Below, one piece after another: positions 1 to 64,000 of a DNA stretch of 64,000 nt. The stretch lies in contig LDXM01000013.1 of NCBI GenBank assembly GCA_001443375.1, positions 1 to 64,000 of the forward strand, in the 5' to 3' direction. The position numbers were made by a program, and so were the translations under genes. The notes under the pieces are model-generated. The model saw only the letters and a list, made by a program, of their open reading frames with translations. It was not told the origin of the DNA and made no database searches. Source of the stretch: Chloroflexi bacterium CSP1-4 (lineage in GTDB: Bacteria; Chloroflexota; Limnocylindria; Limnocylindrales; CSP1-4). Positions within the stretch are counted from its first letter, which is position 1; every line of letters starts with the position of its first letter.

Positions 1-263
1 TCGCCCGCCGTCATGGGCTGCGACGGATCGTGGCTTTCGGGTCGGTGACGCGGACCGACTTCCGCCCCGATTCCGATCTCGATCTCTTGGTCGAGCCGGC
101 ACCCGGGCGCCATCTCGGGTTGCGCCAGCGCGTCGAGTTCCTGGCAGAGGCCGAACAGCTCTTCGAGCGCGATGTCGATCTCGTGGCGCATGGCGAGGCC
201 CGTCCGTCGGTCGCGGACCGCATCGAGCAGGAGGGGGTGGTGCTCTATGGACCCGCGGCATAG
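1..263 (+). CDS. MNT-type nucleotidyltransferase, antitoxin-like (5' end cut by window edge)
   Basis: The reading frame is already open at the window edge (from base 3) and reads ARRHGLRRIVAFGSV before the nucleotidyltransferase motif, so the N-terminus lies outside. A GSVTRTDFRPDSDLDLLVE stretch gives the GS...DSD.D signature of minimal nucleotidyltransferases, in which the two aspartates bind metal. In MNT/HepT pairs this protein is the antitoxin: it AMPylates, or otherwise neutralises, the HepT RNase. The stop codon overlaps the downstream HepT start by 17 nt, the usual arrangement for this pair. The family call is secure from the motif and neighbour. Antitoxin activity is inferred, and its partner looks broken, so the gene may now be an orphan. 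Confidence 0.85.
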   Translation, partial: ARRHGLRRIVAFGSVTRTDFRPDSDLDLLVEPAPGRHLGLRQRVEFLAEAEQLFERDVDLVAHGEARPSVADRIEQEGVVLYGPAA

Positions 264-502
264 GGAGGCATACGAAGCGATCCTCGAGAACGTCGCGAAG
301 ATCGAGGCCTACGTGGCCAAGGCCGGTCCGGACTGGCCCGAGGACGACATGGCGGTCGATGCCATAGCCAAGCGCCTCGAAGACACCGGTGAGCGGGCCA
401 AGCAGATCCCGGCCGAGATCCTGGAAACCATGCCGGCGGTGGACTGGAAGGGAGACAGTACGCACCGCGCTCGATGAGGCGGACGAGCCGACCGCCCCGT
501 AG
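247..502 (+). pseudogene. HepT-like RNase toxin, internally deleted remnant
   Basis: ATG at 247 opens a 76-residue frame (stop 475-477) whose first 68 residues look like HepT: REAYEAILENVAKIEAYV, then MAVDAIAKRLEDTGERAKQI and MPAVDWKG. Family members run to about 110-120 residues and carry the catalytic R-x(4-6)-H motif just after the DWKG-like segment. Here that segment is absent and the frame ends in DSTHRAR. In another frame, bases 458-502 read VRTALDEADEPTAP and stop, which resembles a HepT C-terminal tail. The simplest reading is a deletion that removed the catalytic loop and shifted the frame. The toxin should be inactive. Confidence 0.7.
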
Positions 503-584
503 GCGTTCCTTGCCGACGCTCCCCAGGGGCGCAGCTCCCCGGCCCTGCGCGGCTCCCCCGACCCGGCCCGGCGCGTTGTTCATG

Positions 585-770
585 GAACACCAAAACGGCA
601 CCGACCGAGGCCGGCGAGCCCTCGCGAAGCCTTCGAACCCTCCGATCCACCCGATCCGGGCCTGACGCGGCGAGCGCCTGAGCGTGGCCGGCCACCGTTC
701 TCGACCCCGGCGCGCCCGAGCCGCCTCCGAGGGGCCCCTCCCCGGTGCCCCGAAGCACCGTTTGGTGTTC
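585..770. repeat. imperfect inverted repeat in a gene-free stretch
   Basis: The 345 bases from 503 to 847 contain no convincing gene. Two arms face each other: GAACACCAAAACGG at 585-598 and CCGTTTGGTGTTC at 758-770, complementary except for one extra A. A GGGGCCCC palindrome sits at about 731-738. The stretch lies between convergent genes (the HepT remnant on plus, fabH on minus), so it may form a large stem or be the scar of a small element. No terminator with a T-tract was recognised. Confidence 0.4.
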
Positions 771-847
771 AAGGCGCAACGCCCCCGGCCGGGCGCAGGA
801 GGATCGGCACGGGCCAGGGACCGGGCGGCCGCGTCCGACCGCGGCGG

Positions 848-2020
848 TCAGGGAACGCGGGCGTGCTCGGGCTCGCCGGGCACGACGTCGTCGAGGGGCA
901 CGGGCGGACCCGACTCCAGGACGGCCATGAGTCGCGGCGGCATGGGGTCCACCGAGTCCCAGTCGAGCGGGGCGCGCACGCTGGCCACCGGCTCGACCGA
1001 TGCGGCCCGACGGCCGTTCAGCGGATCGGCGGTCCACTCGAGGGCCACCGCGCCGGAGGTGAAGCCGGCCCCGAAGGCGACGAAGACGATGCGGTCACCG
1101 ACCTTGATGCGCCCCGAGTCGACCGCCTCCGCCAGGGCGATCCCGACCGACGCCGCCGAGGTGTTCCCGTAGCGGTCGACGTTGACGAACATCTTGTCCA
1201 TCGACATGCCCAGGCCCTTCGCCACCGACTCGATGATGCGGATGTTGGCCTGGTGGGGGATCACGAGGTCGATCTGGTCGAGCGTCCAGCCGGCCCGCTC
1301 GATGGCCTTCAGCGCCGAGGTCGCCAGCGTCTTCGTGGCGAAGCGGTAGGTCTCGCGGCCCTCCATGCGGATGAAGTGCTCGCCGCGGCGGACCGTCTCG
1401 CCCGAGACCGGGCTGCGCGACCCGCCCGAGGGCAGCCAGATCATGTAGGCGCCGTCGGGGTCGGTCGTGAGTTCCAGGCCGCCCATCCCGCCGCCCGGCT
1501 CGTCGGAGGCGGAGACGACGACCGCCCCGGCCCCGTCGCCGAAGAGGATGCAGGTGTTACGGTCGCTGAAGTCGAGGAAGCGGGTCAGCAGCTCCGCGCC
1601 GCAGACGAGGACGTTGCGGTACATGCCGCTGCGCACGAACGAGTCGGCCGTGGCGTAGGCGTAGACGAAGCCGGAGCAGGCGGCCATCACGTCCATGGCC
1701 GCCGCGGTCCGGTTGCCGATGGCCTCCTTGACCAGCGCCGCGGTGGACGGCATCCAGTAGTCCGGCGTGAGCGTGGCCACGAGGATCAGGTCGATGTCGT
1801 CGGGCGCGAGGCCCGCGACGGCGATGGCCCGCTTGCCGGCCACGGCGGCCAGGGTGGCCGTGGACTCGTGCGGCGCCGCCACGCGGCGCTCGCGGATGCC
1901 GGTGCGCGAGCGGATCCACTCGTCGGACGTGTCCACGAGCTTCTCCAGGTCCGCGTTGGTCAGCACGCGCTCCGGTGCGTACATCCCCCAGCCGGTGATC
2001 CGGACGCTGGCCGGTGCCAT
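848..2020 (-). CDS. fabH: 3-oxoacyl-ACP synthase III (KAS III)
   Basis: FabH condenses acetyl-CoA (or another primer) with malonyl-ACP to start fatty-acid synthesis in the cytoplasm. The Cys-His-Asn triad is visible: ACSGF with Cys at about 115, PHQAN with His at about 256, and YGNTSAAS with Asn at about 286. The ATG at 2020 is preceded by GGGAGG at 9 nt, so it is preferred over the in-frame GTG at 2044 that overlaps the accB stop as GTGA. The protein is about 390 residues; the normal family end is near ALEWTAD (about 332), leaving a proline-rich tail of about 58 residues with no recognised function. It is the last gene of the acc/fab operon. Confidence 0.93.
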   Translation of the reverse strand: MAPASVRITGWGMYAPERVLTNADLEKLVDTSDEWIRSRTGIRERRVAAPHESTATLAAVAGKRAIAVAGLAPDDIDLILVATLTPDYWMPSTAALVKEAIGNRTAAAMDVMAACSGFVYAYATADSFVRSGMYRNVLVCGAELLTRFLDFSDRNTCILFGDGAGAVVVSASDEPGGGMGGLELTTDPDGAYMIWLPSGGSRSPVSGETVRRGEHFIRMEGRETYRFATKTLATSALKAIERAGWTLDQIDLVIPHQANIRIIESVAKGLGMSMDKMFVNVDRYGNTSAASVGIALAEAVDSGRIKVGDRIVFVAFGAGFTSGAVALEWTADPLNGRRAASVEPVASVRAPLDWDSVDPMPPRLMAVLESGPPVPLDDVVPGEPEHARVP

Positions 2021-2040
2021 CCCCGCTCGCCTCCCGTCGC

Positions 2041-2547
2041 TCACGTCGGGTCCACCTCGATGAGGGCCTGCTTCGCCTTCACCAGCGTCCCGTTCTCGGC
2101 CGCGATGCGCACCACGCGCCCGGCCACGTCGCTCTTGATCTCGTTGAAGAGCTTCATCGCCTCGATGAGCCCGATGACCTGTCCCACCACGACGTGCGTC
2201 CCGAGGCGCACGTAGGGCGCGGCGTCCTGCGTCGGCGCGGAGTAGTAGATGCCCGTCAGCGGCGCCACGACCGCCCGGTGGCCGCTCTCCGGCTCGGGCG
2301 CGTGCACGCCGGCCGGGACAGACGGGGTGGCTGCGACGGGCGCGGTCGGGGCGGGGTTCGGGCCCGGCATGGGCGCCAGGGCCGCCGCCGAGCGCAGCAC
2401 GAGCGTCGTCTCGCCGGCCTCGACCTCCAGTTCGGAGAGCCCGGAGCGGGCGAGGATGCCCTCGAGGCGGTCGATGAGCGCGAGCAGCTCGGCGGCCTCG
2501 CCGGCCTCGTCGGCCTCGACCTCGCGGACGTCCGGTTCCTCGGGCAC
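2041..2547 (-). CDS. accB: Biotin carboxyl carrier protein of acetyl-CoA carboxylase
   Basis: This 168-residue protein carries biotin, ferrying CO2 from AccC to the AccA/AccD carboxyltransferase. It has the N-terminal helical segment (about 20-52), an Ala/Pro linker (about 54-90) and a C-terminal biotinyl domain with EAMKLFNEI, where Lys132 is the biotin acceptor. It is the only canonical BCCP in the window; a second BCCP-like gene at 6435-7058 lacks this lysine. It starts 3 nt after fabF and its stop overlaps a possible fabH start. BirA at 10120-10983 would be the biotinylating enzyme. Confidence 0.95.
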   Translation of the reverse strand: MPEEPDVREVEADEAGEAAELLALIDRLEGILARSGLSELEVEAGETTLVLRSAAALAPMPGPNPAPTAPVAATPSVPAGVHAPEPESGHRAVVAPLTGIYYSAPTQDAAPYVRLGTHVVVGQVIGLIEAMKLFNEIKSDVAGRVVRIAAENGTLVKAKQALIEVDPT

Positions 2548-2550
2548 GCC

Positions 2551-3822
2551 TCAGGCCTCCCAGCGCCGGAGGACCACGGCGGTGTTCTGGCCGCCGAAGC
2601 CGAAGGCGTTGACGAGCGCCACACGGACATCCCGCCGGCGCGCCGTGAGCGGCGTGCAGTCGAGGTCGCCCACCGCCTCGTCCGGGTCCCGGAGGTTGAG
2701 CGTGGGCGGCACCCGACCGTCGTGCATGGCGCTGATGGCAGCCACCGCGCCGATGGCCCCCGCCGCGCCGAGCGTGTGTCCGATCGCGCTCTTGGTGGCC
2801 GTGACGCTGACCTTCGCGGCATGATCGCCGAGCAGGGCGCGGAAGCAGGCCAGCTCGGCCGGGTCGCCCTCGGGCGTGCTGGTCGCGTGGGCGTTGATGT
2901 GATCCACCTCGGTAGGATCGAGGCGCGCCTTCTCCAGCGCCCGGCGCGCCGCCCGCAGCGCCCCCACGCCGCCCGGAGCGGGCAGGGTGATGTGCGAGGC
3001 ATCCGCGCTGGCCCCGTAGCCGCAGACCTCGGCGAGGATCCGCGCCCCGCGCCGCTCGGCGTGCGCCAGTTCCTCGAGGATGAGCGTGGCCGCCCCCTCG
3101 GCGATGACGAAGCCGTCGCGCTCGCGGTCGAAGGGTCGGCTGGCGCCGGCCGGGTCGTCGTTGCGCGTGGACAGGGCGCGCATCGCCGCGAAGGCGCCCA
3201 CCAGGCCCTCCACGACCGGGGCCTCGCTGCCGCCCGCGAACATCACCTCCGCGTCACCGCGCAGGATCGTCTCGGTGGCCTCCCCGATGGCGTGCCCGCT
3301 GCTGGCGCAGGCGCTCACGGTGGCGAAGTTGGGGCCCAGGGCGCCGAAGGAGATGGCCACCTGGCCCGCCGCGAGGTTGGCGATGGCCATGGGGATGAAG
3401 AACGGGCTGAGGCGATCGGGCCCGCGCGTGACATGGATCGCGACCTGCTCGAAGAGCGTCGCCGAGCCGCCCAGGCCGGAGGCGATGATGGCGCCCGTGT
3501 GCTCGGCGTGCTCGCCTTCGAGGCGCTCAGGCAGGCCCGCGTCATCCATCGCCCCACGGGTGGCGACGAGCGCGAGCTGCGTGAAGCGGTCGGTGCGCCG
3601 CTGCTCCTTGCGATCGAGCACGCGGCTCGAGTCGAAGTCGCGCACCTCGCCGGCCATGCGGCTCGTCAGCCGCCCGGGATCGAAGGACTCGATGGTCCGG
3701 ATGCCCGACCCCCCGGCGACCAGGTTCGCCCAGAAGGTGGGCACGTCGTTGCCCAGCGGTGTGACCGCGCCCATGCCCGTGACCACGACACGGCGCCGGC
3801 CGGCCGGCGTCGGTCCGCTCAC
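2551..3822 (-). CDS. fabF: 3-oxoacyl-ACP synthase II
   Basis: FabF elongates acyl-ACP with malonyl-ACP. The 423-residue sequence has the KAS II Cys-His-His triad: SACASSG (nucleophile Cys), NAHATSTPEGD and SAIGHTLGAAG, plus the glycine-rich NAFGFGGQN near the end. The length is normal for the family. The GTG start at 3822 overlaps the stop of the metallophosphoesterase gene as GTGA, suggesting coupled translation. It lies in the acc/fab operon between that gene and accB. Confidence 0.94.
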   Translation of the reverse strand: MSGPTPAGRRRVVVTGMGAVTPLGNDVPTFWANLVAGGSGIRTIESFDPGRLTSRMAGEVRDFDSSRVLDRKEQRRTDRFTQLALVATRGAMDDAGLPERLEGEHAEHTGAIIASGLGGSATLFEQVAIHVTRGPDRLSPFFIPMAIANLAAGQVAISFGALGPNFATVSACASSGHAIGEATETILRGDAEVMFAGGSEAPVVEGLVGAFAAMRALSTRNDDPAGASRPFDRERDGFVIAEGAATLILEELAHAERRGARILAEVCGYGASADASHITLPAPGGVGALRAARRALEKARLDPTEVDHINAHATSTPEGDPAELACFRALLGDHAAKVSVTATKSAIGHTLGAAGAIGAVAAISAMHDGRVPPTLNLRDPDEAVGDLDCTPLTARRRDVRVALVNAFGFGGQNTAVVLRRWEA

Positions 3823-4562
3823 CGCACCAGCCGCCCCGTGCGGATGGTCGCCGCCCGGTAGACGTCGCCGGGCAGGCCGCGTGCGCCCACCTCTTCGGCG
3901 GTCGGCAGCGGGTCGTAGGCGGCGCGCCGGAGCTCCGCGCCCACCTCGTCACCGTCCACCGTGATGAGCGCCCAGGCGGCGCCCGCGTCGCCGTCGAAGG
4001 CGAAGCCGCAGGAGCCCGGATTGCAGATGAGCCGGCGGCCGAAGTCGCGTACCTCGGCCACGTGCGTGTGGCCGCAGGCGATGACCCGCGCGTCGGTGCG
4101 CGTGATGCGCTGGATGGTGACGGACGGGTCGAGGTCGGTCGACAGCCCCTCGGTCTGGCTGCCCGGCGAGCCGTGGCAGACGAGGACGAGCAGCCCTTCG
4201 GCGCGGATGCGTCGCTCGGCCGGCAGGCGGCGCAGCCAGTCGAGGTCCGCGTCGCTGAGCTGGTCGTGGGTCCACTCCGCCACCGCCTGCTGGGCGGCCG
4301 GCACCTCCTCGAGCCAGGGGAAGGCCGCCGAGAAGTCGAAGTCGGCCACGGCGATGTCCGTGTTGCCCTGCACGACGTAGGCGCCGGCGGCCTCGAGCGT
4401 GCGCACGCGAGCGAGCACCTCGCTCGGCCGTGGCCCGTTCATGACCAGGTCGCCGGTGATCGCGATCAGGTCGGGCTTGGCCTTCTCGATCGCCGCCAGG
4501 GCAGCATCGAGAGCCGCCACGTTGCCGTGGATGTCGCCCAGGACGGCGATGCGCGTCGCCAT
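3819..4562 (-). CDS. Calcineurin-like metallophosphoesterase (YfcE/MJ0936 type)
   Basis: This 247-residue phosphoesterase shows the usual metal-binding blocks: GDIHGN near the N-terminus, GDLVMNGP, GNTD, and a late GHTHVAEV followed by NPGSCG. Such proteins hydrolyse phosphodiesters or phosphomonoesters with two metal ions; the substrate cannot be read from the sequence. It is embedded between fabZ and fabF with a 1-nt overlap (TGATG) upstream and a 4-nt overlap downstream. It is therefore co-expressed with fatty-acid genes, although no role in that pathway is established. Confidence 0.85.
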   Translation of the reverse strand: MATRIAVLGDIHGNVAALDAALAAIEKAKPDLIAITGDLVMNGPRPSEVLARVRTLEAAGAYVVQGNTDIAVADFDFSAAFPWLEEVPAAQQAVAEWTHDQLSDADLDWLRRLPAERRIRAEGLLVLVCHGSPGSQTEGLSTDLDPSVTIQRITRTDARVIACGHTHVAEVRDFGRRLICNPGSCGFAFDGDAGAAWALITVDGDEVGAELRRAAYDPLPTAEEVGARGLPGDVYRAATIRTGRLVR

Positions 4563-5035
4563 CAGCGGAGCACTCCGTCGGACGGGATGATGAAGCTGAT
4601 CGTCGCCTCGCAGGCGACCTCACCGTCCACGCTGGCCACGCCGCGGCCGCGCCCGAAGCGGCGGCCCAGCTTCTCCATGGTCACCTCGAGGCGCAGCGTG
4701 TCACCCGGCTGGACGACCCGCTTGAAGCGGCAGTCCTCGATGCCGGCGAAGAGGCCGATGCGCCCGGCGAAGCCCTCCTGCCTGGCCACGTAGACGCCCA
4801 TCGTCTGGGCCAGCGCCTCCACCTGGAGCACGCCGGGCATGATCGGCAGCCCCGGGAAGTGGCCCTGGAAGAACCACTCCGTGGCCGTGACGGCCTTGAG
4901 GCCGACGATGCGCTGGTGCTCCGGATCGTATTCGACGATGCGGTCGACCAGCAGGAACGGCCAGCGATGCGGGATGAGCCCCTCGATCTCGCGCGTGGTG
5001 TGGACGGCGCCGGGCGCGGCCAGCGGGTCTGTCAT
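4562..5035 (-). CDS. fabZ: 3-hydroxyacyl-ACP dehydratase FabZ
   Basis: FabZ dehydrates 3-hydroxyacyl-ACP to trans-2-enoyl-ACP. At 157 residues the length is typical for this hotdog-fold enzyme. The signature GHFPGLPIMPGVLQVEALAQ holds the catalytic His and Glu, and the N-terminus has the usual IPHRWPFLLVDR block. The ATG at 5035 is preceded by a GAGGG-like ribosome site in the 26-nt gap after accC. It overlaps the next gene by 1 nt. Confidence 0.94.
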   Translation of the reverse strand: MTDPLAAPGAVHTTREIEGLIPHRWPFLLVDRIVEYDPEHQRIVGLKAVTATEWFFQGHFPGLPIMPGVLQVEALAQTMGVYVARQEGFAGRIGLFAGIEDCRFKRVVQPGDTLRLEVTMEKLGRRFGRGRGVASVDGEVACEATISFIIPSDGVLR

Positions 5036-5061
5036 CTAGCCCTCACAGGGATGGTCCATGC

Positions 5062-6432
5062 CTAGCTCCGCGCCGAGCCGGCCACGAACGCGGCGCTGCC
5101 GACACGGTCCAGCAGGTTGGTCGTGAACGAGCCCTCCACGAAGGCGGGGTTGTCGAGGATGGCCCTGTGGAAGGCGATGTTGGTGATGAGCCCCTCGACC
5201 ACGAGCTCGCCGAGCGCGACCTTCGAGCGGGCGATGGCGGCCGGCCGGTCCGGGCCCCAGACGATGAGCTTGCCCAGCAGCGAGTCGTAGTACGGCGGCA
5301 TCTCGTAGCCGGCGTACAGGTGGCTGTCCATGCGCACGCCCGGCCCACCGGGCGGCACGAAGGCCGAGACCGTGCCCGCCTGCGGCCGGAAGTCGTGCGC
5401 CACGTCCTCGGCATTGATGCGGAACTCGATGGCGTGGCCGCGCAGCTGGACGTCCGCCTGGGAGTAGCCCAGCGGCTCGCCCGCGGCGATGCGGATCTGC
5501 TCGGCCACCATGTCGATGCCCGAGACCATCTCGGTCACGGGGTGCTCGACCTGGATGCGGCAGTTGATCTCGATGAAGTAGGAGCGGCCATCGCGGTCGA
5601 CGAGGAACTCGAGCGTGCCCACGTTCTCGTAGCCGGCCGCGACGACGGCGGCGATGGCGCCCTCGTTGAGTACCCGGCGGGCGGGCTCGTCGAGCGCGGG
5701 CGTCGGCGACTCCTCTACGACCTTCTGGTGGCGGCGTTGCACGGAGCAGTCGCGCTCCCCGACGTGCACGCCGTTGCCGTAGCGATCCACGATCACCTGG
5801 ACCTCGACGTGGCGGTTCTCCTCCAGCCACTTCTCGAGGTAGAGCGAGTCGTCCCCGAACGCACCGCGGGCCTCGGAGCGGCAGATCGGCAGCCCCTGCT
5901 GCAGCTCCCTCGGGGTGCGCACCATGCGCATGCCCCGCCCGCCGCCACCGGCCGAGGGCTTGATGAGCACCGGGAAGCCGATCCGCTCCGCCTCGGCCAG
6001 GGCGTGCTCGTCGTCGCGCAGCATGCCCTCGGAGCCGGGGACGATGGGCAGCCCGTGGCGTTCCAGGAGCTGTCGCGTCCCGGCTTTCGACGCGAAGCGC
6101 TCGAGGACGTCGGGCGGCGGCCCGATGAAGGCGAGCCCGTGGGCGCGCGTCATCTCGGCGAAGGCGTCGTCCTCGGAGAGGAAGCCGTAGCCGGGATGGA
6201 CCGCGTCGCAGCCGGTGACGATGGCGGCCGAGAGGATGGCCGGCGCCGAGAGATAGCTTCGCTTCGCCTCGGCGGGGCCGATGCAGATGGCCTCGTCGGC
6301 CAGCCGCACGGCGCGCGTCTCCCGGTCGGCCTCACTGTAGGCCACCACGGCGCCGACTCCCAGGCTCCGGCAGGCGCGCAGGATGCGCAGAGCGATCTCC
6401 CCGCGGTTGGCGATGAGGATCCGCTCGAACAC
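5062..6432 (-). CDS. accC: Acetyl-CoA carboxylase biotin carboxylase subunit
   Basis: AccC uses ATP and bicarbonate to carboxylate the biotin on AccB. The 456-residue chain has the full family layout: N-terminal FERILIANRGEIALRI, an ATP-grasp glycine loop GGGGRGM (162-168), and the active-site strand EINCRIQVEHPVTE (288-301), where the usual form is EMNTRLQVEHP. It lies 2 nt after the BCCP-like gene and 26 nt before fabZ. Nothing suggests fusion or truncation. Confidence 0.95.
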   Translation of the reverse strand: MFERILIANRGEIALRILRACRSLGVGAVVAYSEADRETRAVRLADEAICIGPAEAKRSYLSAPAILSAAIVTGCDAVHPGYGFLSEDDAFAEMTRAHGLAFIGPPPDVLERFASKAGTRQLLERHGLPIVPGSEGMLRDDEHALAEAERIGFPVLIKPSAGGGGRGMRMVRTPRELQQGLPICRSEARGAFGDDSLYLEKWLEENRHVEVQVIVDRYGNGVHVGERDCSVQRRHQKVVEESPTPALDEPARRVLNEGAIAAVVAAGYENVGTLEFLVDRDGRSYFIEINCRIQVEHPVTEMVSGIDMVAEQIRIAAGEPLGYSQADVQLRGHAIEFRINAEDVAHDFRPQAGTVSAFVPPGGPGVRMDSHLYAGYEMPPYYDSLLGKLIVWGPDRPAAIARSKVALGELVVEGLITNIAFHRAILDNPAFVEGSFTTNLLDRVGSAAFVAGSARS

Positions 6433-6434
6433 GC

Positions 6435-7058
6435 TCAGCCCTCCCGCGCGGGCTCGGCGCGTGGCGCCGGATCGAGTCGCACCAGCTCCTGGCCGTACTC
6501 GACGGCCTCGCCCTGCTCGGCCATGACGCGCGCGACGATGCCGTCGGCGGGCGCCACGACCTCCTGCCTCACGCCGAGCACGTCCACGTGGCCCAGGACG
6601 TCGCCGCCGCGCACGGTCATGCCCGCGGCGATCCCCTCGCGGGCCGTGAAGTAGCCGACACCCGGCGAGATGGAGGCGAGGCGCGCGGGCTCGGCACGGC
6701 CCGACGCCTGCGGCTCCACCGGGCGTCCGGGCCCGACGGCCGCCAGCGGCGCGGCCTGGCCGTTGCCGGACGCGCTGCCGGTGTGGCCGGCGCTGACGTG
6801 GCCGGCGCGCCCCGGGCGCTTCCCCTCGCCGCCCTTGCCCGCGCTCGCCGGAGCGAGCCCGCCGCCCGCCGTCACGCCGGCGTCGAGGGGACGGCGCAGC
6901 CGGATGCGCCAGGCGCCGCGCTTCACCTCCAGCTCGCCCAGGTCGCTGGTGCCGAAGCGCGCGATGAGCGACGGCAGGACCTCGTCGGCGAGTCGGTCGA
7001 TCGCCTCGCGGTCGCGCCGGGCCGTGCGCTCGCGGTCCGGGCGGTCGTCGTCGCTCAC
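6435..7058 (-). CDS. BCCP-like protein lacking the biotin-acceptor lysine
   Basis: This 207-residue protein copies the BCCP layout. Its N-terminal segment (about 17-56) contains SDLGELEVKRG, followed by a long Gly/Ala/Pro linker (about 58-128) and a C-terminal barrel (about 129-196) with the expected spacing. Where AccB reads IGLIEAMK, this protein reads LGHVDVLG (155-162), so the acceptor Lys is replaced by Gly and the EAMK motif is gone. It cannot carry biotin at the normal position. It lies between accA and accC, 0 and 2 nt away, so it is co-expressed with active ACC. Plant BADC proteins are similarly non-biotinylated BCCP relatives that occupy ACC and dampen its activity. A comparable regulatory or structural role is a reasonable inference but unproven. 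Confidence 0.75.
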   Translation of the reverse strand: MSDDDRPDRERTARRDREAIDRLADEVLPSLIARFGTSDLGELEVKRGAWRIRLRRPLDAGVTAGGGLAPASAGKGGEGKRPGRAGHVSAGHTGSASGNGQAAPLAAVGPGRPVEPQASGRAEPARLASISPGVGYFTAREGIAAGMTVRGGDVLGHVDVLGVRQEVVAPADGIVARVMAEQGEAVEYGQELVRLDPAPRAEPAREG

Positions 7059-8063
7059 CTAGATCTCCTCCCGCAGCGGGGGCTCATCGGTCTCGTCCGC
7101 GGCCTGCGGCCGAAGCGGCGCCGGCTCGGGTCCGCCCAGGGTGATCCGGCCGATCTCGAAGAGCGTGCGGAGGCGCTCGGCGATCCCCGGCCGCTCGGGG
7201 CGCGGCGCGCCCGTCGGCTGAGCGGTGGCGAAGGCGCCCATCGCCCGGTAGCGAGCGTAGCGGGCGTCGAGCAGCTCGTCGATCTCGAAGCCGGCGAGCC
7301 GATCGAGCTGGGCGACGATGGCCGGCTTGAGGCGCCGCGCCGTCTCGGCCGGGTCGTCCTGGGCACCCGCGCCGGGCTCGGGCACGACCTCGTCGACGAT
7401 GCCCAGCGCCACCTGCTCGCCGGCCGTCAGGCGCATCGCCACGGCGGCTTCCTGCGCCGCATCCGCGGTCCGCCACAGGATGCTCGCGCAACCCTCCGGG
7501 CTGATGACCGAGTAGATGGCGTTCTCGAGCGCGATGACGACATCGCCGGCGGCCAGCGCGAGCGCCCCGCCCGAGCCGCCTTCACCGGTGATGACGACGA
7601 CGACCGGCACGCGCAGGCGGGTGAGCATGGCGATCGAGCGGGCGATCGATTCCGCCACGCCGCGCTCCTCCGAGGCCGGGCCGGGGAAGGCGCCCGGCGT
7701 GTCGACGAAGGTGACGACCGGGATCCCCAGCCGCTCGGCCAGGGCGAACAGGCGCATCCCCTTGCGGTAGCCCTCGGGGTGCGGCATGCCGAAGTTGCGG
7801 CGGATGTTCTCCTCGGTCTCGGCGCCCTTCTGCTGGCCCACGAAGACGATGGGGCGGCCGTCGAGGCGGGCGAAGCCGGCCACGATGGCGGGATCGTCCC
7901 GGAAGAGGCGGTCGCCGTGCAGCTCGACGACGTCCGTGGCCATCAGGCGGAGCAGCTCGAGCGTGTGCGGCCGCTTGACGTCGCGCGCGTGCCTGACGCG
8001 CTCCCAGGCGTGCGCCCGGGCGTCCAGCGTGGCCGCGCCGGGCGCGGTGGGCGCGTCAGCCAC
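7059..8063 (-). CDS. accA: Acetyl-CoA carboxylase carboxyltransferase subunit alpha
   Basis: AccA forms the carboxyltransferase with AccD, moving the carboxyl group from biotin to acetyl-CoA. The roughly 334-residue chain has the crotonase-like core: HGDRLFRDD, GQQKGAETEENIRRNFG, FVDTPGAFPG, and the oxyanion-type glycine stretch GEGGSGGALAL, then SVISPEGCASILW. The GTG at 8063 overlaps the accD stop by 8 nt; another in-frame GTG at 8075 is possible. The C-terminal 40 residues are variable. The fit to the family is strong. Confidence 0.93.
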   Translation of the reverse strand: MADAPTAPGAATLDARAHAWERVRHARDVKRPHTLELLRLMATDVVELHGDRLFRDDPAIVAGFARLDGRPIVFVGQQKGAETEENIRRNFGMPHPEGYRKGMRLFALAERLGIPVVTFVDTPGAFPGPASEERGVAESIARSIAMLTRLRVPVVVVITGEGGSGGALALAAGDVVIALENAIYSVISPEGCASILWRTADAAQEAAVAMRLTAGEQVALGIVDEVVPEPGAGAQDDPAETARRLKPAIVAQLDRLAGFEIDELLDARYARYRAMGAFATAQPTGAPRPERPGIAERLRTLFEIGRITLGGPEPAPLRPQAADETDEPPLREEI

Positions 8064-8994
8064 GGCCGGTCTCACGCTCGCCGCCACCGGCCAGGAAGCC
8101 CAGCGGGTTGAAGCCGCCCAGGCCGGAGACGCCGTCACCCGCCGCGGCCCGGGCGCCGACGCGCTCCTCCGCCGGGCGCAGGTACCCGAGCAGCAGCGCG
8201 AGGCGATCGCGCAGCTCGTGGCGCGGCACGACCTGGTCCACGAAGCCGTGCTCGAGGAGGAACTCGGCGCGCTGGAAGCCGGGCGGCAGCGATTCGGCGA
8301 TCGTGCCGGCGGCCACGCGGGCCCCGGCAAAGCCGATGAGCGCGTTCGGCTCGGCCAGGTTGACATCGCCGAGGGCGGCGTAGGAAGCGAAGACGCCGCC
8401 CGTGGTCGGGTCGGTCATGACGCTGACGTAGGGCACGCCCTCCTCGGCCAGCCGCGCGATGGCGGCGCACGTCTTGGCCAGCTGCATGAGCGCCAGCGTG
8501 CCCTCCTGCATGCGTGCGCCGCCCGAGGCGGAGACGACGATGAGCGGGATCCGCTCGTCGAGGGCGTGCTCGGCGGCCCGGGTCACCTTCTCACCCACCA
8601 CCGAGCCCATCGACCCGCCCATGAAGGCGAAGTCCATGACGCACAGCGCGACCCGCTGCCCGGCGATGCGGCCGGTGCCCCACAGGGCGGCATCGCGCAG
8701 GCCGGTGGTCACCTTCGCGGCGGCGAGGCGCTCCGGATAGGGCTTCTGGTCCACGAACGCGAGTGGGTCCACGGACTCGAGGTCGGCGTCGCGTTCCTCG
8801 AAGCTGCCCTCGTCGAGCAGGTGCGCCAGGCGGGCGTCGACGCGCAGGCGGAAGTGGTGGCCGCACTTGGGGCAGACGCGCAGGTTCTTCTCGAGCTGCT
8901 TGTTGTAGAGCATGTCCCCGCAGCTCGGACAGCGCGTCCAGAGGTCCGGCGGGAACTCGCCGCCGCGCGGCCGGAAGGGCAGCTTGATGGGCAT
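8056..8994 (-). CDS. accD: Acetyl-CoA carboxylase carboxyltransferase subunit beta
   Basis: AccD is the zinc-binding partner of AccA. The N-terminal four-cysteine zinc finger is clear (RCPSCGDMLY and VCPKCGHHF, about residues 21-47). It is followed by the crotonase-like core with GGSMGSVVGEK, SASGGARMQEG and TDPTTGGVFASYA. At 312 residues the length is normal. Its ATG overlaps the stop of the upstream membrane protein gene by 1 nt (TGATG), linking ACC synthesis directly to the sigma-factor transcript. Confidence 0.95.
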   Translation of the reverse strand: MPIKLPFRPRGGEFPPDLWTRCPSCGDMLYNKQLEKNLRVCPKCGHHFRLRVDARLAHLLDEGSFEERDADLESVDPLAFVDQKPYPERLAAAKVTTGLRDAALWGTGRIAGQRVALCVMDFAFMGGSMGSVVGEKVTRAAEHALDERIPLIVVSASGGARMQEGTLALMQLAKTCAAIARLAEEGVPYVSVMTDPTTGGVFASYAALGDVNLAEPNALIGFAGARVAAGTIAESLPPGFQRAEFLLEHGFVDQVVPRHELRDRLALLLGYLRPAEERVGARAAAGDGVSGLGGFNPLGFLAGGGERETGRG

Positions 8995-9482
8995 CAGGTG
9001 CGCACCTTCGGGGCGCTGACTCGCCCCCGATGTGCGGCGCGGGCGGCGCGGCCGAACGGCGTCCGGGGCGGGGCCGCGACCCGCCAGGCGAAGAGGGCGA
9101 CGCCGGCGAGCGAGAAGCCCGAGGCGATGGCCCCGCCGATGAGGATGCTGCGGCGGTCGCGGAAGGCCGGGCGGGGAGTCGCCGGCACCCCTGTCGGCGG
9201 GGCCGGGAAGTCCGTCACCGTCGCGTCTGCACCGCCGCCGCGGCCGCCGGCCACCGCGCGCAGCCGTGTCGCCAGCGCCTCCTCGAAACGGAACGAGGGA
9301 TGGAAGCGGACGAGGCGGCTCGCCAACAGCTGAGCGGCGGCACGCTCGCCGGGATCGAACGTCGGCTCATCGACGATGCCGCGCGGCCCGGGCGCATGCG
9401 CCGCGAGCAGGGTTTCGAGGTAGAGGTCCACCTGCATGGCCTCCTCCTCGGCGGGCCGCCGGGCGGGACGCAGGAAGCTCAT
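8994..9482 (-). CDS. Sigma-factor-linked single-pass membrane protein, possible anti-sigma factor
   Basis: I do not recognise a named family. The 162-residue protein has a cytoplasmic-looking N-terminal part containing VDLYLETLLAAH and RFHPSFRFEEALATRLRAVA, a Gly/Ala/Pro linker, one hydrophobic segment (about 111-131, ILIGGAIASGFSLAGVALFA) and a basic tail. Its ATG overlaps the ECF sigma factor stop as ATGA, the arrangement normally seen for anti-sigma factors. The zinc motif HxxxCxxC of ZAS anti-sigma factors is absent. An alternative start is the internal ATG sixteen codons in. Anti-sigma function is inferred from position and topology only. Confidence 0.6.
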   Translation of the reverse strand: MSFLRPARRPAEEEAMQVDLYLETLLAAHAPGPRGIVDEPTFDPGERAAAQLLASRLVRFHPSFRFEEALATRLRAVAGGRGGGADATVTDFPAPPTGVPATPRPAFRDRRSILIGGAIASGFSLAGVALFAWRVAAPPRTPFGRAARAAHRGRVSAPKVRT

Positions 9483-10084
9483 CGGGCCTCGTCGCGGTCG
9501 CGGCCCAGCTCCGCGGCTACCGAGCGCAGCGCGCGGTGGATGAGGACGCGCACCGCACCCTCCGAGCGGCCCAGGATGGCCGCGATCTCGCTCGTGGTCA
9601 TCTCCTCGACGAAGCGCAGCACGAGCGCCCGGCGCCGGTCCTCCGGCAGCCGGTCGATGGCGCGCCAGGCGACGGCCAGCGCCTCGCGCTCTGCGGCACG
9701 GGCGGCGGGGTCGTCGAGGACGGCCACGTCGAAGGCGGCGTCGAGCGGCGCCTCCGGGTGGCGGCGGACGTGCCGCCGCTCATTGGCGAGGGCGTTGCGG
9801 GCGATGCGGAAGAGCCAGACGCGGAACGTCGAATCGGCCCCCTCGCCGCGCTCGTCGAAGCGGGGCAGGGCTGTGAGCGCGCGCAGGAAGACCGCCTCGG
9901 TCACGTCCTCGGCGCGGTGATGGTCGCGCAGCTCGTAGAGGGCGAAGCTGTACACCTGTCCCACGTATTTCCGATAGAGCGGCTCGAATGCCCGCGGGTC
10001 CCGCCGAGCCGCTTCCACGGCCGGGCGATCCGCGTCGAACGGGACCGGGCGCGCCGATGCCCGCTCCCCTGCTCTCCAGAACAC
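9479..10084 (-). CDS. ECF-type RNA polymerase sigma factor
   Basis: This 201-residue sigma-70 family protein has region 2 (about 35-100; YRKYVGQVYSFALYELRDHH, AEDVTEAVFLRAL and FRVWLFRIARNALANERR) and region 4 (about 135-190; LPEDRRRALVLRFVEEMTTS then EIAAILGRSEGAVRVLIHRAL, a helix-turn-helix). There is no region 1 or 3, so it is of the ECF type. The GTG start at 10084 lies 6 nt after TAGACT (10096-10091 on the minus strand), so its mRNA is probably leaderless. It heads the operon that continues without a gap through accD to fabH, which suggests that it or its partner tunes lipid synthesis. Confidence 0.9.
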   Translation of the reverse strand: MFWRAGERASARPVPFDADRPAVEAARRDPRAFEPLYRKYVGQVYSFALYELRDHHRAEDVTEAVFLRALTALPRFDERGEGADSTFRVWLFRIARNALANERRHVRRHPEAPLDAAFDVAVLDDPAARAAEREALAVAWRAIDRLPEDRRRALVLRFVEEMTTSEIAAILGRSEGAVRVLIHRALRSVAAELGRDRDEAR

Positions 10085-10096
10085 CGGGGAAGTCTA
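10085..10096 (-). promoter_or_regulatory. Probable leaderless promoter of the sigma/acc/fab operon
   Basis: On the minus strand a TAGACT hexamer (10096-10091) ends 6 nt before the GTG of the sigma-factor gene, placing the transcription start at the start codon. It sits in the 35-nt gap after birA, so birA and lysC may also read through. No clear -35 element was seen. Confidence 0.55.
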
Positions 10097-10119
10097 GCCG
10101 TTACACCGCGGCACGGCCA

Positions 10120-10983
10120 TCAGACGACCCGGCAGCGAACCACGTCGCCGCTGTCGATCTCGTGCACGCCGGTCCCGGGGTCGTCAAGGCGCAGGGCCCC
10201 CGACTCCGGGTCCACGCCGACTGCGGTCCCGACGAGCCGCTCCTCAGCGACCTCGACCTCGACCTGCCGCCCGGTGGTGAGCTGGCGTACGGACCAACCA
10301 CCGACGTCGAAGCGGCCCTCGCGAAGGGCGACGTAGCGGGGCTCCAGGCGCGCCAGGAAGCCCTCCAGCAACGCGTCCCTGTCGATCGGCCGGCCGAGCG
10401 CGACCTCGCGCAGGCTCGTCATCGCGTCCGCCAGCTCCGCTGGGAAGCCGGCTGCCGCCCAGTCAGCGTTCACGCCGATGCCCACGACGGCGCTCGCGAT
10501 GTCGCCCGCCGCGTCGAAGGCCGTCTCGCCCAGGACCCCGGCGAGCTTGCGCGGCTGCCGATCCGGCCCGAGGGCGACGAGGTCGTTCGGCCACTTCAGC
10601 CAGAGCGTGCGCTCGCGCAGTCCGGCCGCGTCCTCGGCTGCGTCGATCATGGCCAAGGCCCCCACCGCCCCCAGCCGCCAGCCGTGGAGCGCGACCAGGC
10701 CGTGGGGCCGGAACCCGACCGACAGCAGCAGCGCGGCCCCCGGGGGGGCCTGCCACGTCCGGCCCGACCGGCCCCGCCCGGCGCGCTGGACGTCGGCGAC
10801 GGCGACGGCGACCTCGGGCAGGCCGGCATCGAGCCAGCCGCGCACGACGCGCTGGGTCGAGTCGACCTCCGCGAAGCGCTCGAGGCGCGAGAGGAACCGA
10901 TCGGACGTGGCCCGAGCCTCAGCCGGCCGCCGCGGTGGCTCCGGCGCCGGCCGTGTCCGGCCGCTCCAGGGCGAACGCGGCAT
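10120..10983 (-). CDS. birA: Biotin--[acetyl-CoA-carboxylase] ligase (no DNA-binding domain)
   Basis: BirA activates biotin with ATP and attaches it to the BCCP lysine. The catalytic domain is evident from the biotin-AMP loop GRGRSGRTW (about 70-78), LWLKWPNDL, KLAGVLGET and GIGVNAD, with the small C-terminal domain near the end. There is no N-terminal helix-turn-helix, so it is the non-repressor type. The only plausible start is ATG 10983, giving an unusual 65-nt overlap with the end of lysC. It lies directly upstream of the operon that encodes its substrate AccB. Confidence 0.93.
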   Translation of the reverse strand: MPRSPWSGRTRPAPEPPRRPAEARATSDRFLSRLERFAEVDSTQRVVRGWLDAGLPEVAVAVADVQRAGRGRSGRTWQAPPGAALLLSVGFRPHGLVALHGWRLGAVGALAMIDAAEDAAGLRERTLWLKWPNDLVALGPDRQPRKLAGVLGETAFDAAGDIASAVVGIGVNADWAAAGFPAELADAMTSLREVALGRPIDRDALLEGFLARLEPRYVALREGRFDVGGWSVRQLTTGRQVEVEVAEERLVGTAVGVDPESGALRLDDPGTGVHEIDSGDVVRCRVV

Positions 10984-12190
10984 GGAGCGCTCGGGCGGCC
11001 TTCTCGACGTCGTCCTCCGCGATGATGCAGGTGATGCGGATCTCCGAGGTCGAGATCATCTCGATGTTGATGCCGGCGTCGGCGAGCGCGCCGAACATGC
11101 GCGCCGCGTAACCCGGCGCGTTCTGGATGCCGGCCCCGACGATCGAGACCTTGGCCACCGCCGAGTCCGTGGTCAGCTCCCGGGCGCCGAGCTGGCGCAC
11201 GACGGTGTCGAGGAGCTTGCGCGCCCGGGCCAGCTCGGTCGAGGCGATGGTGAAGGAAAGGTCGGTCGCGCCGGCGTGGCCGACGTTCTGGACGATCATG
11301 TCCACGTTGATGCCGGCCGCCGCGAGCGGCTCGAAGACGGCACGCGCCACGCCCGGGCGGTCGGGCACGGCCACCAGCGTCACCTTCGCCACGTGGCGGT
11401 CGGTGGCCAGGCCGCGCACCTTGTTGCGTTGCTCCACGTCGGGGTCCTCCTTGATGCGCGTGCCGGGATGGTCGGAGAACGTCGAGCGCACCGCGATCTC
11501 CACGCCGTTCACCCAGCCCAGCTCGACGGCGCGGGTCTGCATGACCTGGGCGCCCTGCCCGGCCAGCTCGAGCATCTCTTCGTAGCCGATGATCGGGAGC
11601 AGCCGGGCGTCGGGGACGACACGCGGGTCGGCGGTGAAGATGCCCTCCACGTCGGTGTAGATCTCGCAGCGGTCGGCGCCGAGACGCGCCGCGAGGGCGA
11701 CCGCGGTCGTGTCCGAGCCGCCCCTCCCGAGTGTGGTCACTTCGCCCGCGGCGTGGCTCTCGTCAGTGGCCCCCTGGAAGCCGGCCACGATGACGATCTT
11801 GTCCGCGCCGATCTCCCTGCGCACGCGCGCCGGGTCCACGTTGGCGATGCGCGCACGGCCGTGGCTCGTGTCGGTGCGGATGCCGGCCTGCGCGCCGGTG
11901 AGGCTGATGGCGGCCATCCCGAGCGCATGGAGCGCCATCGAGACGAGCGTGGCGCTCTGGTGCTCGCCGGTCGCGAGGAGCATGTCCAGCTCGCGCGGAT
12001 CGGGCTCGTCGGTGATCGCCGCGGCGAGGCCGAGCAGCTCGTCGGTCGTATCGCCCATGGCGCTGACGACGACCACGAGGTCCACGCCGTTGGCGCGCTC
12101 GCGCGCGATCCGGCGCGCGACGTGGCGGATCCGGTCGGCCGTCGCGAGCGACGAGCCGCCGTACTTCTGGACGATGAGCGGGGTGGGCAT
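10919..12190 (-). CDS. lysC: Aspartate kinase
   Basis: Aspartate kinase makes aspartyl phosphate, the first step to lysine, threonine and methionine. The 423-residue chain begins with VQKYGGSSLA, the kinase signature, and contains GRGGSDTTAVALAA and GFQGATDESH. The C-terminal third (about 265-410) holds two ACT domains that normally bind lysine or threonine for feedback control. The ATG at 12190 is 9 nt after TAGAAT, suggesting a leaderless transcript. hom, thrC and thrB of the same pathway lie a few genes away. Confidence 0.94.
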   Translation of the reverse strand: MPTPLIVQKYGGSSLATADRIRHVARRIARERANGVDLVVVVSAMGDTTDELLGLAAAITDEPDPRELDMLLATGEHQSATLVSMALHALGMAAISLTGAQAGIRTDTSHGRARIANVDPARVRREIGADKIVIVAGFQGATDESHAAGEVTTLGRGGSDTTAVALAARLGADRCEIYTDVEGIFTADPRVVPDARLLPIIGYEEMLELAGQGAQVMQTRAVELGWVNGVEIAVRSTFSDHPGTRIKEDPDVEQRNKVRGLATDRHVAKVTLVAVPDRPGVARAVFEPLAAAGINVDMIVQNVGHAGATDLSFTIASTELARARKLLDTVVRQLGARELTTDSAVAKVSIVGAGIQNAPGYAARMFGALADAGINIEMISTSEIRITCIIAEDDVEKAARALHAAFALERPDTAGAGATAAAG

Positions 12191-12205
12191 GGCGCCGCGA
12201 TTCTA
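12191..12205 (-). promoter_or_regulatory. Probable leaderless promoter of lysC
   Basis: Minus-strand TAGAAT (12205-12200) ends 9 nt before the lysC ATG. The same hexamer stands before manC at 44797-44802. Confidence 0.5.
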
Positions 12206-12313
12206 GCGGGCGTGCGGGCAGGCCGGCCGCGCGGATGGGCTCGCCTTCACGCCCTGAGAATGGGCCGCCCCAGCGCCGTACGCTATGGACCGGCAACCGC
12301 TTGGAGTCACGGC

Positions 12314-12763
12314 ATGGCGCTCATCCCGCTCCTGCAGCTCGTCCACGTGCTGGCCGCCATCGTCGCGGTCGGCGCCAATGTCACGTACGCCATCTGGCTG
12401 CGCCGGGCGGGACGTGATCGAGAACGGCTGCTCTTCGTCATCGAAACCGTGCGCACCATCGACCGCCGCGTGGCCAACCCCGGCTACGTCGTGCTGCTCA
12501 TCACGGGCGTGCTGATGATCGTCGGCGGGCTCTACTCGTTCACCACGGGCTGGATCGTCGCCGCCATCGCCCTCTACGTGCTGACCGCGTTGCTCGGGCT
12601 CCTCGCCTTCGCGCCGGCCATCCGCCGCCAGCTGGCCGAGGCCGAGAACGACCCGACCTCCGAGGCCTATGCCGCGGCCGCGTCGCGCAGTTCCGCACTG
12701 GGCCTGCTCACGACGGCGATCGTCGTCACCATCGTCGCGCTGATGGTGCTCAAGCCCTTCTGA
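12314..12763 (+). CDS. DUF2269-like integral membrane protein
   Basis: A 149-residue protein with four hydrophobic segments (about 4-24, 53-76, 81-102 and 126-147) and the N-terminal pattern LLQLVHVLAAIVAVGANVTY typical of the DUF2269 group. The biochemical role of that family is not known to me. The ATG at 12314 has a GGAG ribosome site 7 nt upstream. It stands alone on the plus strand between lysC and thrB, which both point the other way, so nothing in the context hints at function. Confidence 0.65.
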   Translation: MALIPLLQLVHVLAAIVAVGANVTYAIWLRRAGRDRERLLFVIETVRTIDRRVANPGYVVLLITGVLMIVGGLYSFTTGWIVAAIALYVLTALLGLLAFAPAIRRQLAEAENDPTSEAYAAAASRSSALGLLTTAIVVTIVALMVLKPF

Positions 12764-12790
12764 CGGAGCGGCCGGCAGCTCCTGGGCCCG

Positions 12791-13816
12791 CTACTTCGCC
12801 TCGATGACCACCGCGCCGGCGTTGCGCGGCGAGACGATCTGCACGCTGCCGGGGAGGTCGAGTTCGGCGGCGGCGGCCATGAAGGCGGACTCGATGGCGG
12901 TCAGCACGCGCATCGAGTCGCCGAAGGCGATGACGGTCGAGCCCGAACCGGCCAGGCAGGCTCCGAGCGCGCCGGCCCCGAGCGCCGCCGCAGTCAGGCG
13001 CGGCAGGGCCGGAAAGACCTCCGCCCGGTAGGGCTCGTGGAGCCGGTCCTCGGTCAGGGCGCGCAGGGTGTCGGTCCGTCCGGAGGCGAGCCCGGCCACA
13101 CCGAGGGCGACGCGGCCGAGGTTGAAGACGGCGTCGCGGTGCGGCACCTCGCGCGGCAGCGCCGCGCGCATGGCGCTCGTCGAGAGCGGCACCTCGGGCA
13201 CGAAGAGCACCGCCCGCAGGTCGCGCGGCACGTCGAAGCGGATCGTCTCCGGCCGCCCGTCCACGAGGGTGACGACGACGAAGCCCCCGAGCAGCGCGGC
13301 GGCCGCGTTGTCGGGGTGGCCCTCGATCTCGATCGAGAGCGTGAGCAGTCGGCGCTGGTCGAGACCGCCGCCGGTCAATGCATCCGCGGCCACGAGACCG
13401 GCCACAGTCGCCGCGGCGGACGACCCGAGCCCGCGCGCGAGCGGGATCTGGTTGGTCATCTTGACGCGGAAGCCGAGGGTCGCGGGCACCTGCCCCAGCG
13501 CCCAGCGCAGCCCGGTCTCGAGGGAGATGATGAAGCGGTTGTCGCGGCTGGCCGGGAGGACGCCGGCTCCCTCCCCCTCGACCGACAGCTCCAGGCCGGG
13601 CACGTCCATCAGCTCGACCTCGAACCGGTTGCGGAGATCGAGAGCGAGCGCCAGGGCGTCGTAGCCGGCGCCGAGGTTGGCAGCAGACGCGGGCACGTCC
13701 ACCACGACGCGACGGTATCGGAGCCCAGACGGCGGAGGAGTCGCCTCGAGCGCCGTGGCGGCCTCGGGCGGCGCGCTGTCGGTGGTCGCCTCGTCGGCCT
13801 GCGTCTCTTCTACCAC
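12791..13816 (-). CDS. thrB: Homoserine kinase
   Basis: ThrB phosphorylates homoserine, the step before threonine synthase. This GHMP kinase has the N-terminal motif [15 protein letters not shown] and the phosphate-binding loop [12 protein letters not shown], with [13 protein letters not shown] further on and a C-terminal [13 protein letters not shown] at 13816 is chosen because it overlaps the thrC stop by 7 nt; the first 30 residues are low-complexity Glu/Ala/Thr and may be dispensable. It forms a pair with thrC. Confidence 0.9.
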
Positions 13817-14928
13817 CCGAGCACCTCCATGACCCCCGCCGTCGTCGCCGGAGCCACGAGCACCTGGGCCGCCTGGGCGGTCGCCGTGTCCGGGTCCTTC
13901 AGCCCATGTCCGGTCAGGACACACACGATGGTAGCGGAGGGATCGATCGCGCCCTCTGCCACCAGCTTGCGCACCCCCGCCACGCCAGCCGCCGAGGCCG
14001 GCTCGCAGAAGACGCCCTCCAGGTGAGCCAGGTCGCGGTAGGCGGCCAGGATCTCATCGTCGGTGACGGCGTCGATCCGCCCGCCCGACTCGTCACGCGC
14101 GCGCTCCGCCGCCCGCCACGAGGCCGGGTCGCCGATGCGGATGGCCGTGGCCACCGTCTCCGGTTGGTCGACCCGGTGGCCGAGCACGATGGGCGCCGCT
14201 CCGGCCGCCTGGAATCCGAGCATCACGGGCCGCGTCTCGACCAGTCCGGCGTCACGGTACTCCGTGAATCCCTTCCAGTAGGCGGTGATGTTGCCGGCGT
14301 TGCCGACGGGGATGGCCAGGTAGTCGGGGGCGCCGCCGAGATCGTCGCAGACCTCGAAGGCGGCAGTCTTCTGGCCCTGGATGCGATGCGGGTTGACCGA
14401 GTTGACGAGCGTCACGGGGTGGCCGTGGGCGCTGCCCCCCTCGGCCAGCTCGCGCACGATGCGCAGCGCGTCGTCGAAGTTGCCCTCCACGGCCACGATC
14501 TTCGCCCCGGCCATCTGCGCCTGGACCAGCTTGCCGGCCGCGATCCGGCCGGCCGGCAGCACGACGATGACCGCCAGCCCCGCGCTGGCGCCGTACGCCG
14601 CGGCGGAGGCGGAGGTGTTGCCGGTGGAGGCGCAGATGATCGCCCGCGCGCCGGATTCAAGCGCCTTCGCCACCGCCATGGCCATGCCCCGGTCCTTGAA
14701 GGAGCCGGTGGGGTTCATGCCCTCGAGCTTGAGGTGAAGCTCCGGGCATCCGATCTCGCGGCCCAGCCGCGTCGCGTGGACGAGCGGCGTGTAACCCTCG
14801 CCCAGCGAGAGCGGCGGCGTCGCGTCCGTGAGGGGCAGGAAGGCGGCGTAGCGGTGGAGCAGGCGCGGACGCGCCTCGGCCGTGGCGTGCTGTTGGCGGA
14901 GGTGCCGCAGCACGTCGCTCACGCGCAT
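13810..14928 (-). CDS. thrC: Threonine synthase
   Basis: ThrC converts O-phosphohomoserine to threonine with PLP. The 372-residue sequence shows the fold II motif [16 protein letters not shown], with the PLP-binding Lys in SFKDRG, then [16 protein letters not shown] and the phosphate-binding [17 protein letters not shown] 14928 is used; a GTG two codons on (14922) overlaps the stop of a short upstream frame. thrB follows with a 7-nt overlap. Confidence 0.92.
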
Positions 14929-14963
14929 GGGCCGTCGGCCTCACGCTCTCGAGGGGAATACAT
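14919..14963 (-). CDS. Candidate 14-codon leader ORF upstream of thrC
   Basis: An ATG at 14963 opens a frame coding for [14 protein letters not shown]. Its stop (TGA, 14921-14919) overlaps the first codons of thrC and forms GTGA with the GTG at 14922. A TACGAT hexamer ends 7 nt before the ATG, the spacing seen at leaderless starts in this window, so this ATG may be the true 5' end of the mRNA and thrC would be reached by re-initiation. It has no Thr or Ile codons, so it is not a classical thr attenuator. Whether it is translated is unknown. Confidence 0.35.
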
Positions 14964-14976
14964 GGCGCCGATCGTA
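14964..14976 (-). promoter_or_regulatory. Possible promoter of the thrC-thrB unit
   Basis: Minus-strand TACGAT (14976-14971) lies 7 nt before the candidate leader-ORF ATG and 42 nt before the thrC ATG. The opposite strand carries the upstream region of the tyrosine phenol-lyase gene. Confidence 0.4.
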
Positions 14977-15033
14977 CCAGCGCTGCCGACAGCCCACCGA
15001 CCGGGTCGCCCGAAACGGGCCGCTCGGCCCTAG

Positions 15034-17786
<2,753 letters not shown>

Positions 17787-17798
17787 GCGCGGATTGTA
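17787..17798 (-). promoter_or_regulatory. Probable leaderless promoter of hom
   Basis: Minus-strand TACAAT (17798-17793) ends 6 nt before the GTG of hom. It is the closest match to the TATAAT consensus among the leaderless sites in the window. Confidence 0.55.
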
Positions 17799-17879
17799 TG
17801 ACCCCGTCGCTGCCAGGCTCGCCCGGCCGGGCACAAACCGTTGACGGCGGAGCCAGGCTGCCGCCCGTTCGACGACCGG

Positions 17880-17918
17880 GCCAAAACGAAGCGACCGCCG
17901 CAAACGCGACGGCCGCTT
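17880..17918 (-). terminator. Intrinsic terminator of the microprotein transcript
   Basis: Read on the minus strand, AAGCGGCCGTCGC (17918-17906) and GCGGCGGTCGCTT (17901-17889) form a 13-bp stem, continuous when two G-U wobbles are allowed, around a GTTT loop. CGTTTTGG follows. On the plus strand the two wobbles become A-C mismatches and there is no T-run, so it acts for minus-strand transcription. It closes the riboswitch/microprotein unit before the hom promoter. Confidence 0.75.
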
Positions 17919-17951
17919 GGGTGCTGCCCGGGCCGTGACGGCCCGCTCCGC

Positions 17952-18053
17952 CTAGTTCCAGCGCTTGCCGGCCTCGAGGACGAGGGCCGAGCTGGCGATG
18001 GCAGACATGACGAGGAGGAAGCGGAACACCAGGTATCTGGAGTGCTGCTTCAT
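17952..18053 (-). CDS. 33-residue membrane microprotein B, second of a tandem pair
   Basis: I do not recognise a family. The frame starts at ATG 18053 and encodes 33 residues: a basic N-terminus (MKQHSRY), one hydrophobic span (about 8-27, with FRFLLVMSAIASSALVL) and a short polar end EAGKRWN. It resembles the preceding microprotein: both share the pattern SA(V/I)AS(M/S)AL, two variable residues, then (T/E)AG(T/K)RW and one last residue. It begins 2 nt after the stop of microprotein A, implying coupled translation, and the terminator follows 33 nt later. Expected to insert in the membrane; function unknown. Confidence 0.6.
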   Translation of the reverse strand: MKQHSRYLVFRFLLVMSAIASSALVLEAGKRWN

Positions 18054-18055
18054 CG

Positions 18056-18145
18056 TCAGTACCACCGTGTCCCAGCCGTGACGGTCAGCGCCATCGACGC
18101 CACCGCCGACAGGAACAACATGAAGCGCGCCAGGTTCGCCTTCAT
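18056..18145 (-). CDS. 29-residue membrane microprotein A under a c-di-GMP riboswitch
   Basis: This short frame begins at ATG 18145, 11 nt after AGGGAGG on the same strand, and encodes 29 residues. The N-terminus is basic (MKANLARF), the middle is one hydrophobic span (about 8-24, FMLFLSAVASMALTV), and the end is TAGTRWY. It is related to microprotein B. The class I c-di-GMP aptamer ends about 35 nt upstream. A run of seven C residues directly abuts the AGGGAGG ribosome site and could pair with it, so translation control by the riboswitch is plausible. Small size, good ribosome site, a paralogue next door and a dedicated riboswitch and terminator together support a real gene. Confidence 0.65.
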   Translation of the reverse strand: MKANLARFMLFLSAVASMALTVTAGTRWY

Positions 18146-18180
18146 CTGATTTCGAGCCTCCCTAGGGGGGGTCCCTGCGA

Positions 18181-18270
18181 TGCCCTCCCCGGCAACCGGG
18201 CTACCTCCGGCGGAACGGAGGCCCCTGGCTTTGCGTCCCCGCCTCGCGACGGGTTTGCCCTGGACGGTCT
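18181..18270 (-). promoter_or_regulatory. Class I cyclic-di-GMP riboswitch (GEMM-I)
   Basis: On the minus strand the conserved blocks appear in the right order and spacing: CCAGGGCAAACCC (18263-18251 region), the P2 stem CCCGTC-GCGA-GGCGGG with a GNRA tetraloop, GGGGACGCAAAGCC (18240-18227), the P3 stem CCTCCG...CGGAGG, then GGTAGCCCGGTTGCCG. These match the Vc2-type c-di-GMP-I aptamer closely. The 5' block has G at every candidate position of the discriminating residue 20, favouring c-di-GMP over cGAMP. A GGTGAAGTTCACC hairpin and a TAGAGT hexamer (18310-18305) lie upstream. The downstream genes are the two microproteins; the upstream operon makes and degrades c-di-GMP. Confidence 0.9.
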
Positions 18271-18353
18271 GGCGATCGGGTGGTGAACTTCACCGCCGAG
18301 GCCGACTCTATGAACGGCCCGGCACGCCGGCCATGGGTCGTGAGTACCGTGTG

Positions 18354-18428
18354 TCAAGGCATTCGGGGGAGTTTCCGCAACGCACCATCGGCGCGGACGA
18401 GGGCTTCGACGGCGAAGGGCTCGCCGGC
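18354..18428 (-). pseudogene. EAL-domain remnant following the GGDEF protein's stop codon
   Basis: Reading on in the same frame past the TAG that ends the GGDEF gene gives AGEPFAVEALVRADGALRKL and then, after five codons, a TGA. EAL phosphodiesterase domains begin with a YQPIVDL block followed about ten residues later by the EAL signature (VEALVRW). Here RYRPVVDL is directly followed by the stop, and VEALVR appears right on schedule after it. The remainder of the domain is missing. This is the eroded start of a former GGDEF-EAL tail, on which a TTGACA-like hexamer (18357-18352) is now superimposed. Confidence 0.75.
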
Positions 18429-20297
18429 CTACAGGTCCACGACCGGCCGATACCGGAGGATGGGCTCGCCGTTCGCGGGCGCACGCGGCGGATCGGCAGG
18501 CATGACGTGCCGTTCCACGGCGGCTGCCTGCATCGCCGGCTCGAAGACCGCGAACTGGGCCTTGCCGCGGGCCTTCGCCGTGTACATCGCCACGTCGGCA
18601 TTGCGGAGCAACTCGTCAGGCCGCTCGGACCGGTCGTTGGTCGACGCTATCCCGATGCTCGCGCCCATGGTCACATCCCGACCCTCGACACTGAAGGGAG
18701 CCTGGAGCGTGTCCACGAGGCGCCGGGCGATGAGCAGGGCACGTCCAAGGTCGGGCGCGTCGTCAAGGAGGACGGCAAACTCGTCACCTCCCAGCCGCGC
18801 CGGCAGGTCTCCGGTTCTCAGACACTTGCGGATCCGTTCGGCGACCGCGACCAGGACGTCGTCACCTGCAGCGTGGCCAAGCGTGTCGTTGACCAGCTTG
18901 AAGTCATCGAGGTCGACGAAGAGGACGGCCGGGACGCGGTCGCCTTCCTTGGCCACGTCGAGCCGCCGCTCAAGATCCTCGACCAACATCCTTCGGTTGG
19001 CCAGGTTCGTGAGCGGGTCGTGGTAGGCCTGGTAGCGCAGTTGGTCCCGCAGCTCCGAGACCCGGGCGAGCGAGGCTTCCAGTCGCCCGTTCTCGAGAGC
19101 GACGGCGGCCTGGCGGGAGACGGCCTCGAGCAGGTCGAGGTCGTCGGTGTCGAAGGTGCTGACGGCTCCACGGCGGTTGGCCACGAGGATCGCCCCGCTG
19201 ACGTGCGAATCTCCATGGAGCGGGGCTGCGATCAGGTCCACCAGCCCGAATGCCTCGGCGGAGCTCTCCTGCCCCTGACCCCGCGAGCGCGGGAGAAGGA
19301 GCGATCGACCATCGGAGGCGAGGCGAGCACGCAGCTCCGCGCGATGGTCCTCTGCGATCGGGTGCATCGGCTCGACACTCTCGCCCGGGCCGACGGTCAT
19401 GGCCAGCGCTTCGGCCGACTCGTTCCGCGGCAGGATCACGATCTCGGCAACGTCCGCCCGGAACATCCGGCGCAGATGCTCGAGGAGCGCCAGCATCACC
19501 GCCTCGAGGTCGGTCGAGCCCTCGAGGATCCGGCTCGCCTCGTAGAGCCACTCGAGCCTCTCGTGCTTCTGCCGCTCCCGGATGTATGCGCGGTAGGCGA
19601 GGAGCAGGGTGGCGACCGGGACAGCCAGAAGCCAGATGGCTCGTGGGTCGCTCCAGATGATCGTCACGCCCACGAGCGCGAGGCTCGTGTTCGTGAGCGG
19701 CACGATCGTTCCAAGCCCGACGATCTGCTTCAGCTGCGCGGGCTGCGGGCGGCCTTCCACGAGCGAGACGACCGTGGCGACGGCCACGACGCCGACGATG
19801 CTGGCCAGCATCGTCGCCGCGAAGGCCGCAACCCAATGGCTCGGCTCCAGGCTCGCGCCGCCGCCACTGAGACCATTGAACACCGCGACCGCGAGGCTCG
19901 CCTGCAAGGCGCAGAGGGCCAGATTGAAGGCCAACTTCATGGGCGCCTGTCGGCGGTACAGACCGAGCGCGACGGCAGCTCCCACGAGCTGCGCCACGAC
20001 GATGCCGGCCGGTGCGACGAAGAAGAGTCCCAGGACCACCGGGATCTCGTTCAGCGAGAACGACTCGGCCTCGCCGCGGAAGTGGACGTGGATGACGAAG
20101 ACCTCAGCCAGGAAGACGAGCCCGGCCAGCAACCACCATGGCATCGCCACGGGAGAGCTACTCGGCGCTACCGGACTGACCCAGGCCACGAATGCCCAGG
20201 CGGCGATCAACGCAAGGACGGCGTTGAACGTCCAGATCCGGGATTCGGGGCCGAAGGGGGGCCAGTCACGTGGGCGTGGCCGATTGATGAGGCGCAT
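18429..20297 (-). CDS. Membrane diguanylate cyclase (TM-GAF-GGDEF, truncated EAL)
   Basis: GGDEF proteins make c-di-GMP from two GTP. This 622-residue protein has about seven membrane segments (25-235), a coiled linker (about 236-255), a GAF-like sensor region (about 258-405) and a GGDEF domain (about 420-590). The domain has an intact GGDEF active site (503-507), DLDDFK metal residues and an inhibitory RxxD site RTGD (494-497), so it should be active and product-inhibited. The last residues, RYRPVVDL, are the first strand of an EAL domain cut off by a TAG. It follows the DUF5317 gene by 12 nt and precedes the c-di-GMP riboswitch. Confidence 0.9.
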   Translation of the reverse strand: MRLINRPRPRDWPPFGPESRIWTFNAVLALIAAWAFVAWVSPVAPSSSPVAMPWWLLAGLVFLAEVFVIHVHFRGEAESFSLNEIPVVLGLFFVAPAGIVVAQLVGAAVALGLYRRQAPMKLAFNLALCALQASLAVAVFNGLSGGGASLEPSHWVAAFAATMLASIVGVVAVATVVSLVEGRPQPAQLKQIVGLGTIVPLTNTSLALVGVTIIWSDPRAIWLLAVPVATLLLAYRAYIRERQKHERLEWLYEASRILEGSTDLEAVMLALLEHLRRMFRADVAEIVILPRNESAEALAMTVGPGESVEPMHPIAEDHRAELRARLASDGRSLLLPRSRGQGQESSAEAFGLVDLIAAPLHGDSHVSGAILVANRRGAVSTFDTDDLDLLEAVSRQAAVALENGRLEASLARVSELRDQLRYQAYHDPLTNLANRRMLVEDLERRLDVAKEGDRVPAVLFVDLDDFKLVNDTLGHAAGDDVLVAVAERIRKCLRTGDLPARLGGDEFAVLLDDAPDLGRALLIARRLVDTLQAPFSVEGRDVTMGASIGIASTNDRSERPDELLRNADVAMYTAKARGKAQFAVFEPAMQAAAVERHVMPADPPRAPANGEPILRYRPVVDL

Positions 20298-20309
20298 GGC
20301 AGGGCTCAG

Positions 20310-20891
20310 TCAGCCGCCGGTTTGCGGCGGCTCGCCAGCAGCGGGGACGACCATGCCGGGCAGGCGGTCGAAGGGCCGGCGCATGACGGCCAGGATGAAG
20401 ATGAACACCCCGGCACCGATGAGAACGTCGCCGACGCTGAAGACGTTGGCCAGGGGCAGTCCGCGCGGCAGGGCGAAGACGTCCGTGAGTGGCGCCAGCA
20501 CCACGTTGGCGCTGGTCATGCTGTTCGAATAGCCGGCACCGAGGTGCTTCCCGAGCGCAGCGAGGGCATCCGGCGTGGTGGGCATGAAGCCTCCGTTGGC
20601 GACGATCGCCAGGAGGTTGGACGCAGCGCCGATGGCTACCAGCGGGAACGCGGGTTGCGGGATGTTGGCCAGCACGAAGAGCAACGTGGCGATGGTGGAC
20701 GCGACGTAGACGAGTGGCGCCACGTCGCCAAGCAGTTCGCCGGCCGGGCTCGAGAAGATGAGGAGTTGGGCCCCGAGGCTGAGGAGCGCCACGGCTGGCC
20801 AGCGGAAGCGGATGTGCCCGAGCGGCACGACCGAACCGCCGACCAGGAGCCCGACGATGAGAGCGACCACGAGCGGGTAGAGGATGAACAT
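20310..20891 (-). CDS. DUF5317-like membrane protein
   Basis: A 193-residue protein with about five hydrophobic segments (residues 3-22, 33-50, 60-84, 87-104 and 150-170), opening with FILYPLVVALIVGLLVGGS and containing GHIRFRWPAVALLSLGAQLL, as in the DUF5317 group. The ATG at 20891 has a GAGG ribosome site at 5 nt. It lies between an HD-GYP phosphodiesterase (52-nt gap) and a GGDEF cyclase (12-nt gap), so it is probably part of the c-di-GMP operon. A sensory or scaffold role is guesswork; the family function is unknown to me. Confidence 0.7.
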   Translation of the reverse strand: MFILYPLVVALIVGLLVGGSVVPLGHIRFRWPAVALLSLGAQLLIFSSPAGELLGDVAPLVYVASTIATLLFVLANIPQPAFPLVAIGAASNLLAIVANGGFMPTTPDALAALGKHLGAGYSNSMTSANVVLAPLTDVFALPRGLPLANVFSVGDVLIGAGVFIFILAVMRRPFDRLPGMVVPAAGEPPQTGG

Positions 20892-20943
20892 GGCTACCTC
20901 GCGCTTGGAGACGGGCGCGCCGTGGCCAAGAACGGCGGCGGAT

Positions 20944-22476
20944 TCATGCGGCCGGCCCGATCGCCTCGGCGGACGGGTCGACGCAGTGGTCGATGGCGGC
21001 CACGCCGAAGGCTTGCTTCCCGAAGATCGGCGCCGGTTCAGGCGAAGGCTGGTGGACCTGGACCGCACCGCGGTCGAGAAGACGCAGGAACGCTCCGACG
21101 ACGAGCGGGTCCCACTGACTGCCCGCACCCCGACGCAGGTGGTCAAGTGCCACGGCAACGGGCATCGCGGCCCGATACGGGCGATCGGCAGTCATCGCAT
21201 CAAAGGCATCGGCGACGGCCACGATGCGACTACCGAGCGGGATCGCCTCTCCCGCAAGGCCCTGCGGGTAGCCGTGGCCGTCCCAGCGCTCGTGGTGATG
21301 GAGGACGATGCCGGCACCGTCTCGGAAGAGCTCGAAGTGCACCAGGATCTTGGCGCCGATCTCGGTGTGCAGCCACATCGCGGCCTTCTCCTCGTCGTCG
21401 AGCGGGCCGGCCTTGAGGAGCACTCGGTCGGGTACGCCGATCTTGCCCAGGTCGTGGACACTCGCGGCCTGCTCGACAAGAGCGACCGCATCCTCGTCAA
21501 GACCCAGTTCGCGAGCGAGATCGGCGGCGTAGACGGCGACGCGTTCTGAATGGTGGAACGTCGACCGGTCCCGATGGTCCACGATCTGGGCCAGCGATCG
21601 GACAGCCGCTTGCGTCTGCGTCTCCAAAAGCCGAATGTGCTGGAGCGCCCGGCCGATCACCGCGCTGGGCGCCGCAAGGAGGGCGGTCCAGATGGGCTCG
21701 ACCATCCAGATCAGCGCGAAGAGCGCGCCAAGCGTTTCGGCGCCGATCTCCATCAGCAGCGTTCGCGTCCAGTTGGTGCGCAGGATGTACACGAGCGACT
21801 GCTCGGAGGCGATGGCGATGATCGCGCTGGTCAGCAGCCAATTGACGACGTAGTACGTGGCGCCGGCGGCGATCAGGATCCCGAGCCATGGGATGTGCTG
21901 ATCACCGTACTCGATGGTTCGCCGGGCGGCGTCCCATGGGCTGCCGATGAGCCCGATCGCGAAGGAAGTGACCGAGGCCGTCAGGACGAACGCCGAGACG
22001 TTGAAGACGACCTTGAGCAGAGGCCGACGCCCCACGAGTTCCTCGAAGAGAACGGCCAGGCCGATGGCCGCGGCGGCCCACGGCGCGGGGACGAGCAGCA
22101 GGATCGCGATGTGTGCGATGGTGGCGACCGAGACCTCGCCACCGCGCGACAGCGGCACGGCGACGAACTCGAGCGCTGCGGCAAGGATCGTCAGGAGGAT
22201 CGCAACGGAGATCCACGTCGAGGCCGCCTCTTGCCAGGTGGTCGGCAGGAACAGCGAGCAGGCCGCGAGCACCGCAACCACGACCACGAGGCGCCGGATG
22301 CTCGCCCGCAGCCAGCGTCCGGGCGAGACCGAGGAGAGGATCCCCGGGCGCGGCGGAGCGTCGTGTAGCCGACCCGCGATCTCCAACGTGTGCGTTCCCT
22401 CAGCCTTCGGTGAAGCGCGCGCACGCTCGATGCACGCTCCCGCTGATGATGCGTGGCTCCCTGGCACCGGGCACAT
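20944..22476 (-). CDS. Membrane HD-GYP c-di-GMP phosphodiesterase
   Basis: HD-GYP enzymes hydrolyse c-di-GMP to pGpG or GMP using an HD metal centre. The 510-residue protein has about seven to eight membrane segments (60-275) and a C-terminal HD-GYP domain (about 295-440) with HSERV, HDLGKIG (341-347) and HHHERWDGHGYP (393-404, containing the GYP triplet). All signature residues are present, so activity is expected. The start is uncertain: ATG 22476 gives a roughly 55-residue pre-membrane tail without a visible ribosome site. It is first in the operon with the DUF5317 and GGDEF genes, back to back with trpS. Confidence 0.88.
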   Translation of the reverse strand: MCPVPGSHASSAGACIERARASPKAEGTHTLEIAGRLHDAPPRPGILSSVSPGRWLRASIRRLVVVVAVLAACSLFLPTTWQEAASTWISVAILLTILAAALEFVAVPLSRGGEVSVATIAHIAILLLVPAPWAAAAIGLAVLFEELVGRRPLLKVVFNVSAFVLTASVTSFAIGLIGSPWDAARRTIEYGDQHIPWLGILIAAGATYYVVNWLLTSAIIAIASEQSLVYILRTNWTRTLLMEIGAETLGALFALIWMVEPIWTALLAAPSAVIGRALQHIRLLETQTQAAVRSLAQIVDHRDRSTFHHSERVAVYAADLARELGLDEDAVALVEQAASVHDLGKIGVPDRVLLKAGPLDDEEKAAMWLHTEIGAKILVHFELFRDGAGIVLHHHERWDGHGYPQGLAGEAIPLGSRIVAVADAFDAMTADRPYRAAMPVAVALDHLRRGAGSQWDPLVVGAFLRLLDRGAVQVHQPSPEPAPIFGKQAFGVAAIDHCVDPSAEAIGPAA

Positions 22477-22530
22477 AGCCCGATAGTCCCGGCCGAGATC
22501 ACCTCGCCCGCCGGTGGTCGGGCCCCCTGC

Positions 22531-22544
22531 TAGACTCGCCGGCC
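22531..22544 (+). promoter_or_regulatory. Probable leaderless promoter of trpS
   Basis: TAGACT (22531-22536) preceded by GC ends 8 nt before the trpS ATG. The same octamer GCTAGACT stands before the next gene, at 23561-23568. Confidence 0.5.
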
Positions 22545-23549
22545 ATGAGCGCCTCTGTCGCGACCCCGTCCCGCAGCCGCGTCTTCAGCGGCGTCCAGCC
22601 GTCCGGCCTGCCGCACATCGGCAACTACCTGGGCGCCTTCCGCAACTACATCGCGATGCAGGAGACTCACGACGCGATCTACTGCATCGTCGACTACCAC
22701 GCCCTCACGAGCACCCACGACGCGGAGCTGATCCGACTCAACACGTACGAGATGGCGCTGGGCCTGCTGGCCCTGGGGCTCGACCCCGAGCGGGCGACCC
22801 TCTTCCGCCAGTCTGACCGCCCCGAGCACGTCGAACTCTCCTGGCTCTTCGCCACGGTCACGCCGGTGACCTGGGTGGAGCGCACGCCCTCGTTCAAGGA
22901 GAAGAGGCGCAACCAGCCCGAGGACGTCAACCACGGGCTGCTCACGTACCCCATCCTGCAGGCGGCCGACATCGCCATCTACCACGCGAAGTACGTGCCG
23001 GTGGGCAAGGACCAGGCGGCACACCTGGAGCTGGCGAGGGAGATCGTGCGCGCCTGGAACGCCCGCTATGGCGACTACTTCGTCGAGCCGCGGGCCGTCT
23101 TCACCGACTCGCCCATCGTCAAGGGCACCGACGGCGTCAACAAGATGTCGAAGTCCCTGGGCAACGTCATCGACATCTTCGCCGAGCCCGACGTGGTGCG
23201 GAAGCAGGTCATGTCGATGGTCACCGACACCCAGCGCATCCTGCGCACGCAGCCCGGCCGCCCCGAGGTGTGCAACGTCTGCCAGCTGCACCGCTTCTTC
23301 GGCGCCGACTACGAGGTCATCTGGGACGGCGAGCGCACGGCCCGCACCGGCTGCGTCGACACGAAGCGCCTGCTGGCCGAGCGCATGATCGACTTCTTCG
23401 CCAGCGCTCGGGAGCGCCGCGCCAAGCTGGCCGCGAAGCCCGGCTACGTCGAGGAGGTACTGCGCGCGGGCGCCGAGCGGCTGGCGCCGCTGGCGCGGGA
23501 GTCGATGGGCGAGTGCCACGCGCGGATGGGGCTCGGCCCGCTCCGCTGA
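22545..23549 (+). CDS. trpS: Tryptophanyl-tRNA synthetase
   Basis: TrpS charges tRNA-Trp using ATP. The 334-residue class I synthetase has VFSGVQPSGLPHIGNYLGA near the N-terminus, holding the HIGN form of the HIGH motif (24-27), and NKMSKSLGN for the KMSKS loop (about 200-208). The QAADIAIY tryptophan-binding stretch is also present. The length is normal. ATG 22545 is 8 nt after TAGACT with no ribosome site, consistent with leaderless translation. Confidence 0.95.
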   Translation: MSASVATPSRSRVFSGVQPSGLPHIGNYLGAFRNYIAMQETHDAIYCIVDYHALTSTHDAELIRLNTYEMALGLLALGLDPERATLFRQSDRPEHVELSWLFATVTPVTWVERTPSFKEKRRNQPEDVNHGLLTYPILQAADIAIYHAKYVPVGKDQAAHLELAREIVRAWNARYGDYFVEPRAVFTDSPIVKGTDGVNKMSKSLGNVIDIFAEPDVVRKQVMSMVTDTQRILRTQPGRPEVCNVCQLHRFFGADYEVIWDGERTARTGCVDTKRLLAERMIDFFASARERRAKLAAKPGYVEEVLRAGAERLAPLARESMGECHARMGLGPLR

Positions 23550-23562
23550 CGGGGGCAGGCGC

Positions 23563-23574
23563 TAGACTCGACCG
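23563..23574 (+). promoter_or_regulatory. Probable leaderless promoter of the AI-2E-type permease gene
   Basis: TAGACT (23563-23568) ends 6 nt before ATG 23575, in the 25-nt gap after trpS. The permease therefore has its own start despite sitting so close to trpS. Confidence 0.5.
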
Positions 23575-24786
23575 ATGCTGGGGCCGATGGAGGACCGCGA
23601 ACGCCGCTGGCTGGGCGCGCTGCTCGTGCTGGGCACGATGACCGTGGCCGTGATCCTCATCGGCCAGGTCGCGGCAATCGTCAGCTACTTCAGCGACATC
23701 ATCCTGATCTTCTTCCTCGCCTGGCTGCTGGCCTTCATCCTCTCGCCGGTCCCGACCACGGTCGAGCGCTGGGTGCCAAGCCTGCCGCGGATCATCGTCG
23801 TGGTCGTCACCTACCTCGTGCTGCTGGTCGGCCTGCTGCTCGTGGCCATCGTCACGGCGCAGGCGCTGGCCGGCTCGATCTCGGCCTTCATCGACAGCCT
23901 GCCCGGCATCGCCGCCTCACTGCCGGAGCTCCTGGCCCCGTGGCAGCGGCTGCTCGACCAGTTCGGCCTGCGGATCGACCTGCTGTCATCGGCCCGGACG
24001 GTCCTCGACGCTGCTGCGTCGTTCGGCGGCACCCTGGTGGGTCCGCTGACCGACCTCGCCCTGGCCAGCCTCTCGATCGTCGGCAACCTCGTGCTCGTCC
24101 TGGTCTTCTCGCTCTACATCGTCATGGACCGGGACCGGATGCTCGACTTCGTGGGCCGCCTCGTCCCGCCGCGCTACGGGGCCGAGTTCCGGCTGCTGCG
24201 CACGAGCATGGCGCGCTCCTTCGGCGGCTTCCTGCGCGGACAAGCCATCCTCGGCCTCGTCTACGGCGCGGTGGCCGTGGTCACCCATGTGGTGCTTGGC
24301 CTCGAATTCACCGGCGCCTCGGCCGTCCTGTCCGGCGTGCTGATGGCCGTGCCCTTCTTCGGGCCCTTCTTCGCCTGGGCGCCGCCGGTCATCGTGGCCA
24401 TCCTCACCGCGCCCGACCAGGTCGGGCTGACCCTGGCCATCATGGGCCTCGCGCTGCTCGCGGAGATGAACGTCATGCAGCCGCGCATCATGGCCGACAC
24501 GGTGGGCATCCATCCGCTCGTCGTCCTCGCCTCGGTGATCATCGGCGCGAAGCTGGCCGGCATCCCCGGCGCGATCTTCAGCGTGCCCATCGCGGCCGTC
24601 CTGTCGAGCTTCTTCTTCTACTACCTGAACCGCTCGGCACTCGCGGCCGGTGACGTGGCCACGCGCGCGGCGCGGGTGGTGGAGGCACGCGAAGGGCGGC
24701 CCATCCGGGTGCCCACGCCCCCCACGGCGGCCGACGAGATCGGGGGCGGCTTCGAGCCTCCCCAGGCGCCCCAGCCGGGCACGTGA
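23575..24786 (+). CDS. AI-2E family transporter
   Basis: A 403-residue membrane protein of the AI-2E/PerM family with about eight hydrophobic segments, including IILIFFLAWLLAFILSPV near the N-terminus, a long central extramembrane part (about 95-150) and the family block GPFFAWAPPVIVAILTAP. Members have been linked to autoinducer-2 export, Na+/H+ exchange or small-molecule efflux, so the substrate is open. The C-terminal 50 residues are polar and Pro-rich. Its stop overlaps the surE GTG as GTGA. Confidence 0.85.
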   Translation: MLGPMEDRERRWLGALLVLGTMTVAVILIGQVAAIVSYFSDIILIFFLAWLLAFILSPVPTTVERWVPSLPRIIVVVVTYLVLLVGLLLVAIVTAQALAGSISAFIDSLPGIAASLPELLAPWQRLLDQFGLRIDLLSSARTVLDAAASFGGTLVGPLTDLALASLSIVGNLVLVLVFSLYIVMDRDRMLDFVGRLVPPRYGAEFRLLRTSMARSFGGFLRGQAILGLVYGAVAVVTHVVLGLEFTGASAVLSGVLMAVPFFGPFFAWAPPVIVAILTAPDQVGLTLAIMGLALLAEMNVMQPRIMADTVGIHPLVVLASVIIGAKLAGIPGAIFSVPIAAVLSSFFFYYLNRSALAAGDVATRAARVVEAREGRPIRVPTPPTAADEIGGGFEPPQAPQPGT

Positions 24787-25754
24787 GCGGAGCTCGCCGG
24801 CCCAGGCCCGCCCGCCCGGGCGCCGATCGGCCCGACGGAGAGGGACGCCACGACATCACGCGCGTCGAGCGGCGCGACGTGGACCGCGAGCGGGGTGAGC
24901 CGCTGGCGCACAGGGAACGCGGCGCGACGCGGCCGAGGGCCACGACCCGACAGGCCCGGCCGCTCGCCGAATGGGACACCCGACCGCGCATCCTGATCAC
25001 GAACGACGACGGCATCGAATCGCGCGGGCTGCTCTCGCTGAAGCAGGCGCTCGAGCCGCTGGGCGACGTGACGGTCGTGGCTCCGGACACGAACCAGTCC
25101 ACGGTGGGCCATCAGAAGACGCTCATGCGCCCGCTGCGCGTGCGCGAGCGGAAGTTGGCCGACGGCTCGCGCGGCTATTCGGTGGACGGCTCGCCGACCG
25201 ACGCGGTCAGCCTGGCCTTCCTGGGCTACTTCGGCGTCACCTTCGACCTCGTCGCCTCCGGCATCAACTACGGCGCCAACCTCGGCGACGACATCACCTA
25301 CTCGGGCACCGTCAGCGCGGCCATGGAGGCGGTCATCAACGGCTGCCCGGCCTTCGCCGTCTCGCAGGAGTACTACCAGCATCCCGACTTCTCGCTGGCG
25401 GCCGCGGCGGCGCACACGGCGGCCGTCAACATCCTCGAGCACGGCCTCGGCCCGGGCGAGCTGATCAACATCAACGTGCCGGCCATCCGGGCCGAGGAGT
25501 GCGAGGGCTTCGAGGTGACGCGCATGGGCCAGCGCATCTACCTGGACCAGCTCATCGAGCGGCTCGACCCGCGTGGCATCCCCTACTACTGGATCGGCGG
25601 TCCCCCGCCCTCCGGCCTCGCCGAGCCGGGCACCGACTTCCACGCCGTGGTCAACCGCCGCATCGCGGTCACGCCCATCCAGCTCGACCTGACCGCGCGT
25701 CGCCTCATCGGCCGGCTGCGCAGCTGGGAGTGGCGGCTGCCTGACGAGGGTTGA
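24783..25754 (+). CDS. surE: 5'/3'-nucleotidase SurE
   Basis: SurE dephosphorylates nucleoside monophosphates with a divalent metal. The core begins with RILITNDDGIESRG (metal-binding Asp-Asp at about residue 74) and continues with VVAPDTNQSTVGH, YSVDGSPTDAV, SGINYGANLGDD and YSGTVSAAMEA, all typical. GTG 24783 overlaps the previous stop but gives a basic, disordered extension of about 67 residues before the core; no good start lies closer to the motif. The extension is unusual, and a downstream non-canonical start cannot be excluded. Confidence 0.9.
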   Translation: MSGARRPRPARPGADRPDGEGRHDITRVERRDVDRERGEPLAHRERGATRPRATTRQARPLAEWDTRPRILITNDDGIESRGLLSLKQALEPLGDVTVVAPDTNQSTVGHQKTLMRPLRVRERKLADGSRGYSVDGSPTDAVSLAFLGYFGVTFDLVASGINYGANLGDDITYSGTVSAAMEAVINGCPAFAVSQEYYQHPDFSLAAAAAHTAAVNILEHGLGPGELININVPAIRAEECEGFEVTRMGQRIYLDQLIERLDPRGIPYYWIGGPPPSGLAEPGTDFHAVVNRRIAVTPIQLDLTARRLIGRLRSWEWRLPDEG

Positions 25755-25811
25755 CCTACTGCGCCAACGACGCCATACTTACGGCGCATCTACGTACCAG
25801 AGGGTTGTGAT

Positions 25812-26123
25812 ATGGCGAATGTCGTCGGCGAGCGATTCCAGATCACCATCGACAAGCAGGTCCGGGAGGAACTGGGGATAAGGCCGGGTGACGTCGCCAT
25901 CGAACGCGTCGAGCACGGGCGGCTCGTCATCGACTTCATGCCGAAGCCCCATCGTGAGTCGTTGCTCGGCATCTTCCGACAGCCGGGGCAAGAGCCGATC
26001 ACCGACTGGCACGCCGTCAAGGAGCGGGCATGGGACGCCAGGGCCGATGAGATCATGGAAGTCCTGCGCAAGGACAGCGAACGCCATCGAACACAACCAG
26101 CCAAGAGTCAGAAGGCAGGATGA
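25812..26123 (+). CDS. AbrB/MazE-type antitoxin
   Basis: A 103-residue protein whose N-terminal half is a swapped-hairpin AbrB-like DNA-binding domain: VGERFQITIDKQVREELGIR, then PGDVAIERVEHGRLVIDF. The C-terminal half (about 48-103), with FRQPG and DWHAVKERAWDARADEI, is probably the toxin-binding tail. It overlaps the PIN-domain gene by 4 nt (ATGA), the standard order of antitoxin before toxin. It likely binds its own promoter at about 25755-25811; no clear operator was identified. Confidence 0.82.
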   Translation: MANVVGERFQITIDKQVREELGIRPGDVAIERVEHGRLVIDFMPKPHRESLLGIFRQPGQEPITDWHAVKERAWDARADEIMEVLRKDSERHRTQPAKSQKAG

Positions 26124-26530
26124 GGAAGCCGGGCCGAGTCTTCTGCGACTCGAGCGTTCTCATCCGCTACTTCGCCGAGGATGATCCGCCGCGGGCGTTT
26201 GCCGCCGCCGGTCTCATCGAGAGCGATGCAACCCTTGTGATCTCGACCGGCGTGATCCTCGAGGTGGTCCATGTCCTGCGCACGAAACACGGCATCGGCA
26301 ACCCGCGCGTGGGCGAGGGCCTGATCCGTTTCCTGACGAGGGAACAGGTGGAGCTGGTGGACGCGGATCGAGCGACCGCGGTCGCTGGCCTGAAGTGGAC
26401 GCTGCGGAACTCCGCGCGCCGCATCCCGGACGCCATCATGGCGGCGGCAGCGGAACATGCCGGCTGTGACGCGATCGCGACGTTCGACGAGGACTTCGCC
26501 TCACCATCCGTCCCGGTGCGGCTGCTCTGA
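26120..26530 (+). CDS. PIN-domain RNase toxin (VapC-like)
   Basis: A 136-residue PIN-domain protein. The conserved acidic residues are in place: VFCDSSVLIRYF (first Asp), VILEVVHVL (Glu), IPDAIMAAAA and IATFDEDF (C-terminal Asp residues). Such toxins cut tRNA or rRNA under stress and are held by the upstream antitoxin. The last 30 nt overlap the 3' end of the FAD oxidoreductase gene on the other strand, so the two transcripts are partly antisense. Confidence 0.86.
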   Translation: MRKPGRVFCDSSVLIRYFAEDDPPRAFAAAGLIESDATLVISTGVILEVVHVLRTKHGIGNPRVGEGLIRFLTREQVELVDADRATAVAGLKWTLRNSARRIPDAIMAAAAEHAGCDAIATFDEDFASPSVPVRLL

Positions 26531-28150
26531 CCCCTGGCGGCGGCGCTTCTTCGCGTCGGCGAGGATCTCGCGGGCGGCGTTCTGGCCGGGCCAGCCGCTG
26601 ATGCCGCCACCCGGATGGGCGCCGGAGCCGCAGAGGTAGAGCCCCTCCACCGGCAGCCGGTAGCGCGCGTAGCCCAGCAGCGGCCGCCACAGGAAGAACG
26701 AGTCGAGGGCCGGCTCGGCATGCAGCGGGTGTCCTCCGGTCAGCCCGAAGTCGCGTTCAAGGTCGAGCGGCGTCAGGACCTGCCGTGCCGCTACCAGCGA
26801 CGAGATGCCCGGCGCCACGGACTCCAGCACCGCCATCACGCGGTCGCCCAGGGCCTCCCGACTCGCATCCCAGTCGCCGTCGCGCAGCCGGTAGGGGGCG
26901 TACTGGGCGATGACGCTCATGACCTGCGTGCCCTCGGGCGCGCCGGACACCAGCGTCGGGTCGGCCAGCGAGGGGATCGTTGCCTCGAGCACCGGCGTCT
27001 CGCTTGGGCGGCCGTACTTCGAGGCGTCGAAGGCCCGCTCGATGGGGTCGATGCCGGGGGCCACCAGGATCCGGCCGCGCAGGAGCCGCTCGTCGCCGTT
27101 CGCGGCCGGGAAGCGCGGCACGCCGGACAGGACGAGGTTCACCTTGGCCACGACGCCCGGCTGGCGGATGTTGCCGGCCCGCCAGCGCATCGAGGGACCG
27201 AGGGTCACCGGGTCGACGAGGTCGAGCAGCGTGCGCTTCGGATCGGCGCCGGAGACGACCATCGGCGCGGCGATCTCCTCGCCCGAGGCGAGCGCCACGC
27301 CGGTCGCCCGGCCGTCCGCCGTCGTCACGGCGATCACGTCGGCGGAGGTGCGGACCTCCGCTCCGAGCGTGCGCGCCGCTGCGGCCAGCGCCTCGGCCAG
27401 GGCGCCGGGGCCGCCCCTCGCGTAGACGGTCTCGCCGGCCGCCCCGCCATCGTTGCCCGCGGAGTCGCCGAGCAGGACGGCGGCCGAGCCGCCCGACCAG
27501 GGGCCCAGCGAGGCGAAGCGGACGCCGCGCCAGGCGATCGCAGCCTGCAGCGCGTCGGTCTCGAAGGACTCGGCCACGAAGTCGGCCACGGCCATGGGCA
27601 GCACGCGCAGGATCGTCCGCGCGTCGAGCCTGCCCAGGCCGCGGAACGCCCGGCCGAGCCTCAGCCCGAGGAGGGCGTCGCCGAAGCCAGGGCTGACGAT
27701 GTCGGGCGGCGTCTCGTCGCCAAGCGCCGCCAGGAAGCGGCTCAGCACCCGCACGCGGCGGTCGAAGTCCGGGTAGGCGGCGGCGTCCTTCTCGGACCGG
27801 CCGTGCAGCCCCTCCGCCGTCCGGGCCGGGTCGCCGTACAGGATCAATGCGGTGCCGTCGGGTGACGGCGCGAAGACGCGCACCTCGGGCGCGAGAAGCG
27901 TCAGCCCGTGGCGCTTGAGGTCGAGGTCGCGGACGACGCTCGGGCGCAGCCGGCCGACCGTGTGCATGAGCGTCGGCACCCGCGCGCCGGGCGCCAGCTC
28001 GGTCGTGTCCGCGATCCCGCCGACGCGCTCGCGCCGCTCCACCACGAGCGTGCGCAGGCCGCTCTTCGAGAGGTATCCAGCCGTGACGAGGGAGTTGTGG
28101 CCGGCGCCGATGACGATCGCGTCGTAGGCGGTCGAGGCCCTCGTCGTCAT
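26501..28150 (-). CDS. PYROXD2/CrtI-like FAD-dependent oxidoreductase (copy 1)
   Basis: A 549-residue flavoprotein with N-terminal dinucleotide-binding fold DAIVIGAGHNSLVTAGYLSK and LVVERRERVGG, and the C-terminal FAD block YLCGSGAHPGGGISGWPGQN typical of phytoene-desaturase-like enzymes. The substrate is unknown; no carotenoid genes are nearby. It follows its paralogue with a 1-nt gap. The pair is divergent from a GcvT-like gene, so a role in amine or amino-acid oxidation is possible but only inferred. Confidence 0.82.
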   Translation of the reverse strand: MTTRASTAYDAIVIGAGHNSLVTAGYLSKSGLRTLVVERRERVGGIADTTELAPGARVPTLMHTVGRLRPSVVRDLDLKRHGLTLLAPEVRVFAPSPDGTALILYGDPARTAEGLHGRSEKDAAAYPDFDRRVRVLSRFLAALGDETPPDIVSPGFGDALLGLRLGRAFRGLGRLDARTILRVLPMAVADFVAESFETDALQAAIAWRGVRFASLGPWSGGSAAVLLGDSAGNDGGAAGETVYARGGPGALAEALAAAARTLGAEVRTSADVIAVTTADGRATGVALASGEEIAAPMVVSGADPKRTLLDLVDPVTLGPSMRWRAGNIRQPGVVAKVNLVLSGVPRFPAANGDERLLRGRILVAPGIDPIERAFDASKYGRPSETPVLEATIPSLADPTLVSGAPEGTQVMSVIAQYAPYRLRDGDWDASREALGDRVMAVLESVAPGISSLVAARQVLTPLDLERDFGLTGGHPLHAEPALDSFFLWRPLLGYARYRLPVEGLYLCGSGAHPGGGISGWPGQNAAREILADAKKRRRQGSEQPHRDGW

Positions 28151-28151
28151 C

Positions 28152-29747
28152 TCAGGCCGCCTTCCGGCCGCGGGACTTCAGGTACTCCATGGCGGCCAGG
28201 CGGCCGTTGGCGCCCATGATCCCGCCGCCCGGGTGGGTCGAGGAGCCGCACAGCCAGAGATCGCGGATGGGCGTCCGGAAGCGGGCGTAGCCGGGCACCG
28301 GTCGGCTGAAGAAGAGCTGCTCGAGAGTCAGCTCGCCCTGGAAGATGTTGCCCTCGGTCAGGCCGATGATGCGCTCCATGTCGAGCGGCGTGTGCACCTG
28401 GCGCCCGACGATGACCTCGCGGATGTTCGGCGCCCGCTCGGCGATGGTGTCGATGACCGCGTCGCCGAAGGCTTCGCGCTGGTCGTCCCAGGTGCCCAGG
28501 CTCGGGTCCAGCCTGTACGGCGCGTACTGCACGAAGCAGCTGATGACGTGCTTGCCGGGCGGCGCCATGGTCGGGTCGACGAGGGTCGGGATGATCATGT
28601 CCACGTACGGGCGCGCGCTGAAGCGACCGTACTTCGCGTCGTCGTAGGCGCGCTCCATGTAGTCCAGTGAGGGGCTGAAGCTGATCGCCCCGCGCAGGTG
28701 CTCCCCCTCCCCCGGCAGGCAGGTGAAGTCGGGCAGCCGATCCACGGCGAGGTTCACCTTGCCCGAGGAGCCGCGGAACTTGAAGCGGCGCACCTCGGCC
28801 TCGAACGCGGGATCCAGCGTGCCCGGCTCGAGAAGGTCGATGAAGGTCCGCTTCACGTCGGTCGAGGCGAGCACCGCGCCGGCGGCGATCTCCTCGCCGC
28901 TCTCGAGGACGACGCCCGTGGCGCGGCCGTCCCGGGTGAGGATGCGGACGACCGGCGCCTCGGTGCGGATCGTGGCGCCCAGCGAGCGAGCGGCTGAGGC
29001 GATGGCCAGGCTGATGCCGCCCGTGCCGCCCTTGGGGATGCCCCAGGCGCGGAAGGCACCGTCGATCTCGCCCATGTAGTGGTGCAGCAGCACGTAGGCC
29101 GTGCCCGGAGAGCGCACGCCGAGGTACGTGCCGATGATGCCGGACGCGGACATCGTGGCCTTGAGCGGGTCGGTCTCGAACCACTGGTCGAGGAAGTCGG
29201 CGGCGCTCATCGTCATGAGCTGGATGAAGACCGCCTGCTGGCGTTCCGGCAGCCGCCCGAAGGAGCGGGCCAGGCCGGCCAAGGGCAGGAACTCGCGCGG
29301 GTCGCGGCCGGTGAGGTCGGGCGGGACGATGCCCAGGATGGGCTTGATGAACTTGGCCATCTCGACCATCAGCCGGCCGTACTCCTCGTACGCCTCGGCA
29401 TCCGAGGCGGACCAGCGGCGCAGCTCGCGCATCGTCCGGCCGTGGTCGTTGACGCGCCACAGGTAGTCGCCGTCCAACGGCGTGAAGGTACCGTCGAGGG
29501 GCAGGATGTCCAGGCCATGACGCGGCAGGTCCAGCTCGCGGATGATCTCCGGGCGCAGCAGCGAGACGACGTACGAGAAGGTCGAGAAGCGGAAGCCGGG
29601 CACGATCTCCTCGGTCGCCGCCGCCCCGCCCAGGACGTGGCGCTTCTCGAGGACGAGCGTCTTGAGGCCGGCGCGGGCCAGGTAGGCGGCGCTGATGAGG
29701 CCGTTGTGGCCGCCGCCGATGATGACCGCGTCGTAGCGCTCGGCCAC
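28152..29747 (-). CDS. PYROXD2/CrtI-like FAD-dependent oxidoreductase (copy 2)
   Basis: About 531 residues, paralogous to the following gene. It has the FAD-binding DAVIIGGGHNGLISAAYLAR and VLEKRHVLGG, and the late block LWLCGSSTHPGGGIMGANGR. GTG 29747 is chosen because GGAGG lies 5 nt upstream and the Rossmann strand starts a few residues later; an earlier ATG at 29819 has no ribosome site. It is first in a two-gene unit. The duplicated genes may form a heteromer or act on related substrates. Confidence 0.82.
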   Translation of the reverse strand: MAERYDAVIIGGGHNGLISAAYLARAGLKTLVLEKRHVLGGAAATEEIVPGFRFSTFSYVVSLLRPEIIRELDLPRHGLDILPLDGTFTPLDGDYLWRVNDHGRTMRELRRWSASDAEAYEEYGRLMVEMAKFIKPILGIVPPDLTGRDPREFLPLAGLARSFGRLPERQQAVFIQLMTMSAADFLDQWFETDPLKATMSASGIIGTYLGVRSPGTAYVLLHHYMGEIDGAFRAWGIPKGGTGGISLAIASAARSLGATIRTEAPVVRILTRDGRATGVVLESGEEIAAGAVLASTDVKRTFIDLLEPGTLDPAFEAEVRRFKFRGSSGKVNLAVDRLPDFTCLPGEGEHLRGAISFSPSLDYMERAYDDAKYGRFSARPYVDMIIPTLVDPTMAPPGKHVISCFVQYAPYRLDPSLGTWDDQREAFGDAVIDTIAERAPNIREVIVGRQVHTPLDMERIIGLTEGNIFQGELTLEQLFFSRPVPGYARFRTPIRDLWLCGSSTHPGGGIMGANGRLAAMEYLKSRGRKAA

Positions 29748-29784
29748 CGGTCCCTCCGTCAAGACGAGCCGCGGCCCGAACGCC

Positions 29785-29835
29785 GCGACGACTATACAGA
29801 GTGCATAGGAATCTTCCATACTGTACGCGATTCGC
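29785..29835. promoter_or_regulatory. Divergent promoter region with an operator-like dyad
   Basis: Between the oxidoreductase pair and the GcvT-like gene, the minus strand carries TATAGT (29795-29790) and the plus strand CATACT near 29816. TACAG and CTGTA half-sites at about 29794 and 29820 face each other across this AT-richer patch, a possible repressor site. This short stretch stands out in base composition from its GC-rich surroundings. Confidence 0.4.
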
Positions 29836-29890
29836 GGGGTCCCGTTCGGCCGGACCGCGCGGCCATGCAGGAGCCGAGGAGTCGTCGCAC

Positions 29891-31084
29891 GTGAGCGTCG
29901 GGACCGCCTTCCACGACCGCACCGCGCCCCTCAACCGCAAGATGCAGTGGCGCGAGTGGGCGGGCTTCTACGCCGCCAGCGTCTACGCCGACTTCCACGA
30001 CATCGAGTACAACGCCATCCGCGAAGCGGCTGCTCTGATCGACGTCAGCCCGCTCTTCAAGTACCGCGTGAGTGGCCCCGACGCGGAGCGGCTGGTCGAC
30101 CGCGTCATCACCCGCGACGCGACGAAGCTCAAGATCGGCGCGGTGTACTACACGCCCTGGTGCGACGAGCACGGCAAGGTCGTCGACGACGGCACGGTCC
30201 ACCGCCTCTCCCCCACCGAGTTCCGCTGGACGGCCGCCGACCCGCAGCTGCGCTGGCTGCGCATGAACGCCGCCGGTCTGCACGTGACCGTCGAGGACGT
30301 CTCCGAGTCTCTCGCCGCGCTGGCCCTCCAGGGCCCACAGAGCCGGGCCGTCCTGGAGGCGGCCACCGGCGAATCCTTCGCCGACTTGGGCTACTTCCGC
30401 CGACGCGGCTCGAAGATCGGGGCGGTCGCCCTCGACGTTTCGCGCACCGGCTACACCGGCGACCTGGGCTACGAGCTGTGGCTGCCCGAGGAGGCGGCCG
30501 CGGAGGTCTGGGACGCGCTGGTGGCGGCCGGCACGGCGCACGGCATCCGGCCGGCGGGGATGCTCGCCCTCGACGTGACGCGCCTGGAGGCGGGGCTGAT
30601 CCTGCTCGAGGTCGACTACACCTCCGCCCGCCAGGCCATGAACCCCGAGCAGAACTACTCCCCGTTCGAGATCGGCCTGGGGCGCCTGGTGACCTTCGAC
30701 AAGGCCGACTTCGTGGGCAAGCGCGCCCTGGAGGCCGAGCGGCGCCGTGGCGGCCCCGGGCGCCGGCTGGTCGGGCTGACGCTCGACTGGTATGGCATCG
30801 AGGGGCTCTTCGCCGCGCAGGGCCTTCCGCCGGCCGTTTCGCCGACCGTGGATCGCTCGGCGGTGCCCGTCTTCGCCCCCGGTCGCGGACAGGTGGGCAA
30901 GGCCACCAGCCGTGGCTGGAGCCCCATCCTCAAGCAGGCCATCGCGCTGGCCTCGGTGCCGCCCGCCTACGAGAAGGCGGGCTCGCAGCTCGAGGTCGAG
31001 TGGACCGTCGAGGGCCGCCGGGGCCGCGTCAGGGCGACCGTCGTCGAGCTCCCCTTCCTCGACCTGCCGCGCAAGCGGGCGTAA
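29891..31084 (+). CDS. GcvT-like aminomethyltransferase family protein
   Basis: A 397-residue protein of the glycine-cleavage T-protein fold, which handles folate-bound one-carbon units. Recognisable segments include YNAIREAAALIDVSPLFKYR, ALQGPQSRAVL, SRTGYTGDLGYELW and GLGRLVTFDKADFVGKRAL. GTG 29891 has AGGAG 9 nt upstream. No gcvH or gcvP is nearby, so it is probably not the glycine cleavage enzyme itself but a demethylase-type relative working with the divergent flavoproteins. That pairing is inference from position. Confidence 0.82.
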   Translation: MSVGTAFHDRTAPLNRKMQWREWAGFYAASVYADFHDIEYNAIREAAALIDVSPLFKYRVSGPDAERLVDRVITRDATKLKIGAVYYTPWCDEHGKVVDDGTVHRLSPTEFRWTAADPQLRWLRMNAAGLHVTVEDVSESLAALALQGPQSRAVLEAATGESFADLGYFRRRGSKIGAVALDVSRTGYTGDLGYELWLPEEAAAEVWDALVAAGTAHGIRPAGMLALDVTRLEAGLILLEVDYTSARQAMNPEQNYSPFEIGLGRLVTFDKADFVGKRALEAERRRGGPGRRLVGLTLDWYGIEGLFAAQGLPPAVSPTVDRSAVPVFAPGRGQVGKATSRGWSPILKQAIALASVPPAYEKAGSQLEVEWTVEGRRGRVRATVVELPFLDLPRKRA

Positions 31085-31229
31085 CGCCGGCGGTCACGCT
31101 CCGCGGGTCGGCCCTTCTACCCCTGGCGTCCGAACCATCGCGGCCATGTCCCCGAGGCATAGGATTCGCGCCCGGATGCCCCGGGACGGTCGTGAGCGGC
31201 CCGGAAGGCCGCCACGGGGGGTGGGTTCC

Positions 31230-31298
31230 ATGCTTCAGGGCGATGGCATCGCCGCCATGGACGCCTGCCCGACCCCCTGGCCCTGCACCAATGCCTGA
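31230..31298 (+). CDS. Speculative 22-residue peptide in the 31085-31354 gap
   Basis: The 270-nt gap after the GcvT-like gene holds only one feature of note. ATG 31230 follows a GGGGGGTGGG run and opens a 22-codon frame ending DACPTPWPCTNA, with two cysteines around TPWP. The frame extends upstream to ATG 31146. Coding is unproven: GC-rich sequence gives such frames by chance. It lies antisense to the tail end of any transcript reading through the DUF1989 gene. Confidence 0.15.
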   Translation: MLQGDGIAAMDACPTPWPCTNA

Positions 31299-31354
31299 GG
31301 GGTATGGAAGCGCCGGACGCACGCCGCGGCCTGGAGGCGGGGCCGGGCTGCAAA

Positions 31355-31960
31355 TCAGTCGAGAAGGTCGATGGCGAGGGACGTCGGGCCGGGGCCGTTG
31401 ACCGGATTGAGGTCCTGCGGACACGCGGAGAGGACGACGATCGCATCCATCTCGGCCCGCAGGGTCACCGAGTCGCCTGGGCGGGTCCCCGCCGCCCTGA
31501 AGCTGAGCGCACCGTCCGGGCCGATCGGGACGTCCATGAACAGGTTGATCGGCTGGGGAACCTCGACGCTGGGGTGACCCAGGCCGGCCATGGCCCGCCT
31601 CAGGTTCTCCTCGCATGAGGCGTGCCAGCCGGTGACGCCGAGGAGACGATAGCGCTCCGGATCGCAGGCGGCCATGAGCATGTCGTTGACACCGGGCGAG
31701 TCTTCGGCCAGAAGCGTCAGGATGGGCCGCCGTCGATTGGTCAGGAACGCCTCGCCCACGCGCGGGAAGAGGCGGGCTATGCCGACCCTGGTGTGTTCGG
31801 CGGAGGCGTACTCGCCGACGTCCCGGGCGGAGAACGCGAACAGGTCGCCCACCTGCTGGCCCTCGACGTCGACGACCCGGAACTGCCCGCCGGCGGGCAC
31901 CGGGACGGCCCTGCCCTCGCGAGCCGGGACGAGGATGCGTTCGTGGATCGACCGGTCCAT
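31355..31960 (-). CDS. DUF1989 family protein (urea-carboxylase-associated/carboxyguanidine deiminase type)
   Basis: A 201-residue DUF1989 protein. Typical blocks are EDSPGVNDMLMAACDPERY, GWHASCEENL, PQPINLFMDVPI and LRAEMDAIVVLSACPQDLNP with PTSL near the end. Members accompany urea or guanidine carboxylases, and some act as carboxyguanidine deiminase subunits, normally as two paralogues. Only one copy and no carboxylase are present here, so its substrate is open. ATG 31960 lies 7 nt after TAGGCT, consistent with a leaderless message. Confidence 0.82.
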   Translation of the reverse strand: MDRSIHERILVPAREGRAVPVPAGGQFRVVDVEGQQVGDLFAFSARDVGEYASAEHTRVGIARLFPRVGEAFLTNRRRPILTLLAEDSPGVNDMLMAACDPERYRLLGVTGWHASCEENLRRAMAGLGHPSVEVPQPINLFMDVPIGPDGALSFRAAGTRPGDSVTLRAEMDAIVVLSACPQDLNPVNGPGPTSLAIDLLD

Positions 31961-31973
31961 CGTGGCGAGCCTA
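31961..31973 (-). promoter_or_regulatory. Probable leaderless promoter of the DUF1989 gene
   Basis: Minus-strand TAGGCT (31973-31968) ends 7 nt before ATG 31960. Confidence 0.45.
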
Positions 31974-32015
31974 CCACCCGGGGGGCGGGCCACTCGGCTC
32001 TTCAGGTGGTGACGA

Positions 32016-32456
32016 ATGACGCTGACGCCGGTCCGCCTGAGTCCCGACAGTCCACCCATGGTCAGGGCAGTCGTCGTCAACCGCGATCAGGGACTCGCCG
32101 GGCAGCAGGCCGAAGCGCTCCGGGCCGCCGGCTACGAGGTCGAGCTGTGCGGGGGACCCCAGCACGAACCGTGCCCGGTCCTCGACAGTCTTCCGTGCCC
32201 GCTCGTCGACCGCGCCGACGTGCTCGTCTACGACGCCTGGATCGCCGGCAGCAGCGATGGCGGCAGGCAACTGATCGCCCAGCTCCGCGAGACGTACGTC
32301 GATCTGCCGGTCGTCCTCACCTCGGTCGACCGGAGCCTCGCCTGGGTCGAGACCGAAGGCCCGCACCGCGTCACCCCGCTCGTCGGCACGCCGACGCCGG
32401 AGGAGCTGCGGGCGGCCGTCGAGGCGGCGCTCGCCGACCAGGGAATGGCTGTCTGA
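32016..32456 (+). CDS. Receiver-like (REC-fold) small protein, phosphoacceptor uncertain
   Basis: A 146-residue single-domain protein resembling a response-regulator receiver: VRAVVVNRDQGLAGQQAEAL at the start, DVLVYDAWIAGSSDGGRQLI in the middle and LPVVLTSVD later. The usual Asp at the end of strand 3 may be the Asp of LVYDAW. The N-terminal acidic pair is reduced to one Asp (NRD), so phosphorylation is doubtful. ATG 32016 has AGGTGG upstream; ATG 32058 is an alternative giving 132 residues. No kinase is adjacent. It stops 1 nt before the convergent aminotransferase gene. Confidence 0.55.
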   Translation: MTLTPVRLSPDSPPMVRAVVVNRDQGLAGQQAEALRAAGYEVELCGGPQHEPCPVLDSLPCPLVDRADVLVYDAWIAGSSDGGRQLIAQLRETYVDLPVVLTSVDRSLAWVETEGPHRVTPLVGTPTPEELRAAVEAALADQGMAV

Positions 32457-32457
32457 C

Positions 32458-33582
32458 TCATCCGAGCCGAAGGTCCGCGAAGGCGGCAAGCCGCCCCAGG
32501 GCGACGGGCAGGTCCGTCCGGCCGAAGCCGACACGGAAGTGGTTGCCCGGGTGGCCGAAGCGCGAGCCCGGCAGGAGGAGCACGCCCTCGGCCTCCACGA
32601 GTTCGGCGGCGAAGTCGTCGACGGTCGTGCCGGGGAGCGTCAGGCGCGGGAAGGCGACGGAGCCCGCCCGGGGCCGGACCCAGACGAATGCCTCCGGGCG
32701 CTCGGCGAAGAAGGCGTCGAGCAGCGGCAGGTTGGCTTCGACGATCGCGCGCGAGCGGGTCAGCACGGTCTCGCGCGCCCGAAGCGCGATGAGGGCCAGG
32801 ATCTCGGACGGGGCCGACGAGCAGATCGTCGTGTAGTCCTTGAAGGCCGCGACACGCTCGAGCAGCGCCCGGTCGCGGGTGGCCAGCCAGCCGATGCGCA
32901 GGCCGGCCATGGCGAACGACTTGGACATGACCCCCAGGCTAACGCCGCGATCCAGTGCGTCGGCGCCGGCGACGAGGCGGTCGGCCGGGTCGAACTCGAG
33001 GAAGCGGTAGACCTCGTCGGAGAGGAGGTGGACGCCGGCCTCGACGCAGAGGTCGGTGAGGACGCGCCACTCGGCGTGGGTGGGGAGCGTGCCGGTCGGA
33101 TTGTGCGGGGCATTGACCACGACGAGCCGCGTCTCGGGGCGCAGCGCAGCGCGCAGCCGGTCCACGTCGAGCGCCCAGCCATCGGCCTCGCGCAACTCGT
33201 GGAGGGTGACGTCGCTGCCGGCGGCCCGCGCCACCTCGTACAGGCTCTGGTAGCCGGGCCAGGTCACCACGGCATGGTCACCGGGCCCGAGCAGGACGTT
33301 GAGGAGGCAGAAGATGGCCTCCTCCGCACCGGCGAAGACGAGCACCTCGTCGGCATCGATCCGTTCATACAGCCCGGCGATCTCCCGGCGCAGGAGGGGG
33401 TGGCCGGTCGACTCCGTGTAGCCGAGGCGAAGGCCCTCCCAGAGCCCGCGGGTCTCGTCGTCGGCCAGGGCCAGCAGCTCGGCCAGCGGGTAGCCCTCGA
33501 CGTCCGAGGCGCACAGGAGGTGGCGGACGGCGAACTCCCAGCGGGCGAAGTAGCGTTCCAGGGCGAAGTCGGCGATGCGCAT
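32458..33582 (-). CDS. Fold-type I PLP aminotransferase
   Basis: A 374-residue class I/II aminotransferase. Motifs include YTESTGHPLLRREIA, NAPHNPTGTLPT, LSDEVYRFLEF and SKSFAMAGLRIGW with the PLP Lys in SKSF, and FRVGFGR at the end with the carboxylate-binding Arg. The substrate is not deducible. It is back to back with an arginase-like gene (88 nt between starts) and close to a DUF1989 gene, so a role in the breakdown of a nitrogen-rich amino acid is a reasonable guess. Confidence 0.85.
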   Translation of the reverse strand: MRIADFALERYFARWEFAVRHLLCASDVEGYPLAELLALADDETRGLWEGLRLGYTESTGHPLLRREIAGLYERIDADEVLVFAGAEEAIFCLLNVLLGPGDHAVVTWPGYQSLYEVARAAGSDVTLHELREADGWALDVDRLRAALRPETRLVVVNAPHNPTGTLPTHAEWRVLTDLCVEAGVHLLSDEVYRFLEFDPADRLVAGADALDRGVSLGVMSKSFAMAGLRIGWLATRDRALLERVAAFKDYTTICSSAPSEILALIALRARETVLTRSRAIVEANLPLLDAFFAERPEAFVWVRPRAGSVAFPRLTLPGTTVDDFAAELVEAEGVLLLPGSRFGHPGNHFRVGFGRTDLPVALGRLAAFADLRLG

Positions 33583-33657
33583 CAGCTGATGATGCCCGAC
33601 CCGGGTCTGGCGAGCGTGGCGGCGGGGGTGGCAACGGCGTGCCAGGTGTTGTTTCGG

Positions 33658-33669
33658 TATCCTCGGTCG
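33658..33669 (+). promoter_or_regulatory. Probable leaderless promoter of the arginase-like gene
   Basis: TATCCT (33658-33663) ends 6 nt before GTG 33670. A TTGTTT stretch lies just upstream, at about 33648. Confidence 0.5.
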
Positions 33670-34557
33670 GTGTCCTCCGCCATCGCCGTCGTCGGCGTCC
33701 CGACCTCGCTCGGCGGCCACCTCTCGGGCATGGAGCGGACCCCCGCCGAGCTGCGCCGCCGAGGGCTCCTGGACCGGCTCCGGGAGGCGGGCCTCGATCT
33801 TCGGGATGACGGCGACCTGGCAATCGAGCCCGGCTTCCGGCCCGACCCCGACCCGCGGGCCCAGAACCGGGCCCTCATCGCCGAATTCCTGCCCCGCGAG
33901 GCCGCCATGGTCGCCGCGTCGGTCGCGGACGGGGAGCGGCTGCTGATCCTCGGCGGCGACTGCTGCGCCCACGCCGGCGCCATGGCCGGCCTGCGCCGGG
34001 CGCGGCCGGACCGGCGCCTGGCCATCGCCTGGTTCGACGCCCACGGCGACTTCAACACGCCCGACACGACTCCCTCGGGCAACGTCTGGGGCATGCCCTT
34101 CGCGATGCTCTGCGGCCGCGGCGACCCGGACCTCGTGGCCGCCTGCGACGGGCCTACCGTCGATGAGCGCCACGCCGCGCTGCTCGGCGGCCAGGTGCTC
34201 GATGAACAGGAGTCGCGTCTGCTCGCCGCATCGCAGGTGGCACACTTCGGGGCGGGGATGCTCGGCACCCCGGCCGGACTGGCCGCCCTCGAGGCCTGGG
34301 CCTCCGCGGTCGGACGAGAAGTCGACGGCCTCTACATCGCGATCGACCACGACGTGCTCGACGCCTCGGGCGACTGGTCGGTCACGATGCCCGAGCCCGG
34401 CGGCCTCCCACTAGAAGCGGCGCTCGATGCGGTGCGGGCGCTGGCGACGGCGATCCCCGTCGTCGGCTATGGCGCGACGGCGATGAACTTCGGCCGCGGC
34501 GACGGACCGAAGACGGTCGGCGCCGCCGCGCAGCTGGCGAGCGCGGCCCTCGGCTGA
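33670..34557 (+). CDS. Arginase/agmatinase-superfamily protein with Cys in place of a metal His
   Basis: A 295-residue ureohydrolase-fold protein. The metal motifs are WFDAHGDFN (DAHxD, 123-127) and AIDHDVLDAS. The first metal motif, normally GGDHS, reads GGDCCAH, so the histidine ligand is replaced by Cys98. Arginase family members with GGDC are known, but their substrates are mostly undefined, so arginine hydrolysis should not be assumed. GTG 33670 is set by the TATCCT hexamer 6 nt upstream and by the core strand SSAIAVVGVPT starting at once. Confidence 0.8.
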   Translation: MSSAIAVVGVPTSLGGHLSGMERTPAELRRRGLLDRLREAGLDLRDDGDLAIEPGFRPDPDPRAQNRALIAEFLPREAAMVAASVADGERLLILGGDCCAHAGAMAGLRRARPDRRLAIAWFDAHGDFNTPDTTPSGNVWGMPFAMLCGRGDPDLVAACDGPTVDERHAALLGGQVLDEQESRLLAASQVAHFGAGMLGTPAGLAALEAWASAVGREVDGLYIAIDHDVLDASGDWSVTMPEPGGLPLEAALDAVRALATAIPVVGYGATAMNFGRGDGPKTVGAAAQLASAALG

Positions 34558-34660
34558 GCCACAGCCTCGGCTGAGCACAGGCGCACGTCCGTGCGTCCCC
34601 ACTCGATCCCGGCCCGATGTGCCAGGGGAGCGTCCGTGAGCGTGCCGTTGTGCAGCCCGC

Positions 34661-34805
34661 GTTCAATCGAGCGAACGGAGGACCGATGCGGGGCCGGACT
34701 CGAGGCTCCTTCGCCGGACTGATCGCTCGGTGTGCAAAGGGGCGGAGGGACCCTGCAAACCCCTCGTCCAGGCGAGGCCCAGCGGTCTCGTTCGTCCGGT
34801 TGAAC
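34661..34805. repeat. Intergenic palindromic element between convergent genes
   Basis: The 349 bases from 34558 to 34906 have no gene. Within them GTTCAATCGAGCGAACG (34661-34677) and CGTTCGTCCGGTTGAAC (34789-34805) are imperfect inverted arms enclosing further stems: AGGGG...CCCCT around GGGACCC, and CCTCG-TCCAGG-CGAGG (34762-34777). It lies between the arginase-like gene and btuD, which converge. It could be a structured RNA, a two-way terminator or a small mobile palindrome. Confidence 0.45.
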
Positions 34806-34812
34806 ACCGGGT

Positions 34813-34881
34813 GAGCAGCCGCCCGCGCCCGGGCCGAGCACACGCCCGCGCCTGGGCCGAGCAGCCGCCCGCGCTTGGGTG
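34813..34881. repeat. Three tandem 23-bp repeats
   Basis: Units begin at 34813, 34836 and 34859. Each starts GAGCA and continues with a CGCCCGCGC core; units 1 and 2 end in GGGCC, while unit 3 ends in GGGTG and is followed by another GAGC. They directly follow the palindromic element and precede the 3' end of btuD. There are no spacers, so this is not a CRISPR array. Confidence 0.7.
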
Positions 34882-34906
34882 AGCTGGTTCCCGACCGGCA
34901 AGCGTC

Positions 34907-35650
34907 TCACCGTCGCACCAGCGCCGGGTCGACGCCGTAGACGGCGCGGATGCGCTCCGGTGAGAGCACCTCGTCTGGCGTCCCATCGGCGACCACGCGA
35001 CCGTGGTCGAGGAGGATGAGCCGCGAGAAGAAGTGCGCCGCCAGCGACAGGTCGTGGAGCACGGCCACGACGCCCACCCCGTCGCGCGCGTTCAGCGCGA
35101 CCAGCAGCTCCATCACGTCCACCTGGTGGCGCAGGTCGAGATGCACGGTCGGCTCGTCGAGGATGAGCATGCGTGGCGACTGCGCGAGGGCCATGGCGAG
35201 CACGACGAGCTGCCGCTCACCCTGGGAGAGGCGCCGCGCGTCGCGCCCCACGAGGTCCGCGATGCCCACCCGCTCGATGGCCGCAGCGACCGCGGCGTGG
35301 TCGGCGGCGCGCATGCCGCGGAAGGGGTCCTCGTGCGGGATGCGCCCGAGGGCCACCACCTCCTCGACCCGCGCCGCGAAGGGCAGCGACGCCTCGCCGG
35401 GAACGACGGCCACACGCCGCGCCAGCGTCTCGCGGCTGTACTCCTCGAGCGGGATGCCATCGAGATGGACGGCGCCACGCCGCTCGGGCGCGTGGCCTGT
35501 GAGAACGCGCAGGAGGGTCGACTTGCCGGCCCCGTTCGGGCCAAGGACGGCCACGCACTCCCCTGCCCCGACGTGCAGGTCGAGCCCGTCGAGGACGGTG
35601 CGCTTCCCGTAGGCAAGGCTGACGCCGCTCAGCTCGTAGCCGTTGGGCAC
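34907..35650 (-). CDS. btuD: Cobalamin ABC transporter ATP-binding protein
   Basis: A 247-residue ABC ATPase of the iron/B12 class: Walker A GPNGAGKST, signature LSQGERQLVVLAMALAQ and Walker B MLILDEPTVHLD. GTG 35650 follows the btuC stop by 1 nt. Together with BtuC and BtuF it forms an importer; the cobalamin riboswitch upstream of btuF identifies the cargo as B12 or a corrinoid. The C-terminal ERIRAVYGVDPALVRR is typical of this class. Confidence 0.9.
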   Translation of the reverse strand: MPNGYELSGVSLAYGKRTVLDGLDLHVGAGECVAVLGPNGAGKSTLLRVLTGHAPERRGAVHLDGIPLEEYSRETLARRVAVVPGEASLPFAARVEEVVALGRIPHEDPFRGMRAADHAAVAAAIERVGIADLVGRDARRLSQGERQLVVLAMALAQSPRMLILDEPTVHLDLRHQVDVMELLVALNARDGVGVVAVLHDLSLAAHFFSRLILLDHGRVVADGTPDEVLSPERIRAVYGVDPALVRR

Positions 35651-35651
35651 G

Positions 35652-36734
35652 TCAGACCTCGTAGCCGCCGCGGGCGCGGCGCAGGATGACGAGGAAGAAC
35701 GGCGCTCCGACGATGGCCGTCACGACACCCACCGGCAGCTCGCCGGGGATGCGCGCCAGGAGGTCCGCGATGGCCAGGAAGACGGCCCCGACGATCGCCG
35801 CGAGGGGCAGCACGACACGCGCGTTGGGGCCGACGAGGAGGCGCACGAGGTGGGGGACGATGAGCCCCACGAAGCCGATCAGGCCACTCACCGCGACGGC
35901 GGCCGCGGTCACCAGCGCCGCCAGCGCGAGGAGGATCGCCCGCTCGCGGCGTACGGCGATACCCAAGTTCGCGGCCGCCTCCTCGCCGATCAGCAGCGCA
36001 TTGAGGCTCCGCGCCCGGGCGAGGATGAGCAGGGAACCGACGACGACCAACGGGGTCGCCACGGCGAGCTGGGGCCAGGACGCGCCCGAGAAGCCGCCCA
36101 GGAGGTAGAAGACGATCTGGCGCAGCTGGGCGCCCGAGGCATACATGGCCACCGACAGGCCGGCCGCAAGGAGCGATCCGACGGCATAGCCGGTGAGCAG
36201 CAGGGCGGTCAGCGAGCTGAGGCTCGTCGTGCGCGACAGCCGCCAGACCACGGCCACGGCGAGCAGCGCGCCGACGAAGGCGAGGAGGTGCAGCAGCCCG
36301 AACCCGAGCAGCGCGAGGCGCACCGGGATAAGCACGGCGATGGCGGCCCCGAGGGCGGCCCCCGACGCCGTGCCGAGCACGTATGGATCGGCCAGCGGGT
36401 TGCGCAGCAGCCCCTGAAGGGTCGTGCCGGCGACCGCGAGACCGGCGCCCACGACGACCGCGGTGAGTACCCGCGGCAGGCGCAGTTCGAAGACGATCGT
36501 CTCCGCCGAGGCCGGCCAGGTGGCCGTCACCGGCCAGCCCAGCAGACGACCGGCGAGGATGCCGATGGTCTCGCCGACGGGCACTGGAACGTTGCCCACG
36601 GCGACGCCGGCCACGATGACGACCCCGAGTGCGACGAGCCCGCCGCACGCCACGAGGATGGGCCGATGGCGCAGCGCTTCCAGCCGTCCCAGTCGGACGG
36701 CCGGCGTGGGGCGCGCGGCGGCGCCGGCGTTCAC
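35652..36734 (-). CDS. btuC: Cobalamin ABC transporter permease
   Basis: A 360-residue FecCD/BtuC-type permease with about nine to ten membrane segments. Family blocks include RLPRVLTAVVVGAGLAVAGT, LADPYVLGTASGAALGA, GEEAAANLGI (the coupling region for the ATPase) and GFVGLIVPHLVRLLVG. GTG 36734 overlaps the btuF stop as GTGA. Longer in-frame starts give atypical Arg-rich sequence. Confidence 0.92.
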   Translation of the reverse strand: MNAGAAARPTPAVRLGRLEALRHRPILVACGGLVALGVVIVAGVAVGNVPVPVGETIGILAGRLLGWPVTATWPASAETIVFELRLPRVLTAVVVGAGLAVAGTTLQGLLRNPLADPYVLGTASGAALGAAIAVLIPVRLALLGFGLLHLLAFVGALLAVAVVWRLSRTTSLSSLTALLLTGYAVGSLLAAGLSVAMYASGAQLRQIVFYLLGGFSGASWPQLAVATPLVVVGSLLILARARSLNALLIGEEAAANLGIAVRRERAILLALAALVTAAAVAVSGLIGFVGLIVPHLVRLLVGPNARVVLPLAAIVGAVFLAIADLLARIPGELPVGVVTAIVGAPFFLVILRRARGGYEV

Positions 36735-37723
36735 GGCAAGACGAGCTCCGGGTGGATGGCCAGCGCGAGTGCCGCGAGGCCGTCGGCCAGGCGTGGCCCG
36801 GGGCGCGTCACGATGACGTCGTCCACGGGCCGGATGGCGCCCGTCTTGACGGCCGTCATGACCGCCCAACCGGCGCGCGCAGCGACCACCTCTGCGGTGG
36901 CCCCATACGCGGCGTCACCGAGGACGATGACTTCCGGATCGGCCGTCACGAGCCGCTCGAGCGAGATGCTGTAGACGGTCGTGGATCCGGTCGTGATCGG
37001 CTCACCGCCGGCCAGGGCGACCATGTCCGCCGCAAACGAGGAATCCGCTGGGCCGTAGATCTCCGGCTCCGCGCCCAGCTCGTAGAAGGTCCGCGGCCGC
37101 GAGCCGGCGGCCCCGGCGGCGGCCGAGATCGCGTCGATGCGCGCCTGCATGGCGTCGGTCATCGTGGCTGCCGCGTCGGCCTCACCGACCGCGGCGCCGA
37201 TCAGCTCGATGTCGGCGAGGACCTCGGACACGTCCTCGGCGTACAGGACGAGGACCGGTATGCCGAACGCCCGGATGCGCACGACGTCGGCGGGCGTCTC
37301 ACCGCCGTTGCCGAGGGCCAGCACCAGGTCGGGCTCGAGGCTGACGAGCTGCTCCATGACCACGCCGAGGTACGACGCGACGTCCGGCAGTGCCGCGGCC
37401 TCGGCCGGGTAGTCGTCGGCGTCGGTGCCTCCCACCATTCGGCTCCCGGCCCCGAGAGCGAAGACGGTCTCCGTGTTCGCCGGGGAGAGGCTGACGATGC
37501 GCTGCGGCTCGGCAGGGATCGTCACACTCGTGCCCTCGTCGTCGACGAGGGTGGCCGGGAACTCGGCCGCGACGGGCGTCGCGGACGCCGTCGGGGTGGG
37601 GGCCGCAGCGGCTGTGCAGCCGGCCAGGCTGATGGCGCCGATGGCCACCAGCGCCGCGAAACGCCGCTGGATCGACGTCCCCCTCCGGGGCCTGTAGGAA
37701 GGGGTCGGGTTCGGATCTCGCAC
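36731..37723 (-). CDS. btuF: Cobalamin-binding lipoprotein of the BtuFCD importer
   Basis: A 330-residue substrate-binding protein with a lipoprotein signal (about 16-36; hydrophobic LVAIGAISLAGC, Cys acylated), a low-complexity linker and the two-lobe helical-backbone fold: PQRIVSLSPANTETVFALGA, LVSLEPDLVLALG, YELGAEPEIYGP and LERLVTADPEVIVLGD. GTG 37723 has an AAAGGACAGG ribosome site about 7 nt upstream, inside the riboswitch expression platform. It is the first gene of btuFCD. Confidence 0.9.
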   Translation of the reverse strand: MRDPNPTPSYRPRRGTSIQRRFAALVAIGAISLAGCTAAAAPTPTASATPVAAEFPATLVDDEGTSVTIPAEPQRIVSLSPANTETVFALGAGSRMVGGTDADDYPAEAAALPDVASYLGVVMEQLVSLEPDLVLALGNGGETPADVVRIRAFGIPVLVLYAEDVSEVLADIELIGAAVGEADAAATMTDAMQARIDAISAAAGAAGSRPRTFYELGAEPEIYGPADSSFAADMVALAGGEPITTGSTTVYSISLERLVTADPEVIVLGDAAYGATAEVVAARAGWAVMTAVKTGAIRPVDDVIVTRPGPRLADGLAALALAIHPELVLP

Positions 37724-37754
37724 GGTGGTGCCTGTCCTTTCTCGCGAAGGCTCG

Positions 37755-37884
37755 AGCACGACCGCGGGACCGGCGACCGGACTTCCAGCGCCACCGACGT
37801 CACGTCGGGGGCTGGTCACCGTAGCGGGACTGTGCCGGATTCTCACCGGCTTCGCGGACCCCGCGGTCCTGATCTTTGGTTGTC
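37755..37884 (-). promoter_or_regulatory. Cobalamin (AdoCbl) riboswitch
   Basis: The minus strand shows the conserved core GAAGCCGGTGAGAATCCGGC (37854-37835), CAGTCCCGCTACGGTGA and the B12-box-like GCTGGAAGTCCGGTC further down. GACCGCGG at the 5' side and CCGCGGTC at the 3' side can close P1. A CTCGAGCC...CGAG hairpin and the btuF ribosome site follow, fitting B12-repressed translation of the importer. Confidence 0.88.
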
Positions 37885-37895
37885 CGGCCAGTCTA
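37885..37895 (-). promoter_or_regulatory. Promoter of the btuFCD riboswitch transcript
   Basis: Minus-strand TAGACT (37895-37890), again preceded by GC as in the trpS and sigma-factor promoters. It ends a few bases before the folded riboswitch RNA. A GCCGCT-GGTA-AGCGGC hairpin (37906-37921) lies just upstream. Confidence 0.5.
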
Positions 37896-37986
37896 GCCGA
37901 TAAGCCGCTGGTAAGCGGCCCGCGCGACACTGCGCGCACCGCCCTCCTCCCGCCACCCGAGACCCGCCGGAGGAGGTTGACCGACC

Positions 37987-38745
37987 ATGGTCGAGACACG
38001 CTGGTGGCATCGACTCGGACCCCCGCTCACCGCCCTCGTCCTTGCGCTCACCGTGGGTCTGGCGCCGGCCCGCGCCGCGTACCAGGGCAGCGTCTACTCC
38101 AACTACACCGCCTTCAGCGTCTGCGACGGCACCGCGGACACGATCGCCACGGAATTGCGCCTCCTCGCCCGCAACGCCTTCGTCTACCTCGGCTATGCGA
38201 CCACGAGCTTCGACAAGGCGGGCTTCTCGAAGGCGACCGTCCTCAAGCGGAACCCGGCCGACTCCGGCGTCTACGTGCACAGCCACGGCGACTTCTACGG
38301 CTCGGGCGACATCCAGGGCTTCCGCGACGACGGCGGCGTCTGCACGCAGGCGATCGTCTACGCCACCGAGATCAAGAAGGGCCGCACGGCGCCGGCCAAC
38401 CTCGTGGTCATGTCCACGTGCCACCTGGCCGAGGCACCTCGGAACGGCTACCCGGCCATGTCGGAGGCGTACGGCATCGAGCGCCTCAAGAGCGACCCGT
38501 CCGGCGGTGGCTATCGCGGGCCCGAATTCTTCCTCGGCTACCGCGGGTTCGCCTGGACCGCCGACCAGCTCCGTTTCGAGCGGGCCTTCTGGGGCTATGC
38601 CACGAGCGGCTGGAACCTCGGCGACGCCTTCAAGCTGGCAATGGCCAGCGCCACGCTCAAGCTCGGCACGGTGCCCGACTGGTTCGGCACCTACACCTAC
38701 TCGGGCCGGCCGCAGGCGCCGGCACCCTGCAGTAACTGTCTCTGA
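37987..38745 (+). CDS. Exported protein with a caspase/CHAT-like His-Cys pattern
   Basis: A 252-residue secreted protein. A signal peptide spans about 1-30 (basic start, LTALVLALTVGLAPARA, cut before AYQ). The mature part has GVYVHSHGDFYG (His98, His100) followed about 45 residues later by NLVVMSTCHLAE (Cys145). A strand ending in HG and another ending in (S/A)C is the layout of clan CD peptidases and CHAT domains. No overall family is recognised, so peptidase function is a hypothesis. A GGAGGAGG ribosome site precedes ATG 37987. The next two genes also encode exported proteins and follow closely. Confidence 0.6.
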   Translation: MVETRWWHRLGPPLTALVLALTVGLAPARAAYQGSVYSNYTAFSVCDGTADTIATELRLLARNAFVYLGYATTSFDKAGFSKATVLKRNPADSGVYVHSHGDFYGSGDIQGFRDDGGVCTQAIVYATEIKKGRTAPANLVVMSTCHLAEAPRNGYPAMSEAYGIERLKSDPSGGGYRGPEFFLGYRGFAWTADQLRFERAFWGYATSGWNLGDAFKLAMASATLKLGTVPDWFGTYTYSGRPQAPAPCSNCL

Positions 38746-38755
38746 GGAGCCGACG

Positions 38756-39658
38756 ATGACGACCATCATGGCCCGCCGCCTGCCCTTCCTCGCCTTCGCC
38801 GCCGCCCTCACCCTGACCCTGGCCGCCGGGGCCAGCGCCGGTGCCCCCGACGTGCGGCGGCCCGGCGAGCCGATGATCCTCCCCATGGAGCTCGGCGCGA
38901 CCGAGCGGGCACACGTCCTCGACCGCGCGCGGACCCTCACCGGCGCCCTGGGCATCCCCGGCGAGGCGGCGGAGCCACACCGGGCGTTCGAGGCACTCGA
39001 CCGCGTGGTCGTCGACGAGGTCGCCGTGCGCGACGGTGACGGGCGGGCGACGGCCGTCATCCGCACGGACGCCAGCCGCGGCGACCTGCGCAGCCTCGTC
39101 CGTCTCGACTGGTCGCACGACGCCGATCGTGCGCTGCTGGACGAACTGACCGTGCCGGGCCATGCGCGGCGCTTCGCGATGCTCGCCGGCATCACGACGC
39201 CAGACGCCCCGCCCGGCGTCGCCTGGGACGACTCGATGCGCGCCTGGCGCGTCTCGTGGTCGCGCACGATCGACGGCTTCCCGGTGGCCGGCGACGGCCT
39301 TACCGTGTGGGTCTACCGCGGCGGGCAACTGGCGGCCCTCAAGCGCATCGAGACCCCGGCCGCCTCGGCGCCCCTGGTACGCGTCGGGCCGGAAGTCGCA
39401 GTCGAGGCCGCCCGTGGCTGGGCGGCGCGCGCGGGCATCCCGTCGCAGGCACTGACGGTGATCGGGGCACCCGAGCTGGCGTGGGTCAGGCCGAACGACT
39501 TCGTGACCCGTGGCGGAGCGGACGACACGGACGCGGGCCTCCGCCTCGTCTTCCGCGTCGAACTCGAGATCCGTCCCGGCGGTGTCGCCCTCCAGCGCGT
39601 GATCCTCTTCGTGGACGCGGGCACCGGCGCCCTCGTGGGCGGAGCGGAGAGCGCCTGA
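38756..39658 (+). CDS. Exported protein with PepSY/propeptide-like repeats, function unknown
   Basis: A 300-residue protein with a signal peptide (about 1-29, LPFLAFAAALTLTLAAGASA). The mature part contains AWRVSWSRTIDGFPVAGDGL with VWVYRGGQLAALKRIETPA, and later LVFRVELEIRPGGVALQRVI with VDAGTGALVGG. These resemble the strand-rich units of PepSY/FTP domains, often found in protease propeptides and inhibitors. The ATG lies 10 nt after the stop of the His-Cys protein, with GGAG in between. An inhibitor or chaperone role for that protein is possible but only inferred. Confidence 0.55.
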   Translation: MTTIMARRLPFLAFAAALTLTLAAGASAGAPDVRRPGEPMILPMELGATERAHVLDRARTLTGALGIPGEAAEPHRAFEALDRVVVDEVAVRDGDGRATAVIRTDASRGDLRSLVRLDWSHDADRALLDELTVPGHARRFAMLAGITTPDAPPGVAWDDSMRAWRVSWSRTIDGFPVAGDGLTVWVYRGGQLAALKRIETPAASAPLVRVGPEVAVEAARGWAARAGIPSQALTVIGAPELAWVRPNDFVTRGGADDTDAGLRLVFRVELEIRPGGVALQRVILFVDAGTGALVGGAESA

Positions 39659-40614
39659 TGCATTCGCCCCGCCGGCCCGCCATCCTCGCCGCCCTTCTGG
39701 TCGTCGGCGGCGCGTGCGGAAGCCCGTCCCCCGCGCCGCCCGGCGACCCTTCCACCTCCCCACCCGCGGTCGTCACGCCCGATGCCGCGAATCACCATCC
39801 GGCGATGGTCATCCGCACCGACACGGACGATGGCGTGCGCTGGTGGGTCACGTCGCCGGGCGCACCCCCGGTGCGGCGGCCGCTGGCCGTCCCGGCGGGG
39901 GACGTGCAGCTCGGCCCCGCCGGCGTCGACGGGTCGATCCTCCTGACCCTCGGCGCGACTGCCGCCGTGGCACGGCTCAGCGGCGACGAGCTGGCGCCGG
40001 TCCGCGTCGTCGATCTCGGGGCCGGGGGGCTCGGGGCGTCCATCCCGGGCTGCATCTCGGAGGCCGGGACGATCGCCGTCGCCGACGCGGACACGCTCGG
40101 CATCAGCGTGCTGCCCCCGGAAGGTGGCGCCGTCCCGATCGAGGTTCCTCTGTCCCTGGGCGAGTGCGCCTGGCTGGAGAACGGCTCGCTCGTGCTCAGC
40201 GCAGAAGGCGACCGGCTCTTTGCCTGGGACGCCGGAACCGGCACCGAGCTTCCTCTCGCCGCCACCGGCCGTCATCCCTCGAGCGGCGGCGGACTACTCT
40301 CGGTCGTCGATCGCTCAGGGCCGCGGCCTGTCGTCGTCGTCCGCGCAACCAACGCCGTGCGGGAGGAGCCCGATCCACTGGGGGCGGAGCGCTTCCGCAT
40401 CCTCACCGGCCCGAACGAGCTGATCGCGAACGCGCAGCTCTCGCCGGATGGGGGTTGGCTGGCGCTGACGCTCGACGCGGGGCCGGAGGGCACGACCTCC
40501 CGGCGAATGCGCTTCTACCGGGTGACCGTCGCCGGACCGGAAGCGACCGGCGAGATCCAGCTGGGCGAGCGCGAGCAGGTCACGTTGCTGCCCGCCGGGA
40601 CCGGTATGCCCTGA
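39658..40614 (+). CDS. Lipoprotein with beta-propeller-like repeats
   Basis: A 318-residue protein starting at ATG 39658, which overlaps the previous stop by 1 nt. A lipobox (LVVGGAC, Cys about 20) and a Pro/Ser linker indicate a surface lipoprotein. The rest is strand-rich with repeated units such as DRLFAWDAGTGTELPL and NAQLSPDGGWLALTLD, as in WD40/TolB-like propellers. It completes a three-gene exported set beginning at 37987. Function unknown. Confidence 0.6.
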   Translation: MHSPRRPAILAALLVVGGACGSPSPAPPGDPSTSPPAVVTPDAANHHPAMVIRTDTDDGVRWWVTSPGAPPVRRPLAVPAGDVQLGPAGVDGSILLTLGATAAVARLSGDELAPVRVVDLGAGGLGASIPGCISEAGTIAVADADTLGISVLPPEGGAVPIEVPLSLGECAWLENGSLVLSAEGDRLFAWDAGTGTELPLAATGRHPSSGGGLLSVVDRSGPRPVVVVRATNAVREEPDPLGAERFRILTGPNELIANAQLSPDGGWLALTLDAGPEGTTSRRMRFYRVTVAGPEATGEIQLGEREQVTLLPAGTGMP

Positions 40615-40660
40615 TCAGCCGGGAGATCCGGCCGACGATGCGGCGGTGGCGGGGGGATCG

Positions 40661-40936
40661 TCAGGCGCTGACGGATTCGCTCGGGGCCAGGAGCGATACC
40701 TGCGCCGACTCGGGCAGCATGTCGCCCAGCATCTTCTGCAGGGCGAGGATGTGGACGCACGTCTGCCAGCTCTCGAAGTAGTGGCACGTGCAGTGCCAGC
40801 CGTCCGGGTCGAGGGCGACGTTGTGGGTGTCGTTGTCGCCGCGGAACTCGAGCGCAAGCCGTTCGAAGGTGATGCGATCGGTCTCGCGAGCGTAGCGGTT
40901 CGCCTTCTCGATCTTCCCGATGAGGCTGGAATGCAT
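40661..40936 (-). CDS. SWIM zinc-finger protein
   Basis: A 91-residue protein with one SWIM motif, CxC-x(8)-CxH, in GWHCTCHYFESWQTCVHILA (about 47-66). SWIM modules bind zinc and are often associated with nucleic-acid or protein contacts. The N-terminal 45 residues include KIEKANRYARETDRI. It is larger than the motif alone but lacks any enzymatic domain. No operon partner is evident: PGI/PMI ends 150 nt upstream on the same strand. Confidence 0.8.
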   Translation of the reverse strand: MHSSLIGKIEKANRYARETDRITFERLALEFRGDNDTHNVALDPDGWHCTCHYFESWQTCVHILALQKMLGDMLPESAQVSLLAPSESVSA

Positions 40937-41085
40937 CGACCGGACCTCCCATGGGCGCGACGGGCGTGCGCGACGTCCGAGCGCCTGCTACGACGCCGAA
41001 CCGATCGCCACCCGAGCGACCGGGAGCGGCGGACCCGCGCCTAGCCTACACCCGCAGGCGAGCCGTCGCGCGATGGATCCCGGCT

Positions 41086-42171
41086 TCAGCCCTCGTCCCC
41101 GGCCATGGCGACCGAGAGGCGCGCTCTCACCGTCGCGATCGCCTCGACCGGCGTTGGGTCCAGCCCGTAGAGGACGGCCAGGTAGGCGCTCACGAAGTCG
41201 CCCAGGACGATGGCGTGGCAGGCCTGGGCGAGCCGTCCCTGGCCGGCCACGGGAACGACCTGGTGGCCGATCTGGGAGCTCGCGAGGAGCTCTGCCGACA
41301 CGGCCGCCCGAAGAGCGTTGCGCGGGTGGTCGTCGGGACTGGCAAGGAAGACGACGAAGAGGTGCTCGCGCAGCGGCTCTGGCTCCGCGTAACCGACGAC
41401 CGCGTTGTGGGTCGCCTCAGGCAGCTCCTCCCATGAGGCGCTCGTCTTGCCGTTCTCGTTCAGCTGGGTCTTCCAGCGACGCGCGACAGGGGCCAGGAAG
41501 CCGGCCGCCTCGACGATCGGAAGCCGTCCCACGACGGACCAGGCGAGCTGCTTCGCGGCGTTCGATTCGGTGGGCACGGCCGGCATGTTCGCCGCCACGA
41601 CCGCCTCCGCGGCCCGCGCGGCGGCCTCGACCTCGGCGTTGGAGAGGGCGACGTAGCCCGCCCGCTCGAGGAGGCCCGCGAGGAGCACGAGCGAATAGCC
41701 CACCGACGCACGCGGCTGGCCGCGGCCCGGGAACGTGAGATGCGGCAGCTCGGCCCGCCGCGCGACCTCGAGCAGCGGCCCGCCGGTGGTGATGATGACG
41801 ACCGGGCACTTGCGCTCCAGGGCAGTGGTGAGGGCCGCGATGGTCTCCTCGGTCGCGCCGCTGTACGAGGAGGCGACGACGAGCGTCCCGGGGCCGGCGA
41901 AGGCGGGCAGCTCGTAGTCGCGGATGGTGATCAGCGGCACGCGCAGGCGCTCGGCGAAGACGCCCCGGACGAGATCCCCGGCGATGGCCGAGCCACCCAT
42001 GCCGAGCACCGCGACGGAGTGCGCCCCGCGGTGCGAGGCCGGCAGCGTGAGGCCGCGCGTCCGTGCCCAGCCATCGCGCAGCTGGGCCGGCAGCGACGCG
42101 ATCGCCTCGAGCATGCCCGACCGGTCGAAACCGGCCAGGGCGACCGCGTCGTCGAGGACGGCCGCGTTCAT
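41086..42171 (-). CDS. Bifunctional phosphoglucose/phosphomannose isomerase
   Basis: A 361-residue SIS-domain isomerase of the PGI/PMI type that interconverts fructose-6-P with glucose-6-P and mannose-6-P. Motifs are LGMGGSAIAGD, SYSGATEET (sugar-phosphate binding), TESNAAKQLAW and NENGKTSASWEELPEATHN with the catalytic Glu. ATG 42171 overlaps the phosphohexomutase stop as ATGA. It supplies mannose-6-P to the two upstream enzymes of GDP-mannose synthesis. Confidence 0.88.
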   Translation of the reverse strand: MNAAVLDDAVALAGFDRSGMLEAIASLPAQLRDGWARTRGLTLPASHRGAHSVAVLGMGGSAIAGDLVRGVFAERLRVPLITIRDYELPAFAGPGTLVVASSYSGATEETIAALTTALERKCPVVIITTGGPLLEVARRAELPHLTFPGRGQPRASVGYSLVLLAGLLERAGYVALSNAEVEAAARAAEAVVAANMPAVPTESNAAKQLAWSVVGRLPIVEAAGFLAPVARRWKTQLNENGKTSASWEELPEATHNAVVGYAEPEPLREHLFVVFLASPDDHPRNALRAAVSAELLASSQIGHQVVPVAGQGRLAQACHAIVLGDFVSAYLAVLYGLDPTPVEAIATVRARLSVAMAGDEG

Positions 42172-43649
42172 GTCGCGCGCACGAGGGCCTCACCGGCCGC
42201 GATGCAGGCGTCCGCCGCGGCTTGCGACGTCGCCTCCGTGTAGACGCGCACGAGCGGTTCGGTGCCGCTCCACCGGACGAGCAGCCAGGAGCCGTCGCCG
42301 ATGATGAACTTGAACCCATCATTCGTGGAGAGCGCGATCGTCTCCGTCACCGGCTGACCCGCCAGTTCCGGCGGGGCATGCTCCTGCAGCTCCACGAAGA
42401 GCCGCTCCTTGAGGGCCGGGTAGGCGGCGCGGTCCACGTGCACGTCCACGCGCTGGTAGAAGCTCGGCCCGGCCAGCTGGTGGAAGTGTTCGATGGCCCG
42501 CGAGACCGGCCAGCGCCCGGCGGCCTTCTCGCGCAGGAAGAGGTCGAGCAGGAGGAGGTCGGCATAGATGCCGTCGCGCTCGGGCAGGTGCATCCCGAAC
42601 CCGTAGCCGCCCGACTCCTCGCCGCCGAACATGGCCCCCGTCTCGATCATCTTCGGGCCGACGTACTTGAAGCCGACCGGCGTCTCGTGTACGGCCACGC
42701 CGTAATGGGCCCCCAGCCGTTCCGCCATGGACGTCTCGTTGACGCTCTTCACGACCGGCTGGCGCAGCCCGCGATGCTCGACAAGGTAGTACATGAGCAG
42801 GCCGTAGACCTGGAGCTGGTGGATGAACGTCCCGCGCTCGTCCACCGCCCCGGCGCGGTCGGCGTCACCGTCGAGGAGCAGGCCGAGGTCGAAGCCGCCG
42901 CCGGCGATGAGCCCCAGCGCCTCGTCGATGTGGGGCCGTATCGGCTCCGGGTTGACGCCACCGAAATACGGGTTGCGCTCGCGGTGGATCTCCGTGACGC
43001 GGATTCGCCCGCCGGCCAGCAGGCGTGTCATCCAGCCGGCGCCCGGCCCGTACATGGGGTCCACGAAGACGTCGATGTCCGCCGCGCGCAGGGCGTCGAG
43101 GTCGACGGTGCGGCGCACGAAGCGCTCGTAGCCGGGGTAGGGATCGAAGCGCTCGACGAGCCCGGCCGCCTCCGCGTCGGCGAAGGGGCGGCGCGGGATG
43201 GCCGTGCCGCCGTTGCCGGCGATGGTCGCCTCGATCACGGCGAGGATCTCGGGACCCGCCGCCGAGCCCGTGGGCGCCTTGACCTTGAAGCCGTTGTCGG
43301 TCCAGGGGTTGTGGCTGGCGGTGATGACGATGCCCGCCGCCGAGCCGCGCTGCACGACCTCGAAGGAGCTCATCTGCGTGGGCACGGCCTGGCTCGCGAA
43401 GACGACCGGGATGTCGTGCGCGAGGAGGACCTCCGACGCGGCGGCCGCGAAGTGCTCGCTGGCGAAGCGCCGGTCGTAGGCGACGACGACCCCCCGGGCC
43501 CGAGCCCCCTCGCCGAGGACGTAGCGGGCCACGCCGTCGGCGCAGCGGCGGACGTTCTCGAACGTGAAGTCATCGGCCACGCGTGCTCGCCAACCGTCGG
43601 TCCCGAAGACGATGCGGGTCGGCGTCGGGATCTCGGCGATGATCGTCAT
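42168..43649 (-). CDS. Phosphoglucomutase/phosphomannomutase
   Basis: A 493-residue alpha-D-phosphohexomutase. The active-site serine loop ITASHNPWTDNGFK, the metal loop DGDADRAGAVDE, the sugar loop GGEESGGYGF and the phosphate loop RWSGTEPLVRVY are all present. It converts mannose-6-P to mannose-1-P (or the glucose pair). ATG 43649 follows the manC stop by 5 nt. The reading frame extends further upstream but only inside manC. Confidence 0.92.
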   Translation of the reverse strand: MTIIAEIPTPTRIVFGTDGWRARVADDFTFENVRRCADGVARYVLGEGARARGVVVAYDRRFASEHFAAAASEVLLAHDIPVVFASQAVPTQMSSFEVVQRGSAAGIVITASHNPWTDNGFKVKAPTGSAAGPEILAVIEATIAGNGGTAIPRRPFADAEAAGLVERFDPYPGYERFVRRTVDLDALRAADIDVFVDPMYGPGAGWMTRLLAGGRIRVTEIHRERNPYFGGVNPEPIRPHIDEALGLIAGGGFDLGLLLDGDADRAGAVDERGTFIHQLQVYGLLMYYLVEHRGLRQPVVKSVNETSMAERLGAHYGVAVHETPVGFKYVGPKMIETGAMFGGEESGGYGFGMHLPERDGIYADLLLLDLFLREKAAGRWPVSRAIEHFHQLAGPSFYQRVDVHVDRAAYPALKERLFVELQEHAPPELAGQPVTETIALSTNDGFKFIIGDGSWLLVRWSGTEPLVRVYTEATSQAAADACIAAGEALVRAT

Positions 43650-43654
43650 CTCGG

Positions 43655-44788
43655 TCAGCTCTCCCCTGCGGCGATGCGCTCGACCAGGGCCACCACGATC
43701 GCGCGGTGCACGGCCGCCCCGCCGAGCAGGGCCGTCGGCCCCGGCTCGCCGGCAATCGTACCCGGCCCTGGCCCCACGGTCAGCCGGCCGTGTCGGCGCC
43801 GCACGACCAGATCGGCCTCGGTGACCACCTCGCGGTCGCCTTGCGCCACGACGCGCCCGTCGATCCCCGGCGCCCCGAGCGCCTCGAGCAGGGCGCCCCA
43901 GCTGCCGAGATCGCTCCACGGGACGTTCATCGCGCCCATCACCACCCGACCCTCGCGGGAAGCGGGCTCGAGCACGGCACGGTCGATCGATATCGCCCTG
44001 GTGCCGATGGCCTCGTATGCCTCGGGTAGCCGGTCGGTCCGCCAGCCCGTCTCGACCGCCCGCGAGATCGCCTCGGCGTCCGGGTAGCTCAGCAAGGCCT
44101 GCCGGATCGCGCGCCGGCGCCAGAGGAAGATGCCGGCGTTCCACGCCACACCTGCCTGTTTGAGCAGATCCTCGGCGCGACCTCGATCGGGTTTCTCCTC
44201 GAACCGCTCGAGGACGTACGCGGTCAGCGACTTGCTCTGCGTCTGCGCCAGGTCCGGGATGAGGTACCCGTACTCGGTCGCCGCGCGTGACAGCTCGACA
44301 CCCAGTGTCACGAGAGGGCTCTCGATCCCCAGGGCCCCGCGAGCGAGCTCTCCCTCGGCAGCAGCGAGGACGCCCCGGAACGACCCTTCGGCAGCCCGTC
44401 GGTCGTCACCTCCGTTTCCGATGAGGTGGTCGGCCGGGAGCACCGCCATGACGTCGTCGGGGTTCCGATCGATGGCGATGGTGGCCAGCGCCACGGCCGC
44501 TGCGGTGTTCCGTCCTTCAGGTTCATCGAGGACGTGGTCGAGTGGCAGCTCCGGGAAGGTCTCGGAGATCTGTGACCGGGCGAGGCTCCCGAACCGGCCA
44601 TCGACGACGACGAACACGTCTCGGCCGACATCGAGCGACAGCTCGTTCTCGCTCGCGATCCGCGAGATCGTTCGCTGAAGGAGAGTGGAACCGTCAGGCA
44701 GCAGCGGCAGGAACGGCTTCGGCCGCTCGGGCGTGCTGAGCGGCCAGAGGCGGGTGCCGCCCCCGCCGGCGAGGATCACGGCGTACAT
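43655..44788 (-). CDS. manC: Mannose-1-phosphate guanylyltransferase
   Basis: ManC makes GDP-mannose from GTP and mannose-1-P. The 377-residue protein starts with the nucleotidyl motif YAVILAGGGGTRLWPLSTP and the family blocks RNTAAAVALATIAI, VLPADH, FEEKPD and WNAGIFLWR. The C-terminal part shows only remnants of the left-handed helix and no isomerase domain, matching the separate PGI/PMI gene. ATG 44788 is 8 nt after TAGAAT, so it is probably leaderless. It is the first gene of manC-phosphohexomutase-PGI/PMI. Confidence 0.92.
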   Translation of the reverse strand: MYAVILAGGGGTRLWPLSTPERPKPFLPLLPDGSTLLQRTISRIASENELSLDVGRDVFVVVDGRFGSLARSQISETFPELPLDHVLDEPEGRNTAAAVALATIAIDRNPDDVMAVLPADHLIGNGGDDRRAAEGSFRGVLAAAEGELARGALGIESPLVTLGVELSRAATEYGYLIPDLAQTQSKSLTAYVLERFEEKPDRGRAEDLLKQAGVAWNAGIFLWRRRAIRQALLSYPDAEAISRAVETGWRTDRLPEAYEAIGTRAISIDRAVLEPASREGRVVMGAMNVPWSDLGSWGALLEALGAPGIDGRVVAQGDREVVTEADLVVRRRHGRLTVGPGPGTIAGEPGPTALLGGAAVHRAIVVALVERIAAGES

Positions 44789-44802
44789 GCGCGGCCATTC
44801 TA
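44789..44802 (-). promoter_or_regulatory. Probable leaderless promoter of manC
   Basis: Minus-strand TAGAAT (44802-44797) ends 8 nt before ATG 44788 and repeats the hexamer seen before lysC. Confidence 0.5.
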
Positions 44803-44897
44803 GGGGGGCCCGCGGATCGGTCCCTGCCACGCACGTTGACCCCGAGCGGCCGCGCCCTTACCATGCGCTGGTCGCCCCACCGACCGAGGAGCCAACG

Positions 44898-46142
<1,245 letters not shown>

Positions 46143-46207
46143 GAAAGGCGGGCAGCGTCACGAGGTATCGGATCGGACGGGGGTAGGAGGAGACCGCCGC
46201 GGAACGG

Positions 46208-46233
46208 CGACTGACCGAAGCGACTGACCGAAG
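46208..46233 (+). repeat. 13-bp direct repeat upstream of potD
   Basis: CGACTGACCGAAG occurs twice back to back (46208-46220, 46221-46233), directly before the GAGGGAGAG ribosome site of potD in the 100-nt potA-potD gap. It could be a protein-binding site or a recent slippage duplication. Confidence 0.7.
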
Positions 46234-46242
46234 AGGGAGAGC

Positions 46243-47472
46243 ATGGACCGAAACGAGTTCCGGGACCTCTATCACGATCTCCGGCGTGGACGGATCACAC
46301 GCCGCCACTTCATGGCCGTGACCGGGCTCGGCGTGGCCTCGGCGGTGGTCGCCGCCTGCGCGCCGGCCGCTTCGTCGCCGACACCCGGCCCGACGGCGGA
46401 GCCCACGCCGCCGCCGAGCGAAGGGGCAACGCCGGCTCCGACCATCGACGTCAACGCCGACTGGACGCCGCCGGAGGGCGTGGACCTCGGCGACACCTTG
46501 ATCATGACGACGTGGCCGAACTACCACGACCAGAAGACCCTGGACCGCTTCAAGGAGCTGACCGGGGTCACCGTGCAGCTCAACATCAAGGGCTCCAACG
46601 AGGAGATGCTGGCCGAGCTGCTCGTGGGCGGCACCGGCTGGGACGTCCTGGTGCCGACGAACTACACCTTCGAGACGTACGGCAGCAAGGGCATCGTCGA
46701 GAAGCTCGACCTGACCAAGATCCCGCGTTTCGACGCCTCGCGTTACGACCAGCGCCTGCTGTCGCCGGCCTTCTACCCCGCGGGCTCGAAGGACCAGTAC
46801 GGCTTCAACAAGGACTGGGGGACGACGGGCTTCACGATCAACACGAAGCAGATCTCCACGCTGCTCACGACCTGGAAGGAGTTCTTCGAGCGCACCCAGG
46901 CCGACCTCAGCGGCAAGGTCATGATCCACGACTACCAGCTGACCTCGATCGGCAGCGCCCTCGTCGCGCTGGGCTACTCGTTCAACTCGGTCGACGACGC
47001 CGAGCTGGCGAAGGCGGAGGAGCTGCTCGTGGCGGTGAAGCCGCACCTCTTCGCCATCACCAGCGACTACCAGCCGGCGATGCGCAGCGGGGACGCCTGG
47101 ATGACCATGACCTGGACGAACGATGCGGTCCAGCTGCACCGCGATATCCCGGAGATCGAGTACGTCATCGCCGCCGACGGGGGCGAGATCTGGTCCGACT
47201 TCTTCGCCGTCGTGACCGGTGCACCGCACCGCGAGGCGGCCTACGCCTTCCTCGACTTCATGGCCACACCGAAGGTCGCCGCACAGGACGCCATCTTCCA
47301 CGGCGCCCCGCTCATCGACTCTGCAGCGATCGCGCTGCTGCCGGCGGAGGCGACCGGGAACAAGATCACCTATCCCGACCCGGCCTCGCTCACGAAGCTC
47401 GAGTTCGGGACCGCCGAGCTGCTCACCAGCCAGGCACGAGCGGATCTCTGGGCGCGCGTCAAGTCCGCGTGA
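46243..47472 (+). CDS. potD: Polyamine-type ABC transporter substrate-binding protein, Tat lipoprotein
   Basis: A 409-residue binding protein. The N-terminus RRGRITRRHFMAVTGLG is a twin-arginine signal, and VVAACAP provides a lipobox Cys, so it is exported folded and lipid-anchored. The mature part has TLIMTTWPNYHDQKTLDRF, WDVLVPTNYTFETYGSKG and WGTTGFTINTKQI, typical of the PotD/PotF class, and ends with domain-swapping helices. potB follows with a GTGA overlap. Confidence 0.9.
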   Translation: MDRNEFRDLYHDLRRGRITRRHFMAVTGLGVASAVVAACAPAASSPTPGPTAEPTPPPSEGATPAPTIDVNADWTPPEGVDLGDTLIMTTWPNYHDQKTLDRFKELTGVTVQLNIKGSNEEMLAELLVGGTGWDVLVPTNYTFETYGSKGIVEKLDLTKIPRFDASRYDQRLLSPAFYPAGSKDQYGFNKDWGTTGFTINTKQISTLLTTWKEFFERTQADLSGKVMIHDYQLTSIGSALVALGYSFNSVDDAELAKAEELLVAVKPHLFAITSDYQPAMRSGDAWMTMTWTNDAVQLHRDIPEIEYVIAADGGEIWSDFFAVVTGAPHREAAYAFLDFMATPKVAAQDAIFHGAPLIDSAAIALLPAEATGNKITYPDPASLTKLEFGTAELLTSQARADLWARVKSA

Positions 47473-48347
47473 CGTCAGGCAACGAGTCGGCGGGAGGGCG
47501 GGGGCGGTCGCGAGCCGTCACCGCCCTCCTGCTGGCGCCGACGAGCGCCTGGTACCTGCTCCTGCTCATCGTCCCGCTGATCATCCTGCTCGTCTTCAGC
47601 CTCGGAGCACGGGCTCCCGAGGGCGGTTACGCGCCCGCACTCCAGCTCGACAACTACCTCGAGCTACCCACACGGGCGACGGCCTTCTTCAACACACTGT
47701 GGATGGCTGCCGGCGGCACGATGCTGTGCCTGCTCGTCGGATACCCACTCGCCTACTACCTCGCCACGCGGGCCGGGACCAAGCGCACGCTCCTGCTCGT
47801 GCTCGTGGTCGTCCCCTTCTGGACGAGCTTCCTCATCCGCACCTACGCCTGGATGACGATCCTCGGCAACCAGGGCATCCCGGCCATCGCCGAGGGCCTG
47901 GGATTCGGGCACATCGCGCTCATCAACACCCCGCTCGCGGTGATGATCGGGATCGTCTACAACTACCTGCCGCTGATGGTGTTCCCGCTCTACGTCAGCC
48001 TCGAGCGGCTCGACAAGCGGCTGCTGGAGGCGTCCAAGGACCTCGGTGCGGGGCGCCTCGCCACCTTCCGCCAGGTGACTCTCCCGCTCAGCGCAGCCGG
48101 CCTGCTCAGTGGCGCGATGCTCGTCTTCATCCCCATCATGGGCGAGTACGTCATCCCGGCCTTGCTCGGGGGCGGCAAGGTCTTCTTCGTGGGCAACGCC
48201 CTGGTGGACCTCTTCCTCCAGTCGCGCAACTGGCCCTTCGGGTCGGCCGCCGCGATCGTCCTCATCCTCGTCATCCTCTTCGCGGTGACCCTCTACCTGC
48301 GGCTGGGATCCCGAGCGGGCATCCAGCGCGAGGTGTCGATCCTGTGA
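47469..48347 (+). CDS. potB: Polyamine-type ABC transporter permease PotB
   Basis: A 292-residue permease with six membrane segments. The EAA-loop for the ATPase is LEASKDLGAGRLATFRQVTL, and FWTSFLIRTYAWMTILGNQG is typical of PotB. GTG 47469 overlaps the potD stop as GTGA, and its own stop overlaps potC in the same way. Confidence 0.92.
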   Translation: MTSGNESAGGRGRSRAVTALLLAPTSAWYLLLLIVPLIILLVFSLGARAPEGGYAPALQLDNYLELPTRATAFFNTLWMAAGGTMLCLLVGYPLAYYLATRAGTKRTLLLVLVVVPFWTSFLIRTYAWMTILGNQGIPAIAEGLGFGHIALINTPLAVMIGIVYNYLPLMVFPLYVSLERLDKRLLEASKDLGAGRLATFRQVTLPLSAAGLLSGAMLVFIPIMGEYVIPALLGGGKVFFVGNALVDLFLQSRNWPFGSAAAIVLILVILFAVTLYLRLGSRAGIQREVSIL

Positions 48348-49273
48348 CCGCCGCCTCGCGGGCCGCCCTCGACCGCGCCGGCCCCTGGGTCGATCGGGTC
48401 TTCCGGGCGCACGCCACGCTGATCTACCTCTTCCTGTACGTGCCCATCGGGCTGGTCGTGCTCTTCAGCTTCAACGCTGGCGGGCACACCGGAGAGCTGC
48501 GCGGCGTTTCGCTGCGCTGGTACGACTACGCCTTGAACGACCGCTTCGCCATGGGCGCGCTGCAGAACAGCTTCGTGGTCGGCTTCTGGACGGCGCTCAT
48601 CGCGACCTCGCTGGGCACCCTCGCCGCCCTCGCGCTGCAGCGCGTCCCGCCACGGGTTCGGGCCATCTTCGATGCCCTGACCTACATCGCCATCATCATC
48701 CCGGGCATCGTCATCGGCATCGCCACGCTGATCTTCTTCGTCAACCTCTTCGGCTGGGTCAACCCCTGGCTGGACTACGTCTGGACGGCCGCCGGGCTGG
48801 GGGCGCCGCCGGTGATCGGGAAGGGTCTGCACACCGTCGTGGCGGCCCACGTGCTGTTCACCATGGCCATCGTCATGGTCCTCGTGCGCACGAGGCTGGC
48901 GGGCATGGACCGGTCGCTGACCGAGGCCTCCTTCGACCTCTTCGCCACGCCCCTGCGAACGTTCGTCCAGGTCACGCTGCCGCAGCTCCGGCCCGCGATC
49001 GTGGCGGGGGCGCTGCTCGCGTTCACCTTCAGTTTCGACGACTTCGTCATCGCCACCTTCGTGGCCGGGCCCGGTCAGCCGACGCTGCCGATGTACATCT
49101 TCAGCTCGATCCGCCGGGGCATCACGCCCGAGATCAACGCCATCGCCTCGATGGTGCTGGCGGTGACCATCACGGCGCTGGTGACCGTCGGGCTCGTCTA
49201 TCGCCGCCAGGCACGTCAGGCGGGCGAGACCGCGGCGGAGCCGCTGGCCCTGGGCATCGCGGAGGACGCATGA
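48344..49273 (+). CDS. potC: Polyamine-type ABC transporter permease PotC
   Basis: A 309-residue permease with six membrane segments; the EAA-loop is TEASFDLFATPLRTFVQVTL, followed by FTFSFDDFVIATFVAGPG, a PotC hallmark. GTG 48344 overlaps potB as GTGA. It pairs with PotB to form the channel. Confidence 0.92.
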   Translation: MTAASRAALDRAGPWVDRVFRAHATLIYLFLYVPIGLVVLFSFNAGGHTGELRGVSLRWYDYALNDRFAMGALQNSFVVGFWTALIATSLGTLAALALQRVPPRVRAIFDALTYIAIIIPGIVIGIATLIFFVNLFGWVNPWLDYVWTAAGLGAPPVIGKGLHTVVAAHVLFTMAIVMVLVRTRLAGMDRSLTEASFDLFATPLRTFVQVTLPQLRPAIVAGALLAFTFSFDDFVIATFVAGPGQPTLPMYIFSSIRRGITPEINAIASMVLAVTITALVTVGLVYRRQARQAGETAAEPLALGIAEDA

Positions 49274-49749
49274 CGGACCTGCCCGGCGATCGCGCCTTCC
49301 TCATCGACAACGTCGACGCTGCGCGCGGGCCGACCGCCTCGCAGGCAACGGGCCTGACGCTCGCCGCGGCGCGGGCTGTCATCGCCGCGGTCGAGGGCGT
49401 GGCCCGCAGCATCGGCGTGGCCATGAGCTGCGCGGTGGTGGATTCCGGCGCCCAGCTCGTCGCCTTCGAGCGTATGGACGCCGCGGACCTGGTCACGGTC
49501 ATCCTCGCCCAGGACAAGGCGTTCACCGCGCTCGCGAACCAGATGCCGACGCGCGACCTGGCGCCGATCAGCCAGCCCGGGACGGAGTTCTTCGGCTACA
49601 ACACCGTCGCCGGCGGCCGCACCATCATCTTCGCCGGGGGCATGCCCCTCTACCGCAGCGGCGTCCTCGTCGGGGCGCTGGGCGTGAGCGGCGGGGACTC
49701 GGCGCAGGACCAGGCGGCGGCGGATGCGGGAGTCGCCGCCTTCGGCTGA
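49270..49749 (+). CDS. GlcG/HbpS family protein
   Basis: A 159-residue protein of the GlcG/HbpS family (DUF336). Key segments are LTLAAARAVIAAVEGVARSI, SCAVVDSGAQLVAFERMD, AQDKAFTALAN and GGMPLYRSGVLVGALGVSGG. Some members bind haem or degradation intermediates; no haem ligand can be assigned here. ATG 49270 overlaps the potC stop (ATGA), so it is transcribed with the transporter, perhaps for handling an imported compound. Confidence 0.85.
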   Translation: MTDLPGDRAFLIDNVDAARGPTASQATGLTLAAARAVIAAVEGVARSIGVAMSCAVVDSGAQLVAFERMDAADLVTVILAQDKAFTALANQMPTRDLAPISQPGTEFFGYNTVAGGRTIIFAGGMPLYRSGVLVGALGVSGGDSAQDQAAADAGVAAFG

Positions 49750-49797
49750 GGCACGGGGGCGGCGGGGCGGCCGGCGTCCGGACGGGAGCGGTCGCGG

Positions 49798-51021
49798 TCA
49801 CAGGACGGGGATGGGCTCCGGCATCGGGAGGCCGGCCTCGGCCGCCAGGACGGCGGCGCGGTCGGTGCGCTCCCAGGGCAGGTCGAGGTCCGGCCGGCCG
49901 AAGTGGCCGTAGGCGGCCGTCTGCTGGTAGATCGGCCGGCGCAGGTCGAGCGCCGCGATGATCGCGCTCGGGCGGAGGTCGAAGTGCTGGTCGATGAGGC
50001 CGAGGATCCGCTCGTCGGGGATGCGCCCCGTGCCGAACGTCTCGACCGAGATCGAGAGCGGGTGGGCGATGCCGATGGCGTAGGCCAGCTCGATCTCGAA
50101 GCGGTCGGCCAGCCCCGCGGCGACCACGTTCTTGGCCACCCAGCGCGCCGCGTAGGCGCCGCTGCGGTCCACCTTGGAGGGGTCCTTGCCGCTGAAGCAG
50201 CCGCCGCCGTGGCGGGCCATGCCGCCGTAGCTGTCCACGATGATCTTGCGCCCGGTGAGCCCCGAATCGCCCATCGGGCCGCCGATGACGAAGCGGCCGG
50301 TGGGGTTGACGTAGATGGTGGGGTCCACGGCGCGCAGCTCGCGCGGCACGATGTCGTGGACGACGGCCTCGATGACATCGTCGCGCAAGCGCTCGGTGGC
50401 CACCTCGTCGTCATGCTGCGCGGCGATGACGACCGTGCGCACCGCCGTCGGCACGCCGAACTGGTACTCCACGGTGACCTGCGTCTTCCCGTCGGGGCGC
50501 AGGTAGGGCAGCATGCGGCTCTTGCGGACCTCCGCCAGGCGCCGCGCCATGCGGTGCGCCAGCGCGATGGGCATCGGCATCAGCTCGGGCGTCTCGCGGC
50601 AGGCGAACCCGAACATCATGCCCTGGTCGCCGGCGCCCTGGTCGTGCAGGTCGCCCTTGCCGCGCGTCTCGAGCGACTCGTCCACGCCGCGCTTGATATC
50701 CGGCGACTGCTCGTGGACGCTGACGATCGTGCCGCAGGTGCGGTAGTCGAAGCCGTAGCGCGCGTCCGTGTAGCCGATCTCGCGGATCGTGTCCCGCACG
50801 ACGTTCTGGAACTCGACGTAGGTGGTGGTGGTGATCTCGCCCAGGACGTAGACCGTGCCCGTGGTGGCGGCCGTCTCGCAGGCTACCCGCGCCAGCGGGT
50901 CGTCGTGCAGGATCGCGTCGAGGATGGCGTCGCTGACCTGGTCACACAGCTTGTCGGGGTGGCCCTCCGTGACCGATTCCGACGTGAACAGGTAGTGGGG
51001 CGCGTCGACGATGCTGGCCAT
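49798..51021 (-). CDS. metK: S-adenosylmethionine synthetase
   Basis: MetK makes SAM from methionine and ATP. The 407-residue chain has [19 protein letters not shown] near the N-terminus, [10 protein letters not shown] (ATP-binding) and the loop [16 protein letters not shown]. The length is normal. ATG 51021 is 8 nt after TACCCT with no leader, so there is no room for a SAM riboswitch. ahcY and apt of the same methyl/adenine cycle lie 3-9 kb away. Confidence 0.95.
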
Positions 51022-51035
51022 CGGGCGGAAGGGTA
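51022..51035 (-). promoter_or_regulatory. Probable leaderless promoter of metK
   Basis: Minus-strand TACCCT (51035-51030) ends 8 nt before the metK ATG. The remaining gap to 51246 is GC-rich, with no further feature recognised. Confidence 0.4.
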
Positions 51036-51246
51036 CCACCGGCGGTCCGCCCGACCGGCGGCAGGGGCCGGGCTGCGCCCTCCTCGTGCCTGCCCAACCA
51101 GCTCCGACCCGCCCGAGCTCCAGCCCGCTCGGTCCGTGCCGCGCGTGTTGTTTGGGGCAGGGGGCGGGGCGGGCGGGGGGACAGGGCGCGGGGCCCACAT
51201 GACGGGGTCGCGGCCGGGCTGACCGCCATTCGGAAGGCCGGGCCGC

Positions 51247-51258
51247 TACGCTGGGATG
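51247..51258 (+). promoter_or_regulatory. Probable leaderless promoter of the MFS transporter gene
   Basis: TACGCT (51247-51252) ends 6 nt before GTG 51259 and 3 nt before ATG 51256. The spacing of the other leaderless sites favours the GTG. Confidence 0.4.
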
Positions 51259-52521
51259 GTGCACCTGCCCGCCGTCCCGCCGCTCGATCGCAACGGGCGG
51301 CTGGTGCTGCTCGGCAAGGCCTTCCGTGCGTTCGGGTTCGGGCTCAACTCGGTCGTGCTGGGGCTCTACCTCGTGGAGCTGGGACTCGATGCGGCAGCGG
51401 TGGGCGCCGTGCTCTCGGCGGCGCTGGTGGGCACGACGCTGCTGACGCTCATCATCGCGATATTCGGCGACCGGCTGGGCCGGCGGCGCGTGCTGGCGAC
51501 GGGCGGCGCGCTGATGCTGCTCTCGCTCTTCGTGCCCCTCGTCGGCGCCAACCCCCTGCTCCTCGTCCTCATCGCGCTCTCGGGCATGGTCGCCGTCACG
51601 GCGAACGAGAACACCGGCCTGCAGAGCCTCGACCAGGCCATCCTGCCGCAGACGACCGACCCCCGCCACCGCACCGCCGCCTTCGCGACCTATGGATTGT
51701 TGGCCTCCGTCGCCGTGGCGCTGGGCGGGCTGGCGGTCGGCCCGCTGGTCGCCCTCGGCACCGCCCTCGGCCTCGAGGGCGCCGATCACTTCGCGCCCGC
51801 CTTCGTCGTCTACGCCCTCGCCGGCCTGGCCACGGTCGCCGCGGCGGGCGCCATGACCGCTGGAGCCGAGCCGCCGACCCCCGAGCCCGAAGCGGGCGCC
51901 GTGGCGGCCGCCAGGCGCCGCTTCGGCATCCACCGCTCAAGGGGCCCCGTGCTGCGCCTGTCGCTCCTCTTCGGGCTCGACGCCTTCGCCGGGGGGCTCA
52001 TCGTGCAGAGCTTCCTGGCCATCTGGTTCTCGCAGACGTTCGGGCTGGCGCCCGCCGCGATCGGTGCGCTCTTCTTCGCCGGCAACCTCCTCGCCGCTGC
52101 GTCCTATCCGGCGGCGGCCTTGCTCTCGGCGCGCATCGGCCTGATCCGCACCATGGTCTTCACGCACATCCCCTCGAGCGTCCTGCTCATCGCCATGACC
52201 TTGGTGCCCTGGGCCCCCGTCGCCGCCTTCTTCTACCTCGGCCGCGCCGCCATCTCGTCGATGGACATCCCGGCGCGGCAGTCCTACACGATGGCCATCG
52301 TGGATCCCGACGAGCGCACCGCCACGGCGGGCGTGACGAGCCTCGCGCGCAGCATCGCCCAGAGCGCCGGTCCGCTGCTCAGCGCGGCGCTCGTGCCGCT
52401 CGGCCTGGGCGTGCCGCTGGTCGTCTGCGGCGTGCTGAAGATCGGCTACGACCTGTCGCTGTACGTCGGGTTCCGGGCGCGACCGGCGCCCGAGGAGGGC
52501 GCGCTCAGGCGCGCCGGGTGA
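51259..52521 (+). CDS. Major facilitator superfamily transporter
   Basis: A roughly 420-residue membrane protein with about twelve hydrophobic segments in two halves and the MFS loop [14 protein letters not shown] between segments 2 and 3. A soluble loop of about 30 residues ([20 protein letters not shown]) separates the halves. The cargo is unknown. Its last 17 nt overlap the 3' end of the peptidase gene on the other strand. ATG 51256 is a one-codon-longer alternative start. Confidence 0.88.
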
Positions 52522-54457
52522 GCTCCAGTGGCTCGATCTGGTCGGCCGGCGTGAAACCGAAGACCTGTCCGTAGAAGGAGAGCTCCGCCTCATACGAGCG
52601 GCGGATGTTCTCGGCCTTGCGGAAGCCGTGACCCTCCCCTTCGAAGGCGAGGTAGGCGTGGGGGATGCCCTTCGCCGTGAGGGCGGCCACGATCTGCTCG
52701 GCCTGGCTGGGCGGTACGACCTTGTCGTCGAGCCCCTGCAGGATGAGCATCGGGGCGGAGATGCGCTCCACGTGCAGGATGGGCGAGCGCTCCAGCCACA
52801 GGTCGCGGGTCTCCGGCCAGGGTCCCACGAGGCGCTCCGTGTAGCGCGATTCGAACTTGTGGGTCTCGAGGTCGAAGCCGGTCAGGTCGCCGATGCCGAA
52901 GTAGCTGACGCCCGCCGAGAATGCCTCCGGGCGGAAGGCGAGCGCGGCGAGGGTGGTGTAGCCACCGGCGCTCCCGCCCTGGACCGCGATGCGCGCGGGG
53001 TCCACCTCTCCAGTGTCGGACAGGAAGCGGGCGGCATCGATGCAGTCGTCCACGTCCACGACGCCCCACTGCCCCTCCAGTCGCGAGCGGTACGCGCGGC
53101 CGTAGCCGGTGCTGCCGCCGTAGTCCACGTCCACCACGCCGATGCCCCGGCTGGTGTAGAACTGGATCGCGCCGCGGAAACCGGCGCCGGTCGCCGAGGT
53201 GGGACCGCCGTGGCTCAGCACGCGCAGTGGCGGCCGCTCGCCCGCCGGCCCTTCGAAGGCCTCGTTGTGCGGCGCGTAGTACAGCGCGTGGGCGGTCAGC
53301 CCGCCCTCGGTGGGGAACTCGATGTGGCGCGGCATCGACAGCTCGGCGGCCGGGAAGGCGACACCCGAGGTCCGTCGGATCACGCTGAGCGCGCCGCTGC
53401 CGAGGTCGATCGCGGCGACGTGGGGAGGTTCTGCCGGCGACGAGCCCACCACGACCGCGGTCGAGCCGGCGACCACGACGTCCGGGATCTCCAGGTACGG
53501 GACCGGGATGGGGGTCGTGACGCCCCCCGGTGTGATCCTCCACAGGCGATCGATGCCGCCCGCCCGAGCGACGGCCACGATCGAGCCGTCGCCGGCGAAG
53601 CCGTACGTCGACATCCCGAAGACCCACTGGGGGCCCGCGAACTCGGCCTCCATGGGGGCGACGGCGGTGATCGAGCCGTCCCCTTCGAGCCGATAGAGGT
53701 TCCACCAGTCGCTGCGGTCCGAGACGAAGTGCAGGCTCCCGTCCGGCGACCAGGCCGGCTCGGCGATCGACTCGGAGCGGCCGCCGGCGATCGTCCGGGT
53801 CGGCCCAGGCAACCCGCGGGCGTCCAGCTCGGCGAGGCGCAGCTCGGAGCCGTCCCAGGGCATGTCGGGCAGCGACCAGGTCAGCCAGGCCAGCCGGCGC
53901 CCGTCCGGGCTCAGGCGGAGAGGGCCGTAGAAATCGTCGCCCGAGACCAGGACGACGGGCTCAGCGGGCGGGGACCCCTCGGTCCCGAGCGGGACGGTGA
54001 CGATCTCGTTGGCCGGCACGCCGCCGCCCCGGTGATCCTCGCGGACGCAGATGAGCCGCGAACGGCCGGCGTCGAGCGAGATGTCGGCGTAGCGCGTGGC
54101 GCCCTCGGGGGTGACGGGCTCCGCGCCCCCGCCGGGCAGGGTGCGGTGGAGGCGGCCGTCCCGAAAGTCGGAGTGGTAGACCGTGCCCTCGTGGATGGCC
54201 CAGGCGCCGCCGCCGTACTCGTGGACGCCGTCACGCACGTTGGCCTCGCGCGGCGTCAGCTCCTCGAACCCGCCGTCGGCGGTCGTCCGCACCACGACGC
54301 CACGGCCACCCTCCCCGGGTCGATCTTCCAGCCAGGCGATCGTCGAGCCGTCGAGCCGCGGCTCGCTGGCGAAGACGCGCTCGGCGAGGAGCGCATCGAC
54401 GGTGATCGAGGAGCGCCAGCTTCCGTACGGTGCGATCGTGCGCCCGGTCGCCGTCAC
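52505..54457 (-). CDS. S9 family prolyl oligopeptidase-like peptidase
   Basis: A 650-residue protein with an N-terminal beta-propeller (repeats such as [13 protein letters not shown] and [13 protein letters not shown]) and a C-terminal alpha/beta-hydrolase domain. The nucleophile motif is [10 protein letters not shown] (Ser), the acid lies in [10 protein letters not shown] and the His in [12 protein letters not shown]. This is the dipeptidyl/acylaminoacyl peptidase arrangement. No signal peptide is seen, so it is probably cytoplasmic. GTG 54457 overlaps the ahcY stop as GTGA. Confidence 0.92.
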
Positions 54458-55728
54458 GTCCCGCTCTGCCAGGAGCCGGCATAGCGCTTCTGCTCCTCGG
54501 TCATCTCGTCGAGGGTGATGCCAAGGGCCGCCAGCTTCAGGCGCGCCACCTCCCGGTCGATCGCCTCGGGCACGTCGTACACGCGGTCCTCCAGCTCGTC
54601 GTGGTGCGCGGCCACGTACTCGGCGCACAACGCCTGGTTGGCGAAGCTCATGTCCATGACCGCCGCCGGGTGGCCCTCCGCGGCGCCCAGGTTGACCAGG
54701 CGCCCCTCGGCCAGGAGGTGCAGCTTCTTCGGGCCCAGGTCGAACTCCAGGACGTTGTCGCGCACCTCGCGCACGTGGCCCTCGGCCAGCTGGCGTAGCG
54801 CGACGAGGTCCAGCTCGGCGTCGAAGTGGCCGCTGTTGGCCAGGATCGCGCCGTCGCGCATGGCCGTGAAGTGCTCGCGGCGGAAGACGTTGATGTTGCC
54901 CGTGGCGGTGATGAAGACCTCGCCCCACGGCGCGGCCTGGGCCGCGGTGAGCACCTCGTACCCGTCCATCAGCGCCTCGAGCGCCCGGACCGGATCCACC
55001 TCGACGACCGCGACGTGGCCGCCGAGGCCGCGGAAGCGCGCCGTGATGCCCTTGCCCACCCAGCCGTAGCCGGCCACGACGATGCGCCGCCCCGCGATGA
55101 GGATGTTCGTGGCGCGCAGGACCCCGTCGAGGGTGGACTGGCCGGTGCCGTAGCGGTTGTCGAAGAGGTGCTTGGTCTGGGCCTCGTTGACCGCGATGAC
55201 CGGGAAGCCGAGGGCGCCGTCGGCGGCCATGGCTCGCAGGCGGATGACGCCGGTGGTCGTCTCCTCCGTGCCCGCGAGGACCTCCGCCACCTGCGCCGGC
55301 CGCTCCTGGTGGAGCAGCGAGACGAGGTCGCAGCCATCGTCCATGGTCAGCAGCGGGTGCGTGTCGGCGACCGCGCCGAGATGCGCGTAGTACGTGTCGC
55401 GATCCTCGCCGTGACGGGCGAAGACGCCGATGCCGTACTCGGCCACGAGGGCGGCCGCCACGTCGTCCTTGGTGGAGAGCGGGTTCGAGGCGGCCAGCAC
55501 GACCTCGGCGCCGCCGGCGCGCAGGGTACGCATGAGGTTGGCCGTCTCGGTCGTGACATGCAGGCAGGCCCCGATGCGCAGCCCGGCCAGCGGCCGCTCA
55601 CGCCCGAAGCGTTCGCCGATCAGGCGCAGGACGGGCATCTCCCGCTCCGCCCACTCGATGCGCCGCCGTCCCTCGGCGGCAAGGCCGAGGTCGCTGACGT
55701 CGTGAGCGGGCAGCGCGGTCGCGGACAC
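54454..55728 (-). CDS. ahcY: Adenosylhomocysteinase
   Basis: AhcY splits S-adenosylhomocysteine into adenosine and homocysteine with bound NAD. The 424-residue sequence has [40 protein letters not shown], the NAD fold [20 protein letters not shown] and [10 protein letters not shown]. It lacks the 40-residue insert found in some bacterial forms. The genes that follow and precede it on the strand suggest a methyl-cycle cluster with metK and apt. Confidence 0.94.
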
Positions 55729-55731
55729 GGG

Positions 55732-56604
55732 TCAGGACTCCTTGCGGGACACGAAGAGGCGCCGGAGGGGCGCCACGATGCTATCCCAGCCGGAGGAGCG
55801 GCGGTTGGCGAGGCGCTCTTCGAAGCGGACGTGCTCGCGGTACCCGAGGGCCGCGTAGGCCGCCAGCGCCGCCGGGTTGTCGGAGCGGACGTTGAGCACG
55901 ACCTGGTCGCAGGTGCGCAGCAGCTCCTGCGTGACGGCGCTCGTGGTCAGCTTCGCCAGGCCTCGGTTGCGGTGGTCCTGGCGGGTCATCACGTTGCCCA
56001 CGACCCCCAACCGCGCCTCCTCGCTGATGACGTGGGTCCCGGCGGCGGCGACCAGCCGACCGCCCACGCGGATCCCGTAGTAGACCCCCTGCGCGACCGC
56101 CTCGGCGGGCAGCCAGGAGGTGAAGCCGAGGTTGTAGAGGCGGTTGAGATCCCCGATCTCGGAGGGCAGCAGGCGCGCCGTGGCCCCCGGAGCGGGCCGG
56201 AACGAAGACCGATCCACCCACATGCGCACCATCGGCGGCCCCGGGGCGACCCGGTAGATCCTCTCGACCGCGGCGAGGTGGGCGGGCAGCCCCGCGACGT
56301 AGGCGGCCCGCGGCCGGATGACGTCGTGCAGGACGGCCGCCACCCCGTCGGGGTCGCCCATCAGGAACAGCGGCTGCGGCGCGAAGCCGACGTACTCGAG
56401 GGCCACGGCGAGGAGCCGGTCGCCGTCGAAGGCGGCGCCCCAGCGCGTGCGCGCGAACTCGCGCGCGTCGAGGTCGCAGATGGCGTAGGCGGCGTAGAGG
56501 CGATCGCGCTCGAGGAAGGCACGCAGGAGGACGCGATCGGTCGTCGTGCGCGTCTCGAGCTGGCCCTCGACGCGCTCGCCGGCCCGGCTGGCGGCCGTGG
56601 CCAT
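55732..56604 (-). CDS. GNAT family N-acetyltransferase
   Basis: A 290-residue protein whose C-terminal half (about 135-275) is a GNAT domain: RLGVVGNVMTRQDHRNRGLA carries the acetyl-CoA-binding (Q/R)xxGx(G/A)-like loop, followed by VVLNVRSDNPAALAAYAALG, the classic strand-helix. The N-terminal half (YAAYAICDLDAREFARTRWG) may be a second degenerate GNAT unit. The substrate is unknown. It starts as the MtnA-like gene ends (1-nt overlap). Confidence 0.82.
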   Translation of the reverse strand: MATAASRAGERVEGQLETRTTTDRVLLRAFLERDRLYAAYAICDLDAREFARTRWGAAFDGDRLLAVALEYVGFAPQPLFLMGDPDGVAAVLHDVIRPRAAYVAGLPAHLAAVERIYRVAPGPPMVRMWVDRSSFRPAPGATARLLPSEIGDLNRLYNLGFTSWLPAEAVAQGVYYGIRVGGRLVAAAGTHVISEEARLGVVGNVMTRQDHRNRGLAKLTTSAVTQELLRTCDQVVLNVRSDNPAALAAYAALGYREHVRFEERLANRRSSGWDSIVAPLRRLFVSRKES

Positions 56605-57911
56605 CAGCCGAACCGAACCGCGACCGGTTCAGGGAAGGGCGGCTGCACGATCCCCCCATCGGTGACGTAGGACGTGACCAGGTCCACGGGCGTGATGTCG
56701 ACGAGCGGCACGAGCGCCTCGGTCTCGGGCGGGGGCGAGGGCTCGCCGGCCACGGCCAACAGCTCCGAGGCGGGGCGGAAGGCGATGATCAGCGCGGCGC
56801 CGTCCGCAACCGTGGGATCCACCGCGGCCAGCGGGGCGCAGACGTGGAAGGGCACGCCGTGGCGCGCGGCGAGGACGGCCAGCGGGTACGTCCCGGCGGC
56901 GTTGGCCAGGTCACCGTTCGCCGCGATCCGCTCCGCACCCACGAGCACGACGTCCACCGAGCGCTCGCGCAGCAGCCAGCCCACGGCGCCATCCGCCACG
57001 ACGGTGCAGGGGATGTCCGACATGCGCAGCTCGGGGGCGGCGAGACGGGCGCCGGACCGACCCGGCCGCGTCTCGAGCACCCAGACGTGGACGGCTCGAC
57101 CGCCGGCCGCGATCGCCCCGATGACGCCCATCGCCGTGCCCACCATGCCCGCCGAGAGCGGCCCGGTCTCGTCGATGGTCACGATCTCCAGCGGCCGTCC
57201 GTCCGGCTGCGCCAGGAGCGCAGCGCCCTCGCGCCCGATGCGCCCGTGGCCGAGGGTCGCCTCCATGGCGATGGCGTCCGCCTCGGCGCGGATGGCGGTC
57301 GCGATCGCCCCGCCCTCGGCCAGCTCACCCACCGCGTGCCAGGCTTCGACGCACCGATCCACCGCCCGTGCGATGGCCGCCACGTCCGGGCGCGCGTTGC
57401 GCAGCGCGTTCCCGGTGCCGCGCAGCGTGGCGTTGCGCACGAACGGCTTGGAGGCCACGTTCCGTTCCGCCGCAAGAGCCAGGGCGTAGGCGGCGAGCTG
57501 CCCCAGCAGGGGGGCGCCACGGGCGGCGAGGTCGCGCATCGCCGCGGCGACCTCGGCGCCGGTGCGGCACTCGATCGTGACGGCCTGGGCCGGGAGGCGG
57601 CGCTGGTCGAGGACGTGGATCACGCCATCGCCCAGCCGGTACGGGCTCCGAAAGCCGACGACCCCTCCAGCGAACGCGCCGGCCAGGCGATCGGCGGTGC
57701 CGGCCGGGTCCATCCCCAGGCCGAGCAGCTCTCCGGCGGCGGCGGTCGTGCCGCGACGCACCGCGGAGGCGGCGCCGACGACGGTGGCGGCCGTCTGGAT
57801 GGCCTCACGCGAGAAGGCGCGGAAGAAGCCGCGCCGTCCGAGATCCGCCCCCTCGGCGGCCGACGAGGGGGTCTCGGGGCCCTCGTTCGGTCGGTCCGTC
57901 CCGCCCGTCAC
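56604..57911 (-). CDS. MtnA/eIF2B-like protein with both catalytic residues replaced
   Basis: A 435-residue protein whose last 320 residues follow the methylthioribose-1-phosphate isomerase fold: LAARGAPLLGQLAAYALAL, VLETRPGRSGARL and ERIAANGDLANAAGTYPLAV. In active MtnA a Cys sits in the THCNAG-type motif and an Asp in VGxDRxAANGD. Here they read TIDETG (Asp247) and VGAERIAANGD (Glu327), so isomerase activity is doubtful. The N-terminus has LGRRGFFRAFSREAIQTAAT, a twin-arginine-like segment not found in MtnA. It lies 20 nt after apt. It may bind a nucleotide or sugar phosphate in adenine salvage, or have a new role. Confidence 0.72.
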   Translation of the reverse strand: MTGGTDRPNEGPETPSSAAEGADLGRRGFFRAFSREAIQTAATVVGAASAVRRGTTAAAGELLGLGMDPAGTADRLAGAFAGGVVGFRSPYRLGDGVIHVLDQRRLPAQAVTIECRTGAEVAAAMRDLAARGAPLLGQLAAYALALAAERNVASKPFVRNATLRGTGNALRNARPDVAAIARAVDRCVEAWHAVGELAEGGAIATAIRAEADAIAMEATLGHGRIGREGAALLAQPDGRPLEIVTIDETGPLSAGMVGTAMGVIGAIAAGGRAVHVWVLETRPGRSGARLAAPELRMSDIPCTVVADGAVGWLLRERSVDVVLVGAERIAANGDLANAAGTYPLAVLAARHGVPFHVCAPLAAVDPTVADGAALIIAFRPASELLAVAGEPSPPPETEALVPLVDITPVDLVTSYVTDGGIVQPPFPEPVAVRFG

Positions 57912-57931
57912 GCGATGACCGTCCCTCGTCG

Positions 57932-58453
57932 TCAGTACTGGATGACGCTGTGGATTTCGTGCCCGCGCAGCTTGTCGCGGCCCTTGAGGAAGAGCAGCTC
58001 CACGAGGAAGGCCAGCCCGACCACGTCGCCCCCCAGGCGGCGCACCAGCTCGATCGTGCCGTTGACCGTGCCGCCGGTGGCCAGCAGGTCATCCACGATG
58101 AGCACCTTCTGGCCCGACACGATGGCGTCCTTATGGACCTCGAGCGTGTTCGTGCCGTACTCCAGGGCGTACTCCACGCTGACCGTCTCGGCGGGCAACT
58201 TGCCCAGCTTGCGCACGGGCACGAAGCCGGCCTTGAGCTGGTAGGCCATCGGCGCGCTGAAGATGAAGCCGCGCGACTCCATGCCCACCACGATGTCCAC
58301 CGTGCGGTCCCGGTACGGCGCCGTCAGCAGATCGATCGACTCGCGGTATGCCGCCGGGTCCTTGAGCATCGTCGTGATGTCGTAGAACAGGATGCCCGGC
58401 TTGGGGAAGTCGGGGACCTCGCGGATCCGGGCGCGGAGGTCTTCGGCGGACAC
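57932..58453 (-). CDS. apt: Adenine phosphoribosyltransferase
   Basis: Apt makes AMP from adenine and PRPP. The 173-residue protein has [16 protein letters not shown], the GMESRGFIF hood motif and the PRPP loop [16 protein letters not shown] 58453 has GAGGAG upstream, and TAGACT lies at 58506-58501, giving a leader of about 40 nt. It heads the unit apt, mtnA-like, GNAT, ahcY and peptidase, and would recycle adenine released by SAM-dependent reactions. Confidence 0.94.
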
Positions 58454-58500
58454 GGGGGTCGTGGCTCCTCGTCTGTGCTGGGCGCGGGGGCGACGTCGCG

Positions 58501-58506
58501 AAGTCT
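58501..58506 (-). promoter_or_regulatory. Promoter -10 element of the apt unit
   Basis: Minus-strand TAGACT (58506-58501), 47 nt before the GTG of apt. The leader contains a GAGGAG ribosome site, so this TAGACT promoter is a leadered example. Confidence 0.4.
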
Positions 58507-58549
58507 ACTGCACGGCCACCGCGGGACGGGCCTGCGGTCCGTCGCCTCG

Positions 58550-58993
58550 TCAGGCCTCGAGCTTCGTCCGGATGCAGGCGAAGGTCTGGCCGATCATCTT
58601 CTCGGCGGTGCCCTGGATGAGCCGGGCGCCGACGCTGGCGAGCGTGCCGGAGATGTTCACGTCAGCCGACCAGTCCATGACCGTCGTCCCGGGCGCGTCG
58701 CCGTCGCGCAGGGCCATGTGCGCGGTCGCGTCGACGGCGCTGCCCGGCGCCTGGCCGTGGGCCAGGATCGTCGCGTGCGACGGCGCGTCCAGCTCGGCCA
58801 TCTCCATCTGCATCACGAAGCGGGCGCTGATGAAGCCGATGCCGACCTTGGCCCGGGCGCGGAAGTGGGTCTCGTCGACGACCTCGATCGACTCCACGCC
58901 GGGCCCGCAGGATCCGACCTGCGTGGGGTCCATGAGGAACGCCCACGTCTTCTGGCGCGAGGCCGCGATCGCGACCGTGCCCTCGAAATGCAT
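58550..58993 (-). CDS. coxG: CO dehydrogenase accessory protein CoxG (SRPBCC fold)
   Basis: A 147-residue START/SRPBCC protein of the CoxG family: MHFEGTVAIAASRQKTWAFL, DPTQVGSCGPGVESIEVV, and a C-terminal helix with TAEKMIGQTFACIRTKL. CoxG proteins are implicated in tying CO dehydrogenase to the membrane and quinone pool. This version lacks the extra C-terminal membrane helix present in longer homologues. It follows the XdhC-YHS gene by 21 nt and is last in the cox operon. Confidence 0.85.
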   Translation of the reverse strand: MHFEGTVAIAASRQKTWAFLMDPTQVGSCGPGVESIEVVDETHFRARAKVGIGFISARFVMQMEMAELDAPSHATILAHGQAPGSAVDATAHMALRDGDAPGTTVMDWSADVNISGTLASVGARLIQGTAEKMIGQTFACIRTKLEA

Positions 58994-59014
58994 CCTGTCC
59001 TCCGCAGTCGCCGC

Positions 59015-60037
59015 TCAGGCCGGGGTCGGCGCGTACGCGGCGGGATCCTTCACGAAACGAGCCCGACAGCCGACGCTGCAGAAGGCATAGACGACCCCGC
59101 CGTGCTCGGCGATGTGGCGCGCGTGCTCGCGCTCGACGGTCATGCCGCACACCGGGTCGAGCAGCACGATCTCGCCGATCGCCTCCGGCGCCCGAGCCGC
59201 TGACGTGCCGGCCAGCGTCGCCGGACCGGGCGCGGCCACGAAGGCCGCACGACCCCGGCGCACCTGCACCAGCTCGGCGATGATCGTGACGGCGACCTCG
59301 ACCGGGGTCACGGCCCCGAGGTCAAGGCCCGCCGGGGCGCGCAGGGCGGCGATCCGCTCGGCGGCCACCCCCTCGCCGGCGAGGTACTCGCGGATGGCGG
59401 CCGCGCGCGTGGGGCTGGCCACGAGTCCGACGTAGGCGACATCGAGCGCCAGCGCTGCCGCCACCGCCTCCTCATCCCAGCTGCCCTGGCTGGCGACGAC
59501 GACGTACGGCGGGGCGGTCGCCTCGAGCGACCGGAAGCTCGTCTCGGCCACGACGCGCTCGGCGGCCGGGAACGCCTCCGCCAGGGCCACCGGATCGACG
59601 ACGCTCACCCGGTAGCCGCTCGCGGCACCGAGCTCCACGAGCGCGTGGGCGATGGGCGTCGTGCCGGCGATCCAGAGCTGTGCGGCAGGCAGGTGCGGTT
59701 CCACGTAGATCTCCAGCGTCCCCCCGGAGTGGCAGGTCATGACGTAATCGACCACGCCGTCGCCGCGTCGGCTGTCCGACGGCATCTCACGACTGAGCCG
59801 GAGGAGGCGCGGCTCGCCATCGGCGAGGGCGCGCAGTGCCTCCTTGACGACGATCGGCTGGGCGCAGCTGCCGCCCACCCAGCCCTCGATCGTGCCGTCG
59901 GGCAGGATCAGGCCACGCGCCCCGGGCCGGGCCGAGGTCGGCCGCCGGACCGCGACGACCGTGGCCAGGGCGTACGGGCGGCCGGCGCGATCCAGCTCGA
60001 CCGCCCGGGTGAAGATGCCTGAGCGCAGATCCGTCAT
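59015..60037 (-). CDS. XdhC/CoxF-like maturation factor fused to a YHS domain
   Basis: A 340-residue protein. Residues 1-285 form an XdhC-like factor (ATVVAVRRPTSARPGARGLI, GWVGGSCAQPIV, LWIAGTTPIAHALVELG and VGLVASPTRAAAI), a family that sulfurates or inserts the molybdenum cofactor of CO or xanthine dehydrogenases. The last 50 residues are a YHS domain: DPVCGMTVEREH, then YAFCSVGCRARFVKDPAAY, with three cysteines able to bind a metal, possibly copper. The fusion in a form I CODH operon suggests a role in building the Cu-S-Mo site. That link is inference. Confidence 0.85.
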   Translation of the reverse strand: MTDLRSGIFTRAVELDRAGRPYALATVVAVRRPTSARPGARGLILPDGTIEGWVGGSCAQPIVVKEALRALADGEPRLLRLSREMPSDSRRGDGVVDYVMTCHSGGTLEIYVEPHLPAAQLWIAGTTPIAHALVELGAASGYRVSVVDPVALAEAFPAAERVVAETSFRSLEATAPPYVVVASQGSWDEEAVAAALALDVAYVGLVASPTRAAAIREYLAGEGVAAERIAALRAPAGLDLGAVTPVEVAVTIIAELVQVRRGRAAFVAAPGPATLAGTSAARAPEAIGEIVLLDPVCGMTVEREHARHIAEHGGVVYAFCSVGCRARFVKDPAAYAPTPA

Positions 60038-60068
60038 CGGGGTCCGTCGCCCAGGCCCGCGACGCGGG

Positions 60069-62453
60069 CTACAGCGCGACCCCCTTCTCGTTGAGGATCC
60101 GCCAGACCTTCTGGGGTGTCATGGGGATGTCGATGTTGCGCACCCCGAGGTGCCACAGCGCGTCGACCACGGCGTTGGCGATGGCGGGCGGCGCGCCGAC
60201 CGTGGCCGACTCGCCGACGCCCTTGGCGCCGATGGGATGGTGCGGGGAGGGCGTGATCGTCTTGCCTGTCTCCCAGGCGGGCGTCTCCACGGCGGTCGGC
60301 AGCAGGTAGTCCATGAACGTGCCGTTCAGGTTGTTGCCCAGCTCGTCGTAGGCGATCTCCTCGTAGAGCGCCGGCGCGAAGCCCATGGTCAACCCGCCGT
60401 GGATCTGCCCGTCCACGATCATGGGGTTGATGATGTTGCCGCAGTCGTCCACGGCGACGAAGCGGCGCACCTTGACCTGCCCCGTGCCGCGGTCGATGTC
60501 GACGACGCAGATGTAGGAGCCGAAGGGGAAGGTCAGGTTGGGCGGGTCGTAGTAGTCGACCGCCTCGAGACCCGCCTCCATGCCCTGCGGATGGTTGGTG
60601 TAGGCGGCGAAGGCGATCTCCTGGATCGTCTTCTTCTTGTCCGGCGAGCCCTTCACGCTGAAGGCGCCCGAGCCCCACTCGAGGTCGTCCGGGTTGGCCT
60701 CGAGGAGGTGGGCCGCGAGCAGGCGGGCCTTGTCGCGGATCTTGCGGGCGGCGATGGCCGTGGCCGCTCCGGCGACCGGCGTCGAGCGGCTGGCGTACGT
60801 GCCCAGGCCATAGGGCGCTGTGTCCGTGTCGCCGTACTCGATGGCGATGTCGGCGACCGGGAAGCCCAGCTCCTCGGCGATGATCTGGGCGAAGGTCGTT
60901 TCGTGCCCCTGGCCCTGGGTCTGGACGCCGATGCGGGCCATGACCTTGCCAGTCGGGTGGACCCGGATCTCGCACGAGTCGAACATCTTGATGCCCAGGA
61001 TGTCGAAGGTGTGCGAGGGGCCGGCGCCGACGATCTCGGTGAACGAGGAGATGCCGATGCCCATCAGCTCGCCGCGGGCGCGCTTCTCGGCCTGCTCCCG
61101 GCGCAGGTCCTCGTAGCCGATCATGTCCATGGCCTTGCGCAGCGCGACCGGGTAGTTGCCCGAGTCGTACTCCCAGCCGGTCGGCGTCTTGTACGGGAAC
61201 TGCTCGGGCTGGATGAAGTTCTCCATCCGCAGCTGGGCCGGATCCTTGCCGATCTCGTGGGCCAGGATGTCGACCATGCGCTCGATGGCATGGACCGCCT
61301 CCGTGACGCGGAACGAGCAGCGGTAGGCGACGCCGCCGGGCGGCTTGTTGGTGTAGACGCCATCGACCTCGACGAACGCATCGGGGAAGTCGTAGGAGCC
61401 GGTGATGACGTTGAACAGGCCGGCCGGGAACTTCGAGGGGTCCGCCGCCGCGTCGGTGTAGCCGTGGTCGGCGATGGTCTTGACCTTGAGGCTGGTGATG
61501 CGGCCTTCCTTCGTGGCGCCCAGCTCGGCGTGGATGTGGTAGTCGCGGGCGAACGAGTCCGCCTGGAGGTTCTCCGAGCGATCCTCGATCCACTTGACGG
61601 GCTTTCCGGTGGTGAGGCTGGCCACCACGGCCAGGACGTAGCCCGGATAGACCGGCACCTTGCCACCGAAGCCGCCGCCGATGTCGTGCGTCTTGACCCG
61701 GATCTTGTGCTCGGGCAGCCCGGACACGAGCGCCAGCACGGTACGGATGGCGTGCGGCGCCTGGCTCGTCATGTGCAGCGTCAGGTGGCCGTTTACGGCG
61801 TCCCAGTCGGCGATGCAGCCGCAGGTCTCGATCGAGGCCACGTGGATGCGCGGGATGTAGATGTCCTCCGCCACGCGCACGTCCGCCTTCGCGAGGGCCG
61901 CATCGGCGGCGGCGCGGTCACCGGATTCCCAGTGCCAGATGTGGTTGTTGGCCTTCTCGGGGCCGCGGTCGGGGCGCAGGACCTGCGCTCCGGGCTCGAG
62001 CGCCTTCTTCGGATCGACGATGACCGGCAGCGGCTCGTAGTCGACGAGCACCGCCGCGACCCCGTCGGCCGCGATGTAGCGGTCGGTGGCCACGACCGCC
62101 GCGACCTCCTGGGCCTGGTACATGACCGTGTGGGTCGGCAGCACCATCTGCTTGTCGCCGGCGAGCGTGGGCATCCAGTGGAGCCCCGCCTTCTCGAGGT
62201 CGGCGCCGGTGACCACGGCCAGGACGCCGGGGATCTTCAACGCCTCCGACGCGTCGATGCCCAGGATCTTGGCGTGGGCGTACGGGCTGCGGACGATGTC
62301 CATCCAGAGCTGGCCGGGCAGGTTGAGGTCGTCGATGTACTCGCCCTTGCCGCGGATGAAGCGCGGGTCCTCCTTGCGCTTGACGGAGTGGCCCATGCCC
62401 CCGACTTCGAGGGTGGTCGTGGTCCGGACCTGGACGTCGGTCATCTCGCTCAC
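60069..62453 (-). CDS. coxL: Aerobic CO dehydrogenase large subunit, form I
   Basis: CoxL holds the Mo-Cu active site that oxidises CO to CO2. The diagnostic form I loop AYRCSFR (about 376-382, Cys379 binding copper) is present, and form II's AYRGAGR is not. Other family stretches are [53 protein letters not shown], and [20 protein letters not shown] near the end with the catalytic Glu. GTG 62453 overlaps the coxS stop as GTGA; ATG 62444 is also possible. The roughly 794 residues are normal. With coxM and coxS it forms a complete enzyme. Confidence 0.95.
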
Positions 62454-62956
62454 CCCGCGGTCGCCGGCTCGGCCGGCGCGTCGACGGCGCGCAAGGTGTC
62501 GGCCGCCTGTTGGATCGCCTTGACGATGTTGACGTAGCCGGTGCAGCGGCAGAGGTTGCCCGCGATCCCCTCGCGGATCTCCCCCTCGGACGGCGCCGCG
62601 TTCTGCTCGAGCAGCCAGGCCGCCTGCATGATCATGCCCGGTGTGCAGAAGCCGCACTGGAGGCCGTGCTGATCCCAGAAGGCCTGCTGGAGCGGGTGGA
62701 GCGCCGCTCCGTCGGCCATGCCCTCGATCGTCCGCACCTCGCGGCCGTCGACCTGCACCGCGAGCATCGTGCAGGACTTGGCGCTCATCCCGTCCACGTG
62801 GACGGTGCAGGCGCCGCAGTTGCTCGAGTCGCAGCCGATGTGCGTGCCGGTCAGCCCGAACGTGTCGCGCAGGAGGTGAACGAGGAGGAGCCGCGGCTCG
62901 ACGTCCGCCTCGCGGCGCTCCCCGTTGACGGTGACGCTGACGTGGATCGTGCTCAT
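62450..62956 (-). CDS. coxS: Aerobic CO dehydrogenase small (2Fe-2S) subunit
   Basis: A 168-residue iron-sulfur subunit. The N-terminal plant-type cluster is [15 protein letters not shown] with a following Cys, and the C-terminal cluster is [12 protein letters not shown] plus [12 protein letters not shown]. It passes electrons from CoxL to CoxM. It follows coxM by 9 nt and overlaps coxL. Confidence 0.95.
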
Positions 62957-62965
62957 CGTCCTCTC

Positions 62966-63841
62966 CTAGCCGTTCGCCTGGGCGCGCTCGGTGGCGAGGC
63001 GCAGGGCCCGTTCGGTCATCACGCGGACCATGGTCAGCTTGTAGTCGACCGGGCCGTGGCGGTCCTCGGTCGGTCGAGCCTGGCGGGCCGCAGCGAGGCC
63101 AGCCTCGCGGAACTTCTCGGCGGTCGGAAGCGCGCCACGCAGGGCATCCTCCGCATCGCCGGCGGCGAAGGGCGCGTCGGCCACCGCCGTCAGCCCGAGG
63201 CCCACCTCGGCGATCCGCCCGTCGGCGCCGAGCTGGACCTGCGCCGCCACGCCGACCGTGGCGAAGTCGCCGGTGCGCCGCTCGAGCTTCACGTAGGCGC
63301 CGCCGCTGCGCGGGCCGGGCCGCGGGACGCGGACCTGGGTGAGCACCTCGGTCGGCTCGATGCCGGTCGTGAAGACGTCGAGGAAGAAGCCGCGTGCGGC
63401 CACGACGCGTTCTCGGCCCAGGCTCCGGCAGACGAAGCTGCCGCGCAGGGCCTGGATGACGGCCGGCCAGTCCGAGGCCGGGTCGGCGTGGGCGCAGGAG
63501 CCCCCGATCGTGCCCCAGTTGCGGATCTGCGGGTCGCCGATGCCGCCTGCCGCCTCGCGGATGAGCGGATAGCGGGCCGCGACGAGCGGGTGTCCGGCGA
63601 TGGCGCCGTGGGTGGCGCGGGCGCCGATGCGCAGCTCCCCGTCGACTTCCTCGATCGCATCGAGACCCGCGACGCGCCCGATGTCGACGAGCAGGCCGGG
63701 TTGCGCCAGGCGGTACTTCATGAGCGGCAAGAGGCTGAAGCCCCCGGCCAGGACCTTCGCCTCGCCCTCGCGCGAGGCGAGCAGCTGCAGCGCCTCGTCG
63801 AGGGAGGCCGGTCGCGCGTAGTCGAATCGCGGAGGGATCAT
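62966..63841 (-). CDS. coxM: Aerobic CO dehydrogenase medium (FAD) subunit
   Basis: A 291-residue FAD subunit. The FAD-binding motifs are LAGGFSLLPLMKYRL and GTIGGSCAHADPASDWP (the usual form is GGSLAHADPA). It has the family C-terminal domain (about 170-285). ATG 63841 has an AAGGTGGAG ribosome site upstream. It is the first gene of the coxM-S-L operon, the typical form I order. Confidence 0.94.
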   Translation of the reverse strand: MIPPRFDYARPASLDEALQLLASREGEAKVLAGGFSLLPLMKYRLAQPGLLVDIGRVAGLDAIEEVDGELRIGARATHGAIAGHPLVAARYPLIREAAGGIGDPQIRNWGTIGGSCAHADPASDWPAVIQALRGSFVCRSLGRERVVAARGFFLDVFTTGIEPTEVLTQVRVPRPGPRSGGAYVKLERRTGDFATVGVAAQVQLGADGRIAEVGLGLTAVADAPFAAGDAEDALRGALPTAEKFREAGLAAARQARPTEDRHGPVDYKLTMVRVMTERALRLATERAQANG

Positions 63842-64000
63842 GCCCCGGTCTCCACCTTCCTCAAGACCCGAACCGAGTCGGGCATCCGTGCTAGGACCAC
63901 GGCCGTTGACACGGGGAGAGGGCCTGCCGCGGGCATCGAAGCTGGCGAGGCCGGAGGGAACATCAGCTGGCGCCGCCAGCTGCCGGGGACGGGACCCTCC
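63842..64000. other. Region upstream of coxM to the window edge
   Basis: No gene is seen in the last 159 bases. A minus-strand promoter for coxM should lie here; TAGCAC (63896-63891) is a weak candidate. A plus-strand TTGACA at about 63905 has no matching -10 element. Confidence 0.3.

Follow-up and report, generated by a model that had tools for sequence, protein, structure and literature searches.

A c-di-GMP-I-GGC riboswitch aptamer followed by tandem one-span microproteins with a common C-terminal tail in Candidatus Limnocylindria: a candidate c-di-GMP output unit

The window (the whole stretch of DNA that was analysed, 64,000 nucleotides) carries on its reverse strand a riboswitch aptamer followed by two short genes, here called A and B, and an intrinsic terminator. 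Read along that strand, the gene order is HD-GYP, DUF5317, GGDEF and then the microprotein unit:

20944..22476 (-): membrane HD-GYP phosphodiesterase gene (Pfam HD_5 4.2e-39; weak MASE9)
20310..20891 (-): DUF5317 membrane protein gene, start inferred (Pfam PF17248 6.3e-25)
18429..20297 (-): membrane-GAF-GGDEF diguanylate cyclase gene, directly upstream of the unit (Pfam GGDEF 5.6e-47, GAF 1.6e-8)
18329..18349 (-): promoter-associated motif CGGTACTCACGACCCATGGCC, consensus GTACY-N4-GG-N-CCAT[GT]G (PWM score 21.2, where the 99% shuffle level is 10.6)
18305..18310 (-): TAGAGT, a putative -10-like element 20 nt past the ATGG of the motif
18268..18187 (-): c-di-GMP-I-GGC riboswitch aptamer (RF03167, 66.8 bits against a gathering cut-off of 59)
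18171..18165 (-): C7 run adjoining AGGGAGG, read from the sequence
18163..18157 (-): ribosome-binding site AGGGAGG of frame A, read from the sequence
18145..18056 (-): microprotein A, 29 codons (29 aa), MKANLARFMLFLSAVASMALTVTAGTRWY; 16 intact homologs after aptamers
18066..18062 (-): GGTGG, formed by the final codons of A (CGG TGG) and spaced from the start of B as a ribosome site would be
18053..17952 (-): microprotein B, 33 codons (33 aa), MKQHSRYLVFRFLLVMSAIASSALVLEAGKRWN; 20 homologs after aptamers and about 17 aptamer-free copies
17918..17883 (-): intrinsic terminator with a 13-bp stem and a 4-nt loop (17918..17889) and a tail CGUUUU reaching 17883

An Rfam scan of the whole window matched RF03167 over its full length at 18268..18187 (-) (model positions 1-80 of 80, E 1.3e-13), a score above the cut-off for the c-di-GMP-I-GGC class. 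RF03167 is the 'GGC' variant model within the c-di-GMP-I clan; same-clan matches with a lower score were dropped, and RF01051 is not separately listed. The preliminary description of this locus had claimed a class I c-di-GMP aptamer under the broader RF01051, with a GNRA loop and two conserved blocks. The covariance match bears this out, and the core is present as described: a GCGA (GNRA) loop, GGACGCAAAGCC and GGTAGC. Fold and conserved core are thus those of the known c-di-GMP-I (GEMM-I) riboswitches RF03167/RF01051. As in relatives, a gene in the same orientation lies 3' of the aptamer; here A starts 41 nt past the aptamer end. The aptamer is a member of this known class and is predicted to sense c-di-GMP. 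Other riboswitch matches include a second c-di-GMP-I-GGC aptamer in the same genome (G000:C12:26341-26427 (-), locus L002, 56.9 bits, just under the cut-off), apparently 5' of a secreted-protein gene, and an AdoCbl (cobalamin) riboswitch elsewhere in the window (37726-37881 (-), RF01482, 64.2 bits, over the cut-off).

The arrangement behind the aptamer had been described as two frames of 29 and 33 codons, 2 nt apart, ahead of an intrinsic terminator, and all of these elements were recovered: A and B are separated by 2 nt on the same strand, the terminator has a fold z-score of -2.8, and a consensus scan calls the same terminator. The aptamer was found in 57 of 107 genomes of the same family. 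We retrieved 85 aptamer loci, and in 27 of them an A-like or B-like frame comes next. Homologs after aptamers (16 intact ones of A, 20 of B) were aligned. In both sets the third codon position is the most variable, with mismatch at positions 1/2/3 of 0.29/0.20/0.40 for A and 0.32/0.25/0.46 for B, and the GC content at position 3 is 0.87-0.89. The closest pairs of homologs yield dN/dS values of about 0.1-0.3, and pN is lower than pS relative to the window copy in 13 of 15 comparisons for A and in all 19 for B. Since other genera also have A and B behind this aptamer, with a conserved coding pattern, their presence here is more than chance; judged by these substitution patterns, they are real genes under purifying selection. 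Of the tests proposed earlier, conservation of the frames, a dN/dS well below 1 and the occurrence of frames ending in AG-x-RW in related genomes have, like the covariance match, come out in favour of the description.

A and B are also paralogs by profile comparison (hhalign 95.5%, E 1.4e-8); membrane segments so short match one another partly by composition, which weakens such comparisons. Together with the tails kept in relatives, the paralogy agrees with the original view of two paralogous one-span microproteins with a common AG-x-RW ending. Among the invariant positions are an Arg ahead of the span and the A, G, R and W of the tail; homologs of A tolerate up to about nine residues past RW. 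AlphaFold models B as a single helix (residues 2-32, mean pLDDT 88.7). Neither A nor B, nor the frame C introduced below, matched a Pfam or NCBIfam curated model over the cut-off, and the Flp/Tad pilin model PF04964 gave no profile match for A or B.

The anatomy of the unit is largely constant. A tandem with both helices follows the aptamer in at least 10 units and about 20 more have one helix, spread over two families of the class. In nearly all units A begins 31-57 nt past the aptamer, too close for a terminator to fit between them, which argues that control by the aptamer is likely translational. The start of B usually falls -4 to +7 nt from the stop of A. In the window and several relatives (GGTGG stands at a similar position in L009, L028, L050 and others) the Arg-Trp codons of A supply the ribosome site of B, suggesting that translation of B is likely coupled to that of A through GGTGG. 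Of the 27 homologous units, 22 are followed by a hairpin with a T-rich tail; among 27 control stretches, 7 are. Folding of 16 units gave no conserved alternative structure between the aptamer and the ribosome site of A, a result that counts against the model of switching given below. The C7 run, proposed earlier as the switch, is not supported: it is specific to the window genome, being absent from the relatives compared, and no conserved expression-platform structure was found. A common ribosome-site hairpin was also considered, as GACTC..GAGTC was seen by eye around the site in L009, L055 and L070, and was rejected given that no consistent sequestration appeared across the 16 units folded.

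Within the class Candidatus Limnocylindria (Chloroflexota), A/B frames follow the same aptamer at about 30 loci, and the whole-family profile matches 47 of 177 genomes of the class. In a second family of the class (G161, locus L201) the pair again follows the aptamer and lies beside DUF5317. Among 400 sampled Chloroflexota genomes outside the class the family is essentially absent. About 17 copies are single genes without an aptamer match in Rfam, and the Rfam scan found no other riboswitch ahead of them. A separate SAH riboswitch match, at L207:2232-2275 (-), stays just under the cut-off (36.2 against 37 bits). Several loci deserve separate mention. Three aptamer-microprotein units stand in a row at G033:C392 (locus L084), downstream of GGDEF and DUF5317 genes. 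A homolog of B (L185, VBLP01000563.1) occurs on a contig titled Deltaproteobacteria that is probably misplaced in that assembly. At L005 and L007 c-di-GMP-I-GGC aptamers precede a single microprotein other than A or B, about 35 aa long (..FRIAVILGVALAAAGSARI) and possibly of another family.

The neighbourhood seen in the window is common as well: next to the units there are usually DUF5317 and GGDEF or HD-GYP genes. DUF5317 is the most frequent neighbour of A/B units. Among 51 microprotein loci, about 30 have it just upstream on the same strand and about a quarter have a GGDEF gene there; both counts are lower bounds, because flanks are short in some loci. The screen covered DUF5317, GGDEF, HD-GYP and homoserine dehydrogenase relatives only. 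About 17 members have no aptamer and some of these have a neighbour unrelated to c-di-GMP, so the tie to c-di-GMP enzymes is not strict.

A further shared element is the promoter motif. In nearly all A/B units the 21-nt motif, with TANNNT 20 nt on, is found about 80 nt 5' of the aptamer; the spacing from motif to -10 is fixed in aligned relatives, and the window's own genome has an exact pattern match at 18305-18347. Scores are mostly 14-26 (against the shuffle 99% level of 10.6), those of training loci being optimistic as the matrix was refined on the same loci, with aptamers before other genes excluded. The motif also precedes aptamer-free copies and part of the aptamers that stand before large secreted proteins. 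Elsewhere in the own genome, pattern matches precede a Flp pilin/CpaB locus, a CAP-domain protein and secreted proteins; the regulon scan gave 14 matches against 8 with a reversed-pattern control, meaning that only some of them are real. In relatives, the regions 5' of 30 Flp pilin matches score higher on the forward than on the reverse strand (Mann-Whitney p 0.003). At G000:C35:10599 (L175, L213) the motif, with a weaker -10, lies directly 5' of a Flp pilin gene that belongs to a Tad-type cluster containing CpaB. Distant family members at L202, L210 and L211 (..LAAGHKW, ..LVAGRRW) have two GTAC-type motif copies upstream and no aptamer.

Weak matches of the family profile led to a second riboswitch class, c-di-GMP-II (RF01786), whose aptamer occurs in 101 of 177 class genomes. 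Behind the 30 best of these aptamers a frame C is found in 25 cases with a strict pattern and in 27 with a looser one: a one-span frame of 29 to 32 aa, MKxRLxRLxxxLSxVAAxALAGGASLKGF. It is usually preceded by P, a frame of 10 codons with a strong ribosome site (MxPExxxKG[WFY]), and followed downstream by a membrane HD-GYP gene. The window's own genome carries such a unit at C12:66958-67217, with MEPNMNGKAW as P and MKARVWRVASLLGMLLAVVAAGGAGLRPL as C. Codon-position mismatch of C (0.41/0.26/0.62) has a coding pattern; that of P (0.39/0.45/0.52) is less clear, so that the case for P rests on its length (10 codons in 22 of 24), its ribosome site and its tail, in which the last residue is always aromatic while its codon varies (TGG, TTC, TAC, TAT). 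C matches A by profile (hhalign 93%, E 3.6e-7). At the level of these comparisons, c-di-GMP-II thus drives a related tandem in the class, independently of the use of c-di-GMP-I-GGC.

Tails are shared within both kinds of unit. Those of P and C are alike and unusual ones covary (LKPY/LKPY, VKGW/VKGW, VKGF/VKGF), with an identity above that of 10,000 permutations in a test that ignores relatedness. A/B units often contain one partner without a span that keeps the tail: MAPDAGRRW, MTIESGHRWELIRAF, ..VVIDAGHRWR, and ..LVIRAGHRWY in the 33-aa frames of L203/L204. As the tail is kept without the span, it looks like the functional element. Plain decay was considered for these span-less frames and partly dropped, the AG-x-RW tail being kept in several genera; in L011, L019 and L020, however, what remains of A no longer has the tail and resembles decay.

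The explanation that we consider probable is a self-contained c-di-GMP output unit, in which the aptamer sets translation of A and B and these act as one-helix partners of membrane proteins. A motif-bearing promoter would give a short transcript with the c-di-GMP-I-GGC aptamer at its 5' end; binding of c-di-GMP would let the aptamer set how often ribosomes initiate on A, the ribosome site in the final codons of A would cause A and B to be made together, and the terminator after B would close the transcript. The products would be one-helix inner-membrane microproteins whose helix carries the AG-x-RW tail at its outer edge, binding a larger membrane partner: by first choice the adjacent DUF5317, GGDEF or HD-GYP proteins or, failing these, the surface structures with the same promoter motif. 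In this way c-di-GMP would feed back on its own turnover or on attachment, and a role of A and B as small membrane regulators of c-di-GMP enzymes or of a surface programme is the function we favour. The small regulators AcrZ, MgtS and KdpF likewise consist of a single helix of about 30 aa presumed to act on a larger membrane protein; they resemble A and B by description, but have no known homology to them and are not known to be riboswitch-driven tandem pairs. Of the dedicated output unit with paired microproteins that was suggested before, the aptamer, the conserved paralogous frames and the terminator stand, whereas the C7 run as its switch does not.

Owing to the tail-only partners, the best rival takes A, B, C and P as precursors of short secreted peptide signals: the span would be a signal sequence cleaved near the invariant Ala-Gly, the freed tail (G-x-R-W-x or LKGF) the message, and the promoter motif might serve for autoinduction, as in ComRS. 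The streptococcal precursors ComS/XIP and SHP (about 20-33 aa, with a hydrophobic span, a conserved C-terminus containing Trp and a regulated promoter) resemble A and B in each of these respects; here, however, the limited neighbour screen saw no adjacent Rgg/ComR-type gene, and the visible regulation is a c-di-GMP riboswitch. An unvarying C-terminal A, G, R and W, tail-only partners such as MAPDAGRRW, the L203/L204 frames and the fixed 10-aa P peptides (..KG[WFY]), and the tails of P and C that change in step would all suit a peptide message. Yet the neighbour screen, covering four gene types, showed no receptor or dedicated protease gene as a constant neighbour, leaderless partners would need a different export route, A allows residues past RW, and the P-C covariation is subject to the relatedness noted above; we therefore judge this model unlikely.

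Two other models fit less well. Type I toxins such as Ldr, TisB and Fst are tiny hydrophobic proteins present in tandem copies, and A and B, being hydrophobic and under 60 aa, fall within the size range of this class. If they were membrane toxins of a type I toxin-antitoxin-like module, with the riboswitch replacing or standing beside an antisense RNA, high c-di-GMP could lead to dormancy. Tandem duplication and single-copy loss are common among such toxins, and in C. difficile c-di-GMP-I riboswitches control the antitoxin RNAs of type I modules (PMC11477304). The specific tail, though, is conserved far beyond what a pore former needs, soluble tail-only partners would make no sense as pore formers, and a simple scan for sigma-70-type sites showed no promoter on either strand of 17700-18450, the antisense one included; no antisense RNA is identified. 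We regard toxins as a very improbable reading. Even more remote is that A and B are regulatory leader ORFs, of which the act of translation alone would matter for a downstream gene. Short, tandem, 5' located frames and the membrane HD-GYP gene next in c-di-GMP-II units would be in line with this, but selection acts at the amino-acid level, 22 of 27 units have a terminator behind B, with a varying gene beyond it (not the layout of downstream control), and the HD-GYP genes appear to have their own motif-bearing promoter past C.

A broader and more tentative possibility, which we regard as rather doubtful, joins both kinds of unit in a c-di-GMP-gated paired-peptide system: a membrane or exported peptide and a partner would be recognised by the same C-terminal tail (AG-x-RW or KG-aromatic), and within one class of bacteria two riboswitch classes, unrelated to each other, would each have been recruited to drive such a pair. 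If so, a common receptor, protease or PDZ-like domain would bind the tail, and membrane and soluble forms would act against or with each other.

Returning to the output unit that we prefer, its kind is not wholly new: in C. difficile, c-di-GMP-I riboswitches precede small hypothetical proteins of 58 aa without an assigned function (PMC11477304). These are likewise small and riboswitch-controlled, but they are larger than A and B, belong to another phylum and are described with neither a tandem nor a shared tail (PMC11477304); the likeness is one of description. On DUF5317, on a c-di-GMP riboswitch with a microprotein and on the GGC variant, the literature searched, mostly open-access, contained nothing that describes this arrangement. 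Tandem shared-tail microproteins under two riboswitch classes and a common promoter motif were not found there either and appear to be new. Beyond the preliminary description, sequence comparison adds a class-wide family, its aptamer-free copies, the c-di-GMP-II counterpart and the common promoter motif.

The usual outputs of c-di-GMP-I riboswitches are pili, adhesins, flagella and c-di-GMP enzymes, whereas here the sole output consists of two microproteins of about 30 aa. Where c-di-GMP riboswitches in general are seen as acting on surface structures and turnover enzymes, each of two unrelated classes here serves only tandem microproteins, 10-33 aa long, which annotation has overlooked and which are spread through an abundant, mostly uncultured class of Chloroflexota. 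This arrangement points to an undescribed kind of c-di-GMP output. It yields a defined set of microproteins predicted to be under second-messenger control, a tail by which their partners may be traced and a promoter motif that ties them to surface and c-di-GMP genes.

Follow-up and report, generated by a model that had tools for sequence, protein, structure and literature searches.

Composition of the locus

The window analysed here is a 64,000 nt stretch of contig LDXM01000013.1 from Chloroflexi bacterium CSP1-4, on the minus strand of which lies a compact block of genes and RNA elements associated with c-di-GMP. In the order in which they would be transcribed, its components are:

20944..22476, minus strand: HD-GYP phosphodiesterase with an N-terminal membrane domain (PF13487, E = 4.2e-39)
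20310..20891, minus strand: membrane protein DUF5317 in its standalone form, 193 aa long (PF17248, E = 2.3e-25)
18429..20297, minus strand: membrane-GAF-GGDEF diguanylate cyclase, ending in the start of an EAL domain (PF00990, E = 5.6e-47)
18354..18428, minus strand: EAL-domain remnant, AGEPFAVEALVRADGALRKLPRMP and a stop, beyond the TAG stop codon at 18429-18431 (by-eye alignment with intact GGDEF-EAL neighbours)
18331..18348, minus strand: promoter-like conserved element GGTACTCACGACCCATGG (from comparison of relatives; the window copy is looser and was assigned by eye)
18305..18310, minus strand: -10-like TAGAGT, 38 nt past the start of the promoter-like element (spacing read in the window)
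18187..18268, minus strand: c-di-GMP-I-GGC riboswitch aptamer (RF03167, 66.8 bits against a gathering cut-off of 59)
18056..18145, minus strand: microprotein A, MKANLARFMLFLSAVASMALTVTAGTRWY, 29 aa (family conservation; in-frame pN/pS 0.55)
17952..18053, minus strand: microprotein B, MKQHSRYLVFRFLLVMSAIASSALVLEAGKRWN, 33 aa (family conservation; in-frame pN/pS 0.50)
17889..17918, minus strand: terminator-like hairpin AAGCGGCCGTCGCGTTTGCGGCGGTCGCTT, then CGTTTT, ending the cassette ahead of a homoserine dehydrogenase gene

The initial annotation described the phosphodiesterase, DUF5317 and cyclase genes as running in one direction with gaps of 52 and 12 nt, followed on the same strand by a riboswitch unit, and both enzymes as having large membrane input domains. 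The gaps are as stated, everything is on the minus strand, and the input domains are borne out by the domain search and the translations. The HHxxxxDGxGYP motif of the phosphodiesterase is intact within its HD_5 domain (read from the sequence as HHHERWDGHGYP); the match of its N-terminal membrane domain to MASE9 (PF20972) is weak, falling below the cut-off at 20.7 bits.

The designation of the third gene as a GGDEF cyclase holds insofar as the domain is present, having an intact active-site motif with an RxxD five residues ahead (RTGDLPARLGGDEF); the RTGD of this protein is I-site-like. However, the reading frame is not that of a complete protein: the N terminus of an EAL domain spans the stop codon (PF00563, E = 8e-4), no complete EAL domain is left in the product, and the remnant aligns by eye with the intact GGDEF-EAL neighbours in L045, L052, L107, L127, L118 and L047. 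Since the start of the EAL domain is cut by a stop, with EAL-like residues beyond it, the cyclase of the window is a truncated former GGDEF-EAL protein. As the genome contains 11 GGDEF domains, three HD-GYP genes, two class-I riboswitches and two copies of DUF5317, their clustering in the block goes beyond what would be expected by chance.

The riboswitch and its transcription unit

The aptamer matches the RF03167 covariance model over its full length (positions 1-80 of 80) above the gathering cut-off, and retains the core GGGCAAACC...GGGACGCAAAGCC of the GGC subfamily of c-di-GMP-I riboswitches (clan CL00126). Hence the earlier view that a riboswitch next to the enzymes senses c-di-GMP stands, as a prediction from this match. 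One position in the aptamer is taken to be equivalent to the ligand-contacting G20 of Vc2. An A instead of a G at this site is linked to cGAMP; the window has a G (GGGCAAA), as do all 16 microA units listed. Where the window aptamer differs from RF03167 at large is in leading two membrane microORFs beside DUF5317, a gene context for which we found no precedent in the literature searched.

A scan of the block with the sigma-70 consensus found no promoter; the conserved promoter-like element emerged from the comparison of relatives. A strict pattern for it matches 14 of 24 microORF units at positions -75 to -80 relative to the aptamer, against a mean of 0.27 in shuffled sequence; wherever a TANNNT box matches, in eight cases, its distance from the element is exactly 38 nt. 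At the other end, 22 of the 24 units have a strong hairpin after the last microORF, part of the terminator-like stem in the window being picked up by a separate scan as well. With a conserved promoter-like block at one end and a terminator-like hairpin at the other, the unit does not depend on transcripts running on from the GGDEF gene, and the riboswitch and microORFs are probably transcribed from their own promoter as a self-contained cassette, not as the tail of the upstream operon. A crude test of the direction of switching, based on the accessibility of the Shine-Dalgarno sequence, revealed no difference and no common switching pattern.

Predicted membrane microproteins A and B

The initial annotation did not identify the two proteins of around 30 residues encoded downstream of the aptamer as conserved targets of the riboswitch, nor did it mention the sister unit with a class-II riboswitch described below. 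The tiny ORFs A (29 codons) and B (33 codons) each end in AGxRW, and share a layout of a short basic N terminus, 14-17 hydrophobic residues, a run of small residues, an Ala and a conserved GxRW. Profiles of each recover clear copies across the family sampled (Chloroflexota, Limnocylindrales), and the in-frame pN/pS values of 0.55 and 0.50 contrast with 1.07-1.78 in the other frames. With values of about 0.5 in frame, and copies across the family, A and B are, by sequence, coding genes under purifying selection. The two profiles also match one another, such that A and B are likely to be paralogues; in G033 the riboswitch-microORF unit is repeated three times in tandem, flanked by DUF5317 and ilvB. 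The C terminus is not the same throughout, with extensions in L039, L046b and L053. Searches of Pfam and NCBIfam with A, B, the type C protein described below and the distant types tested yielded no significant match, the best being Pik1 (E = 0.47), and no microproteins associated with c-di-GMP riboswitches were found in the literature searched.

Two groups of known small proteins offer comparisons. CydX, KdpF, AcrZ and MgrB are membrane proteins of around 30 residues with a single span, which are encoded next to a larger membrane protein or act upon one. The microproteins resemble them in size, in having one predicted span and in the proximity of a larger membrane protein, yet differ in having a c-di-GMP riboswitch, tandem paralogues and the AGxRW tail, and their partnership with DUF5317 is a prediction. 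The precursors of hydrophobic pheromones, such as those of the SHP/Rgg systems and the enterococcal sex pheromones, are likewise tiny, signal-peptide-like, left unannotated on account of their size and sometimes present in several copies, as are the microproteins. However, the neighbours of the latter are c-di-GMP enzymes and DUF5317, and neither an Rgg- or PrgX-type receptor nor an Eep protease was seen among them.

Conservation of the block within the family

The family was sampled through 107 genomes, nearly all of them metagenome-assembled, and what follows is inference from sequence throughout. For riboswitches, searches spanning many genomes were run with stricter filters, hence the counts are lower bounds: a class-I-GGC riboswitch is present in at least 57 of the 107 genomes, and DUF5317 in 87. 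By hand tally, 27 riboswitches are accompanied by microORF A, B or both, and 22 of these have a same-strand DUF5317 gene upstream. At least 24 pairs of a standalone DUF5317 gene and a class-I riboswitch no more than 4 kb apart occur across the 107 genomes (23 on the same strand), compared with 0.23 expected; these pairs share descent, and are not all independent events.

The enzymes are less constant companions. A GGDEF gene, usually GGDEF-EAL, is upstream in 14 of the 27 riboswitch-microORF units and an HD-GYP gene in two. The five-gene synteny proposed for the block is therefore kept only in part: the neighbourhood recurs in relatives, but HD-GYP and GGDEF genes occur together in just two of the 27 units, the enzyme elsewhere being one GGDEF-EAL protein. 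Nor does it seem apt to regard the two enzymes as the heart of the block, given that in genus g7 the corresponding chromosomal interval, between trpS and the homoserine dehydrogenase gene, contains DUF5317, the riboswitch and microB, and neither enzyme; some g7 contigs end nearby. Furthermore, microB follows DUF5317 with no recognised riboswitch in L178, L182, L183, L186, L191 and L208, and no Rfam riboswitch was detected at E <= 1 ahead of microORFs that accompany DUF5317 and have no class-I match. Because the enzymes are absent from this place in g7, and microB can follow DUF5317 with no recognised riboswitch, the core of the block appears to consist of DUF5317 and a microprotein, with the riboswitch and the enzymes as frequent additions.

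This linkage is strong in the genomes sampled, but is not absolute, since at least seven copies of microB are orphans, with no riboswitch and no DUF5317 gene in the 1.5 kb around them, and four riboswitch-microB units in g15 have no DUF5317 nearby; one further unit has DUF5317 on the other strand. Class-I riboswitches in this family have several targets, among them S8 proteases with SWSG repeats, often beside GGDEF-EAL genes.

A second unit led by a class-II riboswitch

DUF5317 is also found fused to what appears, by eye, to be an MFS transporter. About 2 kb upstream of these fusions, on the same strand, is a c-di-GMP-II riboswitch (RF01786), the order of the unit being riboswitch, microprotein C, HD-GYP gene and DUF5317-MFS gene. 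At least 41 pairs of class-II riboswitch and DUF5317-MFS gene were found, against 0.20 expected; among those listed, all are on the same strand and 1.85-2.67 kb apart. Microprotein C is similar to those of the class-I units, ends in AGGASLKGF and has a pN/pS of 0.59. RF01786, whose fold is unrelated to that of class I, would control a sister unit in the same bacterial family. It is absent from the window; elsewhere in the same genome, one class-II riboswitch leads a type C ORF and an HD-GYP gene.

DUF5317 outside the phylum

At the protein level, DUF5317 was recovered from records whose titles name Actinomycetota, Acidimicrobiia, Armatimonadota, Bacillota, Acidobacteriota and other groups, and the Thermotoga maritima genome likewise has a match to PF17248. 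Of 18 loci from outside the family, 13 have DUF5317 immediately 3' of a same-strand HD-GYP, GGDEF-HD-GYP or GGDEF-EAL gene, whilst in L378 and L379 such a gene is divergent from it. Hence DUF5317, which had been put forward as an unknown partner of the two enzymes, seems to be a real one, as its gene directly adjoins that of a c-di-GMP enzyme in several further phyla.

In L375/L405, a record titled Deltaproteobacteria, the order is HD-GYP, DUF5317, class-II riboswitch and microprotein MRWFSISLAVTALLSLILVSGAGWRWT. Among loci fetched as relatives of this record, an HD-GYP gene is 5' of DUF5317 in 27 of 30; one of the loci, L446, has HD-GYP and DUF5317 genes followed by a class-I-GGC aptamer (57.1 bits, just below the cut-off of 59), a terminator-like stem and a microprotein, and L445, from the same distant sample, has five identical tandem microORFs. 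A sub-threshold class-II-GCG match lies ahead of a microprotein and a GGDEF-EAL gene in an Acidimicrobiia record, and no Rfam riboswitch was found at E <= 1 ahead of the microORFs of L376, L378, L382 and L384.

Sequence and predicted structure of DUF5317

The window protein belongs to PF17248, scoring 89.8 bits against a cut-off of 25. The family has no described function, and DUF5317 is not named in any paper of the literature searched. Across 79 sequences, N92, N99, P104, D137, S152, G154, D155 and G161 are invariant. The spacing of the two invariant Asp residues, 18 positions, and the location of the second where the last helix begins were the ground for considering a relationship to LspA (signal peptidase II). 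The comparisons lean against it: hhalign gave a probability of 6.6% over a non-equivalent region, and Foldseek returned no LspA match for DUF5317, whereas an LspA control hit 6ryp and 5dir. The AF2 model of DUF5317 (pLDDT 93.2) had no PDB match by Foldseek, a VIA Z <= 3.9 and no viral match, which is not proof of a new fold. Searching PDB sequences with the DUF5317 profile found carbamate kinase alone (E = 0.059), a match that looks like chance. By the positive-inside rule, the loop of DUF5317 that carries the invariant residues would be exposed on the outer side of the membrane, and the same is predicted for the microprotein tail, AGxRW.

A putative membrane module linked to c-di-GMP

The genomes themselves show which parts make up the block and in what order, that the ORFs are coding, that the linkage is conserved and that c-di-GMP riboswitches of two unrelated classes have been used repeatedly. 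On balance, we favour the interpretation that the block is a membrane-associated c-di-GMP feedback module, in which the aptamer-controlled A and B proteins work with DUF5317 in the vicinity of c-di-GMP enzymes; this seems reasonably probable. Membrane-bound enzymes, here a cyclase and an HD-GYP protein and in relatives mostly one GGDEF-EAL protein, would alter the c-di-GMP pool, possibly in the local manner that the initial annotation proposed. The aptamer, with its own promoter, would read c-di-GMP and gate production of the single-span microproteins, which may act jointly with DUF5317 at the membrane, either as a regulatory subunit or as a peptide precursor, the AGxRW tail and the conserved DUF5317 loop being placed on the same, non-cytoplasmic side. 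The output may then act back on the enzymes or on the envelope. We infer the membrane topology, the contact between microprotein and DUF5317, and this feedback. As about half of the riboswitch-microprotein units have a GGDEF gene nearby, feedback on neighbouring enzymes would not be general.

In our view the most interesting alternative is that cleavage of the microproteins behind the invariant Ala sets free a GxRW or GxKW peptide that DUF5317 exports, processes or senses and for which the membrane domains of the HD-GYP and GGDEF proteins are receptors, such that a secreted peptide is linked to c-di-GMP. The signal-peptide-like layout with Ala before GxRW, in A and B and in other lineages, is consistent with this, as are the large input domains of the enzymes and the repetition of precursors, in A and B pairs, in the three tandem units of G033 and in the five identical copies of L445. 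However, the C-terminal extensions noted above mean that the end of the protein is not strictly fixed, a tetrapeptide would be extremely short, and the LspA profile and Foldseek comparisons uncovered no export or protease function for DUF5317; we therefore consider this possible but on the unlikely side. Another proposal is that the microORFs are leader peptides regulating the next gene, be it homoserine dehydrogenase in the window, ilvB in other genomes or HD-GYP in class-II units, the proteins themselves being inert: amino acid biosynthesis genes are often downstream, and the ORFs end with a conserved Trp codon. The strong hairpin found between the final microORF and the gene that follows, in 22 of 24 units, argues against this, as do the retention of the amino acid sequence whilst downstream genes vary between genera and the presence of the ORF as a unit of its own after DUF5317 in L405, L446 and L445, making this highly improbable.

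It could also be supposed that c-di-GMP genes simply gather together, the riboswitch lying beside a GGDEF gene by chance with no functional unit, in keeping with the several targets of class-I riboswitches in this family that are often next to GGDEF-EAL genes. Yet DUF5317-riboswitch pairs are about 100-fold (class I) and 200-fold (class II) more frequent than expected, order, strand and distance are conserved, and other phyla show such an arrangement too. The independent class-II case in particular strongly disfavours coincidental clustering, which we regard as very improbable.

Extending the favoured feedback module, it is conceivable, if rather doubtful, that it represents a widespread and hitherto undescribed signalling system of the membrane. 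In such a system c-di-GMP, acting through either riboswitch class, would govern the AGxRW microproteins; DUF5317 would process, export or bind these, and they would act in turn on the membrane input domains of HD-GYP, GGDEF and EAL proteins, forming a loop from peptide to c-di-GMP.

Whilst c-di-GMP riboswitches are known, it is often unclear what part their targets play in the signalling network. In the present case, aptamers of two unrelated classes converge on the same kind of target, a membrane microprotein encoded close to DUF5317 and to an enzyme of c-di-GMP turnover, both in Limnocylindria and beyond the phylum. This reveals protein families that gene callers miss owing to their shortness, provides what may be the first strong pointer to what DUF5317 does, and offers a concrete candidate connection of c-di-GMP to small proteins or peptides of the membrane.

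Additional riboswitches and microORFs

Further riboswitches were located in the window, elsewhere in the same genome and at locus L442:

37726-37881 of the window, minus strand: AdoCbl (cobalamin) riboswitch (RF01482, 64.2 bits), apart from the c-di-GMP block
G000:C12:26342-26427 (L002 / L065), minus strand: second class-I riboswitch of the window's genome
L442 2092-2176, minus strand: c-di-GMP-I-GGC aptamer just beyond a DUF5317 gene, on the strand opposite to it

The second class-I riboswitch has a GGDEF-EAL gene on one side and, on the other, a secreted S8 protease that carries SWSG-type repeats; this trio is also found in several relatives. Upstream of the class-II riboswitches of L387-L404 lies a promoter-like GTATTGACC...CCTATAGTCC, and the c-di-GMP-II aptamer is immediately preceded by a perfect hairpin, CCTAGTACnnnnGTACTAGG.

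The microB copies at L217, L234 and L241-L245 are orphans, both riboswitch and DUF5317 being absent within 1.5 kb; read by eye, a small cupredoxin-like secreted protein adjoins several of them. At L445, in a distant genome, five identical microORFs (MRRWFSVLVMASFILSSIARCRW) spaced 129 nt apart stand in tandem 3' of DUF5317 (1980-2654). Actinobacterial microORFs of the GAGx[RK]W type are found upstream of GGDEF-HD-GYP or GGDEF-EAL genes at L376 (4780-5041, in tandem), L382 and L384. An Rfam search found no riboswitch ahead of these microORFs; their leaders could contain an undescribed aptamer.

Follow-up and report, generated by a model that had tools for sequence, protein, structure and literature searches.

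An apt-ahcY locus with an altered MtnA-like gene

The window analysed here is a stretch of 64,000 nucleotides from Chloroflexi bacterium CSP1-4 (contig LDXM01000013.1, positions 1 to 64,000). Four genes follow one another on its minus strand, namely apt, a gene for an MtnA-like protein, a gene for a GNAT-family acetyltransferase and ahcY, and from their strand and spacing we infer that they form an operon. An earlier note on this DNA had placed the MtnA-like gene between apt and ahcY-linked genes and assigned it to adenine/methyl salvage. The position was confirmed, with one GNAT gene separating the gene from ahcY, and membership in an adenine/SAM-cycle locus is supported by apt upstream and ahcY past the GNAT gene. 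Beyond ahcY lie a prolyl-oligopeptidase-like gene and metK, and before apt there are coxG/xdhC/coxLSM genes. The window also encodes a c-di-GMP-I-GGC riboswitch (18187-18268, minus strand, 66.8 bits) and an AdoCbl riboswitch (37726-37881, minus strand, 64.2 bits). The features of the locus are as follows.

57932..58453, minus: apt, adenine phosphoribosyltransferase (TIGR01090, 228.8 bits against a cut-off of 185.85), 20 bases upstream of the MtnA-like gene
56604..57911, minus: extended MtnA-like protein, predicted pseudoenzyme (form X), 435 aa, GTG start, TGA stop
57708..57848, minus: conserved N-terminal segment, residues 22-68 (ADLGRRGFFRAFSREAIQTAATVVGAASAVRRGTTAAAGELLGLGMD; model A1, E=8.4e-21)
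56628..57629, minus: MtnA/eIF2B-like domain, residues 95-428 (PF01008, 2.2e-51; 1t9k, 1.1e-53)
57171..57173, minus: Asp247 (GAC) in place of the catalytic Cys, aligned with Cys156 of 1t9k
56931..56933, minus: Glu327 (GAG) in place of the catalytic Asp, aligned with Asp236 of 1t9k
56898..56900, minus: Ala338 in place of the Lys of the ANK motif, by alignment
55732..56604, minus: GNAT-family acetyltransferase, its ATG overlapping the TGA of the MtnA-like gene by one base (TGATG)
54454..55728, minus: ahcY, adenosylhomocysteinase (TIGR00936, 598.7 bits)

The window protein matches the Pfam family IF-2B (PF01008) over residues 131-424 with 175.2 bits against a cut-off of 22.4, and was the sole PF01008 protein found in its genome (2.6 Mb, 92% complete). 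Its best solved relative is MtnA of T. maritima (1t9k), aligned over residues 98-430. The protein falls below the cut-off of the NCBIfam equivalog TIGR00512 (263.4 bits, cut-off 279) and above that of the broader subfamily model NF004326 (PRK05720; 274.3 bits, cut-off 271), and because the latter is passed, automatic annotation names a protein that we predict to be catalytically dead S-methyl-5-thioribose-1-phosphate isomerase. It scores far below the cut-off of the R15P isomerase model TIGR00511 (93.7 bits against 314.1; the catalytic Cys is absent) and below those of the eIF2B/aIF2B-type models NF006210 (48.7 against 339) and NF004994 (43 against 249).

That the protein combines an MtnA fold with changes at both catalytic positions, as claimed in the earlier note, was confirmed by the PF01008 match, the alignment to 1t9k and the location of the codons, with Asp247 at the Cys position and Glu327 at the Asp position. 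In addition, the His preceding the catalytic Cys is replaced by Ile246, the Gln of YLQGARL by Ser286 and the Lys by Ala338, this Gln and Lys being fixed in the intact forms E and S described below. In R15P isomerase of the same superfamily, the substitutions C135S and D204N each abolish the reaction, according to excerpts of PMC5789824. With Cys, Asp, His, Gln and Lys all replaced, the proposal of a non-isomerase is supported: the protein is very probably no MTR-1-P isomerase, and our confidence that isomerase activity has been lost is high. Ligand binding, which had been proposed together with a regulatory role, is unsupported if understood as a retained sugar-phosphate pocket, as the phosphate- and sugar-contacting residues vary freely across form X.

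Distribution of the forms and changes at the active site

Family f1, to which the window genome belongs and which by its inferred taxonomy is probably Limnocylindria CSP1-4, yielded PF01008 proteins in 84 of 107 genomes. We distinguished three forms. Form E (32 full copies) combines the N-terminal extension with an intact site, recognised by THCNTGPLAC, Gln, GADR and NK; form X (46 full copies, window included) has the extension but a replaced Cys; and form S (21 copies) is the ordinary short MtnA lacking the extension. Among 87 loci of the extended gene, apt adjoins in 78 and GNAT in 77. Seven misses for apt and seven for GNAT are contig ends; the others are additional X copies situated elsewhere (L045, L085) and a piece of an S gene (L121). 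Judged by these neighbourhoods, E and X occupy one and the same locus.

Both displaced copies have surroundings of their own. L085 (7692-9275, minus strand) is a second X copy in a g2 genome, 67% identical to the X proteins of genus g19. Its frame is open, and genes for a Fic protein and for a phage-type integrase lie nearby, whereas apt and GNAT do not; it probably arrived by horizontal transfer, or else reflects a binning error. L045 (4826-6958, minus strand) is a hyper-diverged third extended copy in genome G036, in sugar-transport-like surroundings with DUF2961 proteins, an ABC permease and a LacI regulator.

The genome-reduced sister family f2 fits Limnocylindraceae, class Limnocylindria, as described in a section of PMC13212565. 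None of its 19 genomes (0.8-1.2 Mb) matched the window protein in a direct search, whereas the model of the N-terminal segment finds the gene, of about 1.3 kb, in 17 of the 19, with apt adjoining in five of five loci looked at. The encoded protein is a strongly diverged MtnA-like protein that gives 9.9 bits or no match to Pfam IF-2B, and matches a model of the f1 proteins at 1e-19 to 1e-32 in 17 of 17 cases. In genus g3, 20 of 21 genomes gave no match, and apt runs directly into GNAT in seven of seven looked at; the gene is therefore dispensable there. The sole g3 genome with a match (G086) has two apt-GNAT loci, L204 and L112, of which just one contains the MtnA-like gene; this MAG may therefore be mixed. 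Among class relatives of families f3 and f4, three loci (G056, G057, G059) show apt-GNAT-ahcY without the MtnA-like gene, and G058 (f3) and G060 (f5) have other sequence in between. The simplest reading of this pattern would be an insertion in the common ancestor of f1 and f2 and a deletion in g3.

Every E copy (32) and every S copy (21) encodes the Cys by TGC. At this position 45 of the 46 X copies have a Gly codon, and the window alone has GAC; from these counts the Asp of the window was probably reached by way of Gly, as a second step. The residues that the X copies show in place of the catalytic Asp, or retain there, are Glu (24), Asp (20), Leu (1) and Ala (1). A sequencing error, which the earlier note had considered, is very unlikely because not one of the 46 full-length X copies, which come from many genomes and include that of the window, has the Cys. 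More widely, R50, A52, G56, R90, T92, A93, N95, T154, H155, C156, N157, Q195, D236, R237, N246, K247, E286, R288, E292 and some others (T. maritima numbering) are fixed in E and S and free in X. By alignment, these columns, fixed in E and ordinary MtnA yet free in X, are the active site and its surroundings.

The losses were counted on an 83-row tree that had S and T. maritima as its root and from whose alignment the catalytic columns had been removed; L045, L085 and L112, being strongly diverged or misplaced, were omitted from it, as were 14 of the 21 S rows and partial copies. Parsimony on this tree gives seven state changes, the exact position of the long rows being unsure. A phylogeny had been proposed as a check on whether the altered protein forms a clade; it is indeed a widespread form, but not a single clade, as holding the 43 X rows together lowers the log-likelihood by 197 and is rejected by the AU test (p-AU 1.3e-53). 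The clearest sign of repeated loss are E/X contrasts between close sisters inside genera g5, g13 and g19. These comparisons suggest that the catalytic Cys was lost about seven separate times at one orthologous locus. A count of two state changes on a midpoint-rooted tree was superseded because that tree contained the catalytic columns and the long rows.

The N-terminal segment

The conserved segment includes RRGFFR at residues 26-31 of the window protein. RRxFFR is invariant in the 26 aligned rows of model A1, and the whole block (RRxFFR, then A, GAA and L) is conserved equally in X and E. Alanine is abundant in the segment, most rows place an acidic residue behind RRxFFR, and a helical conformation is likely. 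An AlphaFold2 model of the window protein, computed from an alignment of two rows only (window protein and L002), is poor (mean pLDDT 50.1, pTM 0.50); residues 35-52 and 56-63 come out helical in it. When 11 genomes were searched with model A1, strong scores occurred in extended proteins only, the window segment being the only strong match in its own genome. Across 400 genomes of the phylum there were 34 with a match; 32 of these belong to f1 or f2, and in the other two the match is borderline (E 7.5e-4 and 9.5e-4). An RRxFLR version of the segment was further seen in front of a split-barrel protein at L223 (3291-4031, minus strand) and L222 (3605-4681, plus strand), that is, with a PNPOx-like domain in genomes G030 and G024 (PNPOx_N / PPOX class scan of L223, G030). 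Since the same segment precedes a PNPOx-like domain, it is a reusable, combinable module in this lineage.

The earlier note had described the segment as twin-arginine-like. The RRGFFR motif is present, but its role as an export signal is doubtful, and we regard a Tat-exported or membrane-held protein as unlikely. Such a reading would draw on the roughly 16 uncharged residues that follow RRxFFR in most copies, an AxA triplet that 30 of the 31 E copies and 39 of the 45 X copies possess, the TatC encoded in the window genome and the occurrence of the segment on two PNPOx-like proteins of related genomes. However, the Pfam model TAT_signal finds seven places in the window genome at E<=0.1 and none at the MtnA-like gene, the Tat models of Pfam and NCBIfam gave no match to the 48-aa segments, and an acidic residue usually stands between RR and the uncharged run, which is followed by charge in the sister family. 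Moreover, the intact E orthologues carry the same segment although their substrate is a cytosolic sugar phosphate, and an export signal makes little sense on an isomerase of this cytosolic type.

In outline the extension resembles an encapsulation peptide. Genes for bacterial microcompartment (BMC) shell proteins were found in two of eight genomes searched, both of genus g19, and not in the window genome; compartment targeting is therefore no general explanation. In these two g19 genomes the shell genes share a contig with a purine nucleoside phosphorylase-type match (G018:C125, G080:C41).

Salvage context, selection and possible function

The genomes with E and with X differ in their methionine-salvage genes. 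Of 47 X genomes, 20 also have an ordinary MtnA (form S), whereas none of 35 E genomes does (Fisher 2e-6, with the reservation that genera are non-independent and that S was found in five X-bearing genera). MtnP (MTA phosphorylase) was scored as present if the TIGR01694 match exceeded 100 bits, matches of about 98 bits or less being assigned to other nucleoside phosphorylases. On this basis 33 of 35 E genomes have it (completeness of the two without it: 54% and 65%), as do ten of 20 X genomes with S and six of 27 without S. Within genus g19, both E genomes and none of the four X genomes have MtnP, and in G015 and G077 it lies directly downstream of the E gene. No MTA phosphorylase was found in the window genome (G000), where TIGR01694 scores no higher than 61 bits (cut-off 274.85), at a purine nucleoside phosphorylase-like ORF. 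A phylogenetically corrected association between activity and MtnP agrees in direction but is underpowered, with four supported pairs (1.1 in the same direction, 0.1 in the other). MtnP is also present in four X genomes of reasonable completeness that lack S (G017, G108, G127, G128), which we read as partial salvage and not as proof of isomerase activity.

No stop was found inside any PF01008 match row in the 84 f1 genomes. The 121 listed within-genus X pairs all have dN/dS below 1 with a median of 0.39, compared with 0.31 for 74 E pairs, and close X pairs lie mostly at 0.09-0.39 (g2, g7 and g23 0.09-0.25; g19 0.32-0.35). Measured against GNAT, X evolves somewhat faster than E, with median dN ratios of 1.17 and 0.94. 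Nei-Gojobori counts saturate at high GC, and the GNAT comparators are stop-to-stop frames, which makes some GNAT values above 1 artefactual; our reading is therefore restricted to the order of the values and to close pairs. By these measures X is an open frame under purifying selection. Residues R88, R92, Q138, A183, E210, E217 and G255 (window numbering) are common to E and X and mostly not shared with S, and are candidates for residues tied to a putative second function.

We consider it likely that the gene encodes an MtnA-derived pseudoenzyme with an older, second, non-catalytic function, whose active site was lost repeatedly, and we are slightly more confident that X has been retained by selection for a non-catalytic role. 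Points that weigh against this reading are the lack of the gene in most of genus g3, the MtnP of six X genomes without an ordinary MtnA, the low power of the corrected association and the somewhat faster evolution of X relative to GNAT. Sequence comparison shows that in members of this bacterial order the interval from apt to GNAT holds an MtnA with a helical-looking N-terminal segment, which in many of them was, as form E, an ordinary MTR-1-P isomerase. It further shows several independent losses of the Cys and the substrate-contacting residues, giving form X; in the window genome this loss goes together with the absence of MtnP and of any other MtnA. The explanation that we propose is that E would already have had a second function, residing in the N-terminal segment and the fold, and that the catalytic site would have been free to decay where MTA salvage was dropped or moved to a separate ordinary MtnA. 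The second function would then keep the protein after catalysis has decayed. It may consist in docking to, or regulation of, Apt, GNAT or AhcY, with the RRxFFR segment as contact and the dimeric MtnA fold as scaffold; this is a guess, and our prediction that the partner of X is encoded in the same operon is a tentative one that we would sooner expect to fail than to hold.

The gene might instead be a functionless relic in slow decay, its reaction lost when MTA salvage was dropped and its deletion pending. The deletion in genus g3, the extreme divergence of copies from g17, g27 and the sister family and the faster change of X relative to GNAT are in line with this view. Against it speak the open frames throughout, the dN/dS ratios below 1, several of them at 0.09-0.25, the retention of the gene in nearly all of the small f2 genomes, an N-terminal block kept as in E and the g19-type X copy in a g2 genome, which has stayed open although it was moved away from apt and GNAT; we therefore regard a relic as unlikely. 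Convergence on Gly at the Cys position and the recurrent G(S/N)TGAL motifs could also point to a new enzyme, in which a glycine-rich loop, GSTGALSG, would replace HCNTGPLAC to catalyse another reaction in the former pocket, the more so as the fold, GARL, the D/E-R-I-A-A-N-G region and D216 (T. maritima numbering) are retained. But pocket residues (RGAP, R90, Q195, K247) vary between X groups, so that no common substrate is suggested, and Gly is one base step away from Cys (TGC to GGC), a step favoured by GC in a genome of 72% GC. A new enzyme seems to us quite improbable. The least probable reading, to which we give hardly any credence, is that the fold still isomerises MTR-1-P without the canonical Cys and Asp. 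The protein does pass the PRK05720 cut-off, and the four genomes named above combine MtnP and X without an ordinary MtnA; on the other side, the Cys, Asp, Lys and Gln have disappeared, often the Arg as well, an ordinary MtnA is found alongside X only, and the window genome has no MtnP.

If the MtnA-derived pseudoenzyme is real, E and X orthologues in one genus and the same operon would constitute a replicated natural experiment on the passage from enzyme to pseudoenzyme, in which losses of the partner pathway could be dated against each other. Metabolic models that follow the annotation would wrongly credit common soil, sediment and freshwater bacteria with MTA salvage. Within the open-licence literature we found no paper on MtnA pseudoenzymes or on methionine salvage in Limnocylindrales; PMC6302742 discusses promiscuity of MtnA and not dead forms.

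Among known proteins, MtnA itself (PF01008, TIGR00512) shares the same domain over its whole length with the window protein, including RGAP-G, GARL, ERIAANGD and the C-terminal PxxDxTP. The window protein differs by the replacement of the catalytic Cys and Asp and the substrate-contacting His, Gln and Lys, by its N-terminal extension and by its apt-GNAT-ahcY locus. The E orthologues (e.g. L052, L057, L062) share this locus and the N-terminal segment, and differ by a complete active site and by MtnP in the genome. R15P isomerase (TIGR00511) belongs to the same superfamily and has the same catalytic pair in its active members, with the window protein far below its cut-off. A likeness in kind is offered by eIF2B alpha, a eukaryotic regulatory relative and former sugar-phosphate isomerase turned non-enzymatic. 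Its catalytic Cys is Ala in human or Gly in S. pombe (excerpts of PMC5789824), and it retains the sugar/5-phosphate site and senses sugar phosphates (excerpts of PMC8187479), whereas X has no common pocket and lies on the MtnA branch, not the eIF2B branch. Whether an apt-linked isomerase with a second function shed catalysis about seven times, with that function surviving extreme genome reduction in the sister family, as in a bacterial counterpart of eIF2B, seems to us evenly balanced; the parallel is one of kind and not of descent.
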